Source: Anaeromyxobacter oryzae (GTDB lineage: Bacteria > Myxococcota > Myxococcia > Myxococcales > Anaeromyxobacteraceae). From it: a stretch of 64,000 nt of DNA. Shown here piece by piece: positions 1 to 64,000 of this stretch (position 1 is the stretch's first letter; the number at the start of each line of letters is the position of its first letter). Made by a program: the position numbers and the translations under genes. Where the stretch lies: assembly GCF_023169945.1 (NCBI RefSeq), contig NZ_AP025591.1:4646481-4710480 (forward strand), read 5' to 3'. The notes below the pieces were generated by a model. The model was not told the origin of the DNA. It did not search any database and saw only the letters and a list, made by a program, of their open reading frames with translations.

Positions 1-359
1 GGCGCGTTGTAGGTGTAAGCGGCGCTCGCGCAGAACTGCTCGTGGTGCGACCGGCACTCGGGGCACGTGCCGTCCGAGTCCACCAGGCAGCCGACGCCGG
101 CGAGGTCGCCCGGCTTGAAGCTCGTGACGGCCGAGCCGACCTTCGTCACGCGTCCGACGATCTCGTGGCCCGGGACGCAGGGATACACGGTGGGCATGCC
201 GCTCCACTCGTTCCGCGCCTGGTGCAGGTCCGAGTGGCAGATCCCGCAGAACAGGATCTCGATCTGGACGTCGTGCGGGGTCGGGTCGCGCCGCTCGATC
301 GTGGTGCGCGTGAACGGCGAGGTCGCGCTGGCGACGGAGTAGGCCTTCGCGTTGTACAT
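1..359 (-). CDS. Zinc-dependent alcohol dehydrogenase, N-terminal part (cut by window edge)
   Basis: Reading leftward from an ATG at 359 (AAGG Shine-Dalgarno-like run just upstream) gives 119 codons with no stop before base 1, so the C-terminus lies outside the window. The fragment is the GroES-like half of a medium-chain zinc alcohol dehydrogenase of the YahK/cinnamyl-alcohol type. CGICHSD carries the catalytic-zinc Cys, GHE the following His-Glu pair, and the cysteines of CPEC plus flanking C residues form the structural-zinc lobe. Such enzymes interconvert aldehydes and alcohols with NADP(H) in the cytoplasm. It lies downstream of the epoxide hydrolase/DJ-1 unit on the same strand but is separated from it by about 500 bases, so co-transcription is uncertain. 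Confidence 0.9.
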   Translation of the reverse strand, partial: MYNAKAYSVASATSPFTRTTIERRDPTPHDVQIEILFCGICHSDLHQARNEWSGMPTVYPCVPGHEIVGRVTKVGSAVTSFKPGDLAGVGCLVDSDGTCPECRSHHEQFCASAAYTYNA

Positions 360-857
360 GGACGGTCCTTGCGAACGGGTTCGGAGTCGTTGAGAACGAG
401 GTGAACCTACGCGCGCGCCCATCGTCCGGAAACGGCCGGAAAGCGGATGGGCCGTTCGGGAAATCTTCACGCTCGAGGAACGGCCTCCGCGAGGGTCCAG
501 CGGCGGTCACGTCCGTGCCCGCGGAGAGAAACGGCGTTTACCTTCAACTCGCCGCGCGCCTCTGTGCCAGCCGGACCGTCAGGGCATTCAGGGCTGCCTT
601 CGAGATCGCATACGCCGCAGCACCTTCCAGGCCCTCCGCGAAGCTCGATCCCGGGCGGTCGGCTTCCGCCCGTCCGGCCGCGCCACCACGAAGTGCGAAG
701 AGGCCCGGCGGCTCGCGCCGCCGGGCGTCCGAACCCGAGCGATCGGCCTATCAGACTCCCGGGCCTGCGTTCTCGACGAGGCGTTGCCAAGCGTTCGTGA
801 GCGCCACGGTCCGCGAGGGCGACGTGAAGGACGAAGCCGTCGCTCAGGGGCCTGGCC
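360..857. other. Intergenic region, no convincing gene
   Basis: This 498-base stretch lies between the DJ-1 gene stop and the alcohol dehydrogenase start. Open frames here on both strands have arginine/proline-rich compositions typical of shadow frames, and none has a Shine-Dalgarno sequence with a sensible protein. The only clear structure is the hairpin at 703-726. It probably holds the dehydrogenase promoter, but I see no sigma-54 type element in it. Confidence 0.5.
703..726. repeat. Perfect 10-bp stem-loop, possible terminator
   Basis: Arms GCCCGGCGGC (703-712) and GCCGCCGGGC (717-726) pair perfectly around a TCGC loop. It lies about 130 bases downstream of the DJ-1 stop. There is no T-run on either side, so it would be a Rho-independent terminator only in the loose GC-rich sense; it could also be a processing or stability hairpin. 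Confidence 0.45.
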
Positions 858-1547
858 TCAGGCGGAAGCTTGCTGCTCAAGGACCTTCAGGAGCGAGCGG
901 GCAGCGGCGGTCGAGGACGCCGGATTCTGCCCGGTGACGAGGCGCCCGTCGACGAGGGCGAAGCTCTGCCAGTCGGGCGCCTTCTCGTAGAGGCCGCCGA
1001 CTCTCTTCAGCTCGTCCTCAACCAGGAACGGCACCACCCGGGTGAGGTGAACGGCCTCCTCTTCTCCGTTCGTGAACCCGGTGACCCGCTTGCCCTTGAC
1101 GAGCGGAGCGCCGTGGTGGACGACCCGATGGAACACGGCCGGCGAATGGCACACCGCCGCCACGGGTTTGCCGGAATCGTAGAAGGATTCAATCAGACGG
1201 ATGGAGTCTTGATTGTCGACGAGGTCCCACATGGGCCCGTGCCCGCCCACGTAGAACACCGTGTCGTGGTTCTGCGCCCTCATGTCGGCGAGCTTGCTCG
1301 TGTTCCCGAGCGCCTTCTTCGCGGCCTCATCCTGCTTGAATCGCGCCATCGCCTCGGTCTGGTTCTCGGGCAGATCGCTCTTCGGATCGATGGGCGGCTG
1401 GCCACCCTTCGGCGAGGCGAGCGTCAAGTCCACGCCCGCGTCCCGGAAGACGAAGTACGGCGCTGCGAACTCCTCTAGCCAGAAGCCGGTCTTGCGTCCG
1501 GTGTCACCCAGTTGGTCGTGCGAGGTCAGCACCATGAGTATGTTCAT
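858..1547 (-). CDS. DJ-1/PfpI (Hsp31-like) family protein
   Basis: The 229-residue cytoplasmic protein starts at the ATG at 1547, preceded by AGGAAGGAG; the longer open frame upstream is unlikely to be translated. It has the class-I glutamine-amidotransferase-like fold: an N-terminal strand (NILMVLTS), an acidic residue in WLEEF near 25, and the nucleophile-elbow Cys at about 133 in AVCHSPA, followed by His. Members near this length act as Hsp31-type glyoxalases/deglycases or chaperones. The gene follows the epoxide hydrolase by 32 bases and is probably in the same operon, which fits detoxification of reactive carbonyl or epoxide compounds. The exact substrate cannot be told from sequence. 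Confidence 0.9.
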   Translation of the reverse strand: MNILMVLTSHDQLGDTGRKTGFWLEEFAAPYFVFRDAGVDLTLASPKGGQPPIDPKSDLPENQTEAMARFKQDEAAKKALGNTSKLADMRAQNHDTVFYVGGHGPMWDLVDNQDSIRLIESFYDSGKPVAAVCHSPAVFHRVVHHGAPLVKGKRVTGFTNGEEEAVHLTRVVPFLVEDELKRVGGLYEKAPDWQSFALVDGRLVTGQNPASSTAAARSLLKVLEQQASA

Positions 1548-1579
1548 CGGTCGACTCCTTCCTGCTGGTGAAACATCCG

Positions 1580-2920
1580 CTACGGCGTGCGGCGAGCGTG
1601 CGCCGCGGCAGGACGACGGTCCCCGGGCGAGCGCAGCGACCGGAACGCCGCCCTGAGCTCCTCGGTGAAGATCGCCGGCTGCTCCCACGCCGCGAAGTGC
1701 CCGCCCTTTGCGAGCCGGTTGTAGTAAATGAGCTTCGGGTAGGCTCTCTCCGCCCAACTCCGCGGTGCCGTGTAGATCTCGTCAGGGAACGCGCTCACGG
1801 CGACGGGAATGGCGACCCCCTTCGGCGCGAAGAAGGCCAGCTTGCTCTCCCAGTAGAGACGAGCCGAGGAGACCGCCGTGCTCGTCAGCCAGTAGAGCGT
1901 GATGTTGTCGAGGATGTCGTCTCGGGTCAGGCCCTCGGCCCGTCCGGCGAAGACGCGCGCGATGAGCGCGTAGCTGCGCGCGTCGTGGTCGAGCATCCAG
2001 GCGGCGAGGCCGACCGGCGAGTCCTCGATCGCGTACAGCGTCTGGGGGCGGTTGCCCATCTCCTGGGCATAGGCCAGGCCGTGCTTGTAGAAGGAGTCGA
2101 GCTGATCGTACGCATGCCTCTCGTCGGCCGAGAGGCCGGACGGTGCCGGGAGCGCGGCCTGGAGCGCCTTGGCGATGTCGTCGGGGACGGTGGCGGGCAT
2201 GTTGGTGTGAATGCCGACCAGCTCCGACGGGGCCTGCAGCGCCATCTGCTCCGTCACGGCGTTGCCCCAATCGCCGCCCTGAGCGACATATCGCGTGTAT
2301 CCGAGGCGCTTCATCAGCACGATCCAGGCGCGGGCGATTCGAACGGGGTCCCAGCCCAGTGTGGTGGGCTTTGCGGAGAAGCCGTGGCCCGGCAATGACG
2401 GAATCACGACGTCGAAGGCGTCCGATGCGCTCCCGCCATGAGCCGTCGGGTTGGTCAACGGATCGACGATCTTCAGCTGCTCGACGATCGATCCGGGCCA
2501 GCCGTGCGTGATGATGACCGGCAGCGCGTTCGGGTGCTTCGAGCGAACGTGGATGAAGTGAATCTCCTCGCCGTCGATCGTCGTCGTGAACTGTGGCAGG
2601 GCGTTCAGCCGCGCCTCGAACTTCCGCCAGTCGTAGGTCGTCTGCCAGTAGCGCGCGAGCTCGCGCATCGTTGCGAGTTGAACGCCCTGCGACGCGTCCT
2701 GCACCAGCTCCCGGGTCGGCCACTTCGTGGCGCCGATCCGCCGGCGCAGGTCCGCGAGCGCCTCATCGGACGCACGGAACTTGAACGGCCGGATCGACGC
2801 GTCGCCGCTCTGCTCCGCCAAGGAGGCGCCCGCGAACAGCGAGGTGCTCGCCAACACGGTCCCGATCAGCGTGGAGGCGAGAAGGCGGTGTCTGCCGATC
2901 ATCGAATAGCGTGCCGACAT
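1580..2920 (-). CDS. Exported epoxide hydrolase, alpha/beta-hydrolase fold
   Basis: The 446-residue protein has a basic start and a hydrophobic export signal over residues 8-35. After that come an EHN-type N-terminal domain (about 43-150), the oxyanion motif HGWPGS (139-144), the nucleophile Asp217 in QGGDWGN, and the catalytic His at about 408 in GGHFAAWEQP. These are the expected parts of a microsomal-type epoxide hydrolase, which opens epoxides to diols. The signal sequence is the odd part, since most bacterial relatives are cytoplasmic; here a periplasmic or secreted site is inferred. The ATG at 2920 has GGGAGA upstream. A near-consensus sigma-54 promoter lies just upstream and a sigma-54 activator gene is next to it. 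Confidence 0.92.
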   Translation of the reverse strand: MSARYSMIGRHRLLASTLIGTVLASTSLFAGASLAEQSGDASIRPFKFRASDEALADLRRRIGATKWPTRELVQDASQGVQLATMRELARYWQTTYDWRKFEARLNALPQFTTTIDGEEIHFIHVRSKHPNALPVIITHGWPGSIVEQLKIVDPLTNPTAHGGSASDAFDVVIPSLPGHGFSAKPTTLGWDPVRIARAWIVLMKRLGYTRYVAQGGDWGNAVTEQMALQAPSELVGIHTNMPATVPDDIAKALQAALPAPSGLSADERHAYDQLDSFYKHGLAYAQEMGNRPQTLYAIEDSPVGLAAWMLDHDARSYALIARVFAGRAEGLTRDDILDNITLYWLTSTAVSSARLYWESKLAFFAPKGVAIPVAVSAFPDEIYTAPRSWAERAYPKLIYYNRLAKGGHFAAWEQPAIFTEELRAAFRSLRSPGDRRPAAAHARRTP

Positions 2921-2943
2921 GGTGTCTCCCGCTCGTCGTGCCG

Positions 2944-2959
2944 AGCAACGTTCGTGCCC
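2944..2959 (-). promoter_or_regulatory. Sigma-54 (-24/-12) promoter for epoxide hydrolase operon
   Basis: Read on the minus strand the sequence is GGGCACGAACGTTGCT, against the consensus TGGCACGNNNNTTGCW. It matches at every defined position except the first and has the exact -24/-12 spacing. The predicted start of transcription is near 2933, giving a short leader with the GGGAGA ribosome site before the ATG at 2920. The adjacent gene upstream (3283-5217) encodes a sigma-54 activator. The match is seen; activity is inferred. Confidence 0.75.
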
Positions 2960-3073
2960 TACGTCAGCCGGCGGTGATCGCCGGGTCGCCCGGGTGCTGC
3001 GTGAGCGGCGTGATCTCGGTGGTCATCATCGCGTGCAGGGGAAGGGAGTCGACGTTGAGCCTGCGATCGCGAA

Positions 3074-3089
3074 CGCCGAGAATTCGGCG
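3074..3089. promoter_or_regulatory. Inverted repeat, candidate activator-binding site
   Basis: CGCCGA (3074-3079), spacer GAAT, TCGGCG (3084-3089). It sits roughly 140 bases upstream of the predicted sigma-54 transcription start, the usual distance for an enhancer-like upstream activator site. A second dyad, CCGGCG/CGCCGG with a 5-base spacer, lies at 2968-2984 next to the -24 element. The rest of the 2921-3282 gap holds no gene. Short dyads arise by chance in such GC-rich DNA, so this is only a candidate. Confidence 0.35.
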
Positions 3090-3282
3090 GTTGCCGATCG
3101 TTCGTCACGCTGGGACGGGGCGCGCGCGCGACCGGCGGTGAGACGACACGCGCCGGGTGCCGGGCGCTGCCCGGAGCGCGAACGCGTCGCGGGCGGCGGC
3201 CGTGGGTGGCGGCGCCCGTCAGGTCCTGGCGCGCTTCAGAACTGCAGGAGCGCGCCTAGGTTTCCGGGAGAGTGAGCTGCAT

Positions 3283-5217
3283 TCAGGGCGTCCTGAACCT
3301 GTATCTGTCGATGTGCAGTGCCCGGATCTTCGACTCGAGGGTCTGCCGTGGAATTCCCAGCCGCGCAGCGGCTCCACCTTCGCCCGAGACGCGTCCCTTG
3401 CACGCCGCCAGCGCAGCCTCGATGAGCTCTCTCTCGCTGGCGGCGAGCGTGCCCGTCAGGGAGGCGGACGGTGCAGGTCCCTGGCTCGCCTCTCGCCTGA
3501 ACCACGACTCCTCCACGACGAACGTGTCGCCGTCGCTCAGGATGACGGCACGCTCGATGACGTTCTGGAGTTCGCGCACGTTTCCGGGCCATGCGTAGGC
3601 GCGGAACATCTCGAGCGTATCCTCGTCGACCCTCTTGATGCGCTTGCCCGCCTTCTTGGCGTAGCGCTCGATCATGTATCGAACCAGCAGCAGGATGTCG
3701 TCCTGTCGCTCGCGCAGCGGAGGGATCTCGAGCGGAAAGACATCGAGCCGATAGAAGAGATCCTCTCGGAACGAGCCCGCCTTCACCGCCGCCGCCAGAT
3801 CGCGGTGCGTCGCGGCGAGGACGCGCACGTCGACGGACACGGTACGGCTGCTGCCGACGCGCTCGAACTCCCGTTCCTGGAGGACGCGGAGCAGCGCGAC
3901 CTGCGTGTCGGCCGGCAGATCGCCGACCTCGTCCAGGAAGATCGTCCCGCCATCGGCCGCCTCGAACCGTCCGACGCGGCGGTGCAGCGCCCCGGTGAAG
4001 GCGCCCTTCTCGTGTCCGAACAGCTCCGAGGCGACCAGCGACGGAGGGATCGCCGCACAGTTCACCCGGATGAACGCCCGGCCCGCGCGGCTGGACCGCT
4101 TGTGGATGGCGCGAGCGATGAGCTCCTTCCCCGTCCCGGTCTCGCCGACGATGAGAACGGTCGAGTCCGTCGGTGCGACCTTCGCCACCTGCGCGAGCAC
4201 CCGGCGGAGCCCTCTCGACGAGCCGACGATCTCCTCGAACATGGACGAGCGGTCGATCTCGTCGCGGAGTGCGAGGTTCTCGTTGCGAACCCGCTCTTCC
4301 GTACGCCTGCGGTCCTCGATGTCGGTCGCCGTTGCGTACCAGCGAAGGATGTCTCCGCTGGCGCCACGAAGCGGGCGGTACCGCACGAGGAACCAGCGGT
4401 ACTGCCCATCCTTGCGACGCGCGCGCAGCTCCGACTCGAACGGCTCACCGCGCGCAAGCCCCACCTCACGTTCGTGCAGGACCCTCTCGAGATCGTCGGG
4501 GTGGAAGATGCTTTCGCGAGCGGTCTCGGCATTCGCGACGTCGACGCTCAGCCCGGCATAGGCGAGCACGAACGCGTTCACGTACACCACGCTCCCATCC
4601 GGCGCCAGGACGAGGATCGCGTGCGGAATGGCGTCCGTGATGCGCCGAAGCTCCTCGTTGGCGGCCGCGAGCTCCCGGGTCCGCTCGGCGACCCTCAGGT
4701 CCAGCTCCTTCGCGATGCGCTTCTGATCGGTGAGGAGCCGCGCCTCGTGCAGGCCGATCGCCGCCTGGTTCGCCGCCACGCTCAGCAGGAGCCGCTCGGT
4801 GTCATGAGGGAACCCGGCGCGCGTCGAGGCCGCCACGATGACGCCGATGTCGTCCCTGATCCCGAGTCGAAGCGGCACGAGCGAGACTTCGCCCGCGCCC
4901 ACGGGGTTCCGCACCGTCGGCGGCCATCGACTCGGCTCTTCCGCGACCCAGCGGTCGAGCGCGTTCGCGACCTGCCGCTCCGCGCCCGACGAGCTTCCTG
5001 ATTCTCCGAGACGTACCGTCGCGACGTACGGTGCGCTCCCCTCCAGCTTCAACCAGGCGCATGCGAAGTCCAGGCGCATCATGCCCACGACCGCGTCGAG
5101 GAGCGTGCCGACGAGTTGCGACGGGTCCTGACCGGTCCACATCGCCGGAAGGGCCACGACGCTGACGAGATCGTTGATGCAGGCCTGCAGCCGCCTGCTC
5201 TCGATCGTGGGCTCCAT
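3283..5217 (-). CDS. Sigma-54-dependent transcriptional activator with GAF and PAS sensors
   Basis: The start chosen is ATG 5217, which gives 644 residues; the in-frame upstream extension overlaps the MEDS gene and reads as a shadow. Order: a GAF-like domain (about 25-165), a helical linker (165-195), a PAS/PAC domain (about 195-305), the AAA+ sigma-54 interaction domain (about 325-560), and a Fis-type helix-turn-helix (about 600-640). Walker A is GETGTGKE (358-365), GAFTGA is intact (405-410), and Walker B is TIFLDEVGD. There is no receiver domain, so it is likely to respond directly to a ligand or redox signal through GAF/PAS. It is 35 bases downstream of the MEDS gene and upstream of a sigma-54 promoter, its likely target. 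Confidence 0.93.
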   Translation of the reverse strand: MEPTIESRRLQACINDLVSVVALPAMWTGQDPSQLVGTLLDAVVGMMRLDFACAWLKLEGSAPYVATVRLGESGSSSGAERQVANALDRWVAEEPSRWPPTVRNPVGAGEVSLVPLRLGIRDDIGVIVAASTRAGFPHDTERLLLSVAANQAAIGLHEARLLTDQKRIAKELDLRVAERTRELAAANEELRRITDAIPHAILVLAPDGSVVYVNAFVLAYAGLSVDVANAETARESIFHPDDLERVLHEREVGLARGEPFESELRARRKDGQYRWFLVRYRPLRGASGDILRWYATATDIEDRRRTEERVRNENLALRDEIDRSSMFEEIVGSSRGLRRVLAQVAKVAPTDSTVLIVGETGTGKELIARAIHKRSSRAGRAFIRVNCAAIPPSLVASELFGHEKGAFTGALHRRVGRFEAADGGTIFLDEVGDLPADTQVALLRVLQEREFERVGSSRTVSVDVRVLAATHRDLAAAVKAGSFREDLFYRLDVFPLEIPPLRERQDDILLLVRYMIERYAKKAGKRIKRVDEDTLEMFRAYAWPGNVRELQNVIERAVILSDGDTFVVEESWFRREASQGPAPSASLTGTLAASERELIEAALAACKGRVSGEGGAAARLGIPRQTLESKIRALHIDRYRFRTP

Positions 5218-5252
5218 CTCGTCTTCGCGGGGTCGTGCAGGGTGGCCGAGGC

Positions 5253-5882
5253 TCAAGCGCGCCGTTCGCGAAGCTCGCGCAGGAACTCGTCCGGCGGGAC
5301 GAAGAACGGATTCTGCTGGAGGATGCCGCCGATGATGAGCAGCGGATGCGTCCGTATCATGTCGACCACGGTCGCTCCGCCGAACTTCGCGAGGTCGTAG
5401 ACGCAGATGACCGCGTCGTCGTGGCGAGCCCACACCTCGTTCACGCGCGACTCGAACTCCACGAGGGCGTCGAGGCGCGGTCGATCCTCGACCGCAAAGT
5501 CCATGTGGCACACGATGCGGCTGAGCGGAAAGGCTCCCCTGGCGTTTCGACTCGCGAGCTCCTCGAACGCCGCGATCATCCGATCCTTGTCGAACCGTCC
5601 CTCGCGGAGGTACGTCTCGGTGTTGCTCCGGAGCTCCAGCTGCCCGGCGCGCTCGGCCGCGGTCGAGTCGATGCCCGCGGCCTCCAGCCGTCGCACGTGA
5701 TCGGCGCGGCGAGCGGGATTCACGACGTGGACGGCCTTGTCGCCACGCTCGAACCCGCCTTTGATGAACGGGAGCAGCACGCGATACTCCTCGTCGTCGC
5801 TGCTGAAGAACGCGCAGACGTGACGCGACTTGCCGTCCAGCTGGGACCCGGCGAACGGAATCGGTGTCGCGGACGCGCTCAT
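5253..5882 (-). CDS. MEDS (DcmR-like sensory) domain protein
   Basis: This is a 209-residue soluble protein from ATG 5882 (a GTG at 5888 is an alternative; neither has a good Shine-Dalgarno). Features typical of the MEDS family are the start HVCAFFSSDDEEY, a central IVCHMDFAVED segment, and the C-terminal ICVYDLAKFGG and THPLLIIGG. The family was named from DcmR and methanogen sensors and resembles a RecA-fold scaffold without a clear nucleotide-binding loop; its ligand is generally unknown. It stands alone here, with no DNA-binding or kinase domain, and ends 35 bases before the sigma-54 activator. This suggests the two form one signalling unit. The function is inferred from the pairing. Confidence 0.85.
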   Translation of the reverse strand: MSASATPIPFAGSQLDGKSRHVCAFFSSDDEEYRVLLPFIKGGFERGDKAVHVVNPARRADHVRRLEAAGIDSTAAERAGQLELRSNTETYLREGRFDKDRMIAAFEELASRNARGAFPLSRIVCHMDFAVEDRPRLDALVEFESRVNEVWARHDDAVICVYDLAKFGGATVVDMIRTHPLLIIGGILQQNPFFVPPDEFLRELRERRA

Positions 5883-6370
5883 GGGCACCCCCAGGAGGAG
5901 GTTGGGCGTTTCCTCCCGCGCCGGGAGCTAACTCCACGCAGAGTCCGCTCGACACGTCTTTCGGGGTGCAAGCACGCTCTGACACTCACTTTGGCGGCTG
6001 TCGCCCGGGAAGAGGGCGGCACGACACGCAGCCGTGGCAGCGCACGGCGAATGTCTGCTCGGCTCACGGGCACGTCCTGCAGCGTGCTTCGAGAGTCCAC
6101 TCGAGTCGCCGAGAAGTGGGCGAATGCCAATCCTTCGGCACGCTGCCACGGTGCACGCACGCGCCGCACCGTCCGCAGGCGCGCGCGTGGCGCTGCCCAG
6201 CCCCGATGTCGTCGCGCGGGCGCCGGCTCGGGGCTGGCGCGCGAGGTGCAGCGCAGCCACTCGACCGCAGGGGGCTGCGATGGACGTCGAGGTGACCTCT
6301 CATCGAAACCAGCCAGGCAGGCGTTCCGTCGCGGCCTCAGCCCCGGCCAGCTTCGGCGGAAGGAGGAACG
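5883..6370. other. Intergenic region between divergent genes
   Basis: This stretch of 488 bases separates the MEDS gene (leftward) from the SDR gene (rightward). The long frames through it on both strands lack plausible protein character. No consensus sigma-54 element was found on either strand. A long-armed inverted repeat sits at 6197-6237, and the SDR ribosome site AAGGAGG at the right end. Confidence 0.5.
6197..6237. repeat. Inverted repeat with 10-bp arms
   Basis: CCAGCCCCGA (6197-6206) and TCGGGGCTGG (6228-6237) are perfect complements separated by 21 bases. It lies 133 bases before the SDR start. It could be an operator, an mRNA leader hairpin, or a terminator for something read leftward; nothing decides between these. 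Confidence 0.45.
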
Positions 6371-7126
6371 ATGACCGAGTCCACGACCGCTCCGGGCCGC
6401 CACGAGCCGGAGCTCGCCGGGCAGGCCGTGGTCGTGATCGGCGGCAGCGCGGGCATCGGGCTCGAGACCGCCCGGCGCGCGCGCGCGGAGGGGGCCGTCG
6501 TGATCCTCACCGCGCGGGATCCGGACCGCCTGCGGCGCGCCGGCCTCGAGCTCGGGGCGCGCACCGTCGCCTTCGACGCCACCGACTTCGAACGGCTCGG
6601 ACGGTTCTTCGACGAGCTGCCCACGCCGATCGACCACGTGCTGGTCACGGGCCCCGGTCCCTACTACGCGCCGCTGGCGGAGCTCGACGTCGCCAAGGTA
6701 CGCCGCGACGTCGACGCTCATCTCCTGCTGCCGCTGCACGTCGCGCGGTACGCCGCGGGCAAGGTGCGGCCGGGAGGGACGCTGCTCTTCATGGGCGGCA
6801 CCGGTGGCCGCCGCACGGCAGTGGGCCTCGCCTTCATCTCGGCGCTCACGGCTGCGCTCCCCGCCCTGACGAAGAATCTCGCGCTCGAGCTCGCGCCCAT
6901 CCGCGTGAACCTGATGGCGGCGGGGTTCGTCGACACGCCGCTGTCGGCGGCGATCCTCGGCGACCGGCTGGACACGCGCCGCGAGCAGCTCCGCACGACG
7001 CTGCCGATCCGACGCGTCGTCGGCCCGGCAGACGTCGCGGCACTGGCCGTCCACCTCATGACGAACACGGCGGTCACCGGCGCGACCTTCGACATCGACG
7101 GCGGCCAGCAGCTCGTCGAGGGGTGA
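6371..7126 (+). CDS. SDR-family protein lacking the YxxxK catalytic pair
   Basis: The 251-residue protein starts after a strong AAGGAGG. The Rossmann nucleotide motif GGSAGIG is present near 24-30, and the C-terminal segments (RVNLMAAGFVDTP, and a final TFDIDGG) match the classical short-chain dehydrogenase layout. Where classical members have Tyr-x-x-x-Lys before the helix that here reads ALPALTKNLALELAP, this one reads FISALTAAL. Both the Tyr and Lys positions are therefore non-catalytic residues. Either it uses another mechanism or it acts as a nucleotide-binding regulator. A STAS-like gene follows 95 bases later on the same strand. Confidence 0.88.
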   Translation: MTESTTAPGRHEPELAGQAVVVIGGSAGIGLETARRARAEGAVVILTARDPDRLRRAGLELGARTVAFDATDFERLGRFFDELPTPIDHVLVTGPGPYYAPLAELDVAKVRRDVDAHLLLPLHVARYAAGKVRPGGTLLFMGGTGGRRTAVGLAFISALTAALPALTKNLALELAPIRVNLMAAGFVDTPLSAAILGDRLDTRREQLRTTLPIRRVVGPADVAALAVHLMTNTAVTGATFDIDGGQQLVEG

Positions 7127-7221
7127 GCGCGACCAGCGAGCCCGAGACGACGCGAACCAGGAGACGTCGTGGACGGCGCGCCACATGCATAGGGTGAACG
7201 AAGTCGTCACGGAAGCGAGGG

Positions 7222-7491
7222 ATGATGACGTTTCGGATCGATGCGACGGCCGGCGCGCGAGGAGTGGCGTTCAGGTTGATCGGTCGGATCCAGCGCGAGA
7301 ACGTCCGCGATCTCGAGGAGCAGATCGCCGCCGCGAGCCGATCGGTCGTACTGGACCTGGACGAGGTGACGCTCGTCGACGTCGATGTCGTCCGGTTCCT
7401 GAAAGACGCCGAGGGAGCGGGGGTCGAGCTACGCAACTGTCCAGCCTTCATCCGGACCTGGATCGAGACGGAGCGAGGCGCGGGTCGCTGA
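7222..7491 (+). CDS. STAS-like (anti-anti-sigma fold) small protein
   Basis: The protein has 89 residues starting at one of two adjacent ATGs (7222 or 7225) after GCGAGGG. The pattern of alternating strands, with VVLDLDEVTLVDVDVVRFL in the middle and GVELRNCPAFI near the end, is that of a STAS domain. The usual phosphorylatable Ser/Thr after the central strand is replaced by Asp/Val, so it may not be a normal SpoIIAA-type switch. It may pair with the SDR upstream, but there is no shared overlap to prove an operon. A strong terminator follows directly. Confidence 0.7.
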   Translation: MMTFRIDATAGARGVAFRLIGRIQRENVRDLEEQIAAASRSVVLDLDEVTLVDVDVVRFLKDAEGAGVELRNCPAFIRTWIETERGAGR

Positions 7492-7506
7492 GATGCGGTG
7501 GAAGAA

Positions 7507-7534
7507 CGAAAGGCCCGCTCCGGCGGGCCTTTCG
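7507..7534. terminator. Bidirectional intrinsic-type terminator
   Basis: CGAAAGGCCCGC (7507-7518) pairs perfectly with GCGGGCCTTTCG (7523-7534) around a TCCG loop. The AAAG/CTTT ends give a short U-run in both directions. It lies 15 bases after the STAS gene stop and 65 bases beyond the stop of the leftward LruC gene, serving convergent units. Confidence 0.85.
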
Positions 7535-7599
7535 TCCTGGATGCAGCGCTACCGCTCGCCTCGCGATCCTCCAGGCGGCAGTGATCGTACGCCCGGACC

Positions 7600-8562
7600 T
7601 CAGGGAGGACAGGCCTGACCCAACCCTGGACCGATGAGCGACGGTTTCGGTTGCGAGTCCGTGGCCGTCCACGCGTATCCTGGGCTGACGTTCGAGACGT
7701 ACCAGTCAGTCCCTCGGGTGCCTCCGCTTGCCGCAAAGGCGACGATATCCGGATAGAGCTTGTCGAGTGAAACGCCCTCGGCCGCCCAGGCAACCAACGT
7801 CGGGATGTGCAGCGCGAACGGCAGACCGCGCTCGTTCACGAAATAGATCCCCAGCTTCGGATCCGATCTATCGTTCTCGGTCCCGAACAATCCCGCGTCC
7901 ATCCGCGCGGTCCCTGGATACGCCGGCAAGTGGATCTGGTGGCCATCGTCGCCGTCCCTGGCGATGAACAGGTCGAAAGGCGCGTACCCGAGCTCGAGCT
8001 GCACCGGGCCGTTCAGCTCGATGATCACGTTCACGGGTCGAACCGGTAGGCTCGTACTTCCCGGAACCGTGTTCGCGAAACCGACGACCGGAAACAGTTG
8101 CGTGATGTCCGGGACGAGCCGGATCACGAGATCCTGCTCGCCCGGCTCCGGGGAGAGGCTCACCTCTCCCTGCCCCGAGACGTTCTTGGTGATCCGCCCC
8201 GCTGCCGTGGCTGGAACGTTGGGTAACCGGAGCAGGACGGCGTTGTGAAGCGACGCGCCTGCCGCCAGGACCGTGAGGTTGAGCTGGATGGCCCTCACGT
8301 CGCCATCGAGGCCAAGGGCGAAGGCGTAGTTGTAGGCAAGCACGACATCATTGAAGTCGCGATCGCCGTCTCGCGGCCACATGTCCTCGAAGAGCAGGAC
8401 GCCGAAGTCGCCCTTCGCCGGGGCGAAGGAGACGCCGGCGTACCTGGAGTCGCACGGGAAGGCATCGCTGGAGTCCGCGGCCTGGTCGTTGTCGGTGTCC
8501 GCCGCCAGCGCCGTCCCGGCGCACGCGAGCACGACGAGCGCAATGTACTTTGACGTACCCAT
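7600..8562 (-). CDS. LruC-domain exported protein
   Basis: The 320-residue protein starts at ATG 8562, behind a GAGGG site, with a cleavable signal peptide ending near ALA at 20. Directly after comes an Asp-rich loop (DTDNDQAADSSD) that resembles thrombospondin type-3-like calcium sites. The segment LLFEDMWPRDGDRDFND then matches the signature of the LruC domain, found in exported surface proteins of Bacteroidetes, Leptospira and myxobacteria. The rest is predicted beta-rich. It is probably a surface or periplasmic structural protein. The preceding lipoprotein gene ends 7 bases upstream, so the two are co-transcribed and likely act together. Confidence 0.85.
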   Translation of the reverse strand: MGTSKYIALVVLACAGTALAADTDNDQAADSSDAFPCDSRYAGVSFAPAKGDFGVLLFEDMWPRDGDRDFNDVVLAYNYAFALGLDGDVRAIQLNLTVLAAGASLHNAVLLRLPNVPATAAGRITKNVSGQGEVSLSPEPGEQDLVIRLVPDITQLFPVVGFANTVPGSTSLPVRPVNVIIELNGPVQLELGYAPFDLFIARDGDDGHQIHLPAYPGTARMDAGLFGTENDRSDPKLGIYFVNERGLPFALHIPTLVAWAAEGVSLDKLYPDIVAFAASGGTRGTDWYVSNVSPGYAWTATDSQPKPSLIGPGLGQACPP

Positions 8563-8569
8563 GGCACCC

Positions 8570-8953
8570 TCACTTGAACTCGAGAATCGCCGACCCGTCG
8601 TTCTTGATCTCTGCGCTCGCGTCGCGCTCTCCCGAGGCGGAAAGGAGCCGACCCCTGAGCTCGTTCTGCGTCGTCGCCACCGCACAGTGCGCCCGCCAGA
8701 GGACTCCCGACCGGATCGGGCGACGGTAAAGCTCTTCGCCCGCTACGTTGGTGACGATGACGGCAGCGCTTGCGTCGCTACCAATGATGCCGTCCGCGAC
8801 GCGCGCCTCGACGATGACTGGGCGCGAAGTGTCGAACGCGAACCCGGCTGGGACGACGACGTCCTCGATCCGTTGCGGACCCTTGGACGAAGAGCCGCAC
8901 GACAGCGCGGCTGCAACGGTGAGTAACACGATGGCCCTATTGAGCACTTGCAT
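8570..8953 (-). CDS. Small lipoprotein, partner of the LruC protein
   Basis: The protein has 127 residues from ATG 8953 with an excellent GGGAGG site. A short signal ends in the lipobox LSC with Cys19 as the lipidation site. The mature part is a single beta-rich domain with no family I recognise. Its stop is 7 bases before the LruC start, and this tight spacing is the only clue to its job. The residue after the lipidated Cys is Gly, so inner-membrane retention is not predicted and the outer membrane is more likely. Confidence 0.82.
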   Translation of the reverse strand: MQVLNRAIVLLTVAAALSCGSSSKGPQRIEDVVVPAGFAFDTSRPVIVEARVADGIIGSDASAAVIVTNVAGEELYRRPIRSGVLWRAHCAVATTQNELRGRLLSASGERDASAEIKNDGSAILEFK

Positions 8954-8990
8954 ACGTCCGCCTCCCCCCGAAGGCCGAAGTCGCTTCGCA

Positions 8991-9014
8991 TGAGCCGGAA
9001 GAGCGCTCGGCTCA
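8991..9014. promoter_or_regulatory. Inverted repeat upstream of the lipoprotein/LruC operon
   Basis: TGAGCCG (8991-8997) and CGGCTCA (9008-9014) flank an inner GAGCGCTC palindrome. The dyad lies 38 bases upstream of the lipoprotein ATG, where an operator would be expected. The remainder of 8954-9274 has no gene and nothing else I recognise. Confidence 0.4.
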
Positions 9015-9274
9015 CACTGCGACCGTCTTGCTCGTCAGTCCCTCTGGACTGGGGAAGGAGTAGACCGCATCACGAACGGTGCCTGCGGCTCACGGGAAGG
9101 TATTGCGGCAGTGTGCGGCAGCTGACCCCCATGAGAGGGATCGGAAATCGTGCCTGCCAGCGGCGCCCGGGGGCGTCCTCACCGGAGCGTGAACCCCGCG
9201 ATGACCGGCTGGATCCGGCCGACGTCCGGCGAGATCATGAGTGGGCCCATGCAGCATGAGGGCGGGGGTGACCC

Positions 9275-9754
9275 ATGAGACTGCGTCTGTTGATGGCCCT
9301 GTGTGCGGTCGGCCTCGCGACGTCGGCGTCTGCGGGGACCACCACCGTGCTGAAGACGAGCCGTACCTGGAACGGCTCCCAGATCAAGTACTTCGAGACC
9401 AAGTGCCCGGAGGTGGACGCGGTGATCGTGGACATTCCGGCGAATGCCTCGACACAGCTCCACCTGCACCCGGTCAACAACTACGCCTACATCCTCGAGG
9501 GTCAGGTCACGGTTCAGGAGGGCGAGCTCGTCCATGGCCGGCTCGTCGTCCGGAAGTCGTCCACCTTCACCAAGGGGCAGGCGTTCGCCGAGCTCGTGAA
9601 CACCTGGCACGTTGGGAAGGCCGGCCCCGAGGGCGTGAAGATTCTGGTCTGGTACACGACAGAGGTGGGTTACCCGTACACGGTGACCGACCTCAGCTAT
9701 CAGGTCGACGCGAACCTCGAGGGCAGCTCCCATTGCCTCCCGCCGAAGAGCTGA
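9275..9754 (+). CDS. Exported cupin-domain protein
   Basis: The 159-residue protein starts at ATG 9275 after GGGCGGGGG. A signal peptide ends near SASA (about 20). The cupin core follows: the first motif is LHLHPVNNYAYILEG, with two metal-ligand His residues, and the second is around FAELVNTWHVGKAG. Small secreted cupins of this type bind a metal and a small molecule; no enzyme activity can be assigned. It is monocistronic, with the next gene 170 bases away. Confidence 0.85.
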   Translation: MRLRLLMALCAVGLATSASAGTTTVLKTSRTWNGSQIKYFETKCPEVDAVIVDIPANASTQLHLHPVNNYAYILEGQVTVQEGELVHGRLVVRKSSTFTKGQAFAELVNTWHVGKAGPEGVKILVWYTTEVGYPYTVTDLSYQVDANLEGSSHCLPPKS

Positions 9755-9924
9755 CGACCTCGCACGGAGCGCGGCCCGGCCAAATTACGGTCGAGACTCG
9801 GCTGCTCTCAGTCGATGCGGGTTTGACTCAGTTGGACAAGAATCGGCGCGGATTCGATGATTTTGCACCGGCACTAGGGAATTCCCTTGGCGTCTGGGTT
9901 CTGGACCGATTACCGTGATGGTTC

Positions 9925-10161
9925 ATGCTCGACCGAGGACATGCGGTAAAGCGCTCCAAGAAACGTGAACCGCATCGTGCTTTCCCGTTGCGGCAGATTG
10001 TTCGACGGGAAATTCAGGATGGAGTGCGAGTGGTGCTGATGGCGTGCGGGCACGCTGTCGTCGGAGTGCCCGCCTCGCGATTCTCGCGCTTCTTCCCGTG
10101 CTCGGAGTGCTTCCGGCTCGTCGAGCAGGTCCGAGCGGCTCGCGCGGCCGGGACGCGGTGA
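9925..10161 (+). CDS. Small Cys/His protein, possible zinc ribbon
   Basis: This frame of 78 residues has a basic N-terminus (AVKRSKKREPHRAF) and a C-terminal CGH-x(14)-CSEC arrangement, which would make a one-zinc knuckle or ribbon. The upstream 170 bases are noticeably less GC-rich than the surroundings. The frame is short and the start is uncertain, but the conserved-looking metal motif argues that it is real. The function is unknown; nucleic-acid binding is possible. No operon partner. Confidence 0.5.
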   Translation: MLDRGHAVKRSKKREPHRAFPLRQIVRREIQDGVRVVLMACGHAVVGVPASRFSRFFPCSECFRLVEQVRAARAAGTR

Positions 10162-10327
10162 TCGCTGGCCATTCCCGGCGCCCGTTGCCGCGAGACGGAA
10201 CTTTGGCGAGCGTCAGCTCCCTCGAGACGTGCCAGCGCGCTCACCCGGCGTGACGGAGCCGTTCATGGTCGGCTCGCGCGGGCGCAGGTCGCGGCGAACC
10301 GGCGGAGGCAGGGCCCAGGAGACGGCG

Positions 10328-11626
10328 TCACGGCTTGCGGCGTCGCTCCGCATCGACCCCCGTGCACCCGCACGCCCGGGCGCGCGCGAGGAGCAGCTCC
10401 CGCTCGCGGGCGTTCTGCGCCAGCGCCGCCGCTCGCGCGAACTCGGCGAATGCCTCGTCGGCCCGGCCGAGCTTCAGCAGGAGGTCGCCGCGCACGCTCG
10501 GGAGCAGGTGGTAGGTCGCGAGGGCGGGCTCGCTCGCGAGCGCGTCGACGAGCTCCAGCCCCGCGGCGGGCCCGAAGGCCATCGACACCGCCACCGCGCG
10601 GTTCAGCTCGACCACGGGCGATCCGGTGAGCTCGGCCAGCGCGTCGTAGAGCGCGACGATGCGAGGCCAGTCCGTCTCGGCGCCGGTCCGCGCCCGCGCG
10701 TGGACCCCGGCGATCGCCGCCTGCAGCGTGTACGGCCCGAGCGGCTGTCGCAGGGCCTCGGCGCGCGCGAGCGCGGCGAGGCCGCGGTGAACGAGGAGCT
10801 GATCCCAGCGCGAGCGCTCCTGCTCGAGCAGGAGGATCGGCTCGCCCGACGGGCCGACGCGCGCGCGCAGGCGCGACGCGTGGAGCTCCATGAGCGCGAC
10901 CAGGCCGTGGACCTCGGCCTCGTGCGGAGCGAGCTCGGCGAGGATGCGCCCGAGCCGCAGCGCCTCCTCGCACAGCTCCGGGCGCGTCCAGTCGTCGCCC
11001 TTGGTCGCCGTGTACCCCTCGTTGAAGACGAGGTACAGCACCTCGAGCACGGAGGAGAGCCGCTCGGAGAGCTCCGCTCCGCGCGGCACCTCGAAAGGAA
11101 CGCGGGCCTCGGCGAGCGTCCGCTTCCCGCGCACGATGCGCTGGGCGATGGTGGACTCGGGGACGAGGAAGGCCCGGGCGATCTCCGCCGTCGTGAGGCC
11201 GCCGAGCAGGCGGAGCGTGAGCGCGGCGCGCCCCTCGGTCGAGAGGAGGGGGTGACAGGCGATGAGGATGAGCCGAAGCAGATCGTCGCCGACGTCGTCG
11301 TCGATGGCGGCCTCGAGGTCGGGGCGCGCCAGCGAGCCGGAGGCGTCCTGCGCCAGCTCATCGTGCTTCGCAGCCTGTAGCTGCCGCCGCCGGGCCTGAT
11401 CGACCGCGCGGTTCCGGGCGGTCGCCATCAGCCACGCGCCGGGGTTCTCGGGGATGCCAGCGGCGGGCCACCGCTCCAGCGCGACGACGAGGGCCTCCTG
11501 CGCGAGGTCCTCCGCGAGGGCGACGTCGCGGACGAGGCGGACGAGCCCGCCGATGAGCCGCGCGGACTCGATCCGCCAGACCGCCTCGATCGCCTCGCGG
11601 GTGGCACCCGCACCGCTGACGGTCAC
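10328..11626 (-). CDS. ECF42-type RNA polymerase sigma factor
   Basis: The 432-residue protein starts at GTG 11626 behind GAGGAGG. Sigma region 2 lies near 15-80 (LAEDLAQEALVVALERWP), and region 4 near 115-165 (LTTAEIARAFLVPESTIAQRI). A long helical C-terminal extension with TPR-like repeats covers about 185-430. That architecture, and the location next to DGPF/YCII genes, defines the ECF42 group, which uses the C-terminal extension rather than an anti-sigma factor for control. It is the last gene of a leftward unit with both DGPF genes. No anti-sigma gene is nearby. Confidence 0.93.
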   Translation of the reverse strand: MTVSGAGATREAIEAVWRIESARLIGGLVRLVRDVALAEDLAQEALVVALERWPAAGIPENPGAWLMATARNRAVDQARRRQLQAAKHDELAQDASGSLARPDLEAAIDDDVGDDLLRLILIACHPLLSTEGRAALTLRLLGGLTTAEIARAFLVPESTIAQRIVRGKRTLAEARVPFEVPRGAELSERLSSVLEVLYLVFNEGYTATKGDDWTRPELCEEALRLGRILAELAPHEAEVHGLVALMELHASRLRARVGPSGEPILLLEQERSRWDQLLVHRGLAALARAEALRQPLGPYTLQAAIAGVHARARTGAETDWPRIVALYDALAELTGSPVVELNRAVAVSMAFGPAAGLELVDALASEPALATYHLLPSVRGDLLLKLGRADEAFAEFARAAALAQNARERELLLARARACGCTGVDAERRRKP

Positions 11627-11663
11627 CCCGTCCTCCTCGCGCTCGCCGTCGCGCCCGGAACGA

Positions 11664-12089
11664 CTACGGCTTCCGCTGGCGCGCGACCTCGGCCCGCAGG
11701 CTCTCCTCCTTGGCGCGCAGCTCGGGCGTGAGCTCCTTGCCGAAATCCTCGGGGTCGAACACGGGCCGGATGGTCACCTCGACCCCGCCGTCGAACGGCG
11801 CGCGCTTGAGCCACTCGACGGCCTCGTCGATCGACCGGACCTGCCAGATCCAGTAGCCGGCGATGATCTCCTTCGACTCGGCGAACGGGCCGTCGCGGAC
11901 GGTCCGCTGCGACCCCGAGAACCTCACGCGCCTCGCCTTCGAGGTCGGGGTGAGCCCGTCGCCGGCGAGCATCACGCCCGCCTTCACGAGCTCCTCGTTG
12001 AACTTCATCATCTTCGCGATCAGCTCCTCGCTCGGCATCTTCCCGGCCTCGGAGCTCTCGTCGCCGGGCACGAACACCATCACGCGCAT
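11664..12089 (-). CDS. DGPF (YCII-related) protein
   Basis: The 141-residue protein contains the RTVRDGPFAESKEIIAGYW segment that names the DGPF family. The fold is a ferredoxin-like dimeric barrel related to YciI. It ends 37 bases before the sigma factor start, the standard ECF42 partner arrangement. DGPF proteins are the usual regulon members of ECF42 factors; their biochemical role is not settled. A helical charged tail (ELTPELRAKEESLRAEVARQ) extends beyond the domain. Confidence 0.9.
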   Translation of the reverse strand: MRVMVFVPGDESSEAGKMPSEELIAKMMKFNEELVKAGVMLAGDGLTPTSKARRVRFSGSQRTVRDGPFAESKEIIAGYWIWQVRSIDEAVEWLKRAPFDGGVEVTIRPVFDPEDFGKELTPELRAKEESLRAEVARQRKP

Positions 12090-12136
12090 CGTCTGCTCCT
12101 CTCGAATCCAGGGTCGCCTGCTCGCGTCGTCGTGCG

Positions 12137-12508
12137 CTACGGGCCCATGCCGGGGTCGAACATCGGCCGGACCTCCGACTCGCCCTCGAACCCGGGCCAG
12201 TGCTTCCGGTGCAGCTCCATGAACTCGGTGGCGATCCGGATCGCGTCGGCCTTCGAGTCCGCCTTCAGGATGGCCCAGCCCCCGATGACCTCCTTCGCCT
12301 CGGTGAACGGGCCATCGGTCACGGTGATCTTGCCGTTCGCGAGCCGCAGCCGGACCCCGTCCTTGCTCGGCAGCAGGCCGCCCGTGTCGACGAGCGTGCC
12401 GTCCTTGAACGCCTTCTCGACGAACTTGCCCATCGCCTCCATGAGCGCCGGCGGGGGCGGGGACGAGCGGTACGACTCGGAATGGCGAATGAACGTCAGG
12501 TATTTCAT
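12137..12508 (-). CDS. Second DGPF (YCII-related) protein
   Basis: The 123-residue protein starts at ATG 12508 with GGAGGAG upstream. The family core reads VTDGPFTEAKEVIGGWAIL. It resembles the neighbouring DGPF protein but is clearly divergent, so this is an old duplication rather than a recent one. It is the first gene of the DGPF-DGPF-sigma unit, with a 47-base gap to the next. The longer frames that include it start far upstream and read as shadows. Confidence 0.9.
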   Translation of the reverse strand: MKYLTFIRHSESYRSSPPPPALMEAMGKFVEKAFKDGTLVDTGGLLPSKDGVRLRLANGKITVTDGPFTEAKEVIGGWAILKADSKADAIRIATEFMELHRKHWPGFEGESEVRPMFDPGMGP

Positions 12509-12700
12509 GGCTCCTCCGGTGGGTTCGATCACGCGACGAACGAGCACGGGCGGGATCGACATGACACCGTTCCGGTGACGATCAGGCCCCATGCAGGTTC
12601 GAACCCCGTTCAGGCTCATCGACGTCGCGTTTCTCCGGTGCCCTCCGCGCAGCGACGCGCGAATGATCCAGGGCATCGAGACCGCGCTAGGCGGGCATCC

Positions 12701-13174
12701 ATGGCCAAGACGAAGCTGGTGAAGAGGAAGCTGAGCGAACGGGCGAGGGTCGCGAGCCGGAGGACGGCTCCGACGCGGCGGCGGGCGCCGAGGCCCGAGC
12801 CGCGGTTCGTCGCCGTCAAGGGGGCCACGCGCCGAGACGCCGGCGCCGTGCAGCTCGAGATCGGTCGAGCCGGCGCCGCACGCGTGAAGCGCGCCATCTA
12901 TCCGCCGGGGTTTCGCTGGTCGGTCGACATGAAGCCGGTCGTCCGCTCGGACCTCTGCATGCACGCGCACGTCGGCTTCCTCGCGAGCGGTGCGCTCCGC
13001 ATCGAGTACCCCGACGGCTGCACCGTCGAGTACGAGGCCCCGCAGATCGTGGCGATCGACCCCGGCCACGACGGGGCCGTGCTCGGTGACGCGCCGGCCG
13101 TGCTGATCGAGTTCGACTTCGAGGGGGACACCGTCAACCGCCTCGGGATGCCTGGGTCGCATCGGCATCCATGA
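12701..13174 (+). CDS. Cupin-fold protein with basic N-terminal tail
   Basis: From ATG 12701 it has 157 residues. The first 40 are rich in Lys and Arg and probably disordered. The remainder is a cupin-like barrel: SDLCMHAHVGFLASG carries the first His pair, and PDGCTVEYEAPQIVAIDPGHDG the later strands. There is no signal peptide. The Shine-Dalgarno is weak. It is convergent with the LysR gene, with 24 bases between stops. No function can be assigned. Confidence 0.75.
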   Translation: MAKTKLVKRKLSERARVASRRTAPTRRRAPRPEPRFVAVKGATRRDAGAVQLEIGRAGAARVKRAIYPPGFRWSVDMKPVVRSDLCMHAHVGFLASGALRIEYPDGCTVEYEAPQIVAIDPGHDGAVLGDAPAVLIEFDFEGDTVNRLGMPGSHRHP

Positions 13175-13198
13175 GAAGCGGGCAGGGAAGCGACGAGC

Positions 13199-14113
13199 TC
13201 AGGCGCGCTGCCTCGACCCGGTCGCCATCTCGCGCGCGACGTCCACGAAGGCCCTGAGCGCGGGCGATACCTGGGCTCGGCTCGGGAAGTAGAGGAAGAA
13301 CCCCGGCACGGCCGCCGCATACGGCTCGAGGACGAGGCGCAGGCTCCCGCGGCGCAGCTCGTCGGCGATCTGCGGCTCGAACGCGTAGAGGAGGCCCACT
13401 CCCGCGACGGCGAGAAGTCGCATGAGCTCGGTGTCGTTGGTCGTGACCGTTCCCTGGACGGGAACGCGCCACGCCTTCCTCCCGCGCTCGAGCTCCCACG
13501 CGTAACGGGCGCCGCTCGTGGACGCGCGGATGCAGAGGCAGTCGTGGTGGAGGAGGTCTTGCGGCTTCTCCGGGACGCCCCGTCGCGCGAGGTACGCGGG
13601 AGCGCCCGCGACGACGAAGCGGCCCGGGTCCGTGAGGCGGACCTGGACCATGTCCCGCTCGATGGCCTCGGAGAGGCGGATGCCCGCGTCGAGGCCCTCG
13701 GCGACGATGTTCACGAACCGGTTCTCGACCTGGACCTCGACCTCCACCTTCGGATACCGCTCGACGAACCGCGGCAGCAGTCGAGCGACGACGAGCGTCA
13801 CGGCCACGGCCGGTACCGAGAGCCGGACCCGCCCCGTGACCTCTCCGGGCCGGGCCGACACCGTCTTCAGAGACTCCAGCGCCTGGTCCACCGCTGCGCC
13901 TGCGTTCTCGAGCAGGCGCTGCCCCGCGTCCGTGAGCCCCACGGTCCGCGACGTCCGCGTGAGCAGCGTGACGCCGAGGCGCGCCTCGAGCTGCCGGACG
14001 GACTGGCTCAGGGCGGAGGTGGAGACGCCGAGGTGCTTCGCAGCAGCCGCGAAGCTGCGGTGGCGCGCGACCGCGATGAACGAGTTCAGGGCATTGAGCG
14101 GCGTGAAGGCCAC
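13199..14113 (-). CDS. LysR-family transcriptional regulator
   Basis: The 304-residue protein starts at a GTG. The N-terminal winged helix-turn-helix (about 5-62) contains SFAAAAKHLGVSTSALSQSVRQLE, typical of the family, followed by a linker helix and a two-lobed effector-binding domain (about 90-295). The subfamily is the common one that controls nearby oxidoreductase genes, but no such gene is divergently oriented here, since the upstream 416 bases lead to a lipoprotein. The target is unknown. Confidence 0.9.
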   Translation of the reverse strand: MAFTPLNALNSFIAVARHRSFAAAAKHLGVSTSALSQSVRQLEARLGVTLLTRTSRTVGLTDAGQRLLENAGAAVDQALESLKTVSARPGEVTGRVRLSVPAVAVTLVVARLLPRFVERYPKVEVEVQVENRFVNIVAEGLDAGIRLSEAIERDMVQVRLTDPGRFVVAGAPAYLARRGVPEKPQDLLHHDCLCIRASTSGARYAWELERGRKAWRVPVQGTVTTNDTELMRLLAVAGVGLLYAFEPQIADELRRGSLRLVLEPYAAAVPGFFLYFPSRAQVSPALRAFVDVAREMATGSRQRA

Positions 14114-14400
14114 CGTGAAGCTTTCCTACACGAGCGCGCTGTCCGGCGCCAGCGGCGCGCGCTTCCGGCCACCGGCGCGATGGGGAGGCTGAGCGCGTCG
14201 ACGAGGCCGGCGATGCGCCACCCGACCACCTCGACGATCGCGAGCGCAACCTGCAAGACAGGTCACCCGACCGTCGTTGCGTTCTCGGCGGCGATGACGT
14301 GGCTCGTGGGCGTCCGCCAGGTCGGCGCGACGCGGCGCGTGGCATTCAACACGACGCCGGTCGTTGCGTGTGCCGGCCCGCTGTGAGAGCGGACGTTGGC

Positions 14401-14432
14401 CCCGCGGGTACGAGATGGCCCGCGGGTACGAG
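14401..14432. repeat. Tandem 14-base direct repeat, 18-base period
   Basis: CCCGCGGGTACGAG occurs at 14401-14414 and again at 14419-14432. It sits in the 416-base gap between the LysR start and the lipoprotein start; the rest of that gap (14114-14529) has no gene I can support. Each copy contains the CCCGCGGG palindrome, so a tandem protein-binding site is possible. Confidence 0.45.
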
Positions 14433-14529
14433 CTGACGGCCCAAGGGGCGTAGGCCCTGCGGGTTCTTCACCTGGAGTCTTCTCGGGGCGCGTCCCCCAC
14501 CCTACCTTCCGCTGCAAGGGGGACGGGGC

Positions 14530-15261
14530 ATGAGACAGCTCGATGCTGTGAGGTTCGGCGTCACGACGGTCGCCGTGGCGCTCGCGACCGGATGCGCGAC
14601 GAGCGGCGGGAACCACGGCTTGGCGACGGTGGCGGATGCCGACTTCGCGCAGCTCCAGGCCGCTCAAATGGGGTCGGTGGAGCTGGCGCGCCAGGCCGTG
14701 CTCCGCACCAAAGACGAGCAGGCCCGCGCGCAGCTGCGCCTCAAGGAGGCGTACCACGAGGATCAGCTGGCCGCGGCCGATGGAAAGAGCGCCCAGGCCG
14801 CGATCGAGCAGGCGAGGACCAAAGAGCAGATCGCCAACGAGCCCCGCGATCAGGCCAAGCTCGAGCAGGCGCGGGCGCAGATGGAGACGGCCAGCATGCA
14901 GCAGCGCGCAGCGGCCGCACGCGCCGATTACGCGAAGAAGCTGATCGACGCTCGCCTCTCCTCGGCCCAGGCGGCCGAAAAGAAGACGACGCTCGAGGAG
15001 GCGAAGCTCGAGGTCGCCAAGCTCCAGGCGCTGCAGAACGCCAACGTCCAGACGGCGGGCAAGTACGACATGACCGGATTCGAGCAGCGCGTGCAGAGCG
15101 CCGAGGCGGATTACCGGTCGGCGCAGCAGAAGGCCAAGGATCAGGAGTGGTGGGCGCAGAAGGCCCAGCGCGTGTACGGCGACGCGAAGAGCGAGCTCGA
15201 GGCGCAGACGGCCCCGGTGGGCACGCCGCAGACCGGCACTGGCTCCGGTGGAACCCGCTGA
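14530..15261 (+). CDS. Coiled-coil outer-membrane lipoprotein
   Basis: The protein has 243 residues. The signal runs to a lipobox ATGC with Cys22 lipidated. The mature protein is almost wholly alpha-helical, rich in Ala, Glu, Gln and Lys (QARAQLRLKEAY, EQARTKEQIANE), and predicted to form a long coiled coil from about 40 to 225, ending in a Gly/Thr-rich tail. It shares character with periplasmic spacer or TolA-like helical lipoproteins but no named family. A possible membrane-segment frame overlaps its 3' end and runs into the response regulator gene. Confidence 0.82.
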   Translation: MRQLDAVRFGVTTVAVALATGCATSGGNHGLATVADADFAQLQAAQMGSVELARQAVLRTKDEQARAQLRLKEAYHEDQLAAADGKSAQAAIEQARTKEQIANEPRDQAKLEQARAQMETASMQQRAAAARADYAKKLIDARLSSAQAAEKKTTLEEAKLEVAKLQALQNANVQTAGKYDMTGFEQRVQSAEADYRSAQQKAKDQEWWAQKAQRVYGDAKSELEAQTAPVGTPQTGTGSGGTR

Positions 15262-15478
15262 GTCGACCGTTGGTGAAAGGCAGGTCGGTGCCATCGGCCG
15301 GCGACGGTTCTCCGTCCTGCGCCGCATCTACCTGCTCGTCGTGGCGCTCGTCGGGGGCCTGGCCGGCATCGGCTGGGCGTGGCCTTGGCTCGACGCGTAT
15401 CTCGCGAGACGGCCTGCCGTGCAAGCAGGCGCCTCGATGGACGTGTCCAGTCCATGTCCCGGGGCTAGAGTGTCAAGC
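15248..15478 (+). other. Open extension with membrane segment, in frame with the NtrC-type regulator
   Basis: From a GTG at 15248 an open frame continues without a stop into the regulator start at 15479. Residues about 25-52 (RRIYLLVVALVGGLAGIGWAW) form a convincing transmembrane helix, and its codons keep the local G/C third-position bias. The last 25 codons before the regulator lose that bias. It may be a real N-terminal anchor, or the remnant of a small membrane-protein gene that lost its stop. I annotate the regulator from 15479. Confidence 0.4.
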
Positions 15479-16855
15479 ATGAAGCTCTTGCTCGCGGAGG
15501 ACGACCGGATCGTCAGGATCACGGTACGCGACGCTCTCGCGGACGACGGGTATGCCGTCACCGAATGCGCCGACGGGACCTCGGCGCTCCACGCCGTGCA
15601 GGCGGAAGTCTTCGACATCGTGCTGTCCGATGTTCGCCTGCCGGGCGTGGACGGCATCGCGCTGTTCCGAGCCGTCCGGCAGATCAACCCGCGCGCCGCA
15701 GTCGTGCTGATGACCGCGTTCGCGGACGCCGACGACGCCGTCGCGGTGATGCGCGAGGGCGCCCGCGACTACGTCCAGAAGCCGTTCGAGATCGACGAGC
15801 TCCTCCTTCGCATCAGGCGCGTCAGGGACGAGATCGCGTTTCGCGCCCGCATGGAGACGGGACAGGGCCCCACGCGGCCGGAGCCGCTCCGCGGGGATTC
15901 GCCCGCGATGCAGCGCCTGCGCGAGCGCGTGGACGCCGCAGCGCAGAGCGAGGTCGCGGTGCTCCTCACGGGCGAGACGGGCACCGGCAAGGACCTCTGC
16001 GCTCGTACGATTCACGAGCGGAGTCGTCGGGCGGACAAACCCTTCGTCGCGGTGAATTGCGCGGCCATACCGGACACGCTGTTCGAGGCGGAGCTCTTCG
16101 GCCACGAGAAGGGGGCGTTCACTGGCGCCGACCGGCGCCGCGTCGGGCGGTTCGAGGCGGCGAACGGTGGGACGCTGCTCCTGGACGAGGTCGGAGAGCT
16201 CGCGGCTGCAAGCCAGGCGAAGCTCCTTCGGGTGCTGGAGTCCTCCACGTTCGAGCCCGTCGGCTCGAGCCGTCCGGTCAAGGTGGACGTTCGCGTCCTC
16301 GCCGCGACGAACCGCGATCTCGCGGCGGACGCCGCCCAGGGTCGCTTTCGCCGCGATCTGTACTACCGGCTGAACGTCATCGACCTCCACGTCCCGCCAC
16401 TGCGAGAGCGCCGGGCGGACCTCCCGGTGCTGGTCCGCGCGTTCTCGGAGGAGATCGCGAGCCGCCAGGGACGCCCGGTGCCGGAGCTCGCGCCGGACGT
16501 GGTCGCCGCCCTGGCTGCGTACGACTATCCCGGGAACGTCCGCGAGCTGCTCCACGCGCTGGAGCGAGGCGTCGCGCTGTCTCGCGGCGGCCCGATCGAA
16601 CTCGACCACCTTCCGGCGGACATCGCCGCGACGTTCGCGCGAGAGCCCTCTGGCGCGCCGTCACTGGAGCATGTCCAGCCGCTCGGGGAGGCCGTCGCGG
16701 TGTTCGAGCGGGAGTACATCCAGCGGGTCCTCGACAAGGCCGGAGGGCACAAGACGCGCGCGGCGGCGCTGCTCGGCATCTCGCGCAAGAACCTCTGGGA
16801 GCGGCTTCGCGACGCGACGCGGGACGGTGGCGAGGACGACGCGAACGAGCGCTAG
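15479..16855 (+). CDS. NtrC-type response regulator (receiver, AAA+, Fis)
   Basis: The 458-residue regulator starts at ATG 15479. The receiver domain (1-118) has the acidic pair at 8-9, phospho-acceptor Asp51, Thr79 and Lys101. The sigma-54 interaction domain (about 138-370) has Walker A GETGTGKD (165-172), GAFTGA (212-217) and LLLDEVGE. A Fis-type helix-turn-helix ends the protein (HKTRAAALLGISRKNLWERL). All catalytic parts are intact. It faces the histidine kinase gene tail to tail, sharing the bases CTAG at 16852-16855 as both stop codons, so the two are a likely cognate pair. Confidence 0.94.
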   Translation: MKLLLAEDDRIVRITVRDALADDGYAVTECADGTSALHAVQAEVFDIVLSDVRLPGVDGIALFRAVRQINPRAAVVLMTAFADADDAVAVMREGARDYVQKPFEIDELLLRIRRVRDEIAFRARMETGQGPTRPEPLRGDSPAMQRLRERVDAAAQSEVAVLLTGETGTGKDLCARTIHERSRRADKPFVAVNCAAIPDTLFEAELFGHEKGAFTGADRRRVGRFEAANGGTLLLDEVGELAAASQAKLLRVLESSTFEPVGSSRPVKVDVRVLAATNRDLAADAAQGRFRRDLYYRLNVIDLHVPPLRERRADLPVLVRAFSEEIASRQGRPVPELAPDVVAALAAYDYPGNVRELLHALERGVALSRGGPIELDHLPADIAATFAREPSGAPSLEHVQPLGEAVAVFEREYIQRVLDKAGGHKTRAAALLGISRKNLWERLRDATRDGGEDDANER

Positions 16856-18291
16856 GAGGCGCGCGCCGCCGCGACGGCGCGAAGCCACAGCGTGACGACC
16901 GTACCTCCGCGCTCGGGGAACTCGAACCCGAGCTCGCCCCCGTGGGCGTCGGCGATGGTGCGCGTCACCGACAGGCCGAGGCCGGTGCCCTCGCCCTCGG
17001 GCTTCGTGCTGAAGAACGGGTCGAGGATGCGGTCGCGGATCTCGAGCGGGATCCCGGGACCGTCGTCCTCGACCGCGAGCCCGACCTGGCCGTCGCGATG
17101 CCGGATGCGGACGCGGACCTCGCCGCCCTCCGGTGTCACGTAGGCCGCGTTGAGCAGGAGGTTCACGAGCGCCTGGCCCGCCTGCCGGCGGTCGGCGAGG
17201 ACGGTCGCGTCGCCAACGCCGTCGACCGCGACCGACGCGCCGATCCGGCGCCGCTCGAGGAGCGGGCGGACGAGCCGCACGGCGTCCTCCGCGAGCTCAG
17301 GCGCGCTGCGCGGCTCGAGCCGCGTCGCGTGCGGTCTGCCGTAGTCGAGGAGCCGGCGGACGACCTCCTCGATCCTGGACAGCCCCTCGTCCATGAGCGC
17401 GAGGTACTCGCGGCGCTTCGGCTCGGCGAGGTCGCCGCGCTCGAGCCGCCGCACGCAGTTCTTGAGGCCGGCGAGCGGGTTGTTCACCTCGTGCGCGACG
17501 CCGGCCACGAGCGAGCCCAGCGCGGCGAGCCGCTCGGTCTCGACCGCCTTCTGGCGGGCCCGTTCCTGCTCCGCGTGCGCCGCCTCCAGGCGGCGCATCA
17601 TCTTGTTGAAGCGGTGCCCGAGCACGGCGACCTCGTCCGAGCCGCGGGCTTCCACGATCGGTCCCTCGACGAGGACCGCGGGGTCGAAGCGATCCGCCGC
17701 TTCCAGCATCTCGTTCACCGGCCGGGCGATGGCGCGTCCGGCCAGGAACGCCGCCGCGAACCCGGCCACGATGACCCCGAGGGCGAGCTCGCCGAGGTGG
17801 ATGGCCAGCTCGCGGCGGAGAACGCCCAGCGACTTCATGCCGAGCCCGAGCCGGACCTGTCCGAGGCTGCCGCCGAGGATGGGCTCGGAGAGGTCGAGGA
17901 CCTCGGCGCCGTCGAGCTTCACCAGGACCGGCGAGACGTCGCCGGCGCCACGGAGGCGCAGGAGACCTTCGGGCGTGTGACCGTCGAAGGACGACGCGAC
18001 GACGTGATCGCCCCGGACGATGAAGCAGTAGCTGACGTCACCCGAGCTCGCGGCCGCGCTGTGAACGAGGCCGTACAGCGTCATCACGTCGTTCACCAGC
18101 AGCGGATCGTCGGCCTGCTCCGCCACGAGGCGGGCGACGCGGTGGCCCAGCTCGGCCTGCGCGTCGAGGAGCGCTCGGGAGGCGATGCGGTTCCCGATGA
18201 CGAGGTGGACGGCGTGCATGGCGACCACGCCGAGCGCGGCGAGGAGCGCCAGCTTCATCCACAGCCGGAACCGCGGTCGACGGTTCGGCAC
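16852..18291 (-). CDS. Membrane histidine kinase
   Basis: The 479-residue protein starts at GTG 18291. TM1 is about 11-33, a periplasmic sensor of about 130 residues follows, TM2 is about 165-185, then HAMP (about 185-240). The HisKA domain has phospho-acceptor His267 in GVAHEVNNPL. The ATPase domain has NLLLNA, DDGPGIP and GTGLGLS. It starts one base after the stop of the binding-protein gene, so translation is coupled. The binding lipoprotein is therefore the likely ligand sensor feeding this kinase, and the convergent NtrC-type regulator the likely output. Confidence 0.94.
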   Translation of the reverse strand: MPNRRPRFRLWMKLALLAALGVVAMHAVHLVIGNRIASRALLDAQAELGHRVARLVAEQADDPLLVNDVMTLYGLVHSAAASSGDVSYCFIVRGDHVVASSFDGHTPEGLLRLRGAGDVSPVLVKLDGAEVLDLSEPILGGSLGQVRLGLGMKSLGVLRRELAIHLGELALGVIVAGFAAAFLAGRAIARPVNEMLEAADRFDPAVLVEGPIVEARGSDEVAVLGHRFNKMMRRLEAAHAEQERARQKAVETERLAALGSLVAGVAHEVNNPLAGLKNCVRRLERGDLAEPKRREYLALMDEGLSRIEEVVRRLLDYGRPHATRLEPRSAPELAEDAVRLVRPLLERRRIGASVAVDGVGDATVLADRRQAGQALVNLLLNAAYVTPEGGEVRVRIRHRDGQVGLAVEDDGPGIPLEIRDRILDPFFSTKPEGEGTGLGLSVTRTIADAHGGELGFEFPERGGTVVTLWLRAVAAARAS

Positions 18292-18292
18292 G

Positions 18293-19210
18293 TCAGCGAC
18301 CGTCGAGCATGCGCGCGGCCGACGCGTACAGCCCGGGCGAAGGCTCGGCGAACCGATCGAACCGGAGGAGCTTCAGCGTGGCGGCGGCTTCGGGGTCGCG
18401 GTCGAGGCCCAGCAGGACCTCGCGGAGGCGGGCACGGGCCTCAGGGGGCAGGCGCGTCGAGACGACGACCGGCATCGCGCCGAGGGGAGGGGACCTGTGA
18501 ATGACACGGAGCCGCTGCTCGAGCGTCGGGTCGCGGGCCTCGAGCTCGGCGAGCACACCCCCGTGGACGGCCGCGCCGTCCACGAGCCCGCTCGCGACTG
18601 CATGGATCGAGCGGTCGTGGCTGCCCGTGTAGGTGATGCCGCCGAAGAAGTGATCCGGATCGAACCCGCGATCCCGCAGGAGCCGGACCGGGTACAGGCG
18701 GCCGGAGAACGACAGCTCGTCGGTGAAGGCGAAGCGCCGCCCCTGGAGGCCGCCGATGTCCTTGATGTCGCTCGCGGCGGAGACGACGATCACGGACTCG
18801 TAGGACTCCCCACCCGCCACCACCGGAACGGCCACGATCTCCACCGCGCGCGGCGCACGCTTCTGGAGATCGAGGTACCCGCCGGTGCAGAGGAGGGCAG
18901 CGTCCAGCTCGCCGGAGATGAGCAGCTCGTTGACCTCGCGGTACGTCCGGCGCTGCTCGAACTGCACCGTCCGGTCGAGCAGCCGTCCGACCCGATCGAA
19001 GAGTCTGGTGTACGAGGCATACGTGTCGCGTGGCGATTCGATCGCGGCGACCGAGAACCGGAGCACGGTTGCCTGGGACGACGACGGCGCGGGAGCGGGT
19101 TTCGACGGCGGCGTCCGGGTCTCGACGACCGCCGTCCGGTAGGGAGACGTCTCGCAGGCGGTGAGCGCCGCCGCGACGAAGGTCAGGAACGCCATCGAGA
19201 GTAGCCGCAC
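18293..19210 (-). CDS. PhnD-like periplasmic-binding lipoprotein without transporter
   Basis: Starting at GTG 19210 gives 305 residues with a signal and lipobox LTAC (Cys19); an ATG at 19195 is an alternative. A Ser/Pro-rich linker of about 30 residues precedes a two-lobed binding domain of the phosphate/phosphonate (PhnD/PF12974) type, with strands such as LRFSVAAIESPRDTYASY and GRRFAFTDELSFSGR. No ABC permease or ATPase gene is near. Its stop is one base from the histidine kinase start, so it is most likely a dedicated ligand receptor for signalling rather than transport. Confidence 0.87.
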   Translation of the reverse strand: MRLLSMAFLTFVAAALTACETSPYRTAVVETRTPPSKPAPAPSSSQATVLRFSVAAIESPRDTYASYTRLFDRVGRLLDRTVQFEQRRTYREVNELLISGELDAALLCTGGYLDLQKRAPRAVEIVAVPVVAGGESYESVIVVSAASDIKDIGGLQGRRFAFTDELSFSGRLYPVRLLRDRGFDPDHFFGGITYTGSHDRSIHAVASGLVDGAAVHGGVLAELEARDPTLEQRLRVIHRSPPLGAMPVVVSTRLPPEARARLREVLLGLDRDPEAAATLKLLRFDRFAEPSPGLYASAARMLDGR

Positions 19211-19326
19211 GTGGTCATGGTACTTCGGTTCGGACTGGACCCGCACGCCAGCCGGCCACCGCACCGGGGCGAGCAGGCGAGCGGCCGCGCACCGTCTCCG
19301 CCGTCGTCGAGGCCGCGAATGGCAGC

Positions 19327-19362
19327 GGCGCCCCGTCCGCGCTGCAACGCGGGCGGGGCGCC
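19327..19362 (-). terminator. Stem-loop terminator after the octaheme cytochrome gene
   Basis: GGCGCCCCGTCCGCG (19327-19341) and CGCGGGCGGGGCGCC (19348-19362) form a 15-base-pair stem with one wobble and a six-base loop. It begins 21 bases past the cytochrome stop at 19383. There is no U-run, as is usual in such GC-rich genomes. The gap 19211-19382 holds nothing else. Confidence 0.6.
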
Positions 19363-19382
19363 GGACGAACGACCAGACCTCG

Positions 19383-22364
19383 TTACGGCGCGGTCACCGA
19401 GGTGAAGCAGGAGCTCCAGAACGGATCCGCCCGGTGCTCGCTGAGCGGGAAGTACGACGGATAGAGGGCCGTCGTGTCGGGACACACGATCGACGCCCGG
19501 CGCGAGCCGACGTGGCACTTGCTGCACGAGCTCGGCATGAAGTCGAACCGGTCGTACTTCGTGCCGGACGCGCTCACGAACTGGGCGGTGTAGGCGGACT
19601 GGTACGTCGGGCCGAAGCGCGACACGGCGTTCGCCTTCCAGGGCCAGATGATGTCGAACACGTGCGAGGCCTCGTCGCCCTCGATGACGGTCTTCGCGCC
19701 GTTCGCGTCCGTGCCGGTGACGTACCCGCCGGACTTGGCGACCTTGGGCATGTGGCACGACGTGCAGCGGCCGACCGGCATCGACTCGTTGGTCGGGTCG
19801 TAGTTCGCCATCATGTTCGCCTTGTCGAACATGTGCTGGCCCACCGCGCTGGCGACCGCGATCTGGGAGCCCAGGATCTCGTCGGCGGTGGGCGCGTAGG
19901 CGACCCCGTTCAGCGCGGCGGCGCCGCCCGACGCCGCGTGGATGTTGGCGACGTCCAGCTTGGACACGCTTGCGAACGGCGTCCCGGGGATGCCGGCGTG
20001 GCAGCCCAGGCAAGCCACGTTGTTCCGGTAGTCGGCGGCCGTGAGCGCGACCTGGTCCTGGCCCGACTGGAGGGTGGGTGAGGACTTGAACAGCGAGTGC
20101 GGCTCGTGGCAGCTCCCGCAGGTCGTCTTCAGGTACGGGTTGTTCACGTGGGCGGACTGCTCGAGCATGATGTACTGCTGCCGGTGCTGCAGGCCGTAGA
20201 CCTTCCCGCCGTTCGCTGCCGGATCCCAGCTCGTCTCGTCGTCGGTGAGCCGCTCCTGCCAGTTATCGAAGAACGAGCCGAGGTCGTACACGCCGGGGAC
20301 GTAGCTCCCGCCGCCCACCAGGCTCGCGTTGCCGGCGTTCCAGGGGAACTCGAAGCCGTAGTCCTGCGCCGGGTTGACGTTCGTGCCGGCGTCGAACGCG
20401 TGGCACTTGCCGCAGAGCTGCCGCTCGGAGGACGCCGTCAGGTACTTCGGGTTGATGATCGCGTTGCCACGGCCGCCGCCCGCATTGGCGTGCTCCGAGC
20501 CGGGCCCGTGGCACTGCTCACAGGTCACGTTCTCGTCGAGGAACGCGTAGGCCTTGATGGCCGCGAACCGGAACGGGCTGTTGTTCGGGGCGCCATCGCG
20601 GCCGAAGGGCAGCGTGACATCGAGGAGGTCCCAGTCGAGCGTCAGGCCGGTGTTGTGGCACCCGGCGCAGGCGTGCGAGAAGGTCCGGGCGCGGCTCGAC
20701 CACGACTCGCCGGGGAACTTCTGCTCGGTGGGGTGGTAGCCGTTGATGCCGTAGACCCCGTTGTTGCGGTCACCGGACTCGACGAACTGGATCGGCAGCG
20801 TGAGGCTGTCGAGATCCTTGCCGGCCGTGTAGCCCCACGCGGCGGCCGCCTTGACGTCCGAGAGCGGGCCCTGGAAGCGCTGCTTGAAGACGCCCATGTT
20901 CTGGTGGGCGTTCCCGTTCCCGTCCTTGTCGCCCTGCCCGCCGTAGATGACGGCGATGCGGACCATCGGCACGGCCGGGTTCGTGTTGGCGACCGCATCG
21001 AAGATGCTGCCGTCGCTGCACGTGTACGGCGAGCCGCCGAACTTCTGGACGTACTCGTCGTTCACGATGGTGATGCCGTCCTTGAGGTTGCAGAGGTACA
21101 CGTTGACCTGCCCGTCGGCGTACTTGGTCGTGCCGCCAGCCGCGCAGGTGGCGCCGCTCGGAGCGTTGCCGTAGATGCAAGGGTCGTTCGCGTCGTAGTT
21201 CGGGTTGGTCGCCTTCACGCCCGGCCAGTTGGGCGCGACGATGTCGTTGGAGTCCTGCGGCAGCATCTTGGTGTACGTGCGCGAAGCGGCGGCCGTGCCG
21301 TAGCTCGCGTTGCTGAGCGAGGTCACCGTCGGCGCGAAGGTCGCGGGGGCGGAGAGCGTGAGGTGCGTGTCGTCCGCGATCGAGAGGACCGTGCCGAGCT
21401 GCTGCCAGCCGAGGCCGACCGGTGTGTAGCCGAGCTTGTCGCCGACCTGGACCTGCGTCGTGAACGACGTGCCCGCGCCGACCACCGCGGACGACGCGGC
21501 TGCGACGGAGATGGTGCCCGCGAGCGGGACCATCACGACGCGGGGCGTCTTCAGCGTCGCGTTGAGCATGCGGGAGAACGCACCCGCCACCGCGTGGCCG
21601 GTGCCGTCGCGCTGCACGCGGGTGAGCGAACGGAAGTGCGCGGAGCTCTGGTGGGTCGTGGCCACGCTGCCGTGGCAGGCCTGGCAGAGGGTCATGCCCG
21701 TGAACCGGGCGGCGTCGCTCGAGCGCGCCGAGAGAACGATCGTGACGTCCGAGACGCTCGCGCCCGCCGTGACGAATACCGCGCCGCGCGTCTCACCGTC
21801 GAGGTAGCTCGCGCTCGGCGCCTTGGCGCTCAGGAACACCGGACCGGGCGGGACGCCGGCGAGGGTGAACGCACCGTCCGCGCCCGTCGTGGCGCTCTGG
21901 CCGGACCCGGCGGTCACGAGGACGCCCGCCAGCGGGCTCGCCGCCGAGGTCGCGTCCGTGACCTTGCCCGCGATGGAGCCCGGGGCGGTCGCGGGGAGCT
22001 GGAGGACCAGATTGACGTTGGCCGTGCCGTTCGCCACGACTCCGACGCTGGCAAGCGTGAACGGGGCGAAGCCGTCCTTCGTCGCCGTGACGGCGTAGGC
22101 GCCGATGGCGACGTCCGGGATCGTGAACGTGCCGTCCGCCGCGGTCGTCGCCGTCGTGGTCGGCGGATCCGTCTGGACCGTGGCGCCCGCGAGCGGAGCG
22201 CCGCCCGCGTCCTTCACCCGGCCGGCCAGGTTGCCGCGGCTGGAGCCGGGCTGGCCCGGTTGCCCGGGCTGACCCGGCTCGCCCTGCAGGCCGGCGGGGC
22301 CCTTCGAGCCCTGACAGGCTGCCATGAACGTGAGGGCGACTGCGACGACGAGGACTCTCTTCAT
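19383..22364 (-). CDS. Octaheme c-type cytochrome lipoprotein with collagen-like and CarboxypepD_reg-like segments
   Basis: The protein has 993 residues. The lipobox is at MAAC (Cys17), followed by a collagen-like Gly-x-x run (about 20-40). Two carboxypeptidase-regulatory-like beta-sandwich repeats follow (about 44-120 and 128-212). The rest carries eight CXXCH haem motifs: CQACH (227-231), CAGCH, CEQCH, CGKCH, CGSCH, CLGCH, CTSCH and CSKCH. The arrangement resembles surface-exposed electron-transfer lipoproteins of metal-reducing delta-type bacteria. The N-terminal segments may act as a spacer or adhesive stalk. A cytochrome-porin gene is divergent across a 351-base regulatory gap. The electron partner is inferred, not shown. 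Confidence 0.92.
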   Translation of the reverse strand: MKRVLVVAVALTFMAACQGSKGPAGLQGEPGQPGQPGQPGSSRGNLAGRVKDAGGAPLAGATVQTDPPTTTATTAADGTFTIPDVAIGAYAVTATKDGFAPFTLASVGVVANGTANVNLVLQLPATAPGSIAGKVTDATSAASPLAGVLVTAGSGQSATTGADGAFTLAGVPPGPVFLSAKAPSASYLDGETRGAVFVTAGASVSDVTIVLSARSSDAARFTGMTLCQACHGSVATTHQSSAHFRSLTRVQRDGTGHAVAGAFSRMLNATLKTPRVVMVPLAGTISVAAASSAVVGAGTSFTTQVQVGDKLGYTPVGLGWQQLGTVLSIADDTHLTLSAPATFAPTVTSLSNASYGTAAASRTYTKMLPQDSNDIVAPNWPGVKATNPNYDANDPCIYGNAPSGATCAAGGTTKYADGQVNVYLCNLKDGITIVNDEYVQKFGGSPYTCSDGSIFDAVANTNPAVPMVRIAVIYGGQGDKDGNGNAHQNMGVFKQRFQGPLSDVKAAAAWGYTAGKDLDSLTLPIQFVESGDRNNGVYGINGYHPTEQKFPGESWSSRARTFSHACAGCHNTGLTLDWDLLDVTLPFGRDGAPNNSPFRFAAIKAYAFLDENVTCEQCHGPGSEHANAGGGRGNAIINPKYLTASSERQLCGKCHAFDAGTNVNPAQDYGFEFPWNAGNASLVGGGSYVPGVYDLGSFFDNWQERLTDDETSWDPAANGGKVYGLQHRQQYIMLEQSAHVNNPYLKTTCGSCHEPHSLFKSSPTLQSGQDQVALTAADYRNNVACLGCHAGIPGTPFASVSKLDVANIHAASGGAAALNGVAYAPTADEILGSQIAVASAVGQHMFDKANMMANYDPTNESMPVGRCTSCHMPKVAKSGGYVTGTDANGAKTVIEGDEASHVFDIIWPWKANAVSRFGPTYQSAYTAQFVSASGTKYDRFDFMPSSCSKCHVGSRRASIVCPDTTALYPSYFPLSEHRADPFWSSCFTSVTAP

Positions 22365-22418
22365 GCTGCTCCTCCCGAGGAGATGGGGACCAACGCCAGA
22401 AGTCTGGGCGACCCCATC

Positions 22419-22434
22419 TGCACGCCGTTGGCCA
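22419..22434 (-). promoter_or_regulatory. Weak sigma-54-like element upstream of the octaheme gene
   Basis: On the minus strand TGGCCAACGGCGTGCA keeps the GG and GC of the -24/-12 consensus at the right spacing and matches 8 of the 12 defined positions. Distance from the -12 to the ATG is about 55 bases. The match is too weak to trust without experiment. Confidence 0.3.
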
Positions 22435-22504
22435 TCGATCGGCGCCGCGTTCCGGACGCCAACCCCCGGACACGACGATGGCTTCTCGCGAGAGGCGATG
22501 GGCG

Positions 22505-22524
22505 ACGTTACCGGCGGGTAACGT
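22505..22524. promoter_or_regulatory. Perfect dyad, candidate operator between cytochrome genes
   Basis: ACGTTACC (22505-22512), spacer GGCG, GGTAACGT (22517-22524). The eight-base arms are perfect. It lies midway in the 351-base divergent gap (22365-22715) and is relatively AT-rich for this DNA, so it is a good candidate for a dimeric regulator that controls both cytochrome genes. Confidence 0.55.
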
Positions 22525-22607
22525 GGCGGAAAGAGCCGCTACCGTGAGGTGACGCTCCGGGAGGAACGCCACGGCGCGCCACCGGCAGGGTGACACCCCC
22601 CGGAGCC

Positions 22608-22624
22608 GGTCACCACCCGTGACC
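22608..22624. promoter_or_regulatory. Second dyad in the cytochrome intergenic region
   Basis: GGTCAC (22608-22613), spacer CACCC, GTGACC (22619-22624). It is 92 bases before the cytochrome-porin start, where a promoter-proximal operator is plausible. Nothing else in this gap looks like a gene. Confidence 0.4.
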
Positions 22625-22715
22625 TGCGTGGCGAGATTGCGCGTACCCAGCGTCGCTGGCCGGATTCTGGCCGTGCCCGGTCACGGACCGGTGATCAACG
22701 GAAGAGGAGCATCAG

Positions 22716-24227
22716 GTGAAAAGCGCTGCCCGCGCAGGACTCCTCGTCGCAGCCGTCGCATCCAGCCTCTGTCTCGCCCCCAACGCCTTGGCCGTTCCGA
22801 CCTACGCGCGTCTCTACGGCGTGGACTGCTCGAACTGCCACTCGATGTGGGGATCCCTCAACGTCAACGGCGCGACGTTCCGGCTGAGCGGCTACCGCGC
22901 GATGGCAGGCCAGGACCTCCCGCCGCTCGACAAGCCGATCGAGATCGGCAAGGGAGGCGCGGTGTCGCTCCCGGGCGTCTTCCCGATCTCGCTCATCACC
23001 GGGGTGGCGATCGAGTACCGCCGCGAGCAGCGGGACGCGCCGGCGGCGCTGCGCGATCCGCCGGGAGAGAGCGGCCCCATCACGCGCGCCGGGTCCAACT
23101 TCACCGTCGCCGATGCGTCCATCTTCCTCAGCGCGCCGCTCGGCAAGCACCTCTCGTTCTTCATCGAGTTCCCGATGTTCGAGACGAAGGCGTGGGAGTT
23201 CACCCCGACCGGGCCCGGCGAGGCCCGCGTCGCGCAGCACGGGAACATCCAGCTGCCGACCGAGACGCCCGTCTTCGAGGTCGCGAAGTTCTGGTGGAAC
23301 AACCTGCTCGGCAGCCGAGCGCCGCGCGACAGCGTGAACCTCCTCGGCGGCATCACCCAGCTGCCGCTCGCGTATCCATCCGGCAAGGTACGACTGTCGG
23401 TGAATCAGTACCTCGTGTACGAGCGGCGCGGTCTCGACTACATCAGCCCGCGCCGCGTCGATGATCTCTTCACGGATCCCGCGATCTCCGACCGGCTCTT
23501 CCGGCTGAGCGAGCCGCAGGGACTGCTCGAGGTGAACGGGATGATCGTCCCCGGCGCCCCGGTGGATGCGGTCGCGAAGCCGCAGACGCCGTGGCTCGAG
23601 TACCACGTCGGCGGCACGACCGCGTCCAACGCCGCATCCGACGGAAACCTCGCGAAGGGCGTGTACGGACGGTTCGTGGGACGCTGGTACGGCCAGGCGC
23701 TCGGGGTGTTCGGGATCTGGACGCCGAACCTCGTCGACGACGCGATGATCTCGGCCGCGACGCTGACCGGCCCGGGCGGCGCCCGGATCATCAAGGACGG
23801 ACACTTCCAGAGCGCCCGGGTCAGCGCCGGCCCCGATGCGACGCTCAGCCTCGCGCCGTTCAAGATCCCCGTCTCGCTGGAGAACAACGTACTCTACAGC
23901 CGCGAGAGCAACCCCACCGGCTACGGTAAGGAGTTCGCCTGGTGGGGCGGGTTCCACCAGCTCAACTACTTCCCGACGAAGAGGTCGGTCGTCTACGCAC
24001 GCTACGACTGGATCTTGGGGGACTACTTCGACGACACCGGCGCGGGCGGCGACAGCAAGGCTCATCCGCGCGAATGGGACCTCATCGGCGGGCTGCAGTT
24101 CCTCGTCCTCGAGAACCTCAAGCTCATCGGCGAGTACCGGCACCACGAGTTCGACGACCGGATCACGGGCGGGAGCTCGACCTTGAAGGACGACGGCTTC
24201 ACCGTCCGGGCGATGACCGGCTTCTAG
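22716..24227 (+). CDS. Fused monoheme cytochrome-porin, Cyc2-like
   Basis: The 503-residue protein starts at GTG 22716 behind GGAAGAGGAG. A signal peptide ends at NALA (26). A single haem motif CSNCH (38-42) lies only 12 residues into the mature protein, and is followed by the pattern LNVNGATFRLSGY seen in fused cytochrome-porins. The rest is rich in alternating amphipathic strands with aromatic girdle residues and ends in Phe, as outer-membrane barrels do. By analogy with Cyc2, which passes electrons from outside the cell through the barrel, it may move electrons across the outer membrane. It is divergent from the octaheme gene. Its stop shares CTAG with the next gene. Confidence 0.85.
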   Translation: MKSAARAGLLVAAVASSLCLAPNALAVPTYARLYGVDCSNCHSMWGSLNVNGATFRLSGYRAMAGQDLPPLDKPIEIGKGGAVSLPGVFPISLITGVAIEYRREQRDAPAALRDPPGESGPITRAGSNFTVADASIFLSAPLGKHLSFFIEFPMFETKAWEFTPTGPGEARVAQHGNIQLPTETPVFEVAKFWWNNLLGSRAPRDSVNLLGGITQLPLAYPSGKVRLSVNQYLVYERRGLDYISPRRVDDLFTDPAISDRLFRLSEPQGLLEVNGMIVPGAPVDAVAKPQTPWLEYHVGGTTASNAASDGNLAKGVYGRFVGRWYGQALGVFGIWTPNLVDDAMISAATLTGPGGARIIKDGHFQSARVSAGPDATLSLAPFKIPVSLENNVLYSRESNPTGYGKEFAWWGGFHQLNYFPTKRSVVYARYDWILGDYFDDTGAGGDSKAHPREWDLIGGLQFLVLENLKLIGEYRHHEFDDRITGGSSTLKDDGFTVRAMTGF

Positions 24228-27200
24228 CCGCGCACGGCCCCGCCGTCGCAGCGCCGCGGTCCTGCCAGGTGACCGCGCTCGAGGACCGTCTTTCCTTGCC
24301 GCTCGGCGATCCGCCGTGCCTGGAGGCAGAAGCTCTCCAGCTTGGCCACGAGCAGCTGCGGGTACGGGTTGCCGTCCACCTCGATGGTGAGGAACGGGAT
24401 CCGGTCGTCCGGCCCGAAGCGGCCGCCCTCGTACGGCACGCCGGCCTGGGCGTAGGCCCGCGCCCTGTCCTCCTGGCGGAGGTGGTTCGAGGCCACCGCC
24501 TCCGTGAAGCGGGTCACCATGCAGCCGAACGGGCCGATGTTGACGAAGCCCGCCACCTTGTCGAGGCCGTCCTTGAGGATCTTGCCGGTGGAGAGCCCCG
24601 GCTCGCCGGTGAGGCGGTGCGAGATGAGGTGCTCGGAGTACCGGTCGTACTCCGAGACGTCGATCCGCTCGGGGTCGTAGAGGCCGGAGCGGCCGAGGAT
24701 GTCCTTGATCTTCCGCTCGGTGACGAGCTGCACAGCGTCCGAGACGTAGAACTCGAACCAGTCCTTGAGCCGGTACCGGGGCTTCCAGACGCCCTTCTTG
24801 ATGAGGTGGTTGTTGTAGAAGAGCCACTCGTGGATGGAGGCGCTGCGCGCCACGAAGCCCTTCTCCGCGAGGATCCGCGCCAGGCCTCCGTTGGACCAGC
24901 CGTCGCGCCGCACGAAGATCTCGCCGGTGATCACCACCTGCGGTGCGTCCGCGAGGGGCAGGCGCAGCGGGATCGCGGCGAGGCGGGCCGACGTCGCCTC
25001 CAGCTGCCGGTAGAGGTCCACGTCGGAGCGGCCGGCGATGATCTCCACGACGCGGGCGAACTCCTTCTCCAGGACGGCCAGGGCCCCCGGGACGTCCACG
25101 GCCAGCGCGAGGAGGGCGTTGCGGACGTCGTCGAGCACGTCCGAGACGACGATGGCCTTCCAGGCCACCAGCGAGAACTCGGATCCCATTCCCGCGTAGC
25201 CGACCTCGCCCGCGAAGTAGAACGGGACGGCGTCCGGGATGCGCCGCTCGCGAATGAGCAGCTCGGTCGTGACGAAGTACTGGCCGAGGCGGCAGTAGCC
25301 GTGCGCCCGCGGCATGAAGATGGCCAACTTCTCGCCCGGCCGCCGGTGGTGCTCCAGGTAGCGCAGGAAGGAGCCCAGGATCGCGATCAGCGGGATGCAC
25401 TCCTTGCCGGTGAGCACCGAGCGGCCGAGGCGGCGCACCTCCTCGTCGCCCGGGGGCAGCGCCACGGCGTGCACGCCCACCCTCTGCATGGCGGCCGCGA
25501 GCGCGCGCGTGCTGAGGTCGCCCATGGAGGGCAGCAGCACCTTCACCGAAGGGTCCTTGAAGGGCGTGCGACGGCCTGCCGAGTCGACGAACACCTGCTG
25601 ATCGCCGTCCGCCTCGAGCCGCGACGGTCGGAAGTCGCCGCTGACCGGAGGCGTCCGCCGGAGCTGCCGGTGGTTCCGGACCACGTCGAGGAACGCGTCG
25701 ATGCGAGTGTTGATCCCGGCGTCGGCGGTGTGCGCGTCCAGCTCCAGCGTCAGCGAGGGCTTGGGCCCCAGCAGGCGGCGCACGTGAGGCACGAGGAAGG
25801 AATCGAAGGCGCACAGGAAGCTGGTGGCGTAGACGGCGTAGAGCTGCTCGTCGCGCGCCACGAGCCGGGCCGTGCGCAGCAGCTTCTGGCCGATCTCCCA
25901 GTGCATGCTGGCGCGGAAGGGATCCGGCAGCTCCTCGCCGCGGGCGTCGAGCATGTCGTACGGGATGACGAGCACGTCGCGGCTGGCGAGCTTCCGCGGG
26001 ATGCCCTTGTTGGCGTCGTCGGTGAGCGCGTTGTGCGGGCGGCCGAACAGGACGCACGCGAAGGCGCCCGGCGTGGCCCGCAGCCGCTCCAGCGCAGCCC
26101 GTCCGATCTCGCGGCACTCCTGCTCGAAGGCGTGCTGCACCTCGACGGCCGAGCCGAAGGCCGCCTCCGCGGCGCGCCGCGAGAACCCGAGCCGGTGGCC
26201 CAGGTCCACGAAGGCCCGCACCTGCGATGCGTAGCCCTCGCGGAAGTTGAGCGTCGGGGCGAGCACGCGGCCGCGCACGGCCTTGTCCTCGAAGGCCGCC
26301 GGCAGCCAGTAGGGCTCGCCCTGCGAGAAGAGGCAGGTGGCGCAGAAGTCCTGCCGGTCGTCGCCGCCCGGCACCCACAGCTCGCGCACCTGCGGGAGGA
26401 AGTACCAGTCCGGCGCCTGCTCGGTGAGGCGATCGAAGAAGCCGATGGCGAGCTGGGACGGGTAGCAGAGCGAGGTGGTCTGGCGGGTCAGCGCCGCCTC
26501 GTTCATCCGATCGGGCACCACGACCCGGCAACCCAGCGCCGTGAAGAAGCGATGGTAGAGGGGGAAGACGCCGTGCGTGAGCAACGCGCGGTTGATGCCG
26601 ACGGTGGGGCCGGCGCCGGCCGGCGCGGTGGTGGCGTACTTCTCGAAGAGGAGCCGGGTGCGGACCTTCACCAGATCCTGCCGCTCGGCGTCCACCGCGC
26701 CGTGGCCGCGGTGCAGGTCGTAGTACTTCGCGCAGGCGCCGCCGAACGGATAGGTCTTCCCCTCCACCACCACCCGGCTGATGCGGCACTTCAGGTCGCA
26801 GCGCTCGCGCCCGCCCGGGCAGGTGAAGGGCTCCTCGTGGACCACCTGGCGCGCGGCGATCGCCGCGAGGTCGAAGCGGCGCGCCTCGAGCAGCCCGAGG
26901 CCGATCCGCTTCTTCACCTCCAGCGCGACGCCGAAGGCGCCCATCAGCCCGGGCTCGGGCGGCACGACGATGGGCTTGCCCAGCACCGCCGCCATCGCCA
27001 GCGGCACCGCCGCGTTGTAGCAGACGCCGCCCTGCATGAAGATCTTCTCGCCCACCGGGCGGTGGCCCTTCACGCGGTTCATGTAGTTGAGGCAGATCGA
27101 GTACACGAGGCCGGCCAGCACGTCCTCGCGCGAGATGCCCTCGTGCACCGCGTTCTTCACGTCGGAGGAGATGAACGCGGCGCACTGGTCGTTGAAGTTC

Positions 27201-28600
27201 GGCGGCCGGCGGGCGGCGAGGGCGAGCGGCGCGATCTCGTCGGCGTGCAGGTGGAACGACTCGAACGCCGACTCCTCGAGGAAGGAGCCGGTCCCGGCGG
27301 AGCAGGCCTCGTTCATCGCGTAGTCGGACGCCACGCCGTGGGTGAGGTGGGTGTACTTGGCGTCCTGGCCGCCGATCTCGAAGATGGTGTCCACCTCGGG
27401 GTCGAAGAAGGCGGCGGCCGCGGCGTGGGCCACGATCTCGTTCACCACGCCCTCGGTGAGCGCGTACAGACCGGCGATGTGGCGGCCCGAGCCGGTCACG
27501 CCGATCCCGATCACCTCCACGCGCGTGCCGGCGAGCCGCTGCAGCAGGGCTCGGAAGCAGGCCCGCGAGGCCTCCACCGGGTCGCCGCTGGTCCGCAGGT
27601 AGATCGAGCCGAGGAAGCGGTCGTCGCCGACGCGCAGCAACACCGCCTTCGTGGTGGTGGACCCCACGTCGAGGCCCACCACGCAGCGGTCGCCGGGCGC
27701 GGCCGTGGCGTACTCCAGCGACTCGAAGCGGACCAGGGACTCCGCACCGCGCAGCGGCGGCAGGAAGTCGAAGCTCGAGTGGCCGGCGCGGACGAGCGGG
27801 CGGCCCGGCGCGACGGGTGAGCCGCGCTCGAACGCGGCCAGGGCAGCGCCGAGCGCCTCGAACCACGCGGCCTCGGGCGGCACGTGGACCCGCCCCCCGA
27901 GGCGGGCCTCGAGATGGCGGACCACGGCGGCGTTGAGCGCCGTGCCGCCCACGAGCATCACCTTCCGGTGCGGGATGCGCGCGCAGAGGTCGGCGACCTT
28001 CGACGCGATCATCTCGCACAGGCCGGCGGTGACGTTCTCGATGGGCTCGCCCTTGTTCAGGGCGTGCGTGCAGTCCGACTTGCAGAACACCGAGCAACGC
28101 CCGGACACCGCGTAGGGCCGGCCCTTCAGGCCGAGCTCGACGGCCCGCTCCAGCGACAGATCCATGCGGCGCGTCTGCTGCAGGAAGAACTCGCCGGTAC
28201 CGGAGGCGCACTTGTTCCCGGTGTGCACGGCGGCGATGCGCTGCTCGGTGTCCAGCGCGTACACCATGAAGGTCTCGCCGCCGGCGGAGACGAGCGTGTC
28301 GTAGCGCTCGCCGCGGGCCACCTGGCGCAGGGCGTACTCGGTCGCCTCCGGCTCGGCGATGGAGGGCAGCTCCACCGAGGTGCGCAGGCTACGGCCGGTG
28401 ATCAGCACGGGCGCGTCGCCGGTGGCGAGCCCGGCCATGACGTCGACGAGGACGTCCTTCGGGTTGCCCTGGTGGTTGCGCCGCACGACTCCCGCGACCC
28501 GCGGCGCCTCGTCTTCCCGATCCCGCCGCAGCTCGACGGCGGTGACGGTGGACGCGCCCACGCAGAGGCCGAAGGCGCGCTGCACCGATGTGGTGGCCAT
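24224..28600 (-). CDS. Tandem BadF/BadG-type activase fused to DUF2229 (1,458 residues)
   Basis: This giant protein has two ASKHA-fold activase domains in tandem. The first (about 1-290) has cluster-type cysteines in KCASGTG (Cys131) and CSVFCKSDC (169-177). The second (about 310-590) starts VVGLDVGSTTTKAVLL and has NEACSAGTG and DQCAAF. Then come the DUF2229 region (about 700-950) and a long C-terminal half with Cys-containing HgdB-like stretches. Such fusions are ATP-driven electron donors to 2-hydroxyacyl-CoA dehydratase or double-cubane-cluster proteins. It is not next to its substrate protein here. It is convergent with the cytochrome-porin gene, overlapping by four bases. The exact partner is unknown. 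Confidence 0.9.
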   Translation of the reverse strand: MATTSVQRAFGLCVGASTVTAVELRRDREDEAPRVAGVVRRNHQGNPKDVLVDVMAGLATGDAPVLITGRSLRTSVELPSIAEPEATEYALRQVARGERYDTLVSAGGETFMVYALDTEQRIAAVHTGNKCASGTGEFFLQQTRRMDLSLERAVELGLKGRPYAVSGRCSVFCKSDCTHALNKGEPIENVTAGLCEMIASKVADLCARIPHRKVMLVGGTALNAAVVRHLEARLGGRVHVPPEAAWFEALGAALAAFERGSPVAPGRPLVRAGHSSFDFLPPLRGAESLVRFESLEYATAAPGDRCVVGLDVGSTTTKAVLLRVGDDRFLGSIYLRTSGDPVEASRACFRALLQRLAGTRVEVIGIGVTGSGRHIAGLYALTEGVVNEIVAHAAAAAFFDPEVDTIFEIGGQDAKYTHLTHGVASDYAMNEACSAGTGSFLEESAFESFHLHADEIAPLALAARRPPNFNDQCAAFISSDVKNAVHEGISREDVLAGLVYSICLNYMNRVKGHRPVGEKIFMQGGVCYNAAVPLAMAAVLGKPIVVPPEPGLMGAFGVALEVKKRIGLGLLEARRFDLAAIAARQVVHEEPFTCPGGRERCDLKCRISRVVVEGKTYPFGGACAKYYDLHRGHGAVDAERQDLVKVRTRLLFEKYATTAPAGAGPTVGINRALLTHGVFPLYHRFFTALGCRVVVPDRMNEAALTRQTTSLCYPSQLAIGFFDRLTEQAPDWYFLPQVRELWVPGGDDRQDFCATCLFSQGEPYWLPAAFEDKAVRGRVLAPTLNFREGYASQVRAFVDLGHRLGFSRRAAEAAFGSAVEVQHAFEQECREIGRAALERLRATPGAFACVLFGRPHNALTDDANKGIPRKLASRDVLVIPYDMLDARGEELPDPFRASMHWEIGQKLLRTARLVARDEQLYAVYATSFLCAFDSFLVPHVRRLLGPKPSLTLELDAHTADAGINTRIDAFLDVVRNHRQLRRTPPVSGDFRPSRLEADGDQQVFVDSAGRRTPFKDPSVKVLLPSMGDLSTRALAAAMQRVGVHAVALPPGDEEVRRLGRSVLTGKECIPLIAILGSFLRYLEHHRRPGEKLAIFMPRAHGYCRLGQYFVTTELLIRERRIPDAVPFYFAGEVGYAGMGSEFSLVAWKAIVVSDVLDDVRNALLALAVDVPGALAVLEKEFARVVEIIAGRSDVDLYRQLEATSARLAAIPLRLPLADAPQVVITGEIFVRRDGWSNGGLARILAEKGFVARSASIHEWLFYNNHLIKKGVWKPRYRLKDWFEFYVSDAVQLVTERKIKDILGRSGLYDPERIDVSEYDRYSEHLISHRLTGEPGLSTGKILKDGLDKVAGFVNIGPFGCMVTRFTEAVASNHLRQEDRARAYAQAGVPYEGGRFGPDDRIPFLTIEVDGNPYPQLLVAKLESFCLQARRIAERQGKTVLERGHLAGPRRCDGGAVRG

Positions 28601-28749
28601 CTGCCCCCCCGGGCGTGCGAGAAACGGCGCTCATTGTCGCCCTGCTGGAATCGGCAGGATCGCCATCGGCGGGGCGCCTCGCGCGCGTGCGCTCCCATGG
28701 CGCGGCCCCTAACCGTGCACCGGGGGTCGTGGACGGTGACCGGCGCCGG

Positions 28750-29208
28750 TCAGTGCCGCATCCGGTCCGCAGCGCGGCGTGCCGCGAAGATGGACCCGAC
28801 CACGGGGCCCGCGCCGTCGCAGAGCGCACAGCAGCGGCAGGCCCGGAACAGCAGCCCGAGCATGCTCTCGAGCGCGAACGGCTTCGCCAGATGTCCGTGC
28901 GTCTGGAGGCCGAGCGGCGCGGCTGCGGCGGTCATCGTGATGACCGGGATTCGCGAAAGCGCCCGGTCGCCGCGGAGCTCGGCGACGACGTCGTGTCCGG
29001 TGAGGCGGGGCATGTCGAGGTCCAGCAAGAGGGCGCACGGGGGCGCCCCGGCTCGGACCTTCTCCAGCGCGTCCACGCCATCGAACGCGTCGACCGCACC
29101 GATACCCGACTCGCCGAGCGCTTCGACGAGGACGCCTCGGAGGTCGCGGTCGTCGTCGACGACGAGGACCTGCCGTTGCCCGGATGTGCGATTCCGCTGG
29201 CGCCGCAT
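28750..29208 (-). CDS. Single-domain response regulator with Cys-rich tail
   Basis: The 152-residue protein is one receiver domain (about 10-130): acidic residues in VVDDDRDL (18-20), phospho-acceptor Asp63 in LLDLDMPRLTG, Thr in VITMTA, Lys in LAKPF. There is no output domain. The C-terminal tail contains CRCCALC, an unusual four-cysteine cluster that might bind a metal or form disulfides. No kinase gene adjoins it, so it is an orphan, possibly acting by protein contact. The ATG has no strong Shine-Dalgarno. Confidence 0.87.
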   Translation of the reverse strand: MRRQRNRTSGQRQVLVVDDDRDLRGVLVEALGESGIGAVDAFDGVDALEKVRAGAPPCALLLDLDMPRLTGHDVVAELRGDRALSRIPVITMTAAAAPLGLQTHGHLAKPFALESMLGLLFRACRCCALCDGAGPVVGSIFAARRAADRMRH

Positions 29209-29330
29209 GGGAACCAGAGAATGTTGGGAGCGAGTCCCGCGCCTGCTACTCCCCAGTGGCTTGCCGGTTCGGGGCGTAAGCCCGTGCTTTCCCCCCTGAC
29301 GACCGTTCCCTGAGCGGACAGGGATCGAGG

Positions 29331-29346
29331 TGGTCCCCCGGGACCA
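29331..29346. promoter_or_regulatory. Palindrome in the gap upstream of the DUF899 gene
   Basis: TGGTCCC, CC, GGGACCA: seven-base perfect arms with a two-base centre. It lies about 150 bases before the DUF899 start and 120 bases before the orphan receiver start, so it could serve either divergent gene. No other element is evident in 29209-29498. Confidence 0.35.
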
Positions 29347-29498
29347 GTGACCGTCGGGAGCCCCGTCGCCCGGGATCCATCGTCACGCCGCGCGGGGATC
29401 TGGTCCCAGCTCGTGGCGGCCCAGGTGGGCCTGCCGCACGTCGGGGCGAGCGTTGGAGCGGGTCACGTGTCACGGGTCGGGGGAGAGGAGGACACACG

Positions 29499-30241
29499 AT
29501 GGAGCCCAGCACGGAGCAGTCCGGCCAGAGCCGCATCCAGGGCCACGAGGTGGTCTCGCACGAGGAGTGGCTCGCGGCGCGGCGGGCGTTCCTCGCCACC
29601 GAGAAGGAGTTCACGCGACTGCGGGACGAGCTGAGCAGGCAACGGCGCGCGCTCCCGTGGGAGCGGGTCGAGAAGCCCTACCTGTTCGACGGACCGGGCG
29701 GACCGCGAACGCTGCCGGAGCTCTTCGCGGGCCGCAGCCAGCTCGCCGTGTACCACTTCATGTTCGCCCCGGAGTGGGACGAGGGCTGCCCTCACTGCTC
29801 GTTCTGGGCCGACAACTTCGACGGGATCGCCGTCCACCTGGCCCACCGCGACGTGACCTTCGTCGCGATCTCGCGGGCGCCGCTCGCGAAGCTCGAGGCC
29901 TTCAAGGCGCGGATGGGGTGGCGCTTCGACTGGCTCTCCTCGCTGCGGAGCGACTTCAACTCGACTTCCAGGTCTCGTTCCGGCCCGAGGACCTCGCGCG
30001 GAAGGCTGTGACGTACAACTACGCGACCACCGACGACGACCACACCGACCGCGAGGGCGCGAGCGTCTTCTACCGGGACGCGAGCGGCGCCGTCTTCCAT
30101 TCCTACTCGACCAACGCGCGCGACATCGACATCCTGAACGGTGCGTATCACTGGCTCGATCTCGTCCCGAAGGGCCGCGACGAGGACGGCCTCGAGATGC
30201 CGCAGGCCTGGGTGCGCAACCACGATCGGTACGGCGGCTGA
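29499..30241 (+). pseudogene. DUF899 thioredoxin-like protein gene, frameshifted
   Basis: A strong GAGGAGG precedes ATG 29499. The first frame reads as a DUF899 protein up to about residue 154: FMFAPEWDEGCPHCSFW carries a CPHC redox-like site, and DWLSSLRSDFN follows. It then turns into low-quality sequence and stops at 30011. The correct continuation (DFQVSFRPEDL, then NARDIDILNGAYHWLDLVPKGRDE) is in the +2 frame and runs to the stop at 30241. Joining them needs one extra base near 29961-29962. Either the gene is recently broken or the sequence has an indel error. DUF899 proteins have a thioredoxin-like fold of unclear function. Confidence 0.85.
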
Positions 30242-30583
30242 TCCGTGAGTCCGGGGTTTCGGCGGAACTCTCGGTCGTGACCCTCGGACCCTCCGGAGGC
30301 GGAGCAGCGTTCACCCAGAGCTGACCGCGGGCGGGGCGAGCCGTGTCGCCGCTCGAACGTCCGGTCTGCGTGCGCCAGCGGAGAGCGGCGCCGATCGGGC
30401 GTCCGTTCCACGTCCGGTGCGGAAGAGCCGCGATGGGCTCGCGAGAGTGCACCCCGTTTTCATCCGCAGTTCGAGTGGTCCACCAGGTGAGGTCCAGCAA
30501 GGGAACGACCACCGCGTCAGGGTCGTCGCGCGGGGAGGCTCGACGACCTTCGCCCGTAACGACAACGCACGGCGCTACGTTCA
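30242..30583. other. Intergenic region, nothing recognised
   Basis: This 342-base gap precedes the TAXI-type gene. No frame on either strand has a credible start and composition. The only small element is a CCTCCGGAGG palindrome near 30290. Confidence 0.5.
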
Positions 30584-31891
30584 GTGAAGCCCGTCTCGAT
30601 CGCACCGACCGCCGTCGAACACCCCGGCTTGCGCGGCGCCTACCTGGTCCTCCTGGCGCTCGTCGGGCTGGGGTTCCTCGCCGGCATCGGCTGGGCCGTG
30701 AGTCGGCAAGCGCGGCCGCCCCGCGTCGTCGTCATGGCGACGGGACCGGACGGAGGCGCCTACGCGGCGTATGGCGTGCGCTATCGCCAGATCCTGGCGC
30801 GCGAGGGGCTCGAGGTGCGGCTCCGCCCGACCGCGGGGGACGTCGAGAACCTGGCGCTCCTGCGCGATCCGCGCTCGGGCGTGGCCGTGGCGCTCCTCCA
30901 GGCCGGGACCACCAGCGCGCAGGAATCGCACGAGCTCGTGTCGCTCGGGACGGTGTTCCTCCAGGCAGTGTGGATCTTCCGGCGAGGCGAGCCGCAGGGG
31001 CGGGTCTTCGCCGGGCCCCGCGTCTCGTTCGGCCCCGAGGGCAGCGGTACGCGCGCCATGATGATGAGGTTGCTGCGACTCCTCGGCACGGAGGCACGTT
31101 CCTACGCGCCGCTGGCCCTGCGTCCCGACGTCGCCGCCGAGGAGCTGCTGGCAGGGCGCATCGACGGGATGGCGCTCGTCGCCGCCTGGGAATCGCCGCT
31201 GGTGCAGCGCCTCGTGGCCGCTCCCGACATCAGCGTGCTGAGCTTCGCGCGGGCGGACGCCTTCGTCGCGCTCGAGCCGACCCTGCAGAAGCTCGTGCTG
31301 CCCGCCGGCGTGGGGGACCTCGCCCGGAACCGGCCACCCCACGACGTGACGCTGCTCGCCACCAAGACCAGCCTGGTCGTACGCGACGACCTGAGCTCGG
31401 CGGTGCAGTACCTGCTGCTCGACGCGGCCTCCGAGATCCACGGCGGACCCGGGATCTTCCAGAAGGCGGGCCAGTTCCCGGCGGCGGAAGGCGTGGACGT
31501 GCCGCTCGGCGAGGAGGCGCGCCGGTTCTACAAGTCGGGCCGTCCATTCCTGAACCGCCACCTCCCCTACTGGATGGCCGTGCCAGTGGAACGACTGATC
31601 ATCGTCCTGGTCCCGTTCATCGGCATCGCCGTTCCGCTCCTGCGCGGCGTTCCGGGGATCTACCGCAGCATCATGCAACGACGGATCGTGCGGCTCTACC
31701 GCGAGCTGAAGCGGATCGAGAGCGAGCTGGAGGCGCGCCCGCCAGGCTCCGACACCGCGGACCTGGAGCGTCGCGCCGCCGATCTCGAGAGCAGGGCGAA
31801 TCACCTGCGGGTTCCCCTCAGCTTCTCGCGGTGGCTCTACACGCTGAAGCAGCACATCCGGCTGGTGCGCGCTCGCCTCGGAGAGGCGTGA
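30584..31891 (+). CDS. Membrane-anchored TAXI-type solute-binding protein
   Basis: The 435-residue protein starts at GTG 30584. An N-terminal membrane helix (about 18-45, LRGAYLVLLALVGLGFLAG) has no cleavage site. A TAXI/TRAP-type binding domain follows (about 47-320: VVMATGPDGGAYAAYG, then SGTRAMMMRLL). A second membrane helix (about 345-368) and a charged coiled coil (about 375-420, LYRELKRIESELEA) end it. Soluble TAXI receptors feed TRAP transporters, but no TRAP permease gene is near, and being tethered at both ends suggests a sensor or scaffold. The start lacks a clear Shine-Dalgarno. Confidence 0.85.
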   Translation: MKPVSIAPTAVEHPGLRGAYLVLLALVGLGFLAGIGWAVSRQARPPRVVVMATGPDGGAYAAYGVRYRQILAREGLEVRLRPTAGDVENLALLRDPRSGVAVALLQAGTTSAQESHELVSLGTVFLQAVWIFRRGEPQGRVFAGPRVSFGPEGSGTRAMMMRLLRLLGTEARSYAPLALRPDVAAEELLAGRIDGMALVAAWESPLVQRLVAAPDISVLSFARADAFVALEPTLQKLVLPAGVGDLARNRPPHDVTLLATKTSLVVRDDLSSAVQYLLLDAASEIHGGPGIFQKAGQFPAAEGVDVPLGEEARRFYKSGRPFLNRHLPYWMAVPVERLIIVLVPFIGIAVPLLRGVPGIYRSIMQRRIVRLYRELKRIESELEARPPGSDTADLERRAADLESRANHLRVPLSFSRWLYTLKQHIRLVRARLGEA

Positions 31892-31994
31892 CGATCCGCA
31901 GACGCGCCTCCATCCACGACTGCCCCGTGCGTGACGTGCTTTGTCGGCTCCGAGGCAGAAGGCAACGGGCTTCGATCACACACGAGGTATCGCC

Positions 31995-32534
31995 ATGTAC
32001 GAAACGCTGAACGATCTCTCGCCATCGATCCGGGAGCGCATGATCGAGCTGCTCAACGCCCGCCTGGCCGACGCCATCGACCTCCGCACGCAGCTGAAGG
32101 TGGCGCACTGGAACGTCAAAGGCCCCCAGTTCATCGCCCTGCACAAGCTGTTCGACGAGATCGTCGACGACGCGGACGAGTACGTGGATCTCGTCGCGGA
32201 GCGAGCCGTGCAGCTCGGCGGCGTCGCCGACGGGACGGCGCGGCAAGTGGCGGAGCGCAGCACGCTGGACGAGTACGCAGCGACGGGCGGCGGCAACGGC
32301 CAGGAGCACGTCGACGCGGTGGCAGACGCACTCGGTCAGTTCGGCCGCTCGGCGCGCCAGGCGATAGAGATCGCGGCGAGCGCGAAGGATCAGGACACGT
32401 CGGACATCTTCACCGAGATCTCGCGCGGAACCGACAAGTGGCTCTGGATGGTGGAGGCCCACCGTCAGACGGGCGAATGGGTGCGCCCGTCCAGCGGAGA
32501 CCGGGGCGAAGCCGGGCGCGATGCCGCTCATTGA
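31995..32534 (+). CDS. dps: Dps-family DNA-protection ferritin
   Basis: ATG 31995 gives 179 residues. The four-helix Dps fold shows the intersubunit ferroxidase ligands in VAHWNVKGPQF (His) and HKLFDEIVDDADEYVDLVAERAVQLGG (Asp, Glu). Dps dodecamers oxidise Fe(II) with H2O2 and coat DNA in stationary phase. The C-terminal tail (PSSGDRGEAGRDAAH) is short and polar. It is a single gene, with the next gene about 140 bases downstream. The site upstream of the start is CGAGG. Confidence 0.93.
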   Translation: MYETLNDLSPSIRERMIELLNARLADAIDLRTQLKVAHWNVKGPQFIALHKLFDEIVDDADEYVDLVAERAVQLGGVADGTARQVAERSTLDEYAATGGGNGQEHVDAVADALGQFGRSARQAIEIAASAKDQDTSDIFTEISRGTDKWLWMVEAHRQTGEWVRPSSGDRGEAGRDAAH

Positions 32535-32677
32535 CGGCGTGCACGGCGCAGCACGGAAGTCGCACCGACGATCGCGCTGGGCGGCCAGGCCGGCGCGCGC
32601 TCGGCGATGACCCGTGCGGCAGCCAGGTTCCGTGCCCGAGGCTCGTGACGTCGCCCGTCGATGAATACGGTGGGTCC

Positions 32678-33427
32678 GTGGGAGCGATTTTCGCCGGAAC
32701 CACGGCGCTCGTCACGGGCGGCGCGAAGCGTATCGGGCGCTCGGTATCGCTGGCCCTGGCCTCTGCAGGCGCGAACGTGGTCATCCACCACCATCGCTCG
32801 GAAGCCGCGGCGCAGGCGCTTGCGGCGGAGCTCGGGCGACTTGGCGTGCAGACGGCAGTACTCCAGGCGGATCTCGAGCAGCCGTCCGAGGCGGAGCTGC
32901 TCGTCGCACGCGCGAGGGATCTCGTCGGGCCGATCGACATCCTCGTGAACAACGCGTCCGTCTTCGAGCGCGACACGCTGGAGACGGCCGCCTTCGACCG
33001 CTTCGTCCGGAGCGTCAAGATCAACGCCTGGTCGCCGTTCATCCTGACGCGCGCCTTCGCGCGGCTGTTCGGTCAGGGCAGGGTCGTGAACCTGCTCGAC
33101 ACGCGGATCGCCGGCCTCGACCTCGCGCATGCCGGGTACATCCTCAGCAAGCAGCTCCTCCTCGCCCTGACGCGGATGGCGGCGGTCGCGTTCGCGCCGG
33201 GCCTGACGGTGAACGCCGTCGCGCCGGGACTCATCCTGCCGCCGCCCGGCGAGGACGAGGCGTATCTCGAGCGGCTCGCGCACGACCTGCCGCTGAAACG
33301 CCACGGAGCCCCCGAAGACGTCGCGCTCGCGGTGCTCTTTCTGTTGCAGAGCCGGTTCATCACGGGACAGGTCATCTTCGTCGATGGAGGGCGCCACCTG
33401 CTCGAGCCCTCCGCGAGGCCGGCATGA
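32678..33427 (+). CDS. Pteridine reductase-like SDR (FolM type)
   Basis: From GTG 32678 it has 249 residues; an upstream in-frame GTG at 32645 is possible. The nucleotide motif TGGAKRIG has the Arg typical of NADPH-binding pteridine reductases, NNAS follows, and the catalytic pair is intact in GYILSK. It ends by overlapping folK as ATGA. In an operon with folK, folE and folB and with no dihydrofolate reductase gene visible, it most likely reduces dihydromonapterin or dihydrofolate. The substrate is inferred from context. Confidence 0.82.
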   Translation: MGAIFAGTTALVTGGAKRIGRSVSLALASAGANVVIHHHRSEAAAQALAAELGRLGVQTAVLQADLEQPSEAELLVARARDLVGPIDILVNNASVFERDTLETAAFDRFVRSVKINAWSPFILTRAFARLFGQGRVVNLLDTRIAGLDLAHAGYILSKQLLLALTRMAAVAFAPGLTVNAVAPGLILPPPGEDEAYLERLAHDLPLKRHGAPEDVALAVLFLLQSRFITGQVIFVDGGRHLLEPSARPA

Positions 33428-33957
33428 CGGCGCGGGTCTTCATCGGCATCGGATCGAGCGTCGCGCCGGAGACGAACGTGGCGAACGCGCTCCAGCGCCT
33501 CGGCGACACGGTCGGCGTGCTGGCGCTCTCCACGTTCTTCGTCACGCCGGCCCTCGAGCGGCCCACTCATCCGCCATTCGTCAACGGCGTCGCCCAGGTC
33601 GGCGATCTCGCGACGCCCTCCGGCCTGAAGACCCTGCTGCGCGACGTCGAGGAGGCCGTCGGGCGGCGGCGCGGGGCCGACCGCTTCGCTCCACGGGAGA
33701 TCGACCTCGACCTCCTCCTGTACGGCGACGTCGTCTCGAGCACGGCCGATCTTCCGCTTCCACATCCCGACGTCACGGCGCGCCGCTTCGTGGCGCTCCC
33801 GCTGCTGGAGCTGGCTCCCGACCTCGTGCTCCCCGGGGCGGGCGTGCCCCTCGCTTCGCTGGCGCAAGCTCTTCCGCCGTATCCGATGAAGCCGCTCGTC
33901 CAGCTCACGCGCGAGCTGCGCAGGAGGTATGTCGTTCATGGACACCGCCAGGGTTGA
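33424..33957 (+). CDS. folK: 6-hydroxymethyl-7,8-dihydropterin pyrophosphokinase
   Basis: The 177-residue protein has the HPPK layout: [13 protein letters not shown] at the start (the S and N of the pterin loop), VNGVAQV, then the ATP/Mg motif [14 protein letters not shown] and [17 protein letters not shown]. It transfers pyrophosphate from ATP to 6-hydroxymethyl-dihydropterin in folate synthesis. ATG overlaps the previous TGA, and its own 3' end overlaps folE by 29 bases. The C-terminal 25 residues ([15 protein letters not shown]) are beyond the family core and overlap the folE start. Confidence 0.93.
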
Positions 33958-34504
33958 GGAGCTGGTGCGGGAGCTGCTCCGTGAGCTCGGCGAGGACCCG
34001 GATCGGGAGGGACTCCGGCAGACGCCGGCGCGCGTGGCGCGATCACTCACGTTCCTGACGTCCGGCCATCGAGGGACGATCGACGAGATCGTCCACCAGG
34101 CGGTGTTCGCACAGCCGACCCACAACATGGTGATCGCGCGCGACATCGAGCTGTACAGCATGTGCGAGCACCACATCCTGCCCTTCTTCGGACGGGCGCA
34201 TGTCGGCTACATCGCACGGGGGCGCGTCCTCGGCATCTCCAAGCTGGCGCGGCTGGTGGACCACTTCGCGAGGCGGCTGCAGATCCAGGAGCGGCTCACG
34301 GAGGAGGTCGCGGCCGCCGTCATGGAATCGGTCGGCGCGGATGGCGTCGGCGTCGTCGTCGAGGCGCAGCACCTCTGCATGATGATGCGCGGCGTGGAGA
34401 AGCAGAACTCGATGATGACCACGTCGGCCGTGCTCGGGTGCTTCCGCCGCTCGGTGGCGACCAGGACGGAGTTCCTGACGCTCGTCGGCCGGCGTCACCT
34501 GTGA
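33929..34504 (+). CDS. folE: GTP cyclohydrolase I
   Basis: The 191-residue protein is typical in length. Zinc ligands are Cys79 and His82 in [12 protein letters not shown] and a Cys near 150 in [10 protein letters not shown]. Substrate and catalytic segments ([21 protein letters not shown], and [14 protein letters not shown]) are present. It converts GTP to 7,8-dihydroneopterin triphosphate, the first step of pterin synthesis. The chosen start lies inside folK; a second Met (MDTAR) three codons on is equally good. The DUF488 gene follows after nine bases. Confidence 0.95.
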
Positions 34505-34513
34505 GGAGAGGCG

Positions 34514-34882
34514 ATGGTGAAGATCAAGCGCGCGTACGAGAAGGCCAGCCGGAGCGACGGGTACCGCGTGCTCGTCGACCGACTCTGGCCGAGGGGCATC
34601 AAGAAGGAGGCGCTCCCGCTCGCGCTCTGGGCGAAGGACGTTGCGCCGACCCCCGAGCTGCGCCGCTGGTTCGGGCACGATCCCGCCCGCTTTCACGAGT
34701 TCGCGAGGCGCTACCACGCCGAGCTGCGAACCGGCTCGGCGCGCGCCATCCTGAACGAGCTGACGCAGCGCGCCGCGCGCGGCACGGTCACGCTGGTGTA
34801 CGGCGCGCGCGACGAGGAGCACAACGGCGCGGTCGTCCTGCGCGACGCCATCGACGACGTCTTGCGGGAACACGCGCGGTAG
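34514..34882 (+). CDS. DUF488 family protein
   Basis: The 122-residue protein begins MVKIKRAYEKASRSDGYRVL and contains VDRLWPRGIKKE and WFGHDP, diagnostic of DUF488. The GARDEEHNGAVVL segment is near the C-terminus. No reaction is established for the family. It sits between folE and folB with short spacings (9 and 26 bases), so it is co-transcribed with pterin genes. Whether it has a pterin role is unknown. Confidence 0.88.
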   Translation: MVKIKRAYEKASRSDGYRVLVDRLWPRGIKKEALPLALWAKDVAPTPELRRWFGHDPARFHEFARRYHAELRTGSARAILNELTQRAARGTVTLVYGARDEEHNGAVVLRDAIDDVLREHAR

Positions 34883-34908
34883 ACGAGGCGCCGAGCCGGA
34901 GGGGGCCA

Positions 34909-35280
34909 ATGGACGACCGGATCATGATCAAGGATCTGCTGGTGCGCTGCGTGCTCGGCGTGGACGACGAGGAACGCCGCGAGATGCAGGACGTCCTCGT
35001 CACGGTGACGCTGCACGCGGACCTGCGAAGAGCCGGCCAGAGTGATCGGCTCGAGGACGCGATCGACTACCGTGCCATCAAGAAGCAGATCCTGGCCGCA
35101 GCCGAAGGCTCGCGCTACCGCCTCGTGGAGGCGCTCGCCGAGCGCATCGCGGCGCTCTGCCTCGGGCACGTCGGCGTGCGCCGCGTCGACGTCCACGTCG
35201 AGAAGCCCGGATCCCTGCGGTTCGCGCGCAGCGCTGCGGTCGAGATCACGCGCGAGCCGTCGGATATTCCCGGAGCGTGA
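34909..35280 (+). CDS. folB: Dihydroneopterin aldolase
   Basis: ATG 34909 follows CCGGAGGGGG. The 123-residue protein has the FolB core: MIKDLLVRCVLGVDDEERRE, AIDYRAIKKQI, YRLVEALAERIA (catalytic-type Glu), and VEKPGSLRFA (Lys near 102). It splits dihydroneopterin to 6-hydroxymethyl-dihydropterin and glycolaldehyde, supplying FolK. It ends the five-gene pterin operon. Dihydropteroate synthase is not in the window. Confidence 0.92.
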   Translation: MDDRIMIKDLLVRCVLGVDDEERREMQDVLVTVTLHADLRRAGQSDRLEDAIDYRAIKKQILAAAEGSRYRLVEALAERIAALCLGHVGVRRVDVHVEKPGSLRFARSAAVEITREPSDIPGA

Positions 35281-35391
35281 TCCGACGCGTACCTGAAGGG
35301 CTGATTCCGCCGAGGTCGAGCTCCGCGGAAGCGCGCCTCGCGCCGTCGAGGCGAAGGTGCGCAGGTCGGCCGCTCGTCGTCCGCCTGGCTC

Positions 35392-35754
35392 TCATCGGCG
35401 CCGCCGGGTCCGGGCCGCTCCTCCGGTGCCCAGCACGAACCGGTACGCATCGCCAGCGAGCTCGGTCCAGGGCGGGTCATCTCCCTCGACCACGATCCAT
35501 TCCTTCATCGTCCGTCCATCGCGCCGCGGGTCGAAACGCGCGCCGCGCCCGGCCGCCACCAGCGCATCGACGCGCTCGCGGGGGAGCTTCACGACGAGTC
35601 GCCCTCGCACCAGCATCGCGAAGATCTTCCCGCGCGCCTTCAGGCCGGGGCTCGCCATCGTCTTCCCGGCGGTGACGCCAGGCTTCGACGAGAAGGCCCG
35701 GACCACCTCGGCGAACCGCGGGTCCACCGCGACACCTCCGGTCGTCTCCTTCAT
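35392..35754 (-). CDS. TfoX/Sxy N-terminal-like protein
   Basis: The 120-residue protein starts at ATG 35754 with GGAGG 11 bases upstream. The segments TMASPGLKARGKIFAMLVRGRLVVKLP and the later MKEWIVVE are typical of the small stand-alone TfoX-N-like family. In other bacteria TfoX/Sxy regulates competence, but these short forms are of unknown role. It is convergent with folB and upstream of nothing obvious; the gap to folB has no gene. Confidence 0.82.
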   Translation of the reverse strand: MKETTGGVAVDPRFAEVVRAFSSKPGVTAGKTMASPGLKARGKIFAMLVRGRLVVKLPRERVDALVAAGRGARFDPRRDGRTMKEWIVVEGDDPPWTELAGDAYRFVLGTGGAARTRRRR

Positions 35755-35792
35755 CCGCCCCGACCTCCGTCGCTCCTCGCCGCCAGCCGAGC

Positions 35793-36878
35793 TCAGTACC
35801 GCTCGGCGCCCGGCTTCGGCGCCAGCGGCCACGGCGGCGCGGTGACGCCGTTCACGGTGAGCCCGCCGTGCATGAACACGGGCGCGTTCTCGAGGAAGCC
35901 GGCGGGGAAGTCCAGCGTGGGCCTCGACACCTCGTCGAGCGCGGCCACCTGTTCCGGGGTGAGCTTCACCTCGAGCGCGCCGAGGTTGTCCTCGAGCTGC
36001 TGCAGCGTCCGCGCACCGATGATGGTGGAGGAGACGCCGGGGCGTCCGCTCACCCATGCGAGCGCCACGTGCGCCGGCGAGGCGTCCAGCTCCTTCGCGA
36101 CGCGCAGCAGCACGTCGATCACGGAGTAGGCCCGCTCGTTCAGGTTGCCCTCCACCCACGCGCCGCGGTCGGCCTTCACCTTGCCGGCGTTCTCGCGGGT
36201 GTACTTGCCGCTGAGCACGCCGCTCTTCAGCGGCGACCAGGGCGTGACGCCCAGGCCCAGCTCCCGCGCCATCGGGATGAGCTCGCCCTCGACCGTGCGC
36301 TCCAGCAGCGAGTACTCGATCTGCAGCGCCACGAGCGGCGTCCAGCCCCGGAACTGGGCGACGAGCTGGGCCTGCGCCACTTTCCACGCGGGCGTGTCCG
36401 AGAACCCGACGTACCGGACCTTGCCCGCGCGGACGAGGGCGTCGAGCGCGCGCAGCGTCTCCTCGATGGGCGTGTTGCGGTCCCACGCGTGCATCCACAG
36501 GAGGTCGACGTAATCGGTCTGGAGGCGTCGCAGGGACTCGTGGACGGCCGCGATGAGCGACTTGGCCCCCGCGCCGCCGCCGTTCGGATCCTCCGCGAAC
36601 AGGTTCCCGAAGAACTTCGTGGCGATGACGACGCGGTCGCGCCTGGACGGCGTACGGCCGATGTGGTCGCCGATGATCTTCTCCGAGTGTCCGTTCGTGT
36701 AGACGTTGGCGGTGTCGATGAAGTTGCCACCCAGCGCCAGGAACCGGTCCAGGATGGCGTTCGACGTCTCGACGCTGGAGCCCCAGCCGAGATCCTCGCC
36801 GAACGTCATGCCGCCCAGGCAGACGGGGCTGACGCGAAGACCGGATCGGCCGAGGGTGACGTAGTGGCTGAGCGGCAT
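35793..36878 (-). CDS. Aldo/keto reductase
   Basis: The 361-residue NADPH-dependent (beta/alpha)8 barrel shows the family tetrad: Asp in FIDTANVY, Tyr in the same motif, Lys in VVIATKFF, and His in LLWMHAWD. The C-terminal cofactor segment reads SSTIIGARTLQQLEDNL. The start at 36878 has GAAGGAAGG upstream. It probably reduces small aldehydes or ketones; the substrate is unknown. It is the single leftward gene between the TfoX-like gene and a divergent WS/DGAT gene. Confidence 0.93.
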   Translation of the reverse strand: MPLSHYVTLGRSGLRVSPVCLGGMTFGEDLGWGSSVETSNAILDRFLALGGNFIDTANVYTNGHSEKIIGDHIGRTPSRRDRVVIATKFFGNLFAEDPNGGGAGAKSLIAAVHESLRRLQTDYVDLLWMHAWDRNTPIEETLRALDALVRAGKVRYVGFSDTPAWKVAQAQLVAQFRGWTPLVALQIEYSLLERTVEGELIPMARELGLGVTPWSPLKSGVLSGKYTRENAGKVKADRGAWVEGNLNERAYSVIDVLLRVAKELDASPAHVALAWVSGRPGVSSTIIGARTLQQLEDNLGALEVKLTPEQVAALDEVSRPTLDFPAGFLENAPVFMHGGLTVNGVTAPPWPLAPKPGAERY

Positions 36879-37126
36879 GGTCGCCTTCCTTCGAGTCGGC
36901 GCTGTAGTTAACGAGCTCCTGCGCGCGTCGCCTGCTCGGCGAGAGCGGCGGGCCGCGCTACGCGGCATCGGCAGAGCGTGCATGGCGAGGAGGGGGCGGG
37001 CGCCTGGGTGCGTGCGCCCTCGCGACGTCGCTTCCCCTGGCCGGACGAGGCGCCCCGGTCGAGCGGCGCCGAAGTTGCCGCACGTCCGGGCCCGCCAGCA
37101 GGCGTACCTTTGCACGGGGTGCCCAT

Positions 37127-38530
37127 GTGAGCGGGACCGAGCGGCTGACGCCGGTGGACGCGATGTTCCTCGACCTCGAGGAGCCGTGCGCGCACATGCA
37201 CGTCGGCGGCGTGCTCGTCTTCGAGGGGGGGGCGCCGTCCCACGCGGACCTGCTCGCCCACATCACCGCCCGGCTCGACCGCGTCCCGCGGTACCGGCAG
37301 CGGCTCGCGTTCGTGCCGTTCCAGCTCGGGCGGCCGATCTGGGTCGACGACGCGAGCCTCGACGTCGCCACACACGTCCGCCGGAGCCTCCTCCCTTCGC
37401 CTGGCGGCGCCGGCGCCCTGCGCGAGCGCGCGGCGCGATTCTTCGCGGAGCCGCTCGATCTCCGCCGGCCACTCTGGCAGCTCGAGCTCGTCGAGGGCCT
37501 CGGGCCCGATCGCTTCGCGCTCCTCTCGAAGACGCATCACTGTCTCCTCGACGGCATCGGGGGGGTGGACTTCCTGCTCGCGATCACCGACGCGACGCGG
37601 GCCGCGCCCGCCGCGGCCGAGCGTGCTCCCTGGCGCCCCCGGCCGGCGCCGGGCCCGGTGGCGCGGCTCGTCGACGCGCTCCGCGACCAGGTCGCGCGGC
37701 CGGTGCGCCTCGCACGCGAAGCGCTGGAGCCCGGCACCGAGGGACGGAGCGTGCTGCGCGACCTCGTCCTCGGTGCGCGGCCACTCGCCAGGCTCGCGCT
37801 GGGCCTCACCGCGAGACGGTGGCCGCTCGACACCATCACCGGGCCGGGGCGCAGCTGGGCGATGCCCGCGCTCTCCCTGGCCGACGCGCAGGAGGTCCGC
37901 GCGACGCTCGGCGGCACGGTGAACGACGTGCTCCTCGCGGTCGTCGCCGGGGCGGCCCGGACGCTGCTCGTCGCGCGCGGCGACGCCGTCCCGGACGCGA
38001 TCCGGGTGTTCGTGCCCGTGAACGTCCGGCCCGAGGCCGCGCGGGGCACGTACGGCAACCAGGTCGCGCTCGTGCTGTGCCCGCTCCCGCTCGGCGAGCC
38101 GGACCCGGTCGCGCGCCTGCGCCGGATCTCGGAGGCGACCCGGCGCCTCAAGGCGGACCGGCAGGCGACGGGAGTCCTCGCCTTCACCCACCTCGGCGAG
38201 CTCGCGCCCGCGCTCGTCGCCGGGGAGGCGATCCGGATCGTGCTCGCGCTGCACCCCTTCAACCTGGTCGTCTCGAACATCCCGGGCCCGCCGGCGGCGC
38301 GGTGGCTGCTCGGACGGAGGCTCGCCGCCTGCCACCCGGCCATCCCGCTCGCCCGCGGCCAGAGCCTCTCCGTCGGCCTCTTCAGCTACGCCGGAACGAT
38401 CGGCGTCGGTCTGCTCGGAGGCGCCGAGCGTGAGCGGGACCTCGCCGTGCTGTCCGCGGCGATCCCGGCCGCGCTGGCCGAGCTCGTGGCCGCGGCCCGC
38501 GCGGTCGCGCCGGCGCGGGGGCACGGGTGA
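37127..38530 (+). CDS. WS/DGAT-type wax ester synthase/diacylglycerol acyltransferase
   Basis: The 467-residue protein starts at GTG 37127. The catalytic HHxxxDG is at His137-His138 (KTHHCLLDGIGG). The N-terminal TPVDAMFLDLEEP and the later VNDVLLAVVAGA and NVRPEA segments match the family. It makes wax esters and/or triacylglycerol from acyl-CoA. It ends with a GTGA overlap with the alpha/beta hydrolase gene, suggesting a lipid-storage and mobilisation pair. The last 25 residues are Ala-rich and variable. Confidence 0.93.
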   Translation: MSGTERLTPVDAMFLDLEEPCAHMHVGGVLVFEGGAPSHADLLAHITARLDRVPRYRQRLAFVPFQLGRPIWVDDASLDVATHVRRSLLPSPGGAGALRERAARFFAEPLDLRRPLWQLELVEGLGPDRFALLSKTHHCLLDGIGGVDFLLAITDATRAAPAAAERAPWRPRPAPGPVARLVDALRDQVARPVRLAREALEPGTEGRSVLRDLVLGARPLARLALGLTARRWPLDTITGPGRSWAMPALSLADAQEVRATLGGTVNDVLLAVVAGAARTLLVARGDAVPDAIRVFVPVNVRPEAARGTYGNQVALVLCPLPLGEPDPVARLRRISEATRRLKADRQATGVLAFTHLGELAPALVAGEAIRIVLALHPFNLVVSNIPGPPAARWLLGRRLAACHPAIPLARGQSLSVGLFSYAGTIGVGLLGGAERERDLAVLSAAIPAALAELVAAARAVAPARGHG

Positions 38531-39411
38531 GCGTGTACGAGCTCGAGTACCGCGTCGCGGATCTCGGAGGGCCGGTCCACTACGCGGACTTCGGCGGGTC
38601 GGGCCCTCCGATCGTGCTCGTCCACGGGCTGGGCGGCGCGCTCCAGAACTGGCTCTGCGTCGCGCCGCGACTCCGCGCCCACGGTCGCGTGCTCGCGCTC
38701 GATCTCGCCGGGCACGGCCGGACCCCATCGCGCGGGCGCACCGCGCGCGTGGGCGCGAACCGGCTCCTCCTCGACCGGTTCCTGGCGGTCGTGGCCGGTG
38801 CGCCCGCGGTGGTGATTGGGAACTCGATGGGCGGCTATCTCGCGCTCGCCGAGGCCGCCGCGGAGCCGGCGCGGGTCTCGGCGCTCGTCCTGGTCGACGC
38901 GGCCGTGCCGCTCGCCCCGGGCGGCGGGTTCGATCGCGGGGTCCTCGCGCTGTTCGCGGCGATGGCGACGCCCGTCCTGGGCGAGGCGCTGATGCTCGCC
39001 AGGTCCCGGCGCAGCCCGGAGTCGCGGGTCCGGGACCTCTTGCTCCTCTGCGGCGTCGATCACGGAACGCTGGCGCGGGACGTCTACGAGGCGCACGTCG
39101 CGGTGGCGACCGAGCACGGCGCGCTCGGCCGGCGCGCGGCGGCGGACTTCCTCGCCGCGCAGCGCTCCCTCATGAACCGGCTCCTCCGTCGCCGGAAGTT
39201 CTTCGAGATGGTCGCCGGCATCCGCGCCCCGGCGCTCGTGATCCAGGGCGATCGCGATCGGCTCGTCCGCCTCCCGGCCGCGCGGGCGCTCGCGGCGGAG
39301 CGGCCGGACTGGCGGCTGGAGGTGCTCGAGGGCGTCGGGCACGTCCCGCAGCTCCAGGTGCCGGACCGGTTCCTCGCCATCGTCGAGCCGTGGCTGCGCA
39401 CGCACTCCTGA
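38527..39411 (+). CDS. Alpha/beta hydrolase (lipase/esterase-like)
   Basis: The 294-residue protein starts at GTG overlapping the acyltransferase TGA. It shows the oxyanion motif LVHGLGG, nucleophile Ser100 in GNSMGG, an acidic residue in QGDRDRLV, and the catalytic His in EGVGHVPQLQ. It has no signal peptide. Coupling with WS/DGAT suggests that it hydrolyses neutral lipid or a related ester, but the pocket cannot be judged from sequence. Confidence 0.9.
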   Translation: MSVYELEYRVADLGGPVHYADFGGSGPPIVLVHGLGGALQNWLCVAPRLRAHGRVLALDLAGHGRTPSRGRTARVGANRLLLDRFLAVVAGAPAVVIGNSMGGYLALAEAAAEPARVSALVLVDAAVPLAPGGGFDRGVLALFAAMATPVLGEALMLARSRRSPESRVRDLLLLCGVDHGTLARDVYEAHVAVATEHGALGRRAAADFLAAQRSLMNRLLRRRKFFEMVAGIRAPALVIQGDRDRLVRLPAARALAAERPDWRLEVLEGVGHVPQLQVPDRFLAIVEPWLRTHS

Positions 39412-39598
39412 GCGGCTCGCGCTCACCGCCCGAGCGGTGCCATCCCCGATCCGCCGACGCCGCGCCGGGGGGGAAGCGCCCGGTGAGCGGCGCGGACCGC
39501 GAGTGCCCAACCTACCCGAAAGGGCCGCCTCGCGGTTTCCAGGTAACCGACGACGCACCCTGGGGTTGTGGTTGGGTGGTCCGCCCATCGGAGGAGCG

Positions 39599-40057
39599 AT
39601 GACGACGCAGAGGCTGTTCATCGGGATCGGGGTGGTCGTCGCGCTGCTCGGCGCCGGCTCCCGCGCTCGCGCCACCCTGGGGGAGCCACAGGCGACCGTG
39701 GACCGGGACCGCGAGGCCCTGGCGATGGTGCGCGGACCGGCCACCGCGCGAAGCGGGGTCACGGTCCACGAGCTGCGGGGAGCGACCGTCGTCGTCCGGG
39801 AGTTCGCCGATCCCTCCGGCACCGTCTTCGCCGTCACCTGGGCCGGGCTGGCGCGTCCCGATCTCGCCCCGCTGCTCGGAACCTACGATCACGAGTACCG
39901 AGCGGCGGCGTCGGGCCCGCGGAACGGCCGCGGCCCCCGGCGCGTCCGGTCGGCGCACCTCGTCGTCGAGACCTGGGGCCACGCCCGCGACCTGCACGGC
40001 CGAGCGTACGTCCCATCCCTCGTTCCACAGAGAGTGAATCTGGACGAGGTCAGGTGA
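39599..40057 (+). CDS. DUF2844 exported protein
   Basis: The 152-residue protein starts at ATG 39599 with GGAGG upstream. A signal peptide ends near ARA (about 25). The mature part has the DUF2844 pattern (VTVHELRGATVVVREFADPSG, then VTWAGLARPDL). DUF2844 genes are repeatedly found beside DUF3443 genes, and this one is one base from it. No function is known; a periplasmic partner or inhibitor of the DUF3443 protein is an inference. Confidence 0.85.
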   Translation: MTTQRLFIGIGVVVALLGAGSRARATLGEPQATVDRDREALAMVRGPATARSGVTVHELRGATVVVREFADPSGTVFAVTWAGLARPDLAPLLGTYDHEYRAAASGPRNGRGPRRVRSAHLVVETWGHARDLHGRAYVPSLVPQRVNLDEVR

Positions 40058-40058
40058 C

Positions 40059-41252
40059 GTGTCTCGCGCGATCTGGCTCTGGATCCCGCTCCTCGCAGCG
40101 GCGTGCGGCGGTGGTGGTGGTGGTGGACCGGCAGCATCGCCGTCGGGCCCCGGGGGCACGACCGGCCCCCTCCCGAACGTCGTGCCGGTCAGCGTGAACG
40201 GCGCCGGGTGCTCCGCGGGCTCGTACCTCAACAAGCCCTGCGTCAGCGTGACCGTCTGCGTGCCGGGCACCTCGAGCTGCCAGACGATCGACGACGTGCT
40301 CCTCGACACCGGGAGCACCGGCCTCCGGGTCTTCTCGCAGGTCCTGACGCTTCCGCTCGCACCCGTCACGTCGGGCGGTCGAGCCGTCGCGGAGTGCGTG
40401 AGCTACCTGGACGGCTCCTCGCAGTGGGGCCCGGTGGTCCAGGCGGGCGTGGTGCTCGGCGGCGAGGCGCCCGTGCGCGTTCCCATCCAGCTCGTCGACG
40501 CGACGTTCGCGAGCCGCCCATCCGCCTGCCAGGGCGCCGATCCCGACCCCGCCACCGCCGGCTACAACGGCATCCTCGGCGTCGGCGTGTTCGAGCAGGA
40601 CTGCGGGGACGCCTGCACCAGCACCGACAACGGGATCTACTTCGCGTGCGGCGCGACCTGCGACGGCGCCGCGCTCCCGGTCGACTCCCAGGTCCAGAAC
40701 CCGGTGGCCGCGCTGCCGCTCGACGGGAACGGCGTCATCGTCCGGCTCCCGGCCGTCCCGGCGACGGGCGCCACCGCCATCGACGGTGAGCTCGTCCTCG
40801 GCATCGGCACCCGCAGCAACAACGTCCCGCCCTCGTCGGTGCTGGCCTATCCGCTCGACGCCCAGGGGAACCTTCGCAGCACGCTCGGCGGCGCGACGGA
40901 GCCCGCGTTCCTCGACACCGGCTCGAACGGGCTCTTCTTCCCGGCGCCGCCCGGCACGGGGCTCACGGTCTGCCCCGCGCCGAACGCGGACTGGTTCTGC
41001 CCGGCCTCGACGACGACGCTGTCCGCCACCGACTCCGGAGCCGCCGGGTCCCCCTCGAGCACGCTGACGTTCCAGGTCGCCGACTTCGATGCCCTGCCCG
41101 CGAACGTCGACGTATCCTCGGAGGTGGGCGGGCCCGCGGCGGCGTCGAGCGGGGTGGACTGGGGGCTGCCGTTTCACCTGGGCCGCGATGTCTACCTGGG
41201 CCTGGAGGGGCACTCGAGCCGCCTGGGCGCCGGTCCCCTCGCGGCCTGGTGA
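40059..41252 (+). CDS. DUF3443 lipoprotein with two aspartic-protease-like motifs
   Basis: The 397-residue protein starts at GTG 40059. A signal ends at lipobox AAAC (Cys16) followed by a Gly run. Two copies of the Asp-Thr-Gly motif are present, in LLDTGSTGLR (Asp83) and FLDTGSNGLFF (Asp286), in matched surroundings. Two such motifs in a single chain is the arrangement of pepsin-like aspartic proteases, which are rare in bacteria. Many cysteines (at least ten) suggest disulfides. It is one base from the DUF2844 gene. Peptidase activity is inferred from motifs only. Confidence 0.88.
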   Translation: MSRAIWLWIPLLAAACGGGGGGGPAASPSGPGGTTGPLPNVVPVSVNGAGCSAGSYLNKPCVSVTVCVPGTSSCQTIDDVLLDTGSTGLRVFSQVLTLPLAPVTSGGRAVAECVSYLDGSSQWGPVVQAGVVLGGEAPVRVPIQLVDATFASRPSACQGADPDPATAGYNGILGVGVFEQDCGDACTSTDNGIYFACGATCDGAALPVDSQVQNPVAALPLDGNGVIVRLPAVPATGATAIDGELVLGIGTRSNNVPPSSVLAYPLDAQGNLRSTLGGATEPAFLDTGSNGLFFPAPPGTGLTVCPAPNADWFCPASTTTLSATDSGAAGSPSSTLTFQVADFDALPANVDVSSEVGGPAAASSGVDWGLPFHLGRDVYLGLEGHSSRLGAGPLAAW

Positions 41253-41378
41253 GCGCGAGCGCGCCCGCTCATCGCGCGCGCCTCCATCCTGCCCGGCTCG
41301 GCGAACGCCTTCCCGGCCATGCGGCGCATGGCTGCACCGCTCGCCTCCCGCCTGCTAGGCTGTCCGGCGGAGGTCGGG

Positions 41379-42716
41379 ATGCCAGGAGAGCGGTGGAGGG
41401 CGGCAGCGCGCGTCCGGATCGCCTGCGCGATCGTCGCGCTCGCCTGCGGCGGATGCACGTTCACGCATCGTGAGACGATCCCGCAGCCCGTCGTCGAGCC
41501 GCCGCCCGCGCGGCGCATCGAGGCGAACGTGGGCGTCCGGTTCGAGCCTGGCCTCGCAGAGCGATCGGGCGTCGCCTCGGGGCCGGGATGGGGTTGGACC
41601 TCCGTCCGATCGGTCACGCCGGTGGGGCGCTCCGTCGAGGCCCTGTGCGATCGGCTCCTCCCCAGCGTCTTCGCGCGGACCAAGCCCCTCTCGGCGACTG
41701 CCTCGCCGGAAGGCGTCGACGCCGTGCTCGACGTCCGGCTCGCCGCATTCGAGCTCCGCTCGCCCTCGGGGTTCGACGCAACCGCCTGCCGGGCCAGCAT
41801 CGCCCTCGGCTGGGAGCTCTCGACACCGACCGGCGAGCCGATCGCGCGCTGGACCACGGAGACCGTCGGCGAGCAGCAGCCGCCGCCGCTCGGGTCCTGC
41901 ATCGGCGATGCGGTGGCGCTCGCGCTCCAGGACGCCGGCCGCGCGTTCGTGGACCGGCTGCTCTCGGACGCCGCGGTGCGCGCCTGGACGGACAGGCGTG
42001 GCATCGCCGTCGTGGCGGCTCCGGAGCCTCCCCGCGCGCCTCCGCCGCCGCCGAGCGAGCCGGAGGGAGCGCCGGAACCGTGGGCGACCGCGGCGTCGGA
42101 GCCCGGGCCCGTCTCGCCCGCCGCGCCCAGGCCGGTCGTGAAGGCGGCCCCGCAGACGCCGGGTGCGTCCGCGCTTCGTGCCGCGGTGGGCTGGTTCTCG
42201 CCACGCGGCACGCCCGGCGCCCTCGACGATCCGAGCGGCGGGATCGCGCTCCTGCTCGGGGGGACGTATCGCCCGCGGCCGTGGCTCGGCGTGGACCTCG
42301 ACCTGACCTACGGGTACGGTCAGTTCTCCTCCAGCACCGCCCCGCCACCGGGGACGTTCGAGACGAAGGGCAGTCGCATGAGCCTGTCGTCGCTGGGTCT
42401 CGGCGCGGGCGTCCGCGGGATCGCGCCGCTCGGGATCCTTCGGCCGTGGGCGGGAGGGGGCGTGACCGTTCTCGTGTCGAAGCTCACGCTCGCGGGAACG
42501 ACGCTCGGCTTCCCCGGCGAGGTGGCCGAGAGCGGCGTCACGGGCGGCGTGTACGCGGCGGCAGGACTCGACCTCGCCGTGGAGAAGACGTGGCTCCTCG
42601 GCGGGCAATGCCGGTGGCTGTTCGCGGAGCAGGACTTCGGCAGGCTCTCGGCGGGGCAGACGGGGAGCATCGGCGGACGGATGTGCGTCGCCGCGGTCTC
42701 GCGGACCTGGCCCTGA
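41379..42716 (+). CDS. Outer-membrane lipoprotein with C-terminal beta-barrel-like domain
   Basis: ATG 41379 is chosen for its GGAGG. The 445-residue protein has a short signal ending at Cys23 or Cys26. The N-terminal half is a soluble domain (about 60-200, like lipoproteins that bind cell-wall or transport partners). A Pro/Ala-rich linker (about 205-265, including PPPPPSEPEG) is followed by about 180 residues of beta-rich strands with Gly and aromatic residues (LGVDLDLTYGYGQFSSS). It ends RTWP rather than Phe, so the barrel assignment is tentative. No family name is recognised. Confidence 0.75.
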   Translation: MPGERWRAAARVRIACAIVALACGGCTFTHRETIPQPVVEPPPARRIEANVGVRFEPGLAERSGVASGPGWGWTSVRSVTPVGRSVEALCDRLLPSVFARTKPLSATASPEGVDAVLDVRLAAFELRSPSGFDATACRASIALGWELSTPTGEPIARWTTETVGEQQPPPLGSCIGDAVALALQDAGRAFVDRLLSDAAVRAWTDRRGIAVVAAPEPPRAPPPPPSEPEGAPEPWATAASEPGPVSPAAPRPVVKAAPQTPGASALRAAVGWFSPRGTPGALDDPSGGIALLLGGTYRPRPWLGVDLDLTYGYGQFSSSTAPPPGTFETKGSRMSLSSLGLGAGVRGIAPLGILRPWAGGGVTVLVSKLTLAGTTLGFPGEVAESGVTGGVYAAAGLDLAVEKTWLLGGQCRWLFAEQDFGRLSAGQTGSIGGRMCVAAVSRTWP

Positions 42717-42770
42717 TCGAACGCCAGGACGAGGCGTCCGTCCACCGTCTTCCAGCGGTGGTCCGGCGCG

Positions 42771-43538
42771 TCAGCGTCCCGGCGCGACCGACAGCGCGGC
42801 CCCGAGCGCCCCGATCAGCTGTGGATCCGGAAGGACCCGCACCGGACGGCCGAGGGCCTCCTGGAGCGCGGCCACCATCGCGCCGTTCAAGGCCACGCCG
42901 CCGCTCATCAGGACCTCGCCCCGATCCTGCATGCCGCGGGCGAGCGACGCGACCCGCGAGGCCAGCGAGACGTGGAGCCCCTTCACGATGCCGTCCAGCG
43001 GCTCGTCGCTCGCGACGAGGGAGATGACCTCGCTCTCGGCGAAGACGGTGCAGGTGCTCGAGACCGGCACCGCGCGCGGCGCCCGCGCGACGCGCTCGGC
43101 GAGGCCCTCGAGCGGCACCTGGAGCCGCCCGAGGATGACCTCGAGGAAGCGGCCCGTGCCGGCGGCGCACTTGTCGTTCATCGAGAAGTCCACCACCTCG
43201 CCCGCGGCGCCGATCCGGATGACCTTGGTGTCCTGGCCGCCCATGTCCACGAGCACCCCCGGCCGGCCGGTGCGCGCGAACGCGCCGCGGGCGTGGCAGG
43301 TGATCTCGGTGAGCGCCCGGGCTCCGGGGACGCGCTTGCGCCCGTAGCCGGTGGCGCCGATCGGCAGGTCTCCCGGCGCCGTCTCGCGGAGCGCTCCGAC
43401 GAGCCGCTGGACCTGCCGCTCGATGCGGGGATCGGTCGGCTCGACGCGCCGCGCGAGCAGCGCGCCCGCGGCATCGATCGCCACCGCCTTGCAGGTGGTC
43501 GAGCCGACGTCCACGCCGATCGCCACGGGGGCGCTCAC
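42771..43538 (-). CDS. 2-hydroxyacyl-CoA dehydratase activase (BadF/HgdC type)
   Basis: The 255-residue homodimeric-type activase starts at GTG 43538, which overlaps the preceding TGA by GTGA. The ASKHA start GVDVGSTTCKAVAI, the [4Fe-4S] cysteine in KCAAGTG, a second in TCTVFAESEV, and the C-terminal GGVALNGAM are all present. It uses ATP to push single electrons into the dehydratase subunits encoded just upstream. It is the third gene of a three-gene operon. It is much shorter than the 1,458-residue fusion at 24224-28600, so the window has two distinct activase types. Confidence 0.94.
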   Translation of the reverse strand: MSAPVAIGVDVGSTTCKAVAIDAAGALLARRVEPTDPRIERQVQRLVGALRETAPGDLPIGATGYGRKRVPGARALTEITCHARGAFARTGRPGVLVDMGGQDTKVIRIGAAGEVVDFSMNDKCAAGTGRFLEVILGRLQVPLEGLAERVARAPRAVPVSSTCTVFAESEVISLVASDEPLDGIVKGLHVSLASRVASLARGMQDRGEVLMSGGVALNGAMVAALQEALGRPVRVLPDPQLIGALGAALSVAPGR

Positions 43539-44848
43539 GCGAAGCTCTCCATGAAGGCGGTGAGGCGGTTCGTGGAGACCTCGCTCGCCCAGGCGCGCGG
43601 GTCGTTGTGGTCGGCCTCGAGCAGCAGGGCCTTCACGCCGAGGTCGCTCGCCAGCCGGTCCTTCAGGTCCACCTGGCCGACCGAGTACGGCTTGCACGAG
43701 CGGTCGCTGTGCAGCACGGCGCCGTCCACCGCGAAGTCCCGCGCCATCCGCTCGAGCAGCCGGAGCTTGCTCGGGAGGTCCTGGTTGAGCAGCACCTGCG
43801 TGTAGCAGCGCGCCGCCGAGCGGATCGGATCGGCCGGGTCGATGAGGCGCGACGCCTCCGCCCAGGCGTTGGTGTAGGTCGTGCACACGAAGTTGAAGCC
43901 CCCCGACGCGAGCAGGGTGGTGATCTCGCGGGTGGCGTACCAGACCGGGAGGTTGTCCCAGAGGAGCCGGTGGCGCTCCTCGCCCTTGAGGCCGCCGATG
44001 CCCCTGGCGACCCGGTCCTTCAGCTCGTCGAGGAGCAGGCGGTAGTAGGCGTTGCACGCCTCGGTCCCGCGCATCGCCACGATGGGCCCGAGGTGAAAGA
44101 AGCCGTCCACGCCGGTCCAGGGGGCGGGCCGGCTCCGGGCCGTGTCGAGGCACTCGCCCCAGAGCCGGCTCCCGTCGCGGGCGAGCCGCGCCGCCTCGGA
44201 GAGCTCGCCGCGGTCGAGCCGCCGGTTCGCGACGCGCTCCGCGACCGCGACCGCCTCCTCGAGCTGATCGGCGACGTACTGCAGCTGGTGCGCGGTCGCC
44301 TCGCCGTACACGAACGGCGTGTCGACGAGGACGAGCGGCACCCCGAAGCGGTGGGCCAGATCCCGGTACCAGTAGAGGACGGTCTGGCAGATGTTGGTGC
44401 AGCAGGCGAGCAGATCCGGTCTGGGGAGCCGCCCCGCCGGCGAGCGGCCGGTCTCGAGCGAGCCGAGGTCGGAGCGGACGTAGCTGCAGAGGTCACGCGA
44501 GTAGCCGGCCGCCTCGACCGCGTCCGAGAGGGCCGGGACGAGCCGCTGCACGCCGCACATGGCGGCGTGGTTCTCGGGGTAGACGGTGTGGAACCCGAGC
44601 GGCCGGAGCAGCTCCACCGGGAACCCGCTCGTCACCCACGCGACGGGGACGGCACCGTCCGCGTACCGCCCCGAGAAGTAGTGGACCGTCATCAGGTCCT
44701 TGAGCGCCCGGAGCGACTCGAGCGGTGGGGCGAACGGGCTCTCGCGCGGCGGACGCTTCCTGTGCCGGCGCTGCCAGTCGTCGAGCGCCGCGAGGAAGGG
44801 GCCGACGGCCCGGGAGGCCAGCTCGTACTGCGCGCGCCGCAGGATCAT
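43535..44848 (-). CDS. 2-hydroxyacyl-CoA dehydratase/benzoyl-CoA-reductase-type subunit
   Basis: ATG 44848 gives 437 residues. The HgdB/BcrC-like fold shows cluster-type cysteines in NHAAMCGVQRLVP, LCSYVRSDLG, LACCTNICQTVLYW and SDRSCKPYSVGQ. Clusters in this family are [4Fe-4S] or, in double-cubane proteins, [8Fe-9S]; sequence alone does not tell which. Its start overlaps the partner gene stop as ATGA and its end overlaps the activase start. The natural substrate is unknown: 2-hydroxyacyl-CoA, aromatic CoA or small molecules are all possible. Confidence 0.88.
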   Translation of the reverse strand: MILRRAQYELASRAVGPFLAALDDWQRRHRKRPPRESPFAPPLESLRALKDLMTVHYFSGRYADGAVPVAWVTSGFPVELLRPLGFHTVYPENHAAMCGVQRLVPALSDAVEAAGYSRDLCSYVRSDLGSLETGRSPAGRLPRPDLLACCTNICQTVLYWYRDLAHRFGVPLVLVDTPFVYGEATAHQLQYVADQLEEAVAVAERVANRRLDRGELSEAARLARDGSRLWGECLDTARSRPAPWTGVDGFFHLGPIVAMRGTEACNAYYRLLLDELKDRVARGIGGLKGEERHRLLWDNLPVWYATREITTLLASGGFNFVCTTYTNAWAEASRLIDPADPIRSAARCYTQVLLNQDLPSKLRLLERMARDFAVDGAVLHSDRSCKPYSVGQVDLKDRLASDLGVKALLLEADHNDPRAWASEVSTNRLTAFMESFA

Positions 44849-45942
44849 GCCCGCCCCCCGGGTCCCGAGAGCAGCTCCGCGAAGGCCTCGAGGCGCGTGA
44901 CGGTCTGTCCCGAGAGCTGGCGCTCCAGCTCGCCCTCGAGCTGGAGGAGCGGGACCCCGCGCGCCGCGAAGGTCCTGCGGATGGCGGGCACGTCGAACAG
45001 CTCGGGCTCGCAGAACTTCACGACGTGCACGATCACCCCGCGCGCGCCGCTCCGCTCGAGGAGTCCCTCCAGGTAGCGCATCCGCGCGTCCTGGTCGGCG
45101 GCGCGCGTCGGGCACGGGGGTGCCGCCGCGTACCGGGCGACCAGCGCGTCCCACGGGTCGGCGATCGCGTCGTCCTGCTCGCGCACGATCCGGCGGCCCA
45201 CAGCGGCGTAGTCGTCGGCGGCGACGTACGCGCCCGCAGCGTTCAGGACCGCGAGCGCGCCGATCGGCTCGGGTACGTAGCCGGTGACGAGCACCGGGAC
45301 GCCGTCCCGCCGCGCGGCGGTCCCGAGCAGCCTGCGCGCGTCTCGCAGCTCCGCGAGGTGGTCCTCCGGCCAGAGCCACTCGCCGCGCCGGAGGAGCGCG
45401 TACAGGTCGGGGTCGTCGAGCGGCAGGGTCGCCCGGCCGTCGAGCAGGGCTGCGCGGTGAGCGTCGATCTCCCGGTGGAGGCGGATCGCGGAGGAGAGCC
45501 GCTCGGGCTCGAGCCGACGGCCGGCCACGGCCTCGAGCTTCCCGGCCAGCGCGCGCAGCTCCTCGGCGAGGAAGCGACGCGAGCTCGGCCGGCCGAAGCC
45601 CTTCGGGTGGAGGAACGTGAGCGCGGGCTTGCTCCAGCCGCCGAAGTCCGCCGCGAGCGTCGCGAGCTGCTGGATGGAGTCGCAGGTGTGCGGGAAGAGC
45701 GCCGCGTCGACCACGTCCGCGCCCCCCGACGCGAGGAACGCGAGCGCGTTGCGGGCGACCGGGCACACGTAGGTCTGGATCCGCCCGGCCGCGTCGCCGC
45801 GCGGGGCGCCCGGCGGGCCCCACACCTCGACCGCGAGCAGGTCGAGCGCGGTGAGGAGCTCCTTGGGGTAATGGATGGGGAGCACCGCCACGGCCCTTCG
45901 GCCGTGGTCGGCCCGTTGCCGCTGGATGTAGGACTCGCGCAT
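44845..45942 (-). CDS. 2-hydroxyacyl-CoA dehydratase-type partner subunit
   Basis: The 365-residue protein opens MRESYIQRQRADHGRRAVAV. Cysteines are in YVCPVARN, FPHTCDSIQQL and KFCEPELFD, which is the three-Cys ligand pattern of HgdB/FldC subunits. It is the first gene of the dehydratase operon, and a short gap (45943-46026) leads to the GYD gene. It probably forms a heterodimer with the 437-residue subunit, with one subunit binding substrate. The two are clearly homologous in layout, but only weakly similar in sequence. Confidence 0.88.
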   Translation of the reverse strand: MRESYIQRQRADHGRRAVAVLPIHYPKELLTALDLLAVEVWGPPGAPRGDAAGRIQTYVCPVARNALAFLASGGADVVDAALFPHTCDSIQQLATLAADFGGWSKPALTFLHPKGFGRPSSRRFLAEELRALAGKLEAVAGRRLEPERLSSAIRLHREIDAHRAALLDGRATLPLDDPDLYALLRRGEWLWPEDHLAELRDARRLLGTAARRDGVPVLVTGYVPEPIGALAVLNAAGAYVAADDYAAVGRRIVREQDDAIADPWDALVARYAAAPPCPTRAADQDARMRYLEGLLERSGARGVIVHVVKFCEPELFDVPAIRRTFAARGVPLLQLEGELERQLSGQTVTRLEAFAELLSGPGGRA

Positions 45943-46026
45943 CGTGGCCCGAGAAGCGGTTCGCAGTGCGTGGTCACCCGCGCCGCGGTGGCCGCGCCCA
46001 GCTTACGCCGCCCGGGGCTCGATGGC

Positions 46027-46320
46027 TCACCGGATCGAGCCGATGATCTTCCGGTACTCGCTCTCGGTGAACACGCGCATCGTCTCGGTGCGGACGTTGC
46101 CCAGGGAGCCGAGGCTGAGCGCGATGGTCGCGACCGTCTCGTCGTTCGGGGCCTCGCTGATCATGACGATGTCGTACTCGCCCATCGCGAGGAAGAACTG
46201 CTTCAGCTCGCCACCCGCCCCCTGGAACGCCTTCTTGGCGGCGTCGAGCCGGGCCGGGCTCTCCTTGACGTTGCGAATGCCCTGGTCCGTGTACCGGATG
46301 AGGCTCACGTAGGTCGCCAT
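46027..46320 (-). CDS. GYD-domain protein
   Basis: ATG 46320 with GGGGAGGAG upstream gives 97 residues. TYVSLIRYTDQGIRNVKESPAR and MGEYDIVMISEAPND are typical of the GYD family, a dimeric alpha/beta-barrel of about 95 residues with unknown activity. It is transcribed leftward, divergent from the RND operon, and could be the promoter-proximal gene of the dehydratase unit, which follows after 84 bases. Confidence 0.9.
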   Translation of the reverse strand: MATYVSLIRYTDQGIRNVKESPARLDAAKKAFQGAGGELKQFFLAMGEYDIVMISEAPNDETVATIALSLGSLGNVRTETMRVFTESEYRKIIGSIR

Positions 46321-46534
46321 GGTTCTCTCCTCCCCAAGCGCGCTTCGCGCGCGGGCAAAATGATCGTCGCGGAGCGCGCAGGTCAAACCTCGATCACCGG
46401 AGTGATGGGGTCGCTCGATGAGGGCGCCACCGGCAGCGAACGCCGTCGACGCGGCGGCGCGGGCGCGAACGGCGGGCCGGGCGCCGCCCAGCCGTTTGCC
46501 TGGGAGCCTCCGCGCCGCTAGGATTCGCACGATC

Positions 46535-46858
46535 GTGCGACTGTTCCTCGTCCTGATGCTCGTTCACGGGCTCGTCCCCGGCCTCGCAGAGGCCGGGGAA
46601 GCGGTCGTGCACTACGTCCGCACGGGGCACGTCGCGCACACGGCCGCCGACCGCGGCGACCTGGGCGATCAGGGGCCGGAGCACGGGTGCGGGACGACGC
46701 AGCACCACTGCACCTGCTGCGCGACCCAGGTCGTCGTGCCCGCCGCCGCCGTCGTCGTCGCGACGTTGAGCGCGCCCGAGCCCACGTCCGTGCCCGCGGC
46801 CGAGCTGGCGCTCCCACCGCGAGAGCCCGCGCGTCCGTTCCGCCCCCCGATCTCCTGA
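46535..46858 (+). CDS. Small exported His/Cys-rich protein heading the RND operon
   Basis: GTG 46535 gives 107 residues; longer frames upstream are shadows. An N-terminal hydrophobic signal (RLFLVLMLVHGLVPGLAEA) is followed by a metal-binding-looking cluster, HGCGTTQHHCTCCATQ. The tail is Pro/Ala-rich. Small proteins like this, such as CzcI, are encoded ahead of heavy-metal RND systems and probably sense or bind metal. The TolC-type gene starts 116 bases later. No Shine-Dalgarno is clear. Confidence 0.72.
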   Translation: MRLFLVLMLVHGLVPGLAEAGEAVVHYVRTGHVAHTAADRGDLGDQGPEHGCGTTQHHCTCCATQVVVPAAAVVVATLSAPEPTSVPAAELALPPREPARPFRPPIS

Positions 46859-46974
46859 GGCAGTGACGTCCCGCTTGCGCGAGCGGCCCGGCCTCGGCCT
46901 GGATCGCCTGCGCGCCCCGATCGTCCGCGCGCGCGCGCCGGGCGCTCGAACGTCTCGCACCAGGAGAACCGGAC

Positions 46975-48198
46975 TTGTCTGCACATCGTCGATGGGCGTG
47001 CGCGCTCGTGCTCGCTTACGGGGCGCCCGCGCTCGCGCAGGGAGCTCCTCCAGCCCCGCCGCCGCTCCGCTGGGGGGACGTCGCTGCCGCGATCGAGCGC
47101 GATCCGCGGATCGCGGCGTCGCGCTCCCGCGTCCGCTCGGCCGAGGGGGGACTCTCCGCCGCGCGCACGCCGCCGAACCCCGAGCTCGAGGCGACCGCCG
47201 GCCGCGGCAGCGCCCGGGAAGGATCCGCGAGCCGGAACGAATGGGGACTCGCGCTCACGATCCCGCTCGAGTGGATGGCGCGCCGGGGCCCGGAGATCGA
47301 TGCCGCGCGCGCGACGGTCGACGAGGCCGCGGCCGAGGCGCAGATGCTCCGGGCCGAGGTCACGGCGGAGCTGTGGCGGCTCCACGTGCGCGCGGGCTAC
47401 GCGCAGGCGGAGGTGGAGACCCTCGAGGCCACCGAGCAGCAGGTCGAGGCGCTCACGCGGCTCGTCCGACGCAGGGTGGAGGCAGGCGAGGGGCGGCCGG
47501 TCGAGGTCCCGCGCGTGGAGCTCGAGCTGGAGCGGGTCAGGAACGAGGTCGCGGCCGCGCGAGCGGCGCGCGACGGCGCGCTCGCTCAGCTCGGCGCGTG
47601 GCTGGGCGTCTCGATCCAGCGGGTCGAGCTCCCCGCGTCGCCCCTGCCGCCCGGGTCGATCGCATTGCCGGTCGAGCTCGCCAGGCACCCGCGCCTCCGG
47701 GCCGCCCTCGCGCGCGCCGAGGCGGCGAGGGCCGAGGCGACCGTCGCGCGCCGGTCGCGCATCCCCGGAGTCTCGGTCGGCGCCTTCTACGCGAGCGAGC
47801 TCGACCGCGAGGCCGTCGGAGGCCGCGTCGCCCTCGAGCTTCCTCTGTGGGACTGGAAGTCGGGACGCGTGCAACGGGCCGAGGCCACGGCGGCGGCGGA
47901 GGCGTGCCGGGCGGACGCCGAGGGGCGGGCGCTGGCCGCAGCGCTGGCCGAGGCTTTCGCGTCCTGCGGAAGGGCCCGGGCGATCGCGGACCGCCAGCAG
48001 ACGAGCATCCTCCCCCGCGCCGAGGAGTCGGCGCGCACGCTGGAGCGGACGTTCCAGCTCGGCGAGACGGGGATCCTCGACGTCATCGATGCGCGGCGGG
48101 TGCTGCTCCAGGCCCGTCGCGAGCTCCTCTCCAGCGCCCGCGAGCGAGACGTGGAGTGCGGCGCGCTCGTCCTCCTGTCCGGTCGGGAGTTGCCATGA
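46975..48198 (+). CDS. TolC-family outer-membrane factor of a heavy-metal RND system
   Basis: The 407-residue protein starts at TTG 46975 with AGGAGAA upstream. A signal ends near ALAQ. Two long helical repeats (RDPRIAASRSRVRSAEGGLSAARTPPNPEL, and the later ARHPRLRAALARAEA) are the OEP repeats that build the periplasmic tunnel. The C-terminus overlaps the adaptor gene as ATGA. It makes the outer-membrane channel of a CzcCBA/CusCBA-like pump. Confidence 0.9.
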   Translation: MSAHRRWACALVLAYGAPALAQGAPPAPPPLRWGDVAAAIERDPRIAASRSRVRSAEGGLSAARTPPNPELEATAGRGSAREGSASRNEWGLALTIPLEWMARRGPEIDAARATVDEAAAEAQMLRAEVTAELWRLHVRAGYAQAEVETLEATEQQVEALTRLVRRRVEAGEGRPVEVPRVELELERVRNEVAAARAARDGALAQLGAWLGVSIQRVELPASPLPPGSIALPVELARHPRLRAALARAEAARAEATVARRSRIPGVSVGAFYASELDREAVGGRVALELPLWDWKSGRVQRAEATAAAEACRADAEGRALAAALAEAFASCGRARAIADRQQTSILPRAEESARTLERTFQLGETGILDVIDARRVLLQARRELLSSARERDVECGALVLLSGRELP

Positions 48199-49571
48199 TC
48201 CGCAGTCACACGAACGTCGTCGCCGTCCTCGCCGCGCTGGTCGCGATCGCGTGCCGCGGAGGTGGGCACGGGGACTCGGGGGAGCCGGCCGGCAGCGCCG
48301 GCGAAGCCCAGCACGGGAATCACGGCTCCGAGCCAGCCCCGGCCGCGAAGACGGCGGCGGACGACGAGCACGGCCACGGGCGCGAGGCGGAGGTCTCCGA
48401 CCTGGATCGACCGGTCGACGAGCTCCTCGCCGCGACCTGCGAGCACGGGAAGAAGACGTACGAGTGCGACGAGTGCCGCTACGGGGTCGGGGTGGTGCGC
48501 GCGCCCGCCAGGCTGGTCGAGGGCGGGCTCCTGAGGAAGGCGATCGTCTCGAGGCGGCGCGTCGAGGCGCCGATCGCGGTGACCGGCGAGGTCCGGTTCG
48601 ACGAGCGCCGCGTCACGCACGTCTCGCCGCGCATCGAGGGGACCGTCCGGAAGGTCCACGCGACCCTCGGCGAGCACGTTCGCCGCGGGCAGGGGCTCGT
48701 GGAGCTCGAGAGCGTCCAGATCGGCGAGGCGGAGAGCGACTACCTCTCGGCGCAGGCGACGCTGCGGCTCGCGCGCGCGAGCGCGGACCGGCAGGCGCAG
48801 CTCCGCAAGGAGCAGATCTCGTCGGAGAAGGAGTACCTCTTGGCGCGCCAGGAGCTCGAGGCGGCGCAGATCCGCGCCCGGGCCGCCGAGGAGAAGCTCG
48901 CGCGGCTGGGCGTCGCGAAGGGTGACGTGGAGCGGCTCGCGAGCGCGGGCCGGAGCTCGGGTGACGGCGGGCTCGTCGTCCGCGCGCCCGCGGACGGGAT
49001 CGTCCTCGAGATGCACGCGGTGCCGGGCGAGCTCGTCAAGCCCGAGGAGAGCATCCTCACGATCGGCGACGTCTCGTCCGTGTGGGTCTGGGCGGATCTG
49101 CACGAGGACCAGCTCGGTCGCGTGCTCGACGCCCAGCGCGCCGGGAAGCTGCGCGCGGACGTGGGGGTGAAGGCGTTCCCGGACTCGACGTTCCCGGGGA
49201 ACGTCGAGTTCGTCGGACCGACGATGGACGAGCGGACGCGCACCGTGAAGGTGCGCGTCGCGGCGGCGAACCCCGACGCGAAGCTCCGCGCGGGCATGTT
49301 CGCGAGCGTCCGGATCTTCCTGCCCGGGCAGGAGGAGGCGCTCGCCGTGCCCTCCGCGGCCGTCCTCTCCGACGAGGGGCGCGCCTTCGTCTTCGTGCAC
49401 CACCACGGCGACTACTGGATCCGCCGCCCGGTCGAGCCCGGACGGAGGTGGGTCGACTGGGTCGAGGTGAGGGGCGGGCTCGCGGGCGGGGAGACGGTCG
49501 CGACGGACGGCTCCTTCCTCCTGAAGTCGGACGTCCTGCGCTCGAAGATGGGCGCGGGCTGCGCGGACTAG
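48195..49571 (+). CDS. RND periplasmic adaptor with metal-binding N-terminus
   Basis: The 458-residue protein is a lipoprotein (Cys20). A His-rich linker (HGNHGSEP, DDEHGHGRE) and a Cys4-like segment, CEHGKKTYECDECRYGVGVV (about 80-100), precede the standard lipoyl/beta-barrel adaptor domains, such as VTHVSPRIEGTVRKVHATLGEHV. The helical hairpin and C-terminal MP region (GDVSSVWVWADLHE, VGPTMDERTRTVKVRV) follow. The N-terminal metal site is probably a metal-delivering or sensing module. It is the second gene of the pump operon. Confidence 0.92.
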   Translation: MIRSHTNVVAVLAALVAIACRGGGHGDSGEPAGSAGEAQHGNHGSEPAPAAKTAADDEHGHGREAEVSDLDRPVDELLAATCEHGKKTYECDECRYGVGVVRAPARLVEGGLLRKAIVSRRRVEAPIAVTGEVRFDERRVTHVSPRIEGTVRKVHATLGEHVRRGQGLVELESVQIGEAESDYLSAQATLRLARASADRQAQLRKEQISSEKEYLLARQELEAAQIRARAAEEKLARLGVAKGDVERLASAGRSSGDGGLVVRAPADGIVLEMHAVPGELVKPEESILTIGDVSSVWVWADLHEDQLGRVLDAQRAGKLRADVGVKAFPDSTFPGNVEFVGPTMDERTRTVKVRVAAANPDAKLRAGMFASVRIFLPGQEEALAVPSAAVLSDEGRAFVFVHHHGDYWIRRPVEPGRRWVDWVEVRGGLAGGETVATDGSFLLKSDVLRSKMGAGCAD

Positions 49572-49580
49572 GGGCCTTCG

Positions 49581-52500
49581 ATGCGCATCATCGAGTCGCT
49601 CCTGAAGAACCGCCTCCTCGTGCTCGGCGTCGCCGCGGCGCTCTCGATCGCGGGATGGATCGCGTGGAAGCGCCTGCCCATCGACGCGTTCCCCGACGTG
49701 ACGAACACGCAGGTGATGATCCTCACGAAGGCGCCCGGCCTCGCGGCCGTCGACGTCGAGCAGCGCGTCAGCTTCCCCATCGAGCAGGAGATGCGTGGGC
49801 TCCCTCGCGTCGTCCAGGTGCGCTCGATGTCGAAGGCGGAGATGTCCCAGGTCGTCGTGGTGTTCGAGGACGGGGCCGAGACCTACTGGACGAGGCAGGT
49901 CGTGTTCGAGCGGCTCGCCGGCGCACGCGAGCACCTGCCTTCCGGCGTGGAGCCCGAGCTCGGGCCGATCTCCACTGGCCTGGGCGAGATCTTCCAGTAC
50001 ACGCTCGAGGGCGAAGGGCTCTCGCCGATGGACCTCCGGACCATCCAGGACTGGATCCTCGCGCCGCAGCTCCGGCCCATCCCCGGCGTGAACGAGGTGA
50101 ACAGCTTCGGGGGCGCCGTGAAGCAGTACCAGGTGCTCGTCTTTCCCGACCGGCTCGTGAAGTACCGGCTCACGGTGCGGGACGTCTCCGAGGCCATCGA
50201 GCGGTCCAACGGAAACGCCGGCGGGGGCGTCGTCGTCGCCGGCTGGGAGCAGACGTACCTGCGCGGCGTCGGCCTCGTGCGCGACGTCCCCGACATCGAG
50301 CGGATCGTCCTCGGCGCGTTCGACGGGTCGCCGGTGTACCTCCGGGACGTCGCCGACGTGGTGATCGGCGCGCAGCCGCGGTTCGGCGCCGTCACCCGAG
50401 ACGGGAACGGCGAGGCCGTCGCCGGCATGGTGATCATGCTGAAGGGCGCGAATGCGAAGGACGTCGTCGCGGGGGTGAAGGACGCCATCGAGGCCGCCCG
50501 GGGCACGCTGCCCCCGGGCGCCCGCATCAGCGTCTTCTACGACCGGACCTCGCTGATCGAGGCCTGCATCGAGACCGTCGTGGACGCGCTCCTCGAGGGC
50601 GGGATCCTCGTCATCCTGGTCCTGTTCCTGTTCGTGGCGGAGCTGCGGACCGCCGTGGTCGTCCTCTTCTCGCTGCCGTTCACGTTCCTCGTCTCCTTCA
50701 TCGTGATGGGGTGGGCGGGCCTGACGTCGAACCTGATGTCGCTCGGCGGCCTCGCGTTCTCGGTCGGGATGGTGGTGGACGCGTCGATCGTCGTCGTCGA
50801 GAACGTGCGGAGGCACCTCGCCGAGGACACGAGGCGGAGCCGTCCGGAGGTCGTGGCGATGGCGATCCGGGAGGTCGCCCGGCCGGTCGCGTTCTCGGTC
50901 CTCGTCATCGCCGTCATCCTGGTGCCCCTGTACGCGCTGCAGGGCGTCGAGGGGAAGATGTTCGCGCCGCTCGCGACGACGATGCTCATCGCGCTGCTGG
51001 TGTCGCTGGCCGTGGCGCTCACGGTGGTCCCGGTGCTCTCCGCGACCCTGCTGAATCAGGAGCCGGAGAGGGAGTTCCGGCTCGTCCGGCGGTTCCACCG
51101 GGGCTATCTCCGGCTCCTCGGGCGGGCCGTCGCTCGCCCGCGCCGGACGATCGCCGTGAGCGCGGCGCTGCTCGTCCTCTCGACCGCGCTCGTGCCGCTC
51201 GTCGGCACCGAGTTCATGCCCCCGCTCGACGAGGGCTCCATCGCGATCAACGTGGTCCGGCTGCCGAGTGCGTCGCTGGCCGGTTCCGTGAGCGTCGCGA
51301 GCTACATGGAGAAGCGCCTGCGGGAGTTCCCGGAGGTCGAGACGGTCGTCTCGAAGACCGGGCGCGCGGAGATCTCCGAGGACCCCATGGGCCCGGAGCA
51401 GACGGACGTGTTCGTGATGCTCAAGCCGCGGAAGGCCTGGAGCACCGGGCGCGGGAAGGCCGAGCTCGTCGAGGCGATCCGGAAGGAGCTCTCCGAAGTA
51501 CCGGGGCTCCGGCTGTCCTTCTCGCAGCCGATCGCGCTCCGCGTGAACGAGCTGATCTCCGGCGTGAAGAGCGACCTCGCCGTGAAGGTGTTCGGCCCCG
51601 ATCTCGACGTGCTGAAGGGCTTCGCCGACCGGATCGGCGCGGCCGTGAGCGGCGTCCGGGGTGCCGGCGACGTGAAGGTGGAGCAGGTCTCGGGCATGCC
51701 GCAGTACGACCTCGACATCGATCGCGAGGCCGCCGCCCGGTACGGGATCCGCGTGGGCGACGTGAACGACACGATCGAGACCGCCATCGGAGGGCGGGTG
51801 GCGTCCACGCTCATCGAGGGGCAGCGCCGGTTCGCCATCACGGTCCGGTTCCCCGAGGAGAGCCGGAAGGACATCGACGAGATCGGGCGGCTGCTCGTCC
51901 CGGGGCAGGAGGGGACCCGGGTCCCGCTCGCGCAGCTGGCGAGGGTGAAGCTCGTCGAGGCGCCGGCCCAGGTGAGCCGCGAGAACGGCATGCGCCGCGT
52001 GGTGGTCGAGGCGAACGTCCGCGGGCGCGATCTCGGAGGGTTCGTCGAGGACGTCCGCGCGCGCATCCAGGGCCTCGAGAGGGAGCTGCCCCCCGGCTAC
52101 TACCTGCGGCTGGGCGGCCAGTTCGAGAACCAGGAGCGCGCGATGCGACGGCTGGCGATCGTCGTCCCCGTGGCGCTCGCCCTCGTGTCCCTGCTCCTCT
52201 ACCTCGCGCTCGGGTCCGTCGCGCACGCGTCGCTCGTGCTGCTGAACCTCCCCTTCGCGCTGGTCGGCGGCGTCGTCGCAGTGGTCGTCTTCCGGATGCC
52301 GCTCTCGGTTTCGGCGGCCGTCGCCTTCATCGTGCTGCTCGGGATCGCGGTGCAGAACGGCGTCGTGCTCGTGGCGTTCTTCGAGCAGCTCCGCGAGCGC
52401 GGCCTCTCGGTGGCGGAGACGGTGGAGCGGGGCTGCGACCTCCGGTTCCGGCCGCTGCTCATGACCGCGCTGACGAGCTTCATCGGCCACCTGCCGATGC

Positions 52501-52664
52501 TCTACGCGACGGGGTCCGGCGCCGACATCCAGAGGCCGCTCGCCGTCGTCGTGATGGGCGGCCTCGTCACCTCGACGCTGCTCACGCTGCTCGTCCTGCC
52601 CACGATCTACGTCGTCTTCGCGGGCCGGCGCCCTCGCGCTCCGACCCCGGCCGACGGCGCGTGA
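49581..52664 (+). CDS. Heavy-metal RND transporter permease (CzcA/CusA family)
   Basis: The 1,027-residue protein starts with [24 protein letters not shown], then [10 protein letters not shown]. The twelve membrane segments and two large periplasmic loops of the family are all present. The TM4 segment reads [21 protein letters not shown], the HME-type proton-relay region. It lacks the DFG-x3-DGA form of zinc/cobalt types, so the metal is uncertain. It is the inner-membrane pump of the operon, exporting ions using the proton gradient. It ends 10 bases before a convergent gene. Confidence 0.95.
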
Positions 52665-52674
52665 CTCCCCGGGA

Positions 52675-53682
<1,008 letters not shown>

Positions 53683-53765
53683 GCGTTCGTCTCCTGTTCG
53701 CCCCGGAACATGAGCGGCGCGAGAACGCATGGCAACGCGCAGATCCGCGGGCTACCTTTGCGATC

Positions 53766-54713
53766 GTGCAAGGGCTCCGCTGGGACGACGCGAAGGTGCT
53801 GCTGGCGCTGCTGCAGACACGATCCCTGTCGCGCGCGGGGGCGCGGCTGCGCGTGAACGCGTCCACCGTGTCGCGCCGCCTCGACGCGCTCGAGGCCGCC
53901 GTGGGCGTGCACCTGTTCGATCGGACGCCGGACGGCCTGCTTCCGACCGCCGTGGCGGAGGCGCTCGGCCCGCACGCCGAGGCGATGGAGCGGGCCGCGT
54001 CGGGCCTGGCCCTCGCGGCGCAGGGCCGCGAGCAGCTCGCCGAGGGCGAGGTGCGGCTGACGGTTCCCCCGGGCGTCGCGCAGTTCCTGGTGGCGCCGGC
54101 GCTGCCGCGGCTGTTCCGGCGTCACCCCCGGCTCCGCGTCGTGCTGGACGCGACCGTGGCCTACGCCGACCTGACCCGCCGGGAGGCGGATCTGGCGGTC
54201 CGCACCACCCGCCCCACCTCCGGCGACCTGCTGGTGAAGAAGCTCGGGGAGGTGATGGGCGGTGTCTACGGTGCCCCGCGCTACGCCGCCGAGCTCGGGA
54301 CGCTGCGCCGCCTGGACCAGGCGCGCTGGATCACGTGGGGCGACGACCTCGCCCACCTGGCGCCGGCCCGGCTCGTGGCGGAGCGGGTGCCCGCGGCGCA
54401 GATCGTGGTCCGGACGAGCCACATGGGTGCGCAATTCGCGGCCGCGGCGGCCGGCGTCGGGGTCCTCCTCTCCGACCCCCACACGGCGAGGAGCTCCGGG
54501 CTCGTGGAGCTCCCGCTGGCGCCCGCACTCCGCCGCTCCCTGCCGCCGCTCACGGGCGGAGCACTGTGGCTCGTGGCGCACCGCGCGCTGCGCGACGTCC
54601 CGCGGATCGCCGCGGTCTGGACGTTCCTCGAGGAGGCGGCGCGACAGGCGGGGCTGGTCCAGGAGACGCCGGACGGGGGGGCGCCGGAGACCGCACCGGA
54701 GCCCCGGAGGTGA
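53766..54713 (+). CDS. LysR-family regulator of the divergent epimerase gene
   Basis: GTG 53766 gives 315 residues. The helix-turn-helix ([25 protein letters not shown]) lies at about 18-45, and the effector domain covers about 85-300. The 83-base divergent gap to the epimerase gene is the classic LysR arrangement, with the operator expected there. Longer upstream in-frame codons are poor and were not used. The C-terminus has an Arg/Pro tail. The downstream neighbour is convergent. Confidence 0.9.
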
Positions 54714-54721
54714 CCTCCGCG

Positions 54722-55009
54722 TCAGCGCGCGCCCGCGGTGCGCTCCACCTCGCCGGGGTCGCCGAGGCGCTGCGGGAAGATGGGCTCGCGCCTCGGCTCG
54801 ACCGCGCCGAACGGCCCGCTCGCGTCCGCGACGCTCTCCAGCTCCTCGGCGCACGAGACCAGGGCCCGGGCCATCAACCGCCGGCGGCGCCTGTTCCACC
54901 AGTGCGAGTCCTCGACCAGCTGGAGCGCCGCGAGCCGCGCGACGCATGCGGACATGCGCGCGCCGGTGTCCTGGCCCGCGGCGAAGCTGGCGCTGTCATA
55001 GGAAGTCAC
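54722..55009 (-). CDS. Small hypothetical protein
   Basis: GTG 55009, with AGAGGTGG upstream, is preferred over GTG 55018. The 95-residue product is mainly helical (ACVARLAALQLVEDSHWWNRRRRRLMARALVSCAEELES), with an Arg run, two Trp, two Cys and an unstructured tail. It has no family I recognise and no signal peptide. It is convergent with the LysR gene and divergent from the glucan synthase. The codon bias is normal for this DNA, so it is probably real. Confidence 0.6.
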   Translation of the reverse strand: MTSYDSASFAAGQDTGARMSACVARLAALQLVEDSHWWNRRRRRLMARALVSCAEELESVADASGPFGAVEPRREPIFPQRLGDPGEVERTAGAR

Positions 55010-55221
55010 GACGTCCACCTCTCGGAGCTCGAGCCCCGAAGCCGAAGCTTCGAGGCGACCTCTTGTTCCTCACCTAATGCCCGTCGGGCCGCGCTGCCCT
55101 CCGCATTCGAGGCGTGCCCCGGCCTGCGCCCCGGCGCTGCGGGGGCCGGCGTGTTAAATGGAGGGTAAGCCAGCTCCACGCATCGCCCCGATGACGCGCT
55201 GACTTCCGTCAGGGAGGCTGC

Positions 55222-58200
55222 GTGCTCGTGGCTGAGAAGCTGGACTCGGCGTTCTTCGGCAGGGCGCGTCGCGCTCCCGCGGCTGCCGAGAGGCCGTTCC
55301 GCGACGAGCTGCTCAGCGTCGAGCGCCTCGACGAGCGGGCCCGCTCCCTCGCGGCCCGGTTCACCGTCGACCCGTCGCGACGCGCGGCGCGGAGCGTCTT
55401 CCCGCGCTTCGACGACAACGTCCGCGAGCTCCGGGAGGCGTACCGCACGCTCGCCGGCGACGTCCACCGCGGCGAGTTCGTCACAGCCGCGGCGGAGTGG
55501 CTCCTCGACAACTACCACCTCGTCGCCTCCGAGATCCGCGACGTCCGGCAGAACCTCCCGCGCCGCTACTACCGGGAGCTGCCCAAGCTCGCTGCGCGGG
55601 AGCAGGCGGGGAACGCCCGGGTCTACGCGCTCGCGGTGGAGCTGATCCGCCACAGCGACAGCCGGCTCGACCGACCCCAGCTCGTGCGCTGGCTGGACGC
55701 CTTCCAGACGGTCGCCCCGCTCACCATCGGCGAGCTCTGGGCGTGGCCGAGCATGCTGAAGCTCGCGCTCGTCGAGAACCTTCGCCGGCTCGCCGACGAG
55801 ACGCTCGCCGCCCGCGGGGCCCGGCGCGCGGCCGACGCCTACGTGGCGCGGATCGACGCCGCGGGGAAGGGCCTGCCGCCCCCGCTGCCGCGCGCGCTCC
55901 ACCCGGCGCTCGTCGTGCAGCTCCTCCAGCGCGTGCGCGAGTACGGACCGCGCCTCTCGGCGGTCCGGAGCGGCCTCGACGCCCACCTCGCCGGCGATCG
56001 GCAGACGGCGGAGGAGGCGATCCGCGGCGAGCACCAGCGCGAGGCTGCCGCCCAGGTCTCCGTCTCGAACGTCATCACGAGCCTGCGGCTCTGCTCGACC
56101 CTCGACTGGACCCAGTACGTCGAGACCGTCAGCCTGGTCGAGCGGGTGCTGCAGCGCGATCCCGCCGGCGTCCACGCCCGGATGGAGTTCCTCTCCCGCG
56201 ACCGCTACCGGCAGGCGGTCGAGGAGCTCGCGGAGCCGACGGGAGAGGCCCAGGTCCGGGTCGCCCTCCGCGCGGTGGAGAGCGCGCGCCAGGCGGCCGA
56301 GGCCGAGGGGCCGGGCGCCCGCGCCGCGCACGTGGGGCACCACCTCATCGGCAAGGGGCGCCCCGAGCTGGAGGCCGACCTCGCCTGGCGACCCGGCGCG
56401 ACGAAGAGGCTGCGACGGTTCGCGTTCGCGCACGCGACCACGATGTACCTCGGGACGATCGCGCTCGCGACGGCGGCGCTGGTCGGGGCCGCGGTCGGGT
56501 ACGCGCGTCACGGGGGCGGCTCGACGTGGGCGCAGATCGGCGTGGCGCTGCTCGTCGTCCTGCCCGCGAGCGAGGTGGCGGTCGCGCTCGTCCAGCGCCT
56601 CACCGCCCGGCTCGTGCCGCCGAGGCGGCTGCCGCGCCTCGATCTCTCCTCGGGGGTCCCCGAGGACGCGCGGACCCTGGTCGTCGTGCCGACCTTGCTC
56701 ACCAGCGTCGCCGGGGTCGCGGCGCTGCTCGAGCACCTCGAGGTCCTCGCGCTCGGAAACCTCGACCCCCACGTCCACTTCGCGATCCTGGGCGACTTCG
56801 CGGACGCCGTCGCCCGCGACCTGCCCGAGGACGGGGCCATCCTCGCGGCCGCCCGGAGCGGGATCGAGGCGCTGAACGCGCGCCTCGGCGAGGGTCGGGC
56901 CGACCGGTTCTTCCTCTTCCACCGCGCGCGGCAGTGGAACGAGGGGGAGCGCGCGTGGATGGGCTGGGAGCGGAAGCGCGGGAAGCTGGAGGAGCTGAAC
57001 CGGCTCCTGCGCGGCGCGACGGACACGAGCTACGACGTGCAGGTCGGGGAGCTCGGCATCCTCCCGCGGGTGCGCTACTGCATCACGCTCGATTCGGACA
57101 CCCGCCTCCCGCGCGACGGCGCGAAGAAGCTCGTCGGCGTCATCGCGCACCCCCTGAACCGCCCCCGCATCGATCCGCGCTCGGGCCGCGTCACCGAGGG
57201 CTACGGGATCCTGCAGCCGCGCGTCAGCGTCACGACGGCGAGCGCCGCCGGCTCGAGCTTCGCGCGGATCTTCGCCGGGCACACCGGCGTGGACCCGTAC
57301 ACCACCGCAGTCTCGGACACCTACCAGGACCTCTTCGGCGAGGGCAGCTTCACCGGCAAGGGGCTGTACGACGTCGACGCGTTCACCGCGGCGCTGGAGG
57401 GGCGCGTCCCGGACAACACCCTCCTCTCGCACGACCTCTTCGAGGGCATCCACGCCCGCACCGCACTCGTGACCGACGTCGAGGTCGTGGACGACTACCC
57501 CTCGAGCGTCCTCGCCCACGCGCGCCGCCAGCACCGCTGGACGCGTGGCGACTGGCAGATCCTCGGCTGGCTCCTGCCGTTCGTCCCGACGCGCGCGGGG
57601 TTCGCGCGGAACCGCCTCCCCCTCATCTCCCGCTGGAAGATCTTCGACAACCTGCGGCGCGCCCAGCTCGCGCCCGCGACGGTCCTCCTGCTCCTCCTCG
57701 CCTGGACGGTGCTGCCGGGGAGCCCGGCGATCTGGACCGCCGCCATCGTGGCGTCCCTCGCGTTTCCGCTCTACCCGCTCGCGCTCGAGGCGCTCGCCGG
57801 CCCGAGGTCGCACCAGCCGCCGCGGGCCTTCGTGCGCGGGCTCGTGGAGGACGCGAAGGGCAGCCTGGCGCGGGTCGTGCTGCAGCTCGCGTTCCTCGCA
57901 AACCAGGCGTACGCCATGACGCACGCGATGCTCGTCACCATCGTCCGCGTCGCGATCACGCGGCGTCGGCTGCTCGAGTGGGAGACCGCCGCGGCGAGCG
58001 CCGCGCGCGGTGCCGGGCTCGAGCGGGGAACCGGCGCGCGATCGTTCCTCGTCGGGATGGCGGCGAGCCCGGCGATCGCCCTCGGCGGCGCGCTCCTCGC
58101 CGCCGCGTGGCGCCCAGGCGCGCTCGCCGCGGCGGGCCCCCTGCTCGCGCTGTGGGCGGTCGCGCCGCTCCTCGCGTACCGGCTCTCCCAGCCCATCGCC

Positions 58201-61200
58201 GGCAGGGACGCCGTGCTCGGTCCGGAGGATCGGCACTTCCTCCTCGGCGTGGCCCGCGCCACGTGGAAGTACTTCGAGACGTTCATGGGCCCGGACGACC
58301 ACTTCCTGCCCGTGGACAACGTCCAGGAGGAGCCTGCGAGGATCGCGCACCGGACCTCGCCCACCAACATCGGGATGGGGCTCCTCTCCACCCTGGCGGC
58401 CCACGATCTCGGCATCGTCGAGACCGGCGAGCTCATCGAGCGGATCGACTCCACCCTCACCACGATGGAGGGCCTGGAGCGGCTCGAGGGGCACCTGTTC
58501 AACTGGTACGACACGGTGAGCCTCGCGCCGCTCCCGCCCCGGTACGTCTCGACCGTGGACAGCGGCAACCTCGCCGGCGCGCTCATCGCGGTGTCCGAGG
58601 GGCTTCGCCGCCTCGGGCGCGACCCGGCTCCGCGGGAGGCGGGCCCGAGCGATGCGTGCGAGCGGCTCGAGAGTCTGTCGCGGCGCGCGGCCGCGTTCGC
58701 CGACGGGATGAGCTTCCGGTTCCTCTACGACCCGCAGCGGAGCCTGCTCGCGATCGGCTACCGCGCCGCGGACGCGGAGGGACCGGGCCGGCTCGATCCC
58801 TCCCACTACGACCTCCTCGCCTCGGAGGCGCGGCTCGCGAGCTTCATCGCGATCGCCAAGGGCGATCTGCCCGAGAAGCACTGGTTCCACCTCGGCCGGG
58901 CCGTCACGAGCGTGCACGGAACCCCCACGCTCCTGTCGTGGAGCGCGACGCTGTTCGAGTACCTCATGCCGCTGCTCGTGATGCGGAGCTATCCGGACAC
59001 GCTGCTCGACGAGACCTGCCGGATGGCCGTTCGCCGGCAGCGGGACTACGCGGCAGAGCGCGGCGTGCCGTGGGGGATCTCGGAGTCCGCCTACGATCTC
59101 GTCGACCACCACGGGAACTATCAGTACAAGGCGTTCGGCGTCCCGGGGCTCGGCATGAAGCGGGGCCTCGCCGACGAGCTGGTGGTCGCGCCCTACGCGA
59201 CGGCGCTCGCCGCGCTCGTTCACCCCACCGCGGCAGCGGCGAACCTCCGCCGCCTCGAGCGGGAGGGCCTCCTCGGCGCGTACGGCTACTTCGACGCGAT
59301 CGACTACACGCCCCGCCGCGCGGAGGAGCCCGAGACGGACCGGCCTTCGCCCGTCCACGCCCGTGGCACGATCGTGCGGACGTATCTCGCCCACCACCAG
59401 GGGATGACGCTCGCGGCCCTCGCCGGCGCGCTCGGCGGCAACCGGATGGTGGAGCGCTTCCACGCCGATCCGCGGGTGCAGGCGACGGAGCTGCTCCTCC
59501 AGGAGCGCGTGCCGCGCCACGCGGCGCTCATCCGGCCGCGCCCGGACGAGGCGGAGCGCATCGCGGCGCCGGTGCCGCCGGCGGCGGTCCGACGCTTCCG
59601 GTCGCCGCACACCGCGTTCCCCCACGCGCAGTTCCTGTCGAACGGCAACTACACCGCCGTCGTCACGAACGCGGGCGGCGGCACGAGCTTCTGCCGCGGA
59701 CGCGCCGTCACGAGGTGGCGCCAGGACGCGACCCGCGACCCCGGCGGCCAGTACCTGTACCTCCGCGACGTCCGGAGCGGGCGGGTGTGGTCCGCGACGC
59801 ACCACCCGACCGCGAAGGAGGCGAAGGACGAGGTGGTCACGTTCACGATCGAGAAGGCGACCTTCCAGCGAAGGGACGACGACATCGGAACGCGGCTCGA
59901 CGTCGCGGTCTCGCCCGAGGACGACGTCGAGGTGCGCCGGCTCGAGGTGACGAACCACGGGGATCGCGCCCGCGAGCTCGAGATCACGAGCTACGCCGAG
60001 ATCGTCCTCGCGCCCAGCGCCGACGACCTCGCCCACCCCGCGTTCGGAAAGCTGTTCGTCGAGTCCGAGTACGTCGCGGAGAGCAACGCGCTGCTCTGCC
60101 GCCGGCGGCCGCGCGCCCCGGACGACGCCGAGGCCTTCGCGCTGCACGTCATCGGCCAGGAGGGCCGCACGCAGGGGCCGGTGGAGTGGGAGAGCGATCG
60201 GGGGCGCTTCCTCGGCCGCGGCCGCGGCCCGGAGGATCCGCAGGCGCTCGACGGCCGCCCGCTCTCGGGCACGACCGGCGTCCTCCTCGATCCCATCGTG
60301 AGCCTGCGGCAGCGCGTGCGGCTCGCGCCCGGCGGCGTGGTGAGGCTCTCGTTCGCCACCGGGATGGCGTCGAGCCGGGAGACGGCCCTCGCGCTGGCGC
60401 AGCGCTACCACGACCCGACCGCGACCGCGCGGACGTTCGCGCTCGCGTTCGCGCACGCGCGGAGCCGGCTGCACCACCTCGGCATCTCGAGCGAGGAGGC
60501 CCTCCTGTTCGAGCGCCTCGCCTCGCGCGTGCTGTACGCCGATGCCTCGCTGCGCCCGGGCCCCGAGATCCTCGTCCGCAACACGCTGGGCCAGGAGGGG
60601 CTCTGGGGGCACGGTGTCTCCGGCGATCTCCCGGTCCTGCTCGTGCGCGTCGTCTCGGACACCGACCTCGCGCTCGTCCGGCAGATCCTCCAGGCGCAGG
60701 AGTACTGGCGCCTCAAGGGGCTCCGCGCCGACGTGGTCATCCTGAACGAGCACCCCATCTCCTACCTCGACGAGGTCCACGCCCGGCTCGCGGCCCTCCT
60801 CGAGGACGGCCCCTGGCGCACGTGGAAGCACCGGCCGGGCGGGGCGTATCTCCTGCGCGGAGATCGGATGAGCGAGGCCGAGCGCCTCCTCCTCTCCGGT
60901 GTCGCCCGCGCGGTCCTGAGCGGCGACGAAGGATCGCTCGCGCACCAGCTCGATCGACCCGCGCCCCTCGCCGCCGAGCCGGCGCCGCTCGAGCGCGCGC
61001 AGCTCGCCCGGCCCCGCCCGGCGCTCGCGCCGGCCGCCCCGCCCGAGGTGCCGCCGCTCACGCTCTGGAACGGGATCGGCGGCTTCGCGGACGGGGGGCG
61101 GGAGTACGTCATCGTCCTCGAGGGCGATCAGGAGACGCCGCTGCCCTGGGCGAACGTGATCGCGAGCCCGGTCTTCGGGACCATCGTCACGGCGTCGGGG

Positions 61201-63501
61201 TCGTCCTTCACCTGGTCCGGGAACAGCCGCGAGAACCGCCTCACGCCGTTCGCGAACGATCCGGTCACCGATCCCACCTCCGAGGCCGTCCTCGTCCGCG
61301 ACGACGAGACCGGCGAGGCGTGGTCCCCCACCCCCGGGCCGCTGCCCCGCGACGGCGCGAGCGGCCGGTTCGTGATCCGCCACGGCGCGGGGGTCACCCG
61401 CTTCGCGCGCGCGGCGAGCGGCGTCCGCCACTCGCTCGACGTCTTCGTGGACGCAGCGGACCCCGTGAAGCTCTCGCTGCTGACGCTGACGAACGAGAGC
61501 GGCCGTCCGAGGAGGCTCTCCGTCTTCGCGTACACGGAGTGGGTCCTCGGACCGCCGCAGGCCGGCCAGAACCAGCACGTCGTGACGGCGCAGGACGCGG
61601 CGACCGGGGCGGTCCTCGCCACGAACGCCTGGAACCACGAGTTCGCGGGCCGCGTGGCCTTCGCGCACGCGAGCGACGGGCTTCGCTCGGCGAGCGGGGA
61701 CCGCGCCGCCTTCCTCGGCCGGAACGGCTCGCTCGCGCGGCCGGCGGCGCTCGAGCAGGACACGCTGCCCGCTCACTTCGGGGCGGGGCTCGATCCCTGC
61801 GCGGCGCTGCACGTCGCGGTGGCCCTCGAGCCGGGCGAGACCCGGCGCGTCGTGTTCCTCCTCGGCGAGGGGAGGGACGTGAGCCACGTCCGGGAGCTGA
61901 TCGGGCGGCACGGCTCCGCCGAGGCCGCGGACGCCGCGCTCGAGGTCGTGACGCGCGGCTGGGACGACACGCTCGGCGCGGTGCAGGTCCGGACGCCCGA
62001 CGACTCCTTCGACGTGCTCATGAACCGGTGGCTCCTCCAGCAGGACCTGGGGTGCCGGATGTGGGCTCGCACCGGCTACCACCAGCCCGGCGGCGCGTTC
62101 GGCTTCCGGGACCAGCTCCAGGACGCGATGGCGCTCGCGATGGCGCGGCCGGAGCTCGTGCGGGAGCACCTCCTGCGGGCGGCGGCGCGGCAGTTCCGCG
62201 AGGGCGACGTCCAGCACTGGTGGCACCCGCCGGGCGGTCGCGGGACGCGCACCCGCTGCTCGGACGACCTCGTCTGGCTGCCGTACGCCGTGGCGCATTA
62301 CGTCCGGACCACGGGGGACGCCGGCGTGCTCGACGAGGGCGTCCCGTTCCTCGAGGCGCCGGCGCTCGCGCCGGAGGCGCAGGACGCCTACGCAGAGCCC
62401 CGTGTCTCTGCGGAGGAGGCCTCGCTCTTCGAGCACTGCGTGCGGGCCCTGGACCGCGGGCTCACCTCGGGCGCCCACGGGCTGCCGCTCATGGGGAGCG
62501 GGGACTGGAACGACGGGATGAACCGCGTGGGGAGAGCGGGGCGCGGCGAGAGCGTCTGGCTCGGCTTCTTCCTCCACGCCGTCCTCGACGACTTCGCACC
62601 GCTGTGCGCCGCGCGCGGCGACGCCGTCCGGGCCGGTCGCTACCGCGCCGAGGCGGCCCGCCTCGCCTCCGCGCTGGAGCGAACCTGGGACGGCGAGTGG
62701 TATCGGCGCGGCTACTACGACGACGGCGCGCCGCTCGGGTCCGCGCAGAACGACGAGTGCACGATCGACTCGATCGCCCAGTCCTGGGCGATCCTGTCTG
62801 GAGTGGCCCCGGCGCGGCGCGCCGACCGCGCGATGGATTCCGTCCGCACGCACCTCGTGCGGCGGGGGGCCCAGGTCGTGCTGCTGCTCACACCGCCGTT
62901 CGATCGCTCGGCGCAGGAGCCCGGGTACATCAAGGGCTACCCGCCCGGTGTGCGGGAGAACGGCGGCCAGTACACGCACGCCGCGGCGTGGCTCGTGATG
63001 GCGCTCGCCCGGCTCGGGAGCGGAGACGAGGCGGCCGAGATCTTCCACATGCTGAACCCCGTCAACCACACGCGCACCGGCCCGGACGTCACGCGCTACC
63101 AGGGCGAGCCGTACGTTCTCGCCGGCGACGTCTGCGCGCACCCCGAGCACGCAGGGCGCGCGGGGTGGACCTGGTACACCGGCTCCGCCGGCTGGATGTA
63201 CCGCGCCGGGCTCGAGAGCATCCTCGGGCTCCGGCGCCGGGGCGGGACGTTCGAGCTGGATCCGTGCATTCCCAGCTCCTGGCCCGGATACGCGATCACC
63301 TGGCGCTTCGGCGGGACGCGCTACGAGATCTCCGTGACGAACCCGGAGCGTCGCTGCCGCGGGATCGAGGCGGCGTGGCTGGACGGAGCGGCAGTCGATC
63401 CTCGGGCGATCGCGCTCGTGGACGATGGCGCGACGCATGACGTGCGCCTCGTGCTGGGCGACGCCGGCCAGCGCCTGGCCCCGTCGGTCATGGGCGGCTG
63501 A
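55222..63501 (+). CDS. ndvB: Cyclic beta-1,2-glucan synthase
   Basis: GTG 55222 follows AGGGAGG; the product is 2,759 residues. Order: N-terminal region (1-400), two membrane helices (about 405-460), a GT-A glycosyltransferase domain with DSD at 624-626 and the QxxRW motif at Gln770-Trp773, and more membrane helices (about 800-1010). A glucoamylase-like domain (about 1,040-1,500) comes next. Last is the tandem GH94-type half, whose catalytic Asp is in GSGDWNDGM (about 2,428-2,431). The product is a periplasmic cyclic or linear beta-1,2-glucan. It is a single gene. Confidence 0.95.
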
Positions 63502-63525
63502 GGGGCTCGCCGGGCGTCGCGCTCG

Positions 63526-64000
63526 TCACGTCGGCTCGCCCGCTCCGGGTGCGCCGCCCTGGCCTTCCGGCGGCGGCGCAGGGCTCGTCGGCGGTGCAGG
63601 GCTCGTCGGCGGCGCAGGGCTCGTCGACGGCGGAGGACTCGTCTGCGGCGGAGGAGGGGTCGTCGGCGGCGCAGGACGATTCGCCGGCGGCGCCGGCGGC
63701 GGGTTCGCCGGCGGTGACACGCCGGGCGGCGGGGTCGCGCCCGGCTCGGGCGTGCCCGGCTGTGGCGTCTCCGGAGGGAGCTCGCCACGAGGACCGCGCA
63801 GCCTGGCCTGGAGGATCCGCCCGGTGTAGCCGTCGAGGACGACCAGGGCATGATCGCGGCCGCCGGCTCCGCCCAGCTCGACGTGCCAGCGCGACCGCGA
63901 GTCGGCGCGCGCCGTGATCGTGTAGTCGACGACGAGCCCGCGCGAGCGTGCGAAGTGCGTGGCGACGGCGACCGCCTCCGGTGCCGCGAGGATCCGGGGC
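63526..64000 (-). CDS. C-terminal part of a PepSY-like protein with Pro-rich tail (5' end outside window)
   Basis: Reading leftward from the window edge, 158 codons are in frame to a stop at 63526. The first part (HFARSRGLVVDYTITARAD, and ALVVLDGYTGRILQARLRG) has the strand-turn-strand look of a PepSY domain. After LRGPRGELPPETP the sequence becomes a Pro/Ala/Thr/Ser tail that ends GGAPGAGEPT. The start lies beyond base 64,000, so the full domain content is not known. It is convergent with ndvB, with 24 bases between stops. Confidence 0.72.
   Translation of the reverse strand, partial: PRILAAPEAVAVATHFARSRGLVVDYTITARADSRSRWHVELGGAGGRDHALVVLDGYTGRILQARLRGPRGELPPETPQPGTPEPGATPPPGVSPPANPPPAPPANRPAPPTTPPPPQTSPPPSTSPAPPTSPAPPTSPAPPPEGQGGAPGAGEPT
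63576..63647 (-). repeat. Four 18-bp imperfect tandem repeats coding for the Pro-rich tail
   Basis: The units are 63576-63593, 63594-63611, 63612-63629 and 63630-63647. The first three differ by one or two bases, the fourth by more. They encode repeats of Pro-Ala-Pro-Pro-Thr-Ser. The repeats are in frame, so unit number can vary without breaking the gene. Confidence 0.8.

What the first reader, a model, noticed from the sequence alone, without database searches (positions are those of the whole stretch)
19383..24227. Octaheme collagen-like lipoprotein divergent from a Cyc2-like fused cytochrome-porin
The rightward gene has one CXXCH 12 residues into the mature protein followed by an outer-membrane-barrel-like sequence, the layout of Cyc2-type porins that carry electrons through the outer membrane. 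Across a 351-base regulatory gap sits an eight-haem lipoprotein whose N-terminus has a Gly-x-x collagen-like run and two CarboxypepD_reg-like domains. Together they look like an extracellular electron-transfer conduit in which a stalked surface cytochrome hands electrons to a one-haem porin.
Basis: partly seen in the sequence, partly recalled or inferred. Interest (0 to 1): 0.75.

Follow-up and report, generated by a model that had tools for sequence, protein, structure and literature searches.

The report
Arsenic-type sensor beside haem-porin, octahaem
Next to a gene pair for an outer-membrane pore carrying one haem and a stalked eight-haem protein sits a sensor system of the kind bacteria use to detect arsenic, which suggests a new sort of respiration linked to arsenic-like compounds.

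Summary
The sequence observation holds: an eight-CXXCH lipoprotein (19383-22364, -) and a one-CXXCH barrel protein (22716-24227, +) flank a 351-bp gap. The porin is a divergent clade beside the Cyc2 family: full-length relatives were found only in three proteobacterial MAGs, and both Cyc2 consensus motifs fail in all four. The octahaem is related to the OcwA/OmhA surface reductases; 7 of 8 homologues in the window's phylum have at least 6 collagen-like triplets near the lipobox.

The 'PhnD-like' gene 18293-19264 matches ArrX (9e-40) and AioX (1e-26) far better than PhnD (9e-6). With its kinase and sigma54 regulator it forms an arsenic-type XSR three-component system. In relatives this system adjoins a TtrA-like molybdoenzyme, not found in this genome. 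The window's only GTTNC-N6-GNAAC box, a strict form of the published AioR site, lies between the two cytochrome genes; a similar box precedes the octahaem of a same-genus genome.

Best reading: an oxyanion-induced outer-membrane redox module, not simply a metal-reduction conduit. XSR identity is well supported; control of these two genes is likely; ligand, electron direction and the octahaem's side of the membrane are inferred.

The parts
19383..22364 (-). octahaem c-type lipoprotein, OcwA/OmhA-related, 993 aa
   Evidence: 8 CXXCH; profile A2 hits OcwA 6i5b 1.5e-19 and OmhA 6qvm 5.8e-6
22242..22301 (-). collagen-like Gly-X-Y run directly after the lipobox (aa 22-41)
   Evidence: 6 clean triplets here; runs of 6-38 triplets in 7 of 8 own-phylum homologues
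21999..22229 (-). first CarboxypepD_reg domain of the stalk (a second follows)
   Evidence: PF13620 7.7e-26, 2 stretches
22716..24227 (+). monohaem outer-membrane barrel protein (Cyc2-related haem-porin), 503 aa
   Evidence: one CXXCH at 22827-22841; relatives L031-L033 at 51-52%; Foldseek to porins from low-confidence models
22365..22715 (.). divergent intergenic regulatory region, 351 bp
22507..22522 (.). AioR-type box GTTACCGGCGGGTAAC, 142 bp before the octahaem start and 193 bp before the porin start
   Evidence: only GTTNC-N6-GNAAC in 64 kb; 0.27 expected, at least one in 23 of 100 shuffles; published AioR consensus GTT-N10-AAC
22657..22672 (+). weak sigma54 -24/-12-like site before the porin
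   Evidence: score 12.0 of 15.4 on a recalled consensus, not above chance
22419..22434 (-). weak sigma54 -24/-12-like site before the octahaem
   Evidence: score 12.2 of 15.4 on a recalled consensus, not above chance
18293..19264 (-). ArrX/AioX-type periplasmic oxyanion sensor (X)
   Evidence: ArrX 9.3e-40, AioX 1.1e-26, PtxB 1.4e-14, PhnD 8.8e-6; Cys106 equivalent kept, Asp210 equivalent is His
16852..18291 (-). sensor histidine kinase (S)
   Evidence: HAMP, HisKA, HATPase_c; 57-59% to the kinase in 4 relative XSR loci
15248..16855 (+). sigma54 response regulator (R); likely true start about 15479
   Evidence: Response_reg, Sigma54_activat, HTH_8; 65-69% to R of 5 relative XSR loci

Best explanation
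This is a regulated outer-membrane redox module. A periplasmic sensor of the ArrX/AioX type (X) binds a metalloid or similar oxyanion and signals through its kinase (S) to a sigma54 activator (R). R binds the box at 22507-22522 and switches on both divergent genes: the haem-porin and the octahaem lipoprotein. The porin sits in the outer membrane with its single haem near the periplasmic mouth. The octahaem, anchored by lipid on a collagen-like and beta-sandwich stalk, is its electron partner and probably the terminal reductase. In relatives the same XSR system adjoins a TtrA-like molybdoenzyme; here that enzyme was not found and the haem proteins take its place beside the regulator. Shown by sequence: gene content, homologies, presence and place of the box, conserved XSR. 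Inferred: that R uses this box, the ligand, electron direction (I favour outward), pairing of the two proteins, and the side on which the octahaem lies.
For: X is far closer to ArrX/AioX than to PhnD and keeps six of seven pocket residues. X orthologues at 52-57% lie in five relatives, with S and R; in four of these a gene of about 1070-1100 aa lies beside them, the three scanned matching TtrA best; no match to that enzyme in G000 at E<=1e-50. The only GTTNC-N6-GNAAC in 64 kb is in the octahaem/porin gap. The same box occurs beside X in L129, L130, L131 and L132, in a broader L133 region, and 153 bp before the G001 octahaem with a good sigma54 site between: 10 in 3315 bp against 0.05 expected from other loci. 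AioR's documented consensus is GTT-N10-AAC. A kinase and sigma54 regulator lie within 10 kb of the porin in 4 of 4 loci, and an octahaem lies next to it in 2 of 4 (window, L033). The octahaem profile hits OcwA and OmhA.
Against: The box test is partly post hoc: I saw the palindrome first and sharpened the pattern on the relatives. One such box somewhere in 64 kb is expected in 23 of 100 shuffles; only its place is telling. The bare core GTT-N10-AAC has 10 window matches (2.0 expected), nine of them inside called genes. By the published degenerate motif the site scores 14 of 16, reached by 106 of 500 shuffled gaps. The aioBA promoters have two tandem palindromes; the window has one clear box. 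The sigma54 sites in the gap are no better than chance. The sensor's Asp210 equivalent is His, so its ligand may not be arsenic. X lies 118 bp downstream of the octahaem on the same strand, so nearness alone could be accidental. No Cyc2-like porin was seen in the stretches fetched around the other seven octahaems. The proteobacterial porins use kinases that are not orthologues of S.
Confidence: 0.5

Rival explanations
1. One reading: a general extracellular conduit for Fe(III), Mn(IV) or electrodes, with the octahaem on the cell surface and the porin passing electrons through the membrane.
For: Octahaem related to OcwA and OmhA, surface terminal reductases of Gram-positive metal reducers; barrel with one haem.
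Against: XSR regulator and box point to oxyanion control. One haem cannot span the membrane alone (inference; compare). OcwA itself also reduces nitrite and hydroxylamine.
Confidence: 0.2
2. Inward electron flow: a Cyc2-like iron oxidase taking electrons from Fe(II) in the pore, with the octahaem as periplasmic acceptor.
For: Cytochrome domain homologous to Cyc2-like proteins; L031-L033 have a small monohaem c just downstream, as expected of a periplasmic carrier.
Against: Both Cyc2 consensus motifs fail in 4 of 4; XSR control does not suggest iron oxidation.
Confidence: 0.12
3. The octahaem is a periplasm-facing reductase of a soluble oxyanion, and the porin an entry channel whose haem has a separate, minor role.
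For: [quoted passage not shown] the best barrel matches of one model are OprO and the phosphate channel OprP.
Confidence: 0.15

Closest known systems
Cyc2 fused cytochrome-porin (PMC8406198, passages read)
   Same: one CXXCH after the signal peptide, fused to a barrel-like part whose structural matches include OprO/OprP; cytochrome domain homologous
   Different: AXPXFAR[QK][TY] reads AVPTYARLY and PXL reads GSL; separate clade with support 1.0; sigma54 two-component genes near it, and an octahaem beside it in 2 of 4 loci
OcwA (6I5B) and OmhA (6QVM), surface reductases of Gram-positive metal reducers
   Same: sequence-profile match over the haem core; multihaem; OcwA is NrfA/c554-related
   Different: 8 haems, not 9 or 11; lipoprotein with collagen-like and CarboxypepD stalk; large insertion between haems 1 and 2
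AioXSR / ArxXSR / ArrXSR arsenic-oxyanion three-component systems (PMC5908839, passages and one section read)
   Same: PhnD-fold sensor with Cys106 equivalent, kinase, AAA+ sigma54 regulator as in AioR/ArxR (not the CitB type of ArrR), a box of the GTT-N10-AAC form
   Different: Asp210 equivalent is His; no molybdoenzyme beside it; adjoins haem proteins instead

Membership tests
Cyc2 | single CXXCH near the N-terminus of an exported protein | tested here: met
   aa 38-42; 54 of 54 aligned rows have one CXXCH
Cyc2 | AXPXFAR[Q/K][T/Y] motif upstream of CXXCH | tested here: not met
   AVPTYARLY; 0 of 4 in this clade, 35 of 50 other rows (the rows were gathered with a looser form of this motif)
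Cyc2 | PXL motif downstream of CXXCH | tested here: not met
   GSL or GAL; 0 of 4 here, 50 of 50 other rows, counting PXL 2-4 residues after CXXCH
Cyc2 | fused 16-stranded barrel like OprO/OprP | tested here: inconclusive
   Foldseek hits OprO, OprP, PorB but mean pLDDT only 41.6 and 44.3 and low TM-scores
Cyc2 | falls inside Cyc2 phylogeny clusters 1-3 | not tested
   no named Cyc2 reference sequences were fetched; only a tree against unnamed Cyc2-like relatives
Cyc2 | oxidises Fe(II) | not testable with these tools
   needs purified protein
OcwA/OmhA reductases | sequence homology over the haem core | tested here: met
   profile 1.5e-19 and 5.8e-6; single sequence 7.1e-5 to OcwA
OcwA/OmhA reductases | nine (OcwA) or eleven (OmhA) haems | tested here: not met
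   8 CXXCH; which OcwA haem is missing could not be decided
OcwA/OmhA reductases | cell-surface terminal reductase activity | not testable with these tools
   needs fractionation and assay
XSR arsenic sensor systems | X closer to ArrX/AioX than to PhnD, with Cys106 | tested here: met
   Cys at aa 126
XSR arsenic sensor systems | complete pocket Y88 C106 Y131 S161 S163 H192 D210 | tested here: not met
   6 of 7 by spacing and alignment (Cys to Tyr is 29 residues here, 25 in AioX); D210 equivalent is His234, Asp in 6 of 6 relatives and in ArrX
XSR arsenic sensor systems | adjacent kinase and AAA+ sigma54 regulator | tested here: met
XSR arsenic sensor systems | molybdoenzyme target beside the cluster | tested here: not met
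   octahaem and porin instead; no match to the relatives' TtrA-like enzyme in G000 at E<=1e-50; ArrA, AioA and ArxA were not searched for
XSR arsenic sensor systems | binds arsenite or arsenate | not testable with these tools
   needs binding assay

The most novel reading that the evidence does not exclude
A molybdenum-free respiration of a metalloid oxyanion, or of a mineral carrying it, at the outer membrane: an arsenic-type sensor, retuned at its Asp210 position, drives a one-haem porin and a collagen-stalked octahaem reductase in place of the usual molybdoenzyme.
Probability: 0.25. Interest if true: 0.85.

Novelty: new variant of a known kind. Interest (0 to 1): 0.62.

Why it matters
XSR systems are described as controlling arsenic molybdoenzymes (PMC5908839), and AioR also a chemoreceptor gene (PMC5335332); passages read of both. 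One next to, and probably controlling, a haem-porin and an octahaem would widen what oxyanion respiration can be made of, and it gives a testable inducer for a Cyc2-related protein. A 2020 paper of which I saw only the title, in two reference lists, links arsenate reduction in Anaeromyxobacter PSR-1 to a tetrathionate reductase homologue, and the PSR-1 genome report found no arr gene (abstract in a listing); that these concern the same enzyme and group as here is my inference. For collagen-like stalks on multihaem lipoproteins one search gave two papers, neither read; for AioX with multihaem cytochromes or porins one search gave a listing only, in which no title describes such a link.

Tried and rejected
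Rejected: strict Cyc2 membership (motifs). Rejected: orthology of the two-component pairs of L031-L033 to the window's S and R; their kinases are only 28-33% identical to S, over about 230-255 aa. Inconclusive: which OcwA haem is missing. Not significant: sigma54 sites in the window gap (the consensus and weights are recalled) and the degenerate AioR score. The downstream gene 24224-28600 is a CoA-activase family protein with 33-36% matches in the genus, judged unrelated. A PDB profile search with the 54-row porin alignment gave only the N-terminus of OmhA at 0.16. Of its 54 members one matched Pfam Porin_4 (0.00069) and one an NCBIfam usher model (0.0066). Co-occurrence of an ArrX-like protein with the octahaem, 5 of 8 octahaem genomes against 5 of 37 others (Fisher p 0.008), mixes two searches and unevenly related genomes and is only suggestive.

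Full report
Observation. By GC at codon positions both look like the coding frames. No tool names the host; I infer an Anaeromyxobacter-like myxobacterium from recalled gene content, so below I write 'the window's phylum'.

The porin. A pattern scan of one genome for each of 84,980 species found three relatives, all MAGs (titled Sterolibacterium, L031; Betaproteobacteria, L032; Proteobacteria from Lake Pavin, L033), 51-52% identical in the alignment. The scan needs exact peptide words and may leave out records near the window's own genome, so more relatives may exist. Profile searches hit 39 of 369 genomes of the class of G043 and 30 of 195 genomes of the window's phylum at E<=1e-6, but only G043 and the window's own genome matched over the full length; the other listed matches cover the cytochrome end. 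In an earlier single-sequence search one gene, in G025, also matched at the C-terminal end. The cytochrome end is Cyc2-like. The Cyc2 paper (PMC8406198, passages read) defines AXPXFAR[Q/K][T/Y] before and PXL after CXXCH. Of 50 other rows in my alignment 35 have the first and 50 the second; the four of this clade have neither. The rows were gathered with a loose form of the first motif, which favours that count, not the PXL count. In a FastTree of 54 sequences and 118 columns the four form one clade with support 1.0 on a long branch. No named Cyc2 sequences were fetched, so clusters 1-3 were not tested. The AF2 models are poor (mean pLDDT 41.6 and 44.3), yet the top Foldseek matches are outer-membrane porins, including OprO and OprP, which the Cyc2 paper also names; TM-scores are low.

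The octahaem. A four-row profile matches OcwA (6I5B) at 1.5e-19 and OmhA (6QVM) at 5.8e-6, and more weakly NrfA and c554. PMC12203936 gives OcwA and OmhA as terminal reductases of Gram-positive bacteria and PMC6703420 describes OcwA as related to NrfA, c554 and MccA (passages). In the window's phylum 8 of 195 genomes have a homologue at E<=1e-30. Seven of the 8 have at least 6 consecutive Gly-X-Y triplets close after the lipobox, from 6 (L109) to 38 (L113); the eighth, G036, has a short broken run. Among 306 called genes of at least 100 aa in the window and 21 other loci, only these 7 show such a run. The L033 octahaem has a Thr/Ser-rich stretch instead. So the stalk is a real feature of the lineage and its length varies; whether it forms a triple helix is not shown. 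Regulators lie beside the octahaem in 5 of the 8: the window, a sigma54 activator in G001, a sigma54 response regulator in G036, and HisKA_3-type kinases in G422 and G563; none was seen in G030, G421 and G536, two of them on stretches of 6-11 kb.

The regulator. 18293-19264 is called PhnD-like by the libraries, but against solved structures ArrX scores 9.3e-40 and AioX 1.1e-26, while the phosphite binder PtxB scores 1.4e-14 and PhnD 8.8e-6. The AioX pocket given in PMC5908839 (passages) is kept at six of seven positions, including the cysteine that PhnD lacks; the Asp210 equivalent is His in the window, Asp in 6 of 6 relatives and in ArrX. A histidine kinase follows, and a converging sigma54 regulator. 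Orthologues of X at 52-57% lie in five relatives, and a sixth (G004) has a 35% one. Beside the five, R is 65-69% identical and S, in the four loci where my crude gene finder called it, 57-59%. In four of the five a gene of about 1070-1100 aa lies near them: the three I scanned match TtrA best, far below its curated cut-off (425-475 against 1750 bits), and the fourth (L130) looks alike at its start only by eye. The fifth contig (L133) ends after a three-haem frame and fragments. The window's genome has no match to that enzyme at E<=1e-50; 4 of 25 genomes do. Other arsenic molybdoenzymes were not searched for.

The box. AioR's documented consensus is GTT-N10-AAC, and the abstract reports a footprinted site (PMC5335332, passages). 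The stricter form GTTNC-N6-GNAAC occurs once in the window, at 22507-22522, between the two cytochrome genes (0.27 expected; at least one in 23 of 100 shuffles). It occurs twice, 44 bp apart, in the X gaps of L129 and L131, once in those of L130 and L132, twice in a broader 1.7-kb region of L133, and 153 bp before the octahaem of the same-genus genome G001, with a near-consensus sigma54 site between box and gene. In these regions 10 hits stand in 3315 bp against 0.05 expected from 257 kb of 15 other loci with 4 hits. L131 has two more, 43 bp apart, and L053 one more, outside the counted regions. The genome as a whole has 42 such boxes, against 5 for the reversed control, so the pattern is common for other reasons too. 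Against: the bare core has 10 matches in the window, nine inside called genes; the degenerate published motif does not separate the site from shuffles; aioBA promoters have two tandem palindromes 100-200 nt upstream (PMC3834237, passages) while the window has one clear box; and the -24/-12 candidates at 22657 and 22419 are not above chance.

Neighbourhood. In the three MAG loci a kinase and sigma54 regulator precede the porin and a small monohaem cytochrome c follows within 0.7 kb; sigma54-like sites scoring 13.7-14.7 of 15.4 lie upstream of the porin. These kinases are not orthologues of S. L033 also has an octahaem just downstream, 29% identical to the window's; the genomes of L031 and L032 gave no match to it at E<=0.001. 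The window's octahaem is closer to two of its own phylum (43% and 38%). So the same kind of octahaem lies beside this porin family in two distant genomes, perhaps by independent steps, which argues for a functional link; two cases are few. Around the other seven octahaems of the phylum no Cyc2-like motif was seen in the stretches fetched, some of which are short. The L033 genome has a 34% relative of X on another contig.

Mechanism. See Best explanation. The regulatory half rests on sequence; the biochemical half is inference. The Cyc2 paper argues for the haem at the periplasmic mouth of the barrel. If that holds here, the octahaem can meet it from the periplasm, or from outside only if it reaches into the pore.

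Noticed in passing
L051 2073-10072 (G000:C1 near 5256068): The genome's other Cyc2-like gene lies in line with a molybdopterin/4Fe-4S fusion protein, an NrfD protein and a pentahaem c7; I recall this as the make-up of alternative complex III.
   Followed up: partly
L053, L131 (G001:C340): One 73-kb contig of a same-genus genome carries XSR, two TtrA-like enzymes and the octahaem, the last about 30 kb from X; the frames beside the octahaem look like an ArsR regulator and a permease by eye only.
   Followed up: partly
L031 852-5001: Upstream of the porin cluster an 8-CXXCH protein, a cytochrome b-like membrane protein and a porin-like protein form another cluster (the last two judged by eye).
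   Followed up: no
L033 1611-4381: A second kinase and sigma54 regulator pair, 51% and 63% identical to the pair beside the porin, lies a few kb away.
   Followed up: no
L033 14521-14862: A 113-aa frame with one CXXCH downstream of the octahaem resembles a piece of it; the octahaem query matched nearby. Possibly a remnant of a second copy.
   Followed up: no
window 24224-28600: A 1458-aa CoA-activase (BcrAD_BadFG plus DUF2229) gene overlaps the porin's end by 4 bp on the other strand; its same-genus matches are only 33-36% identical.
   Followed up: partly
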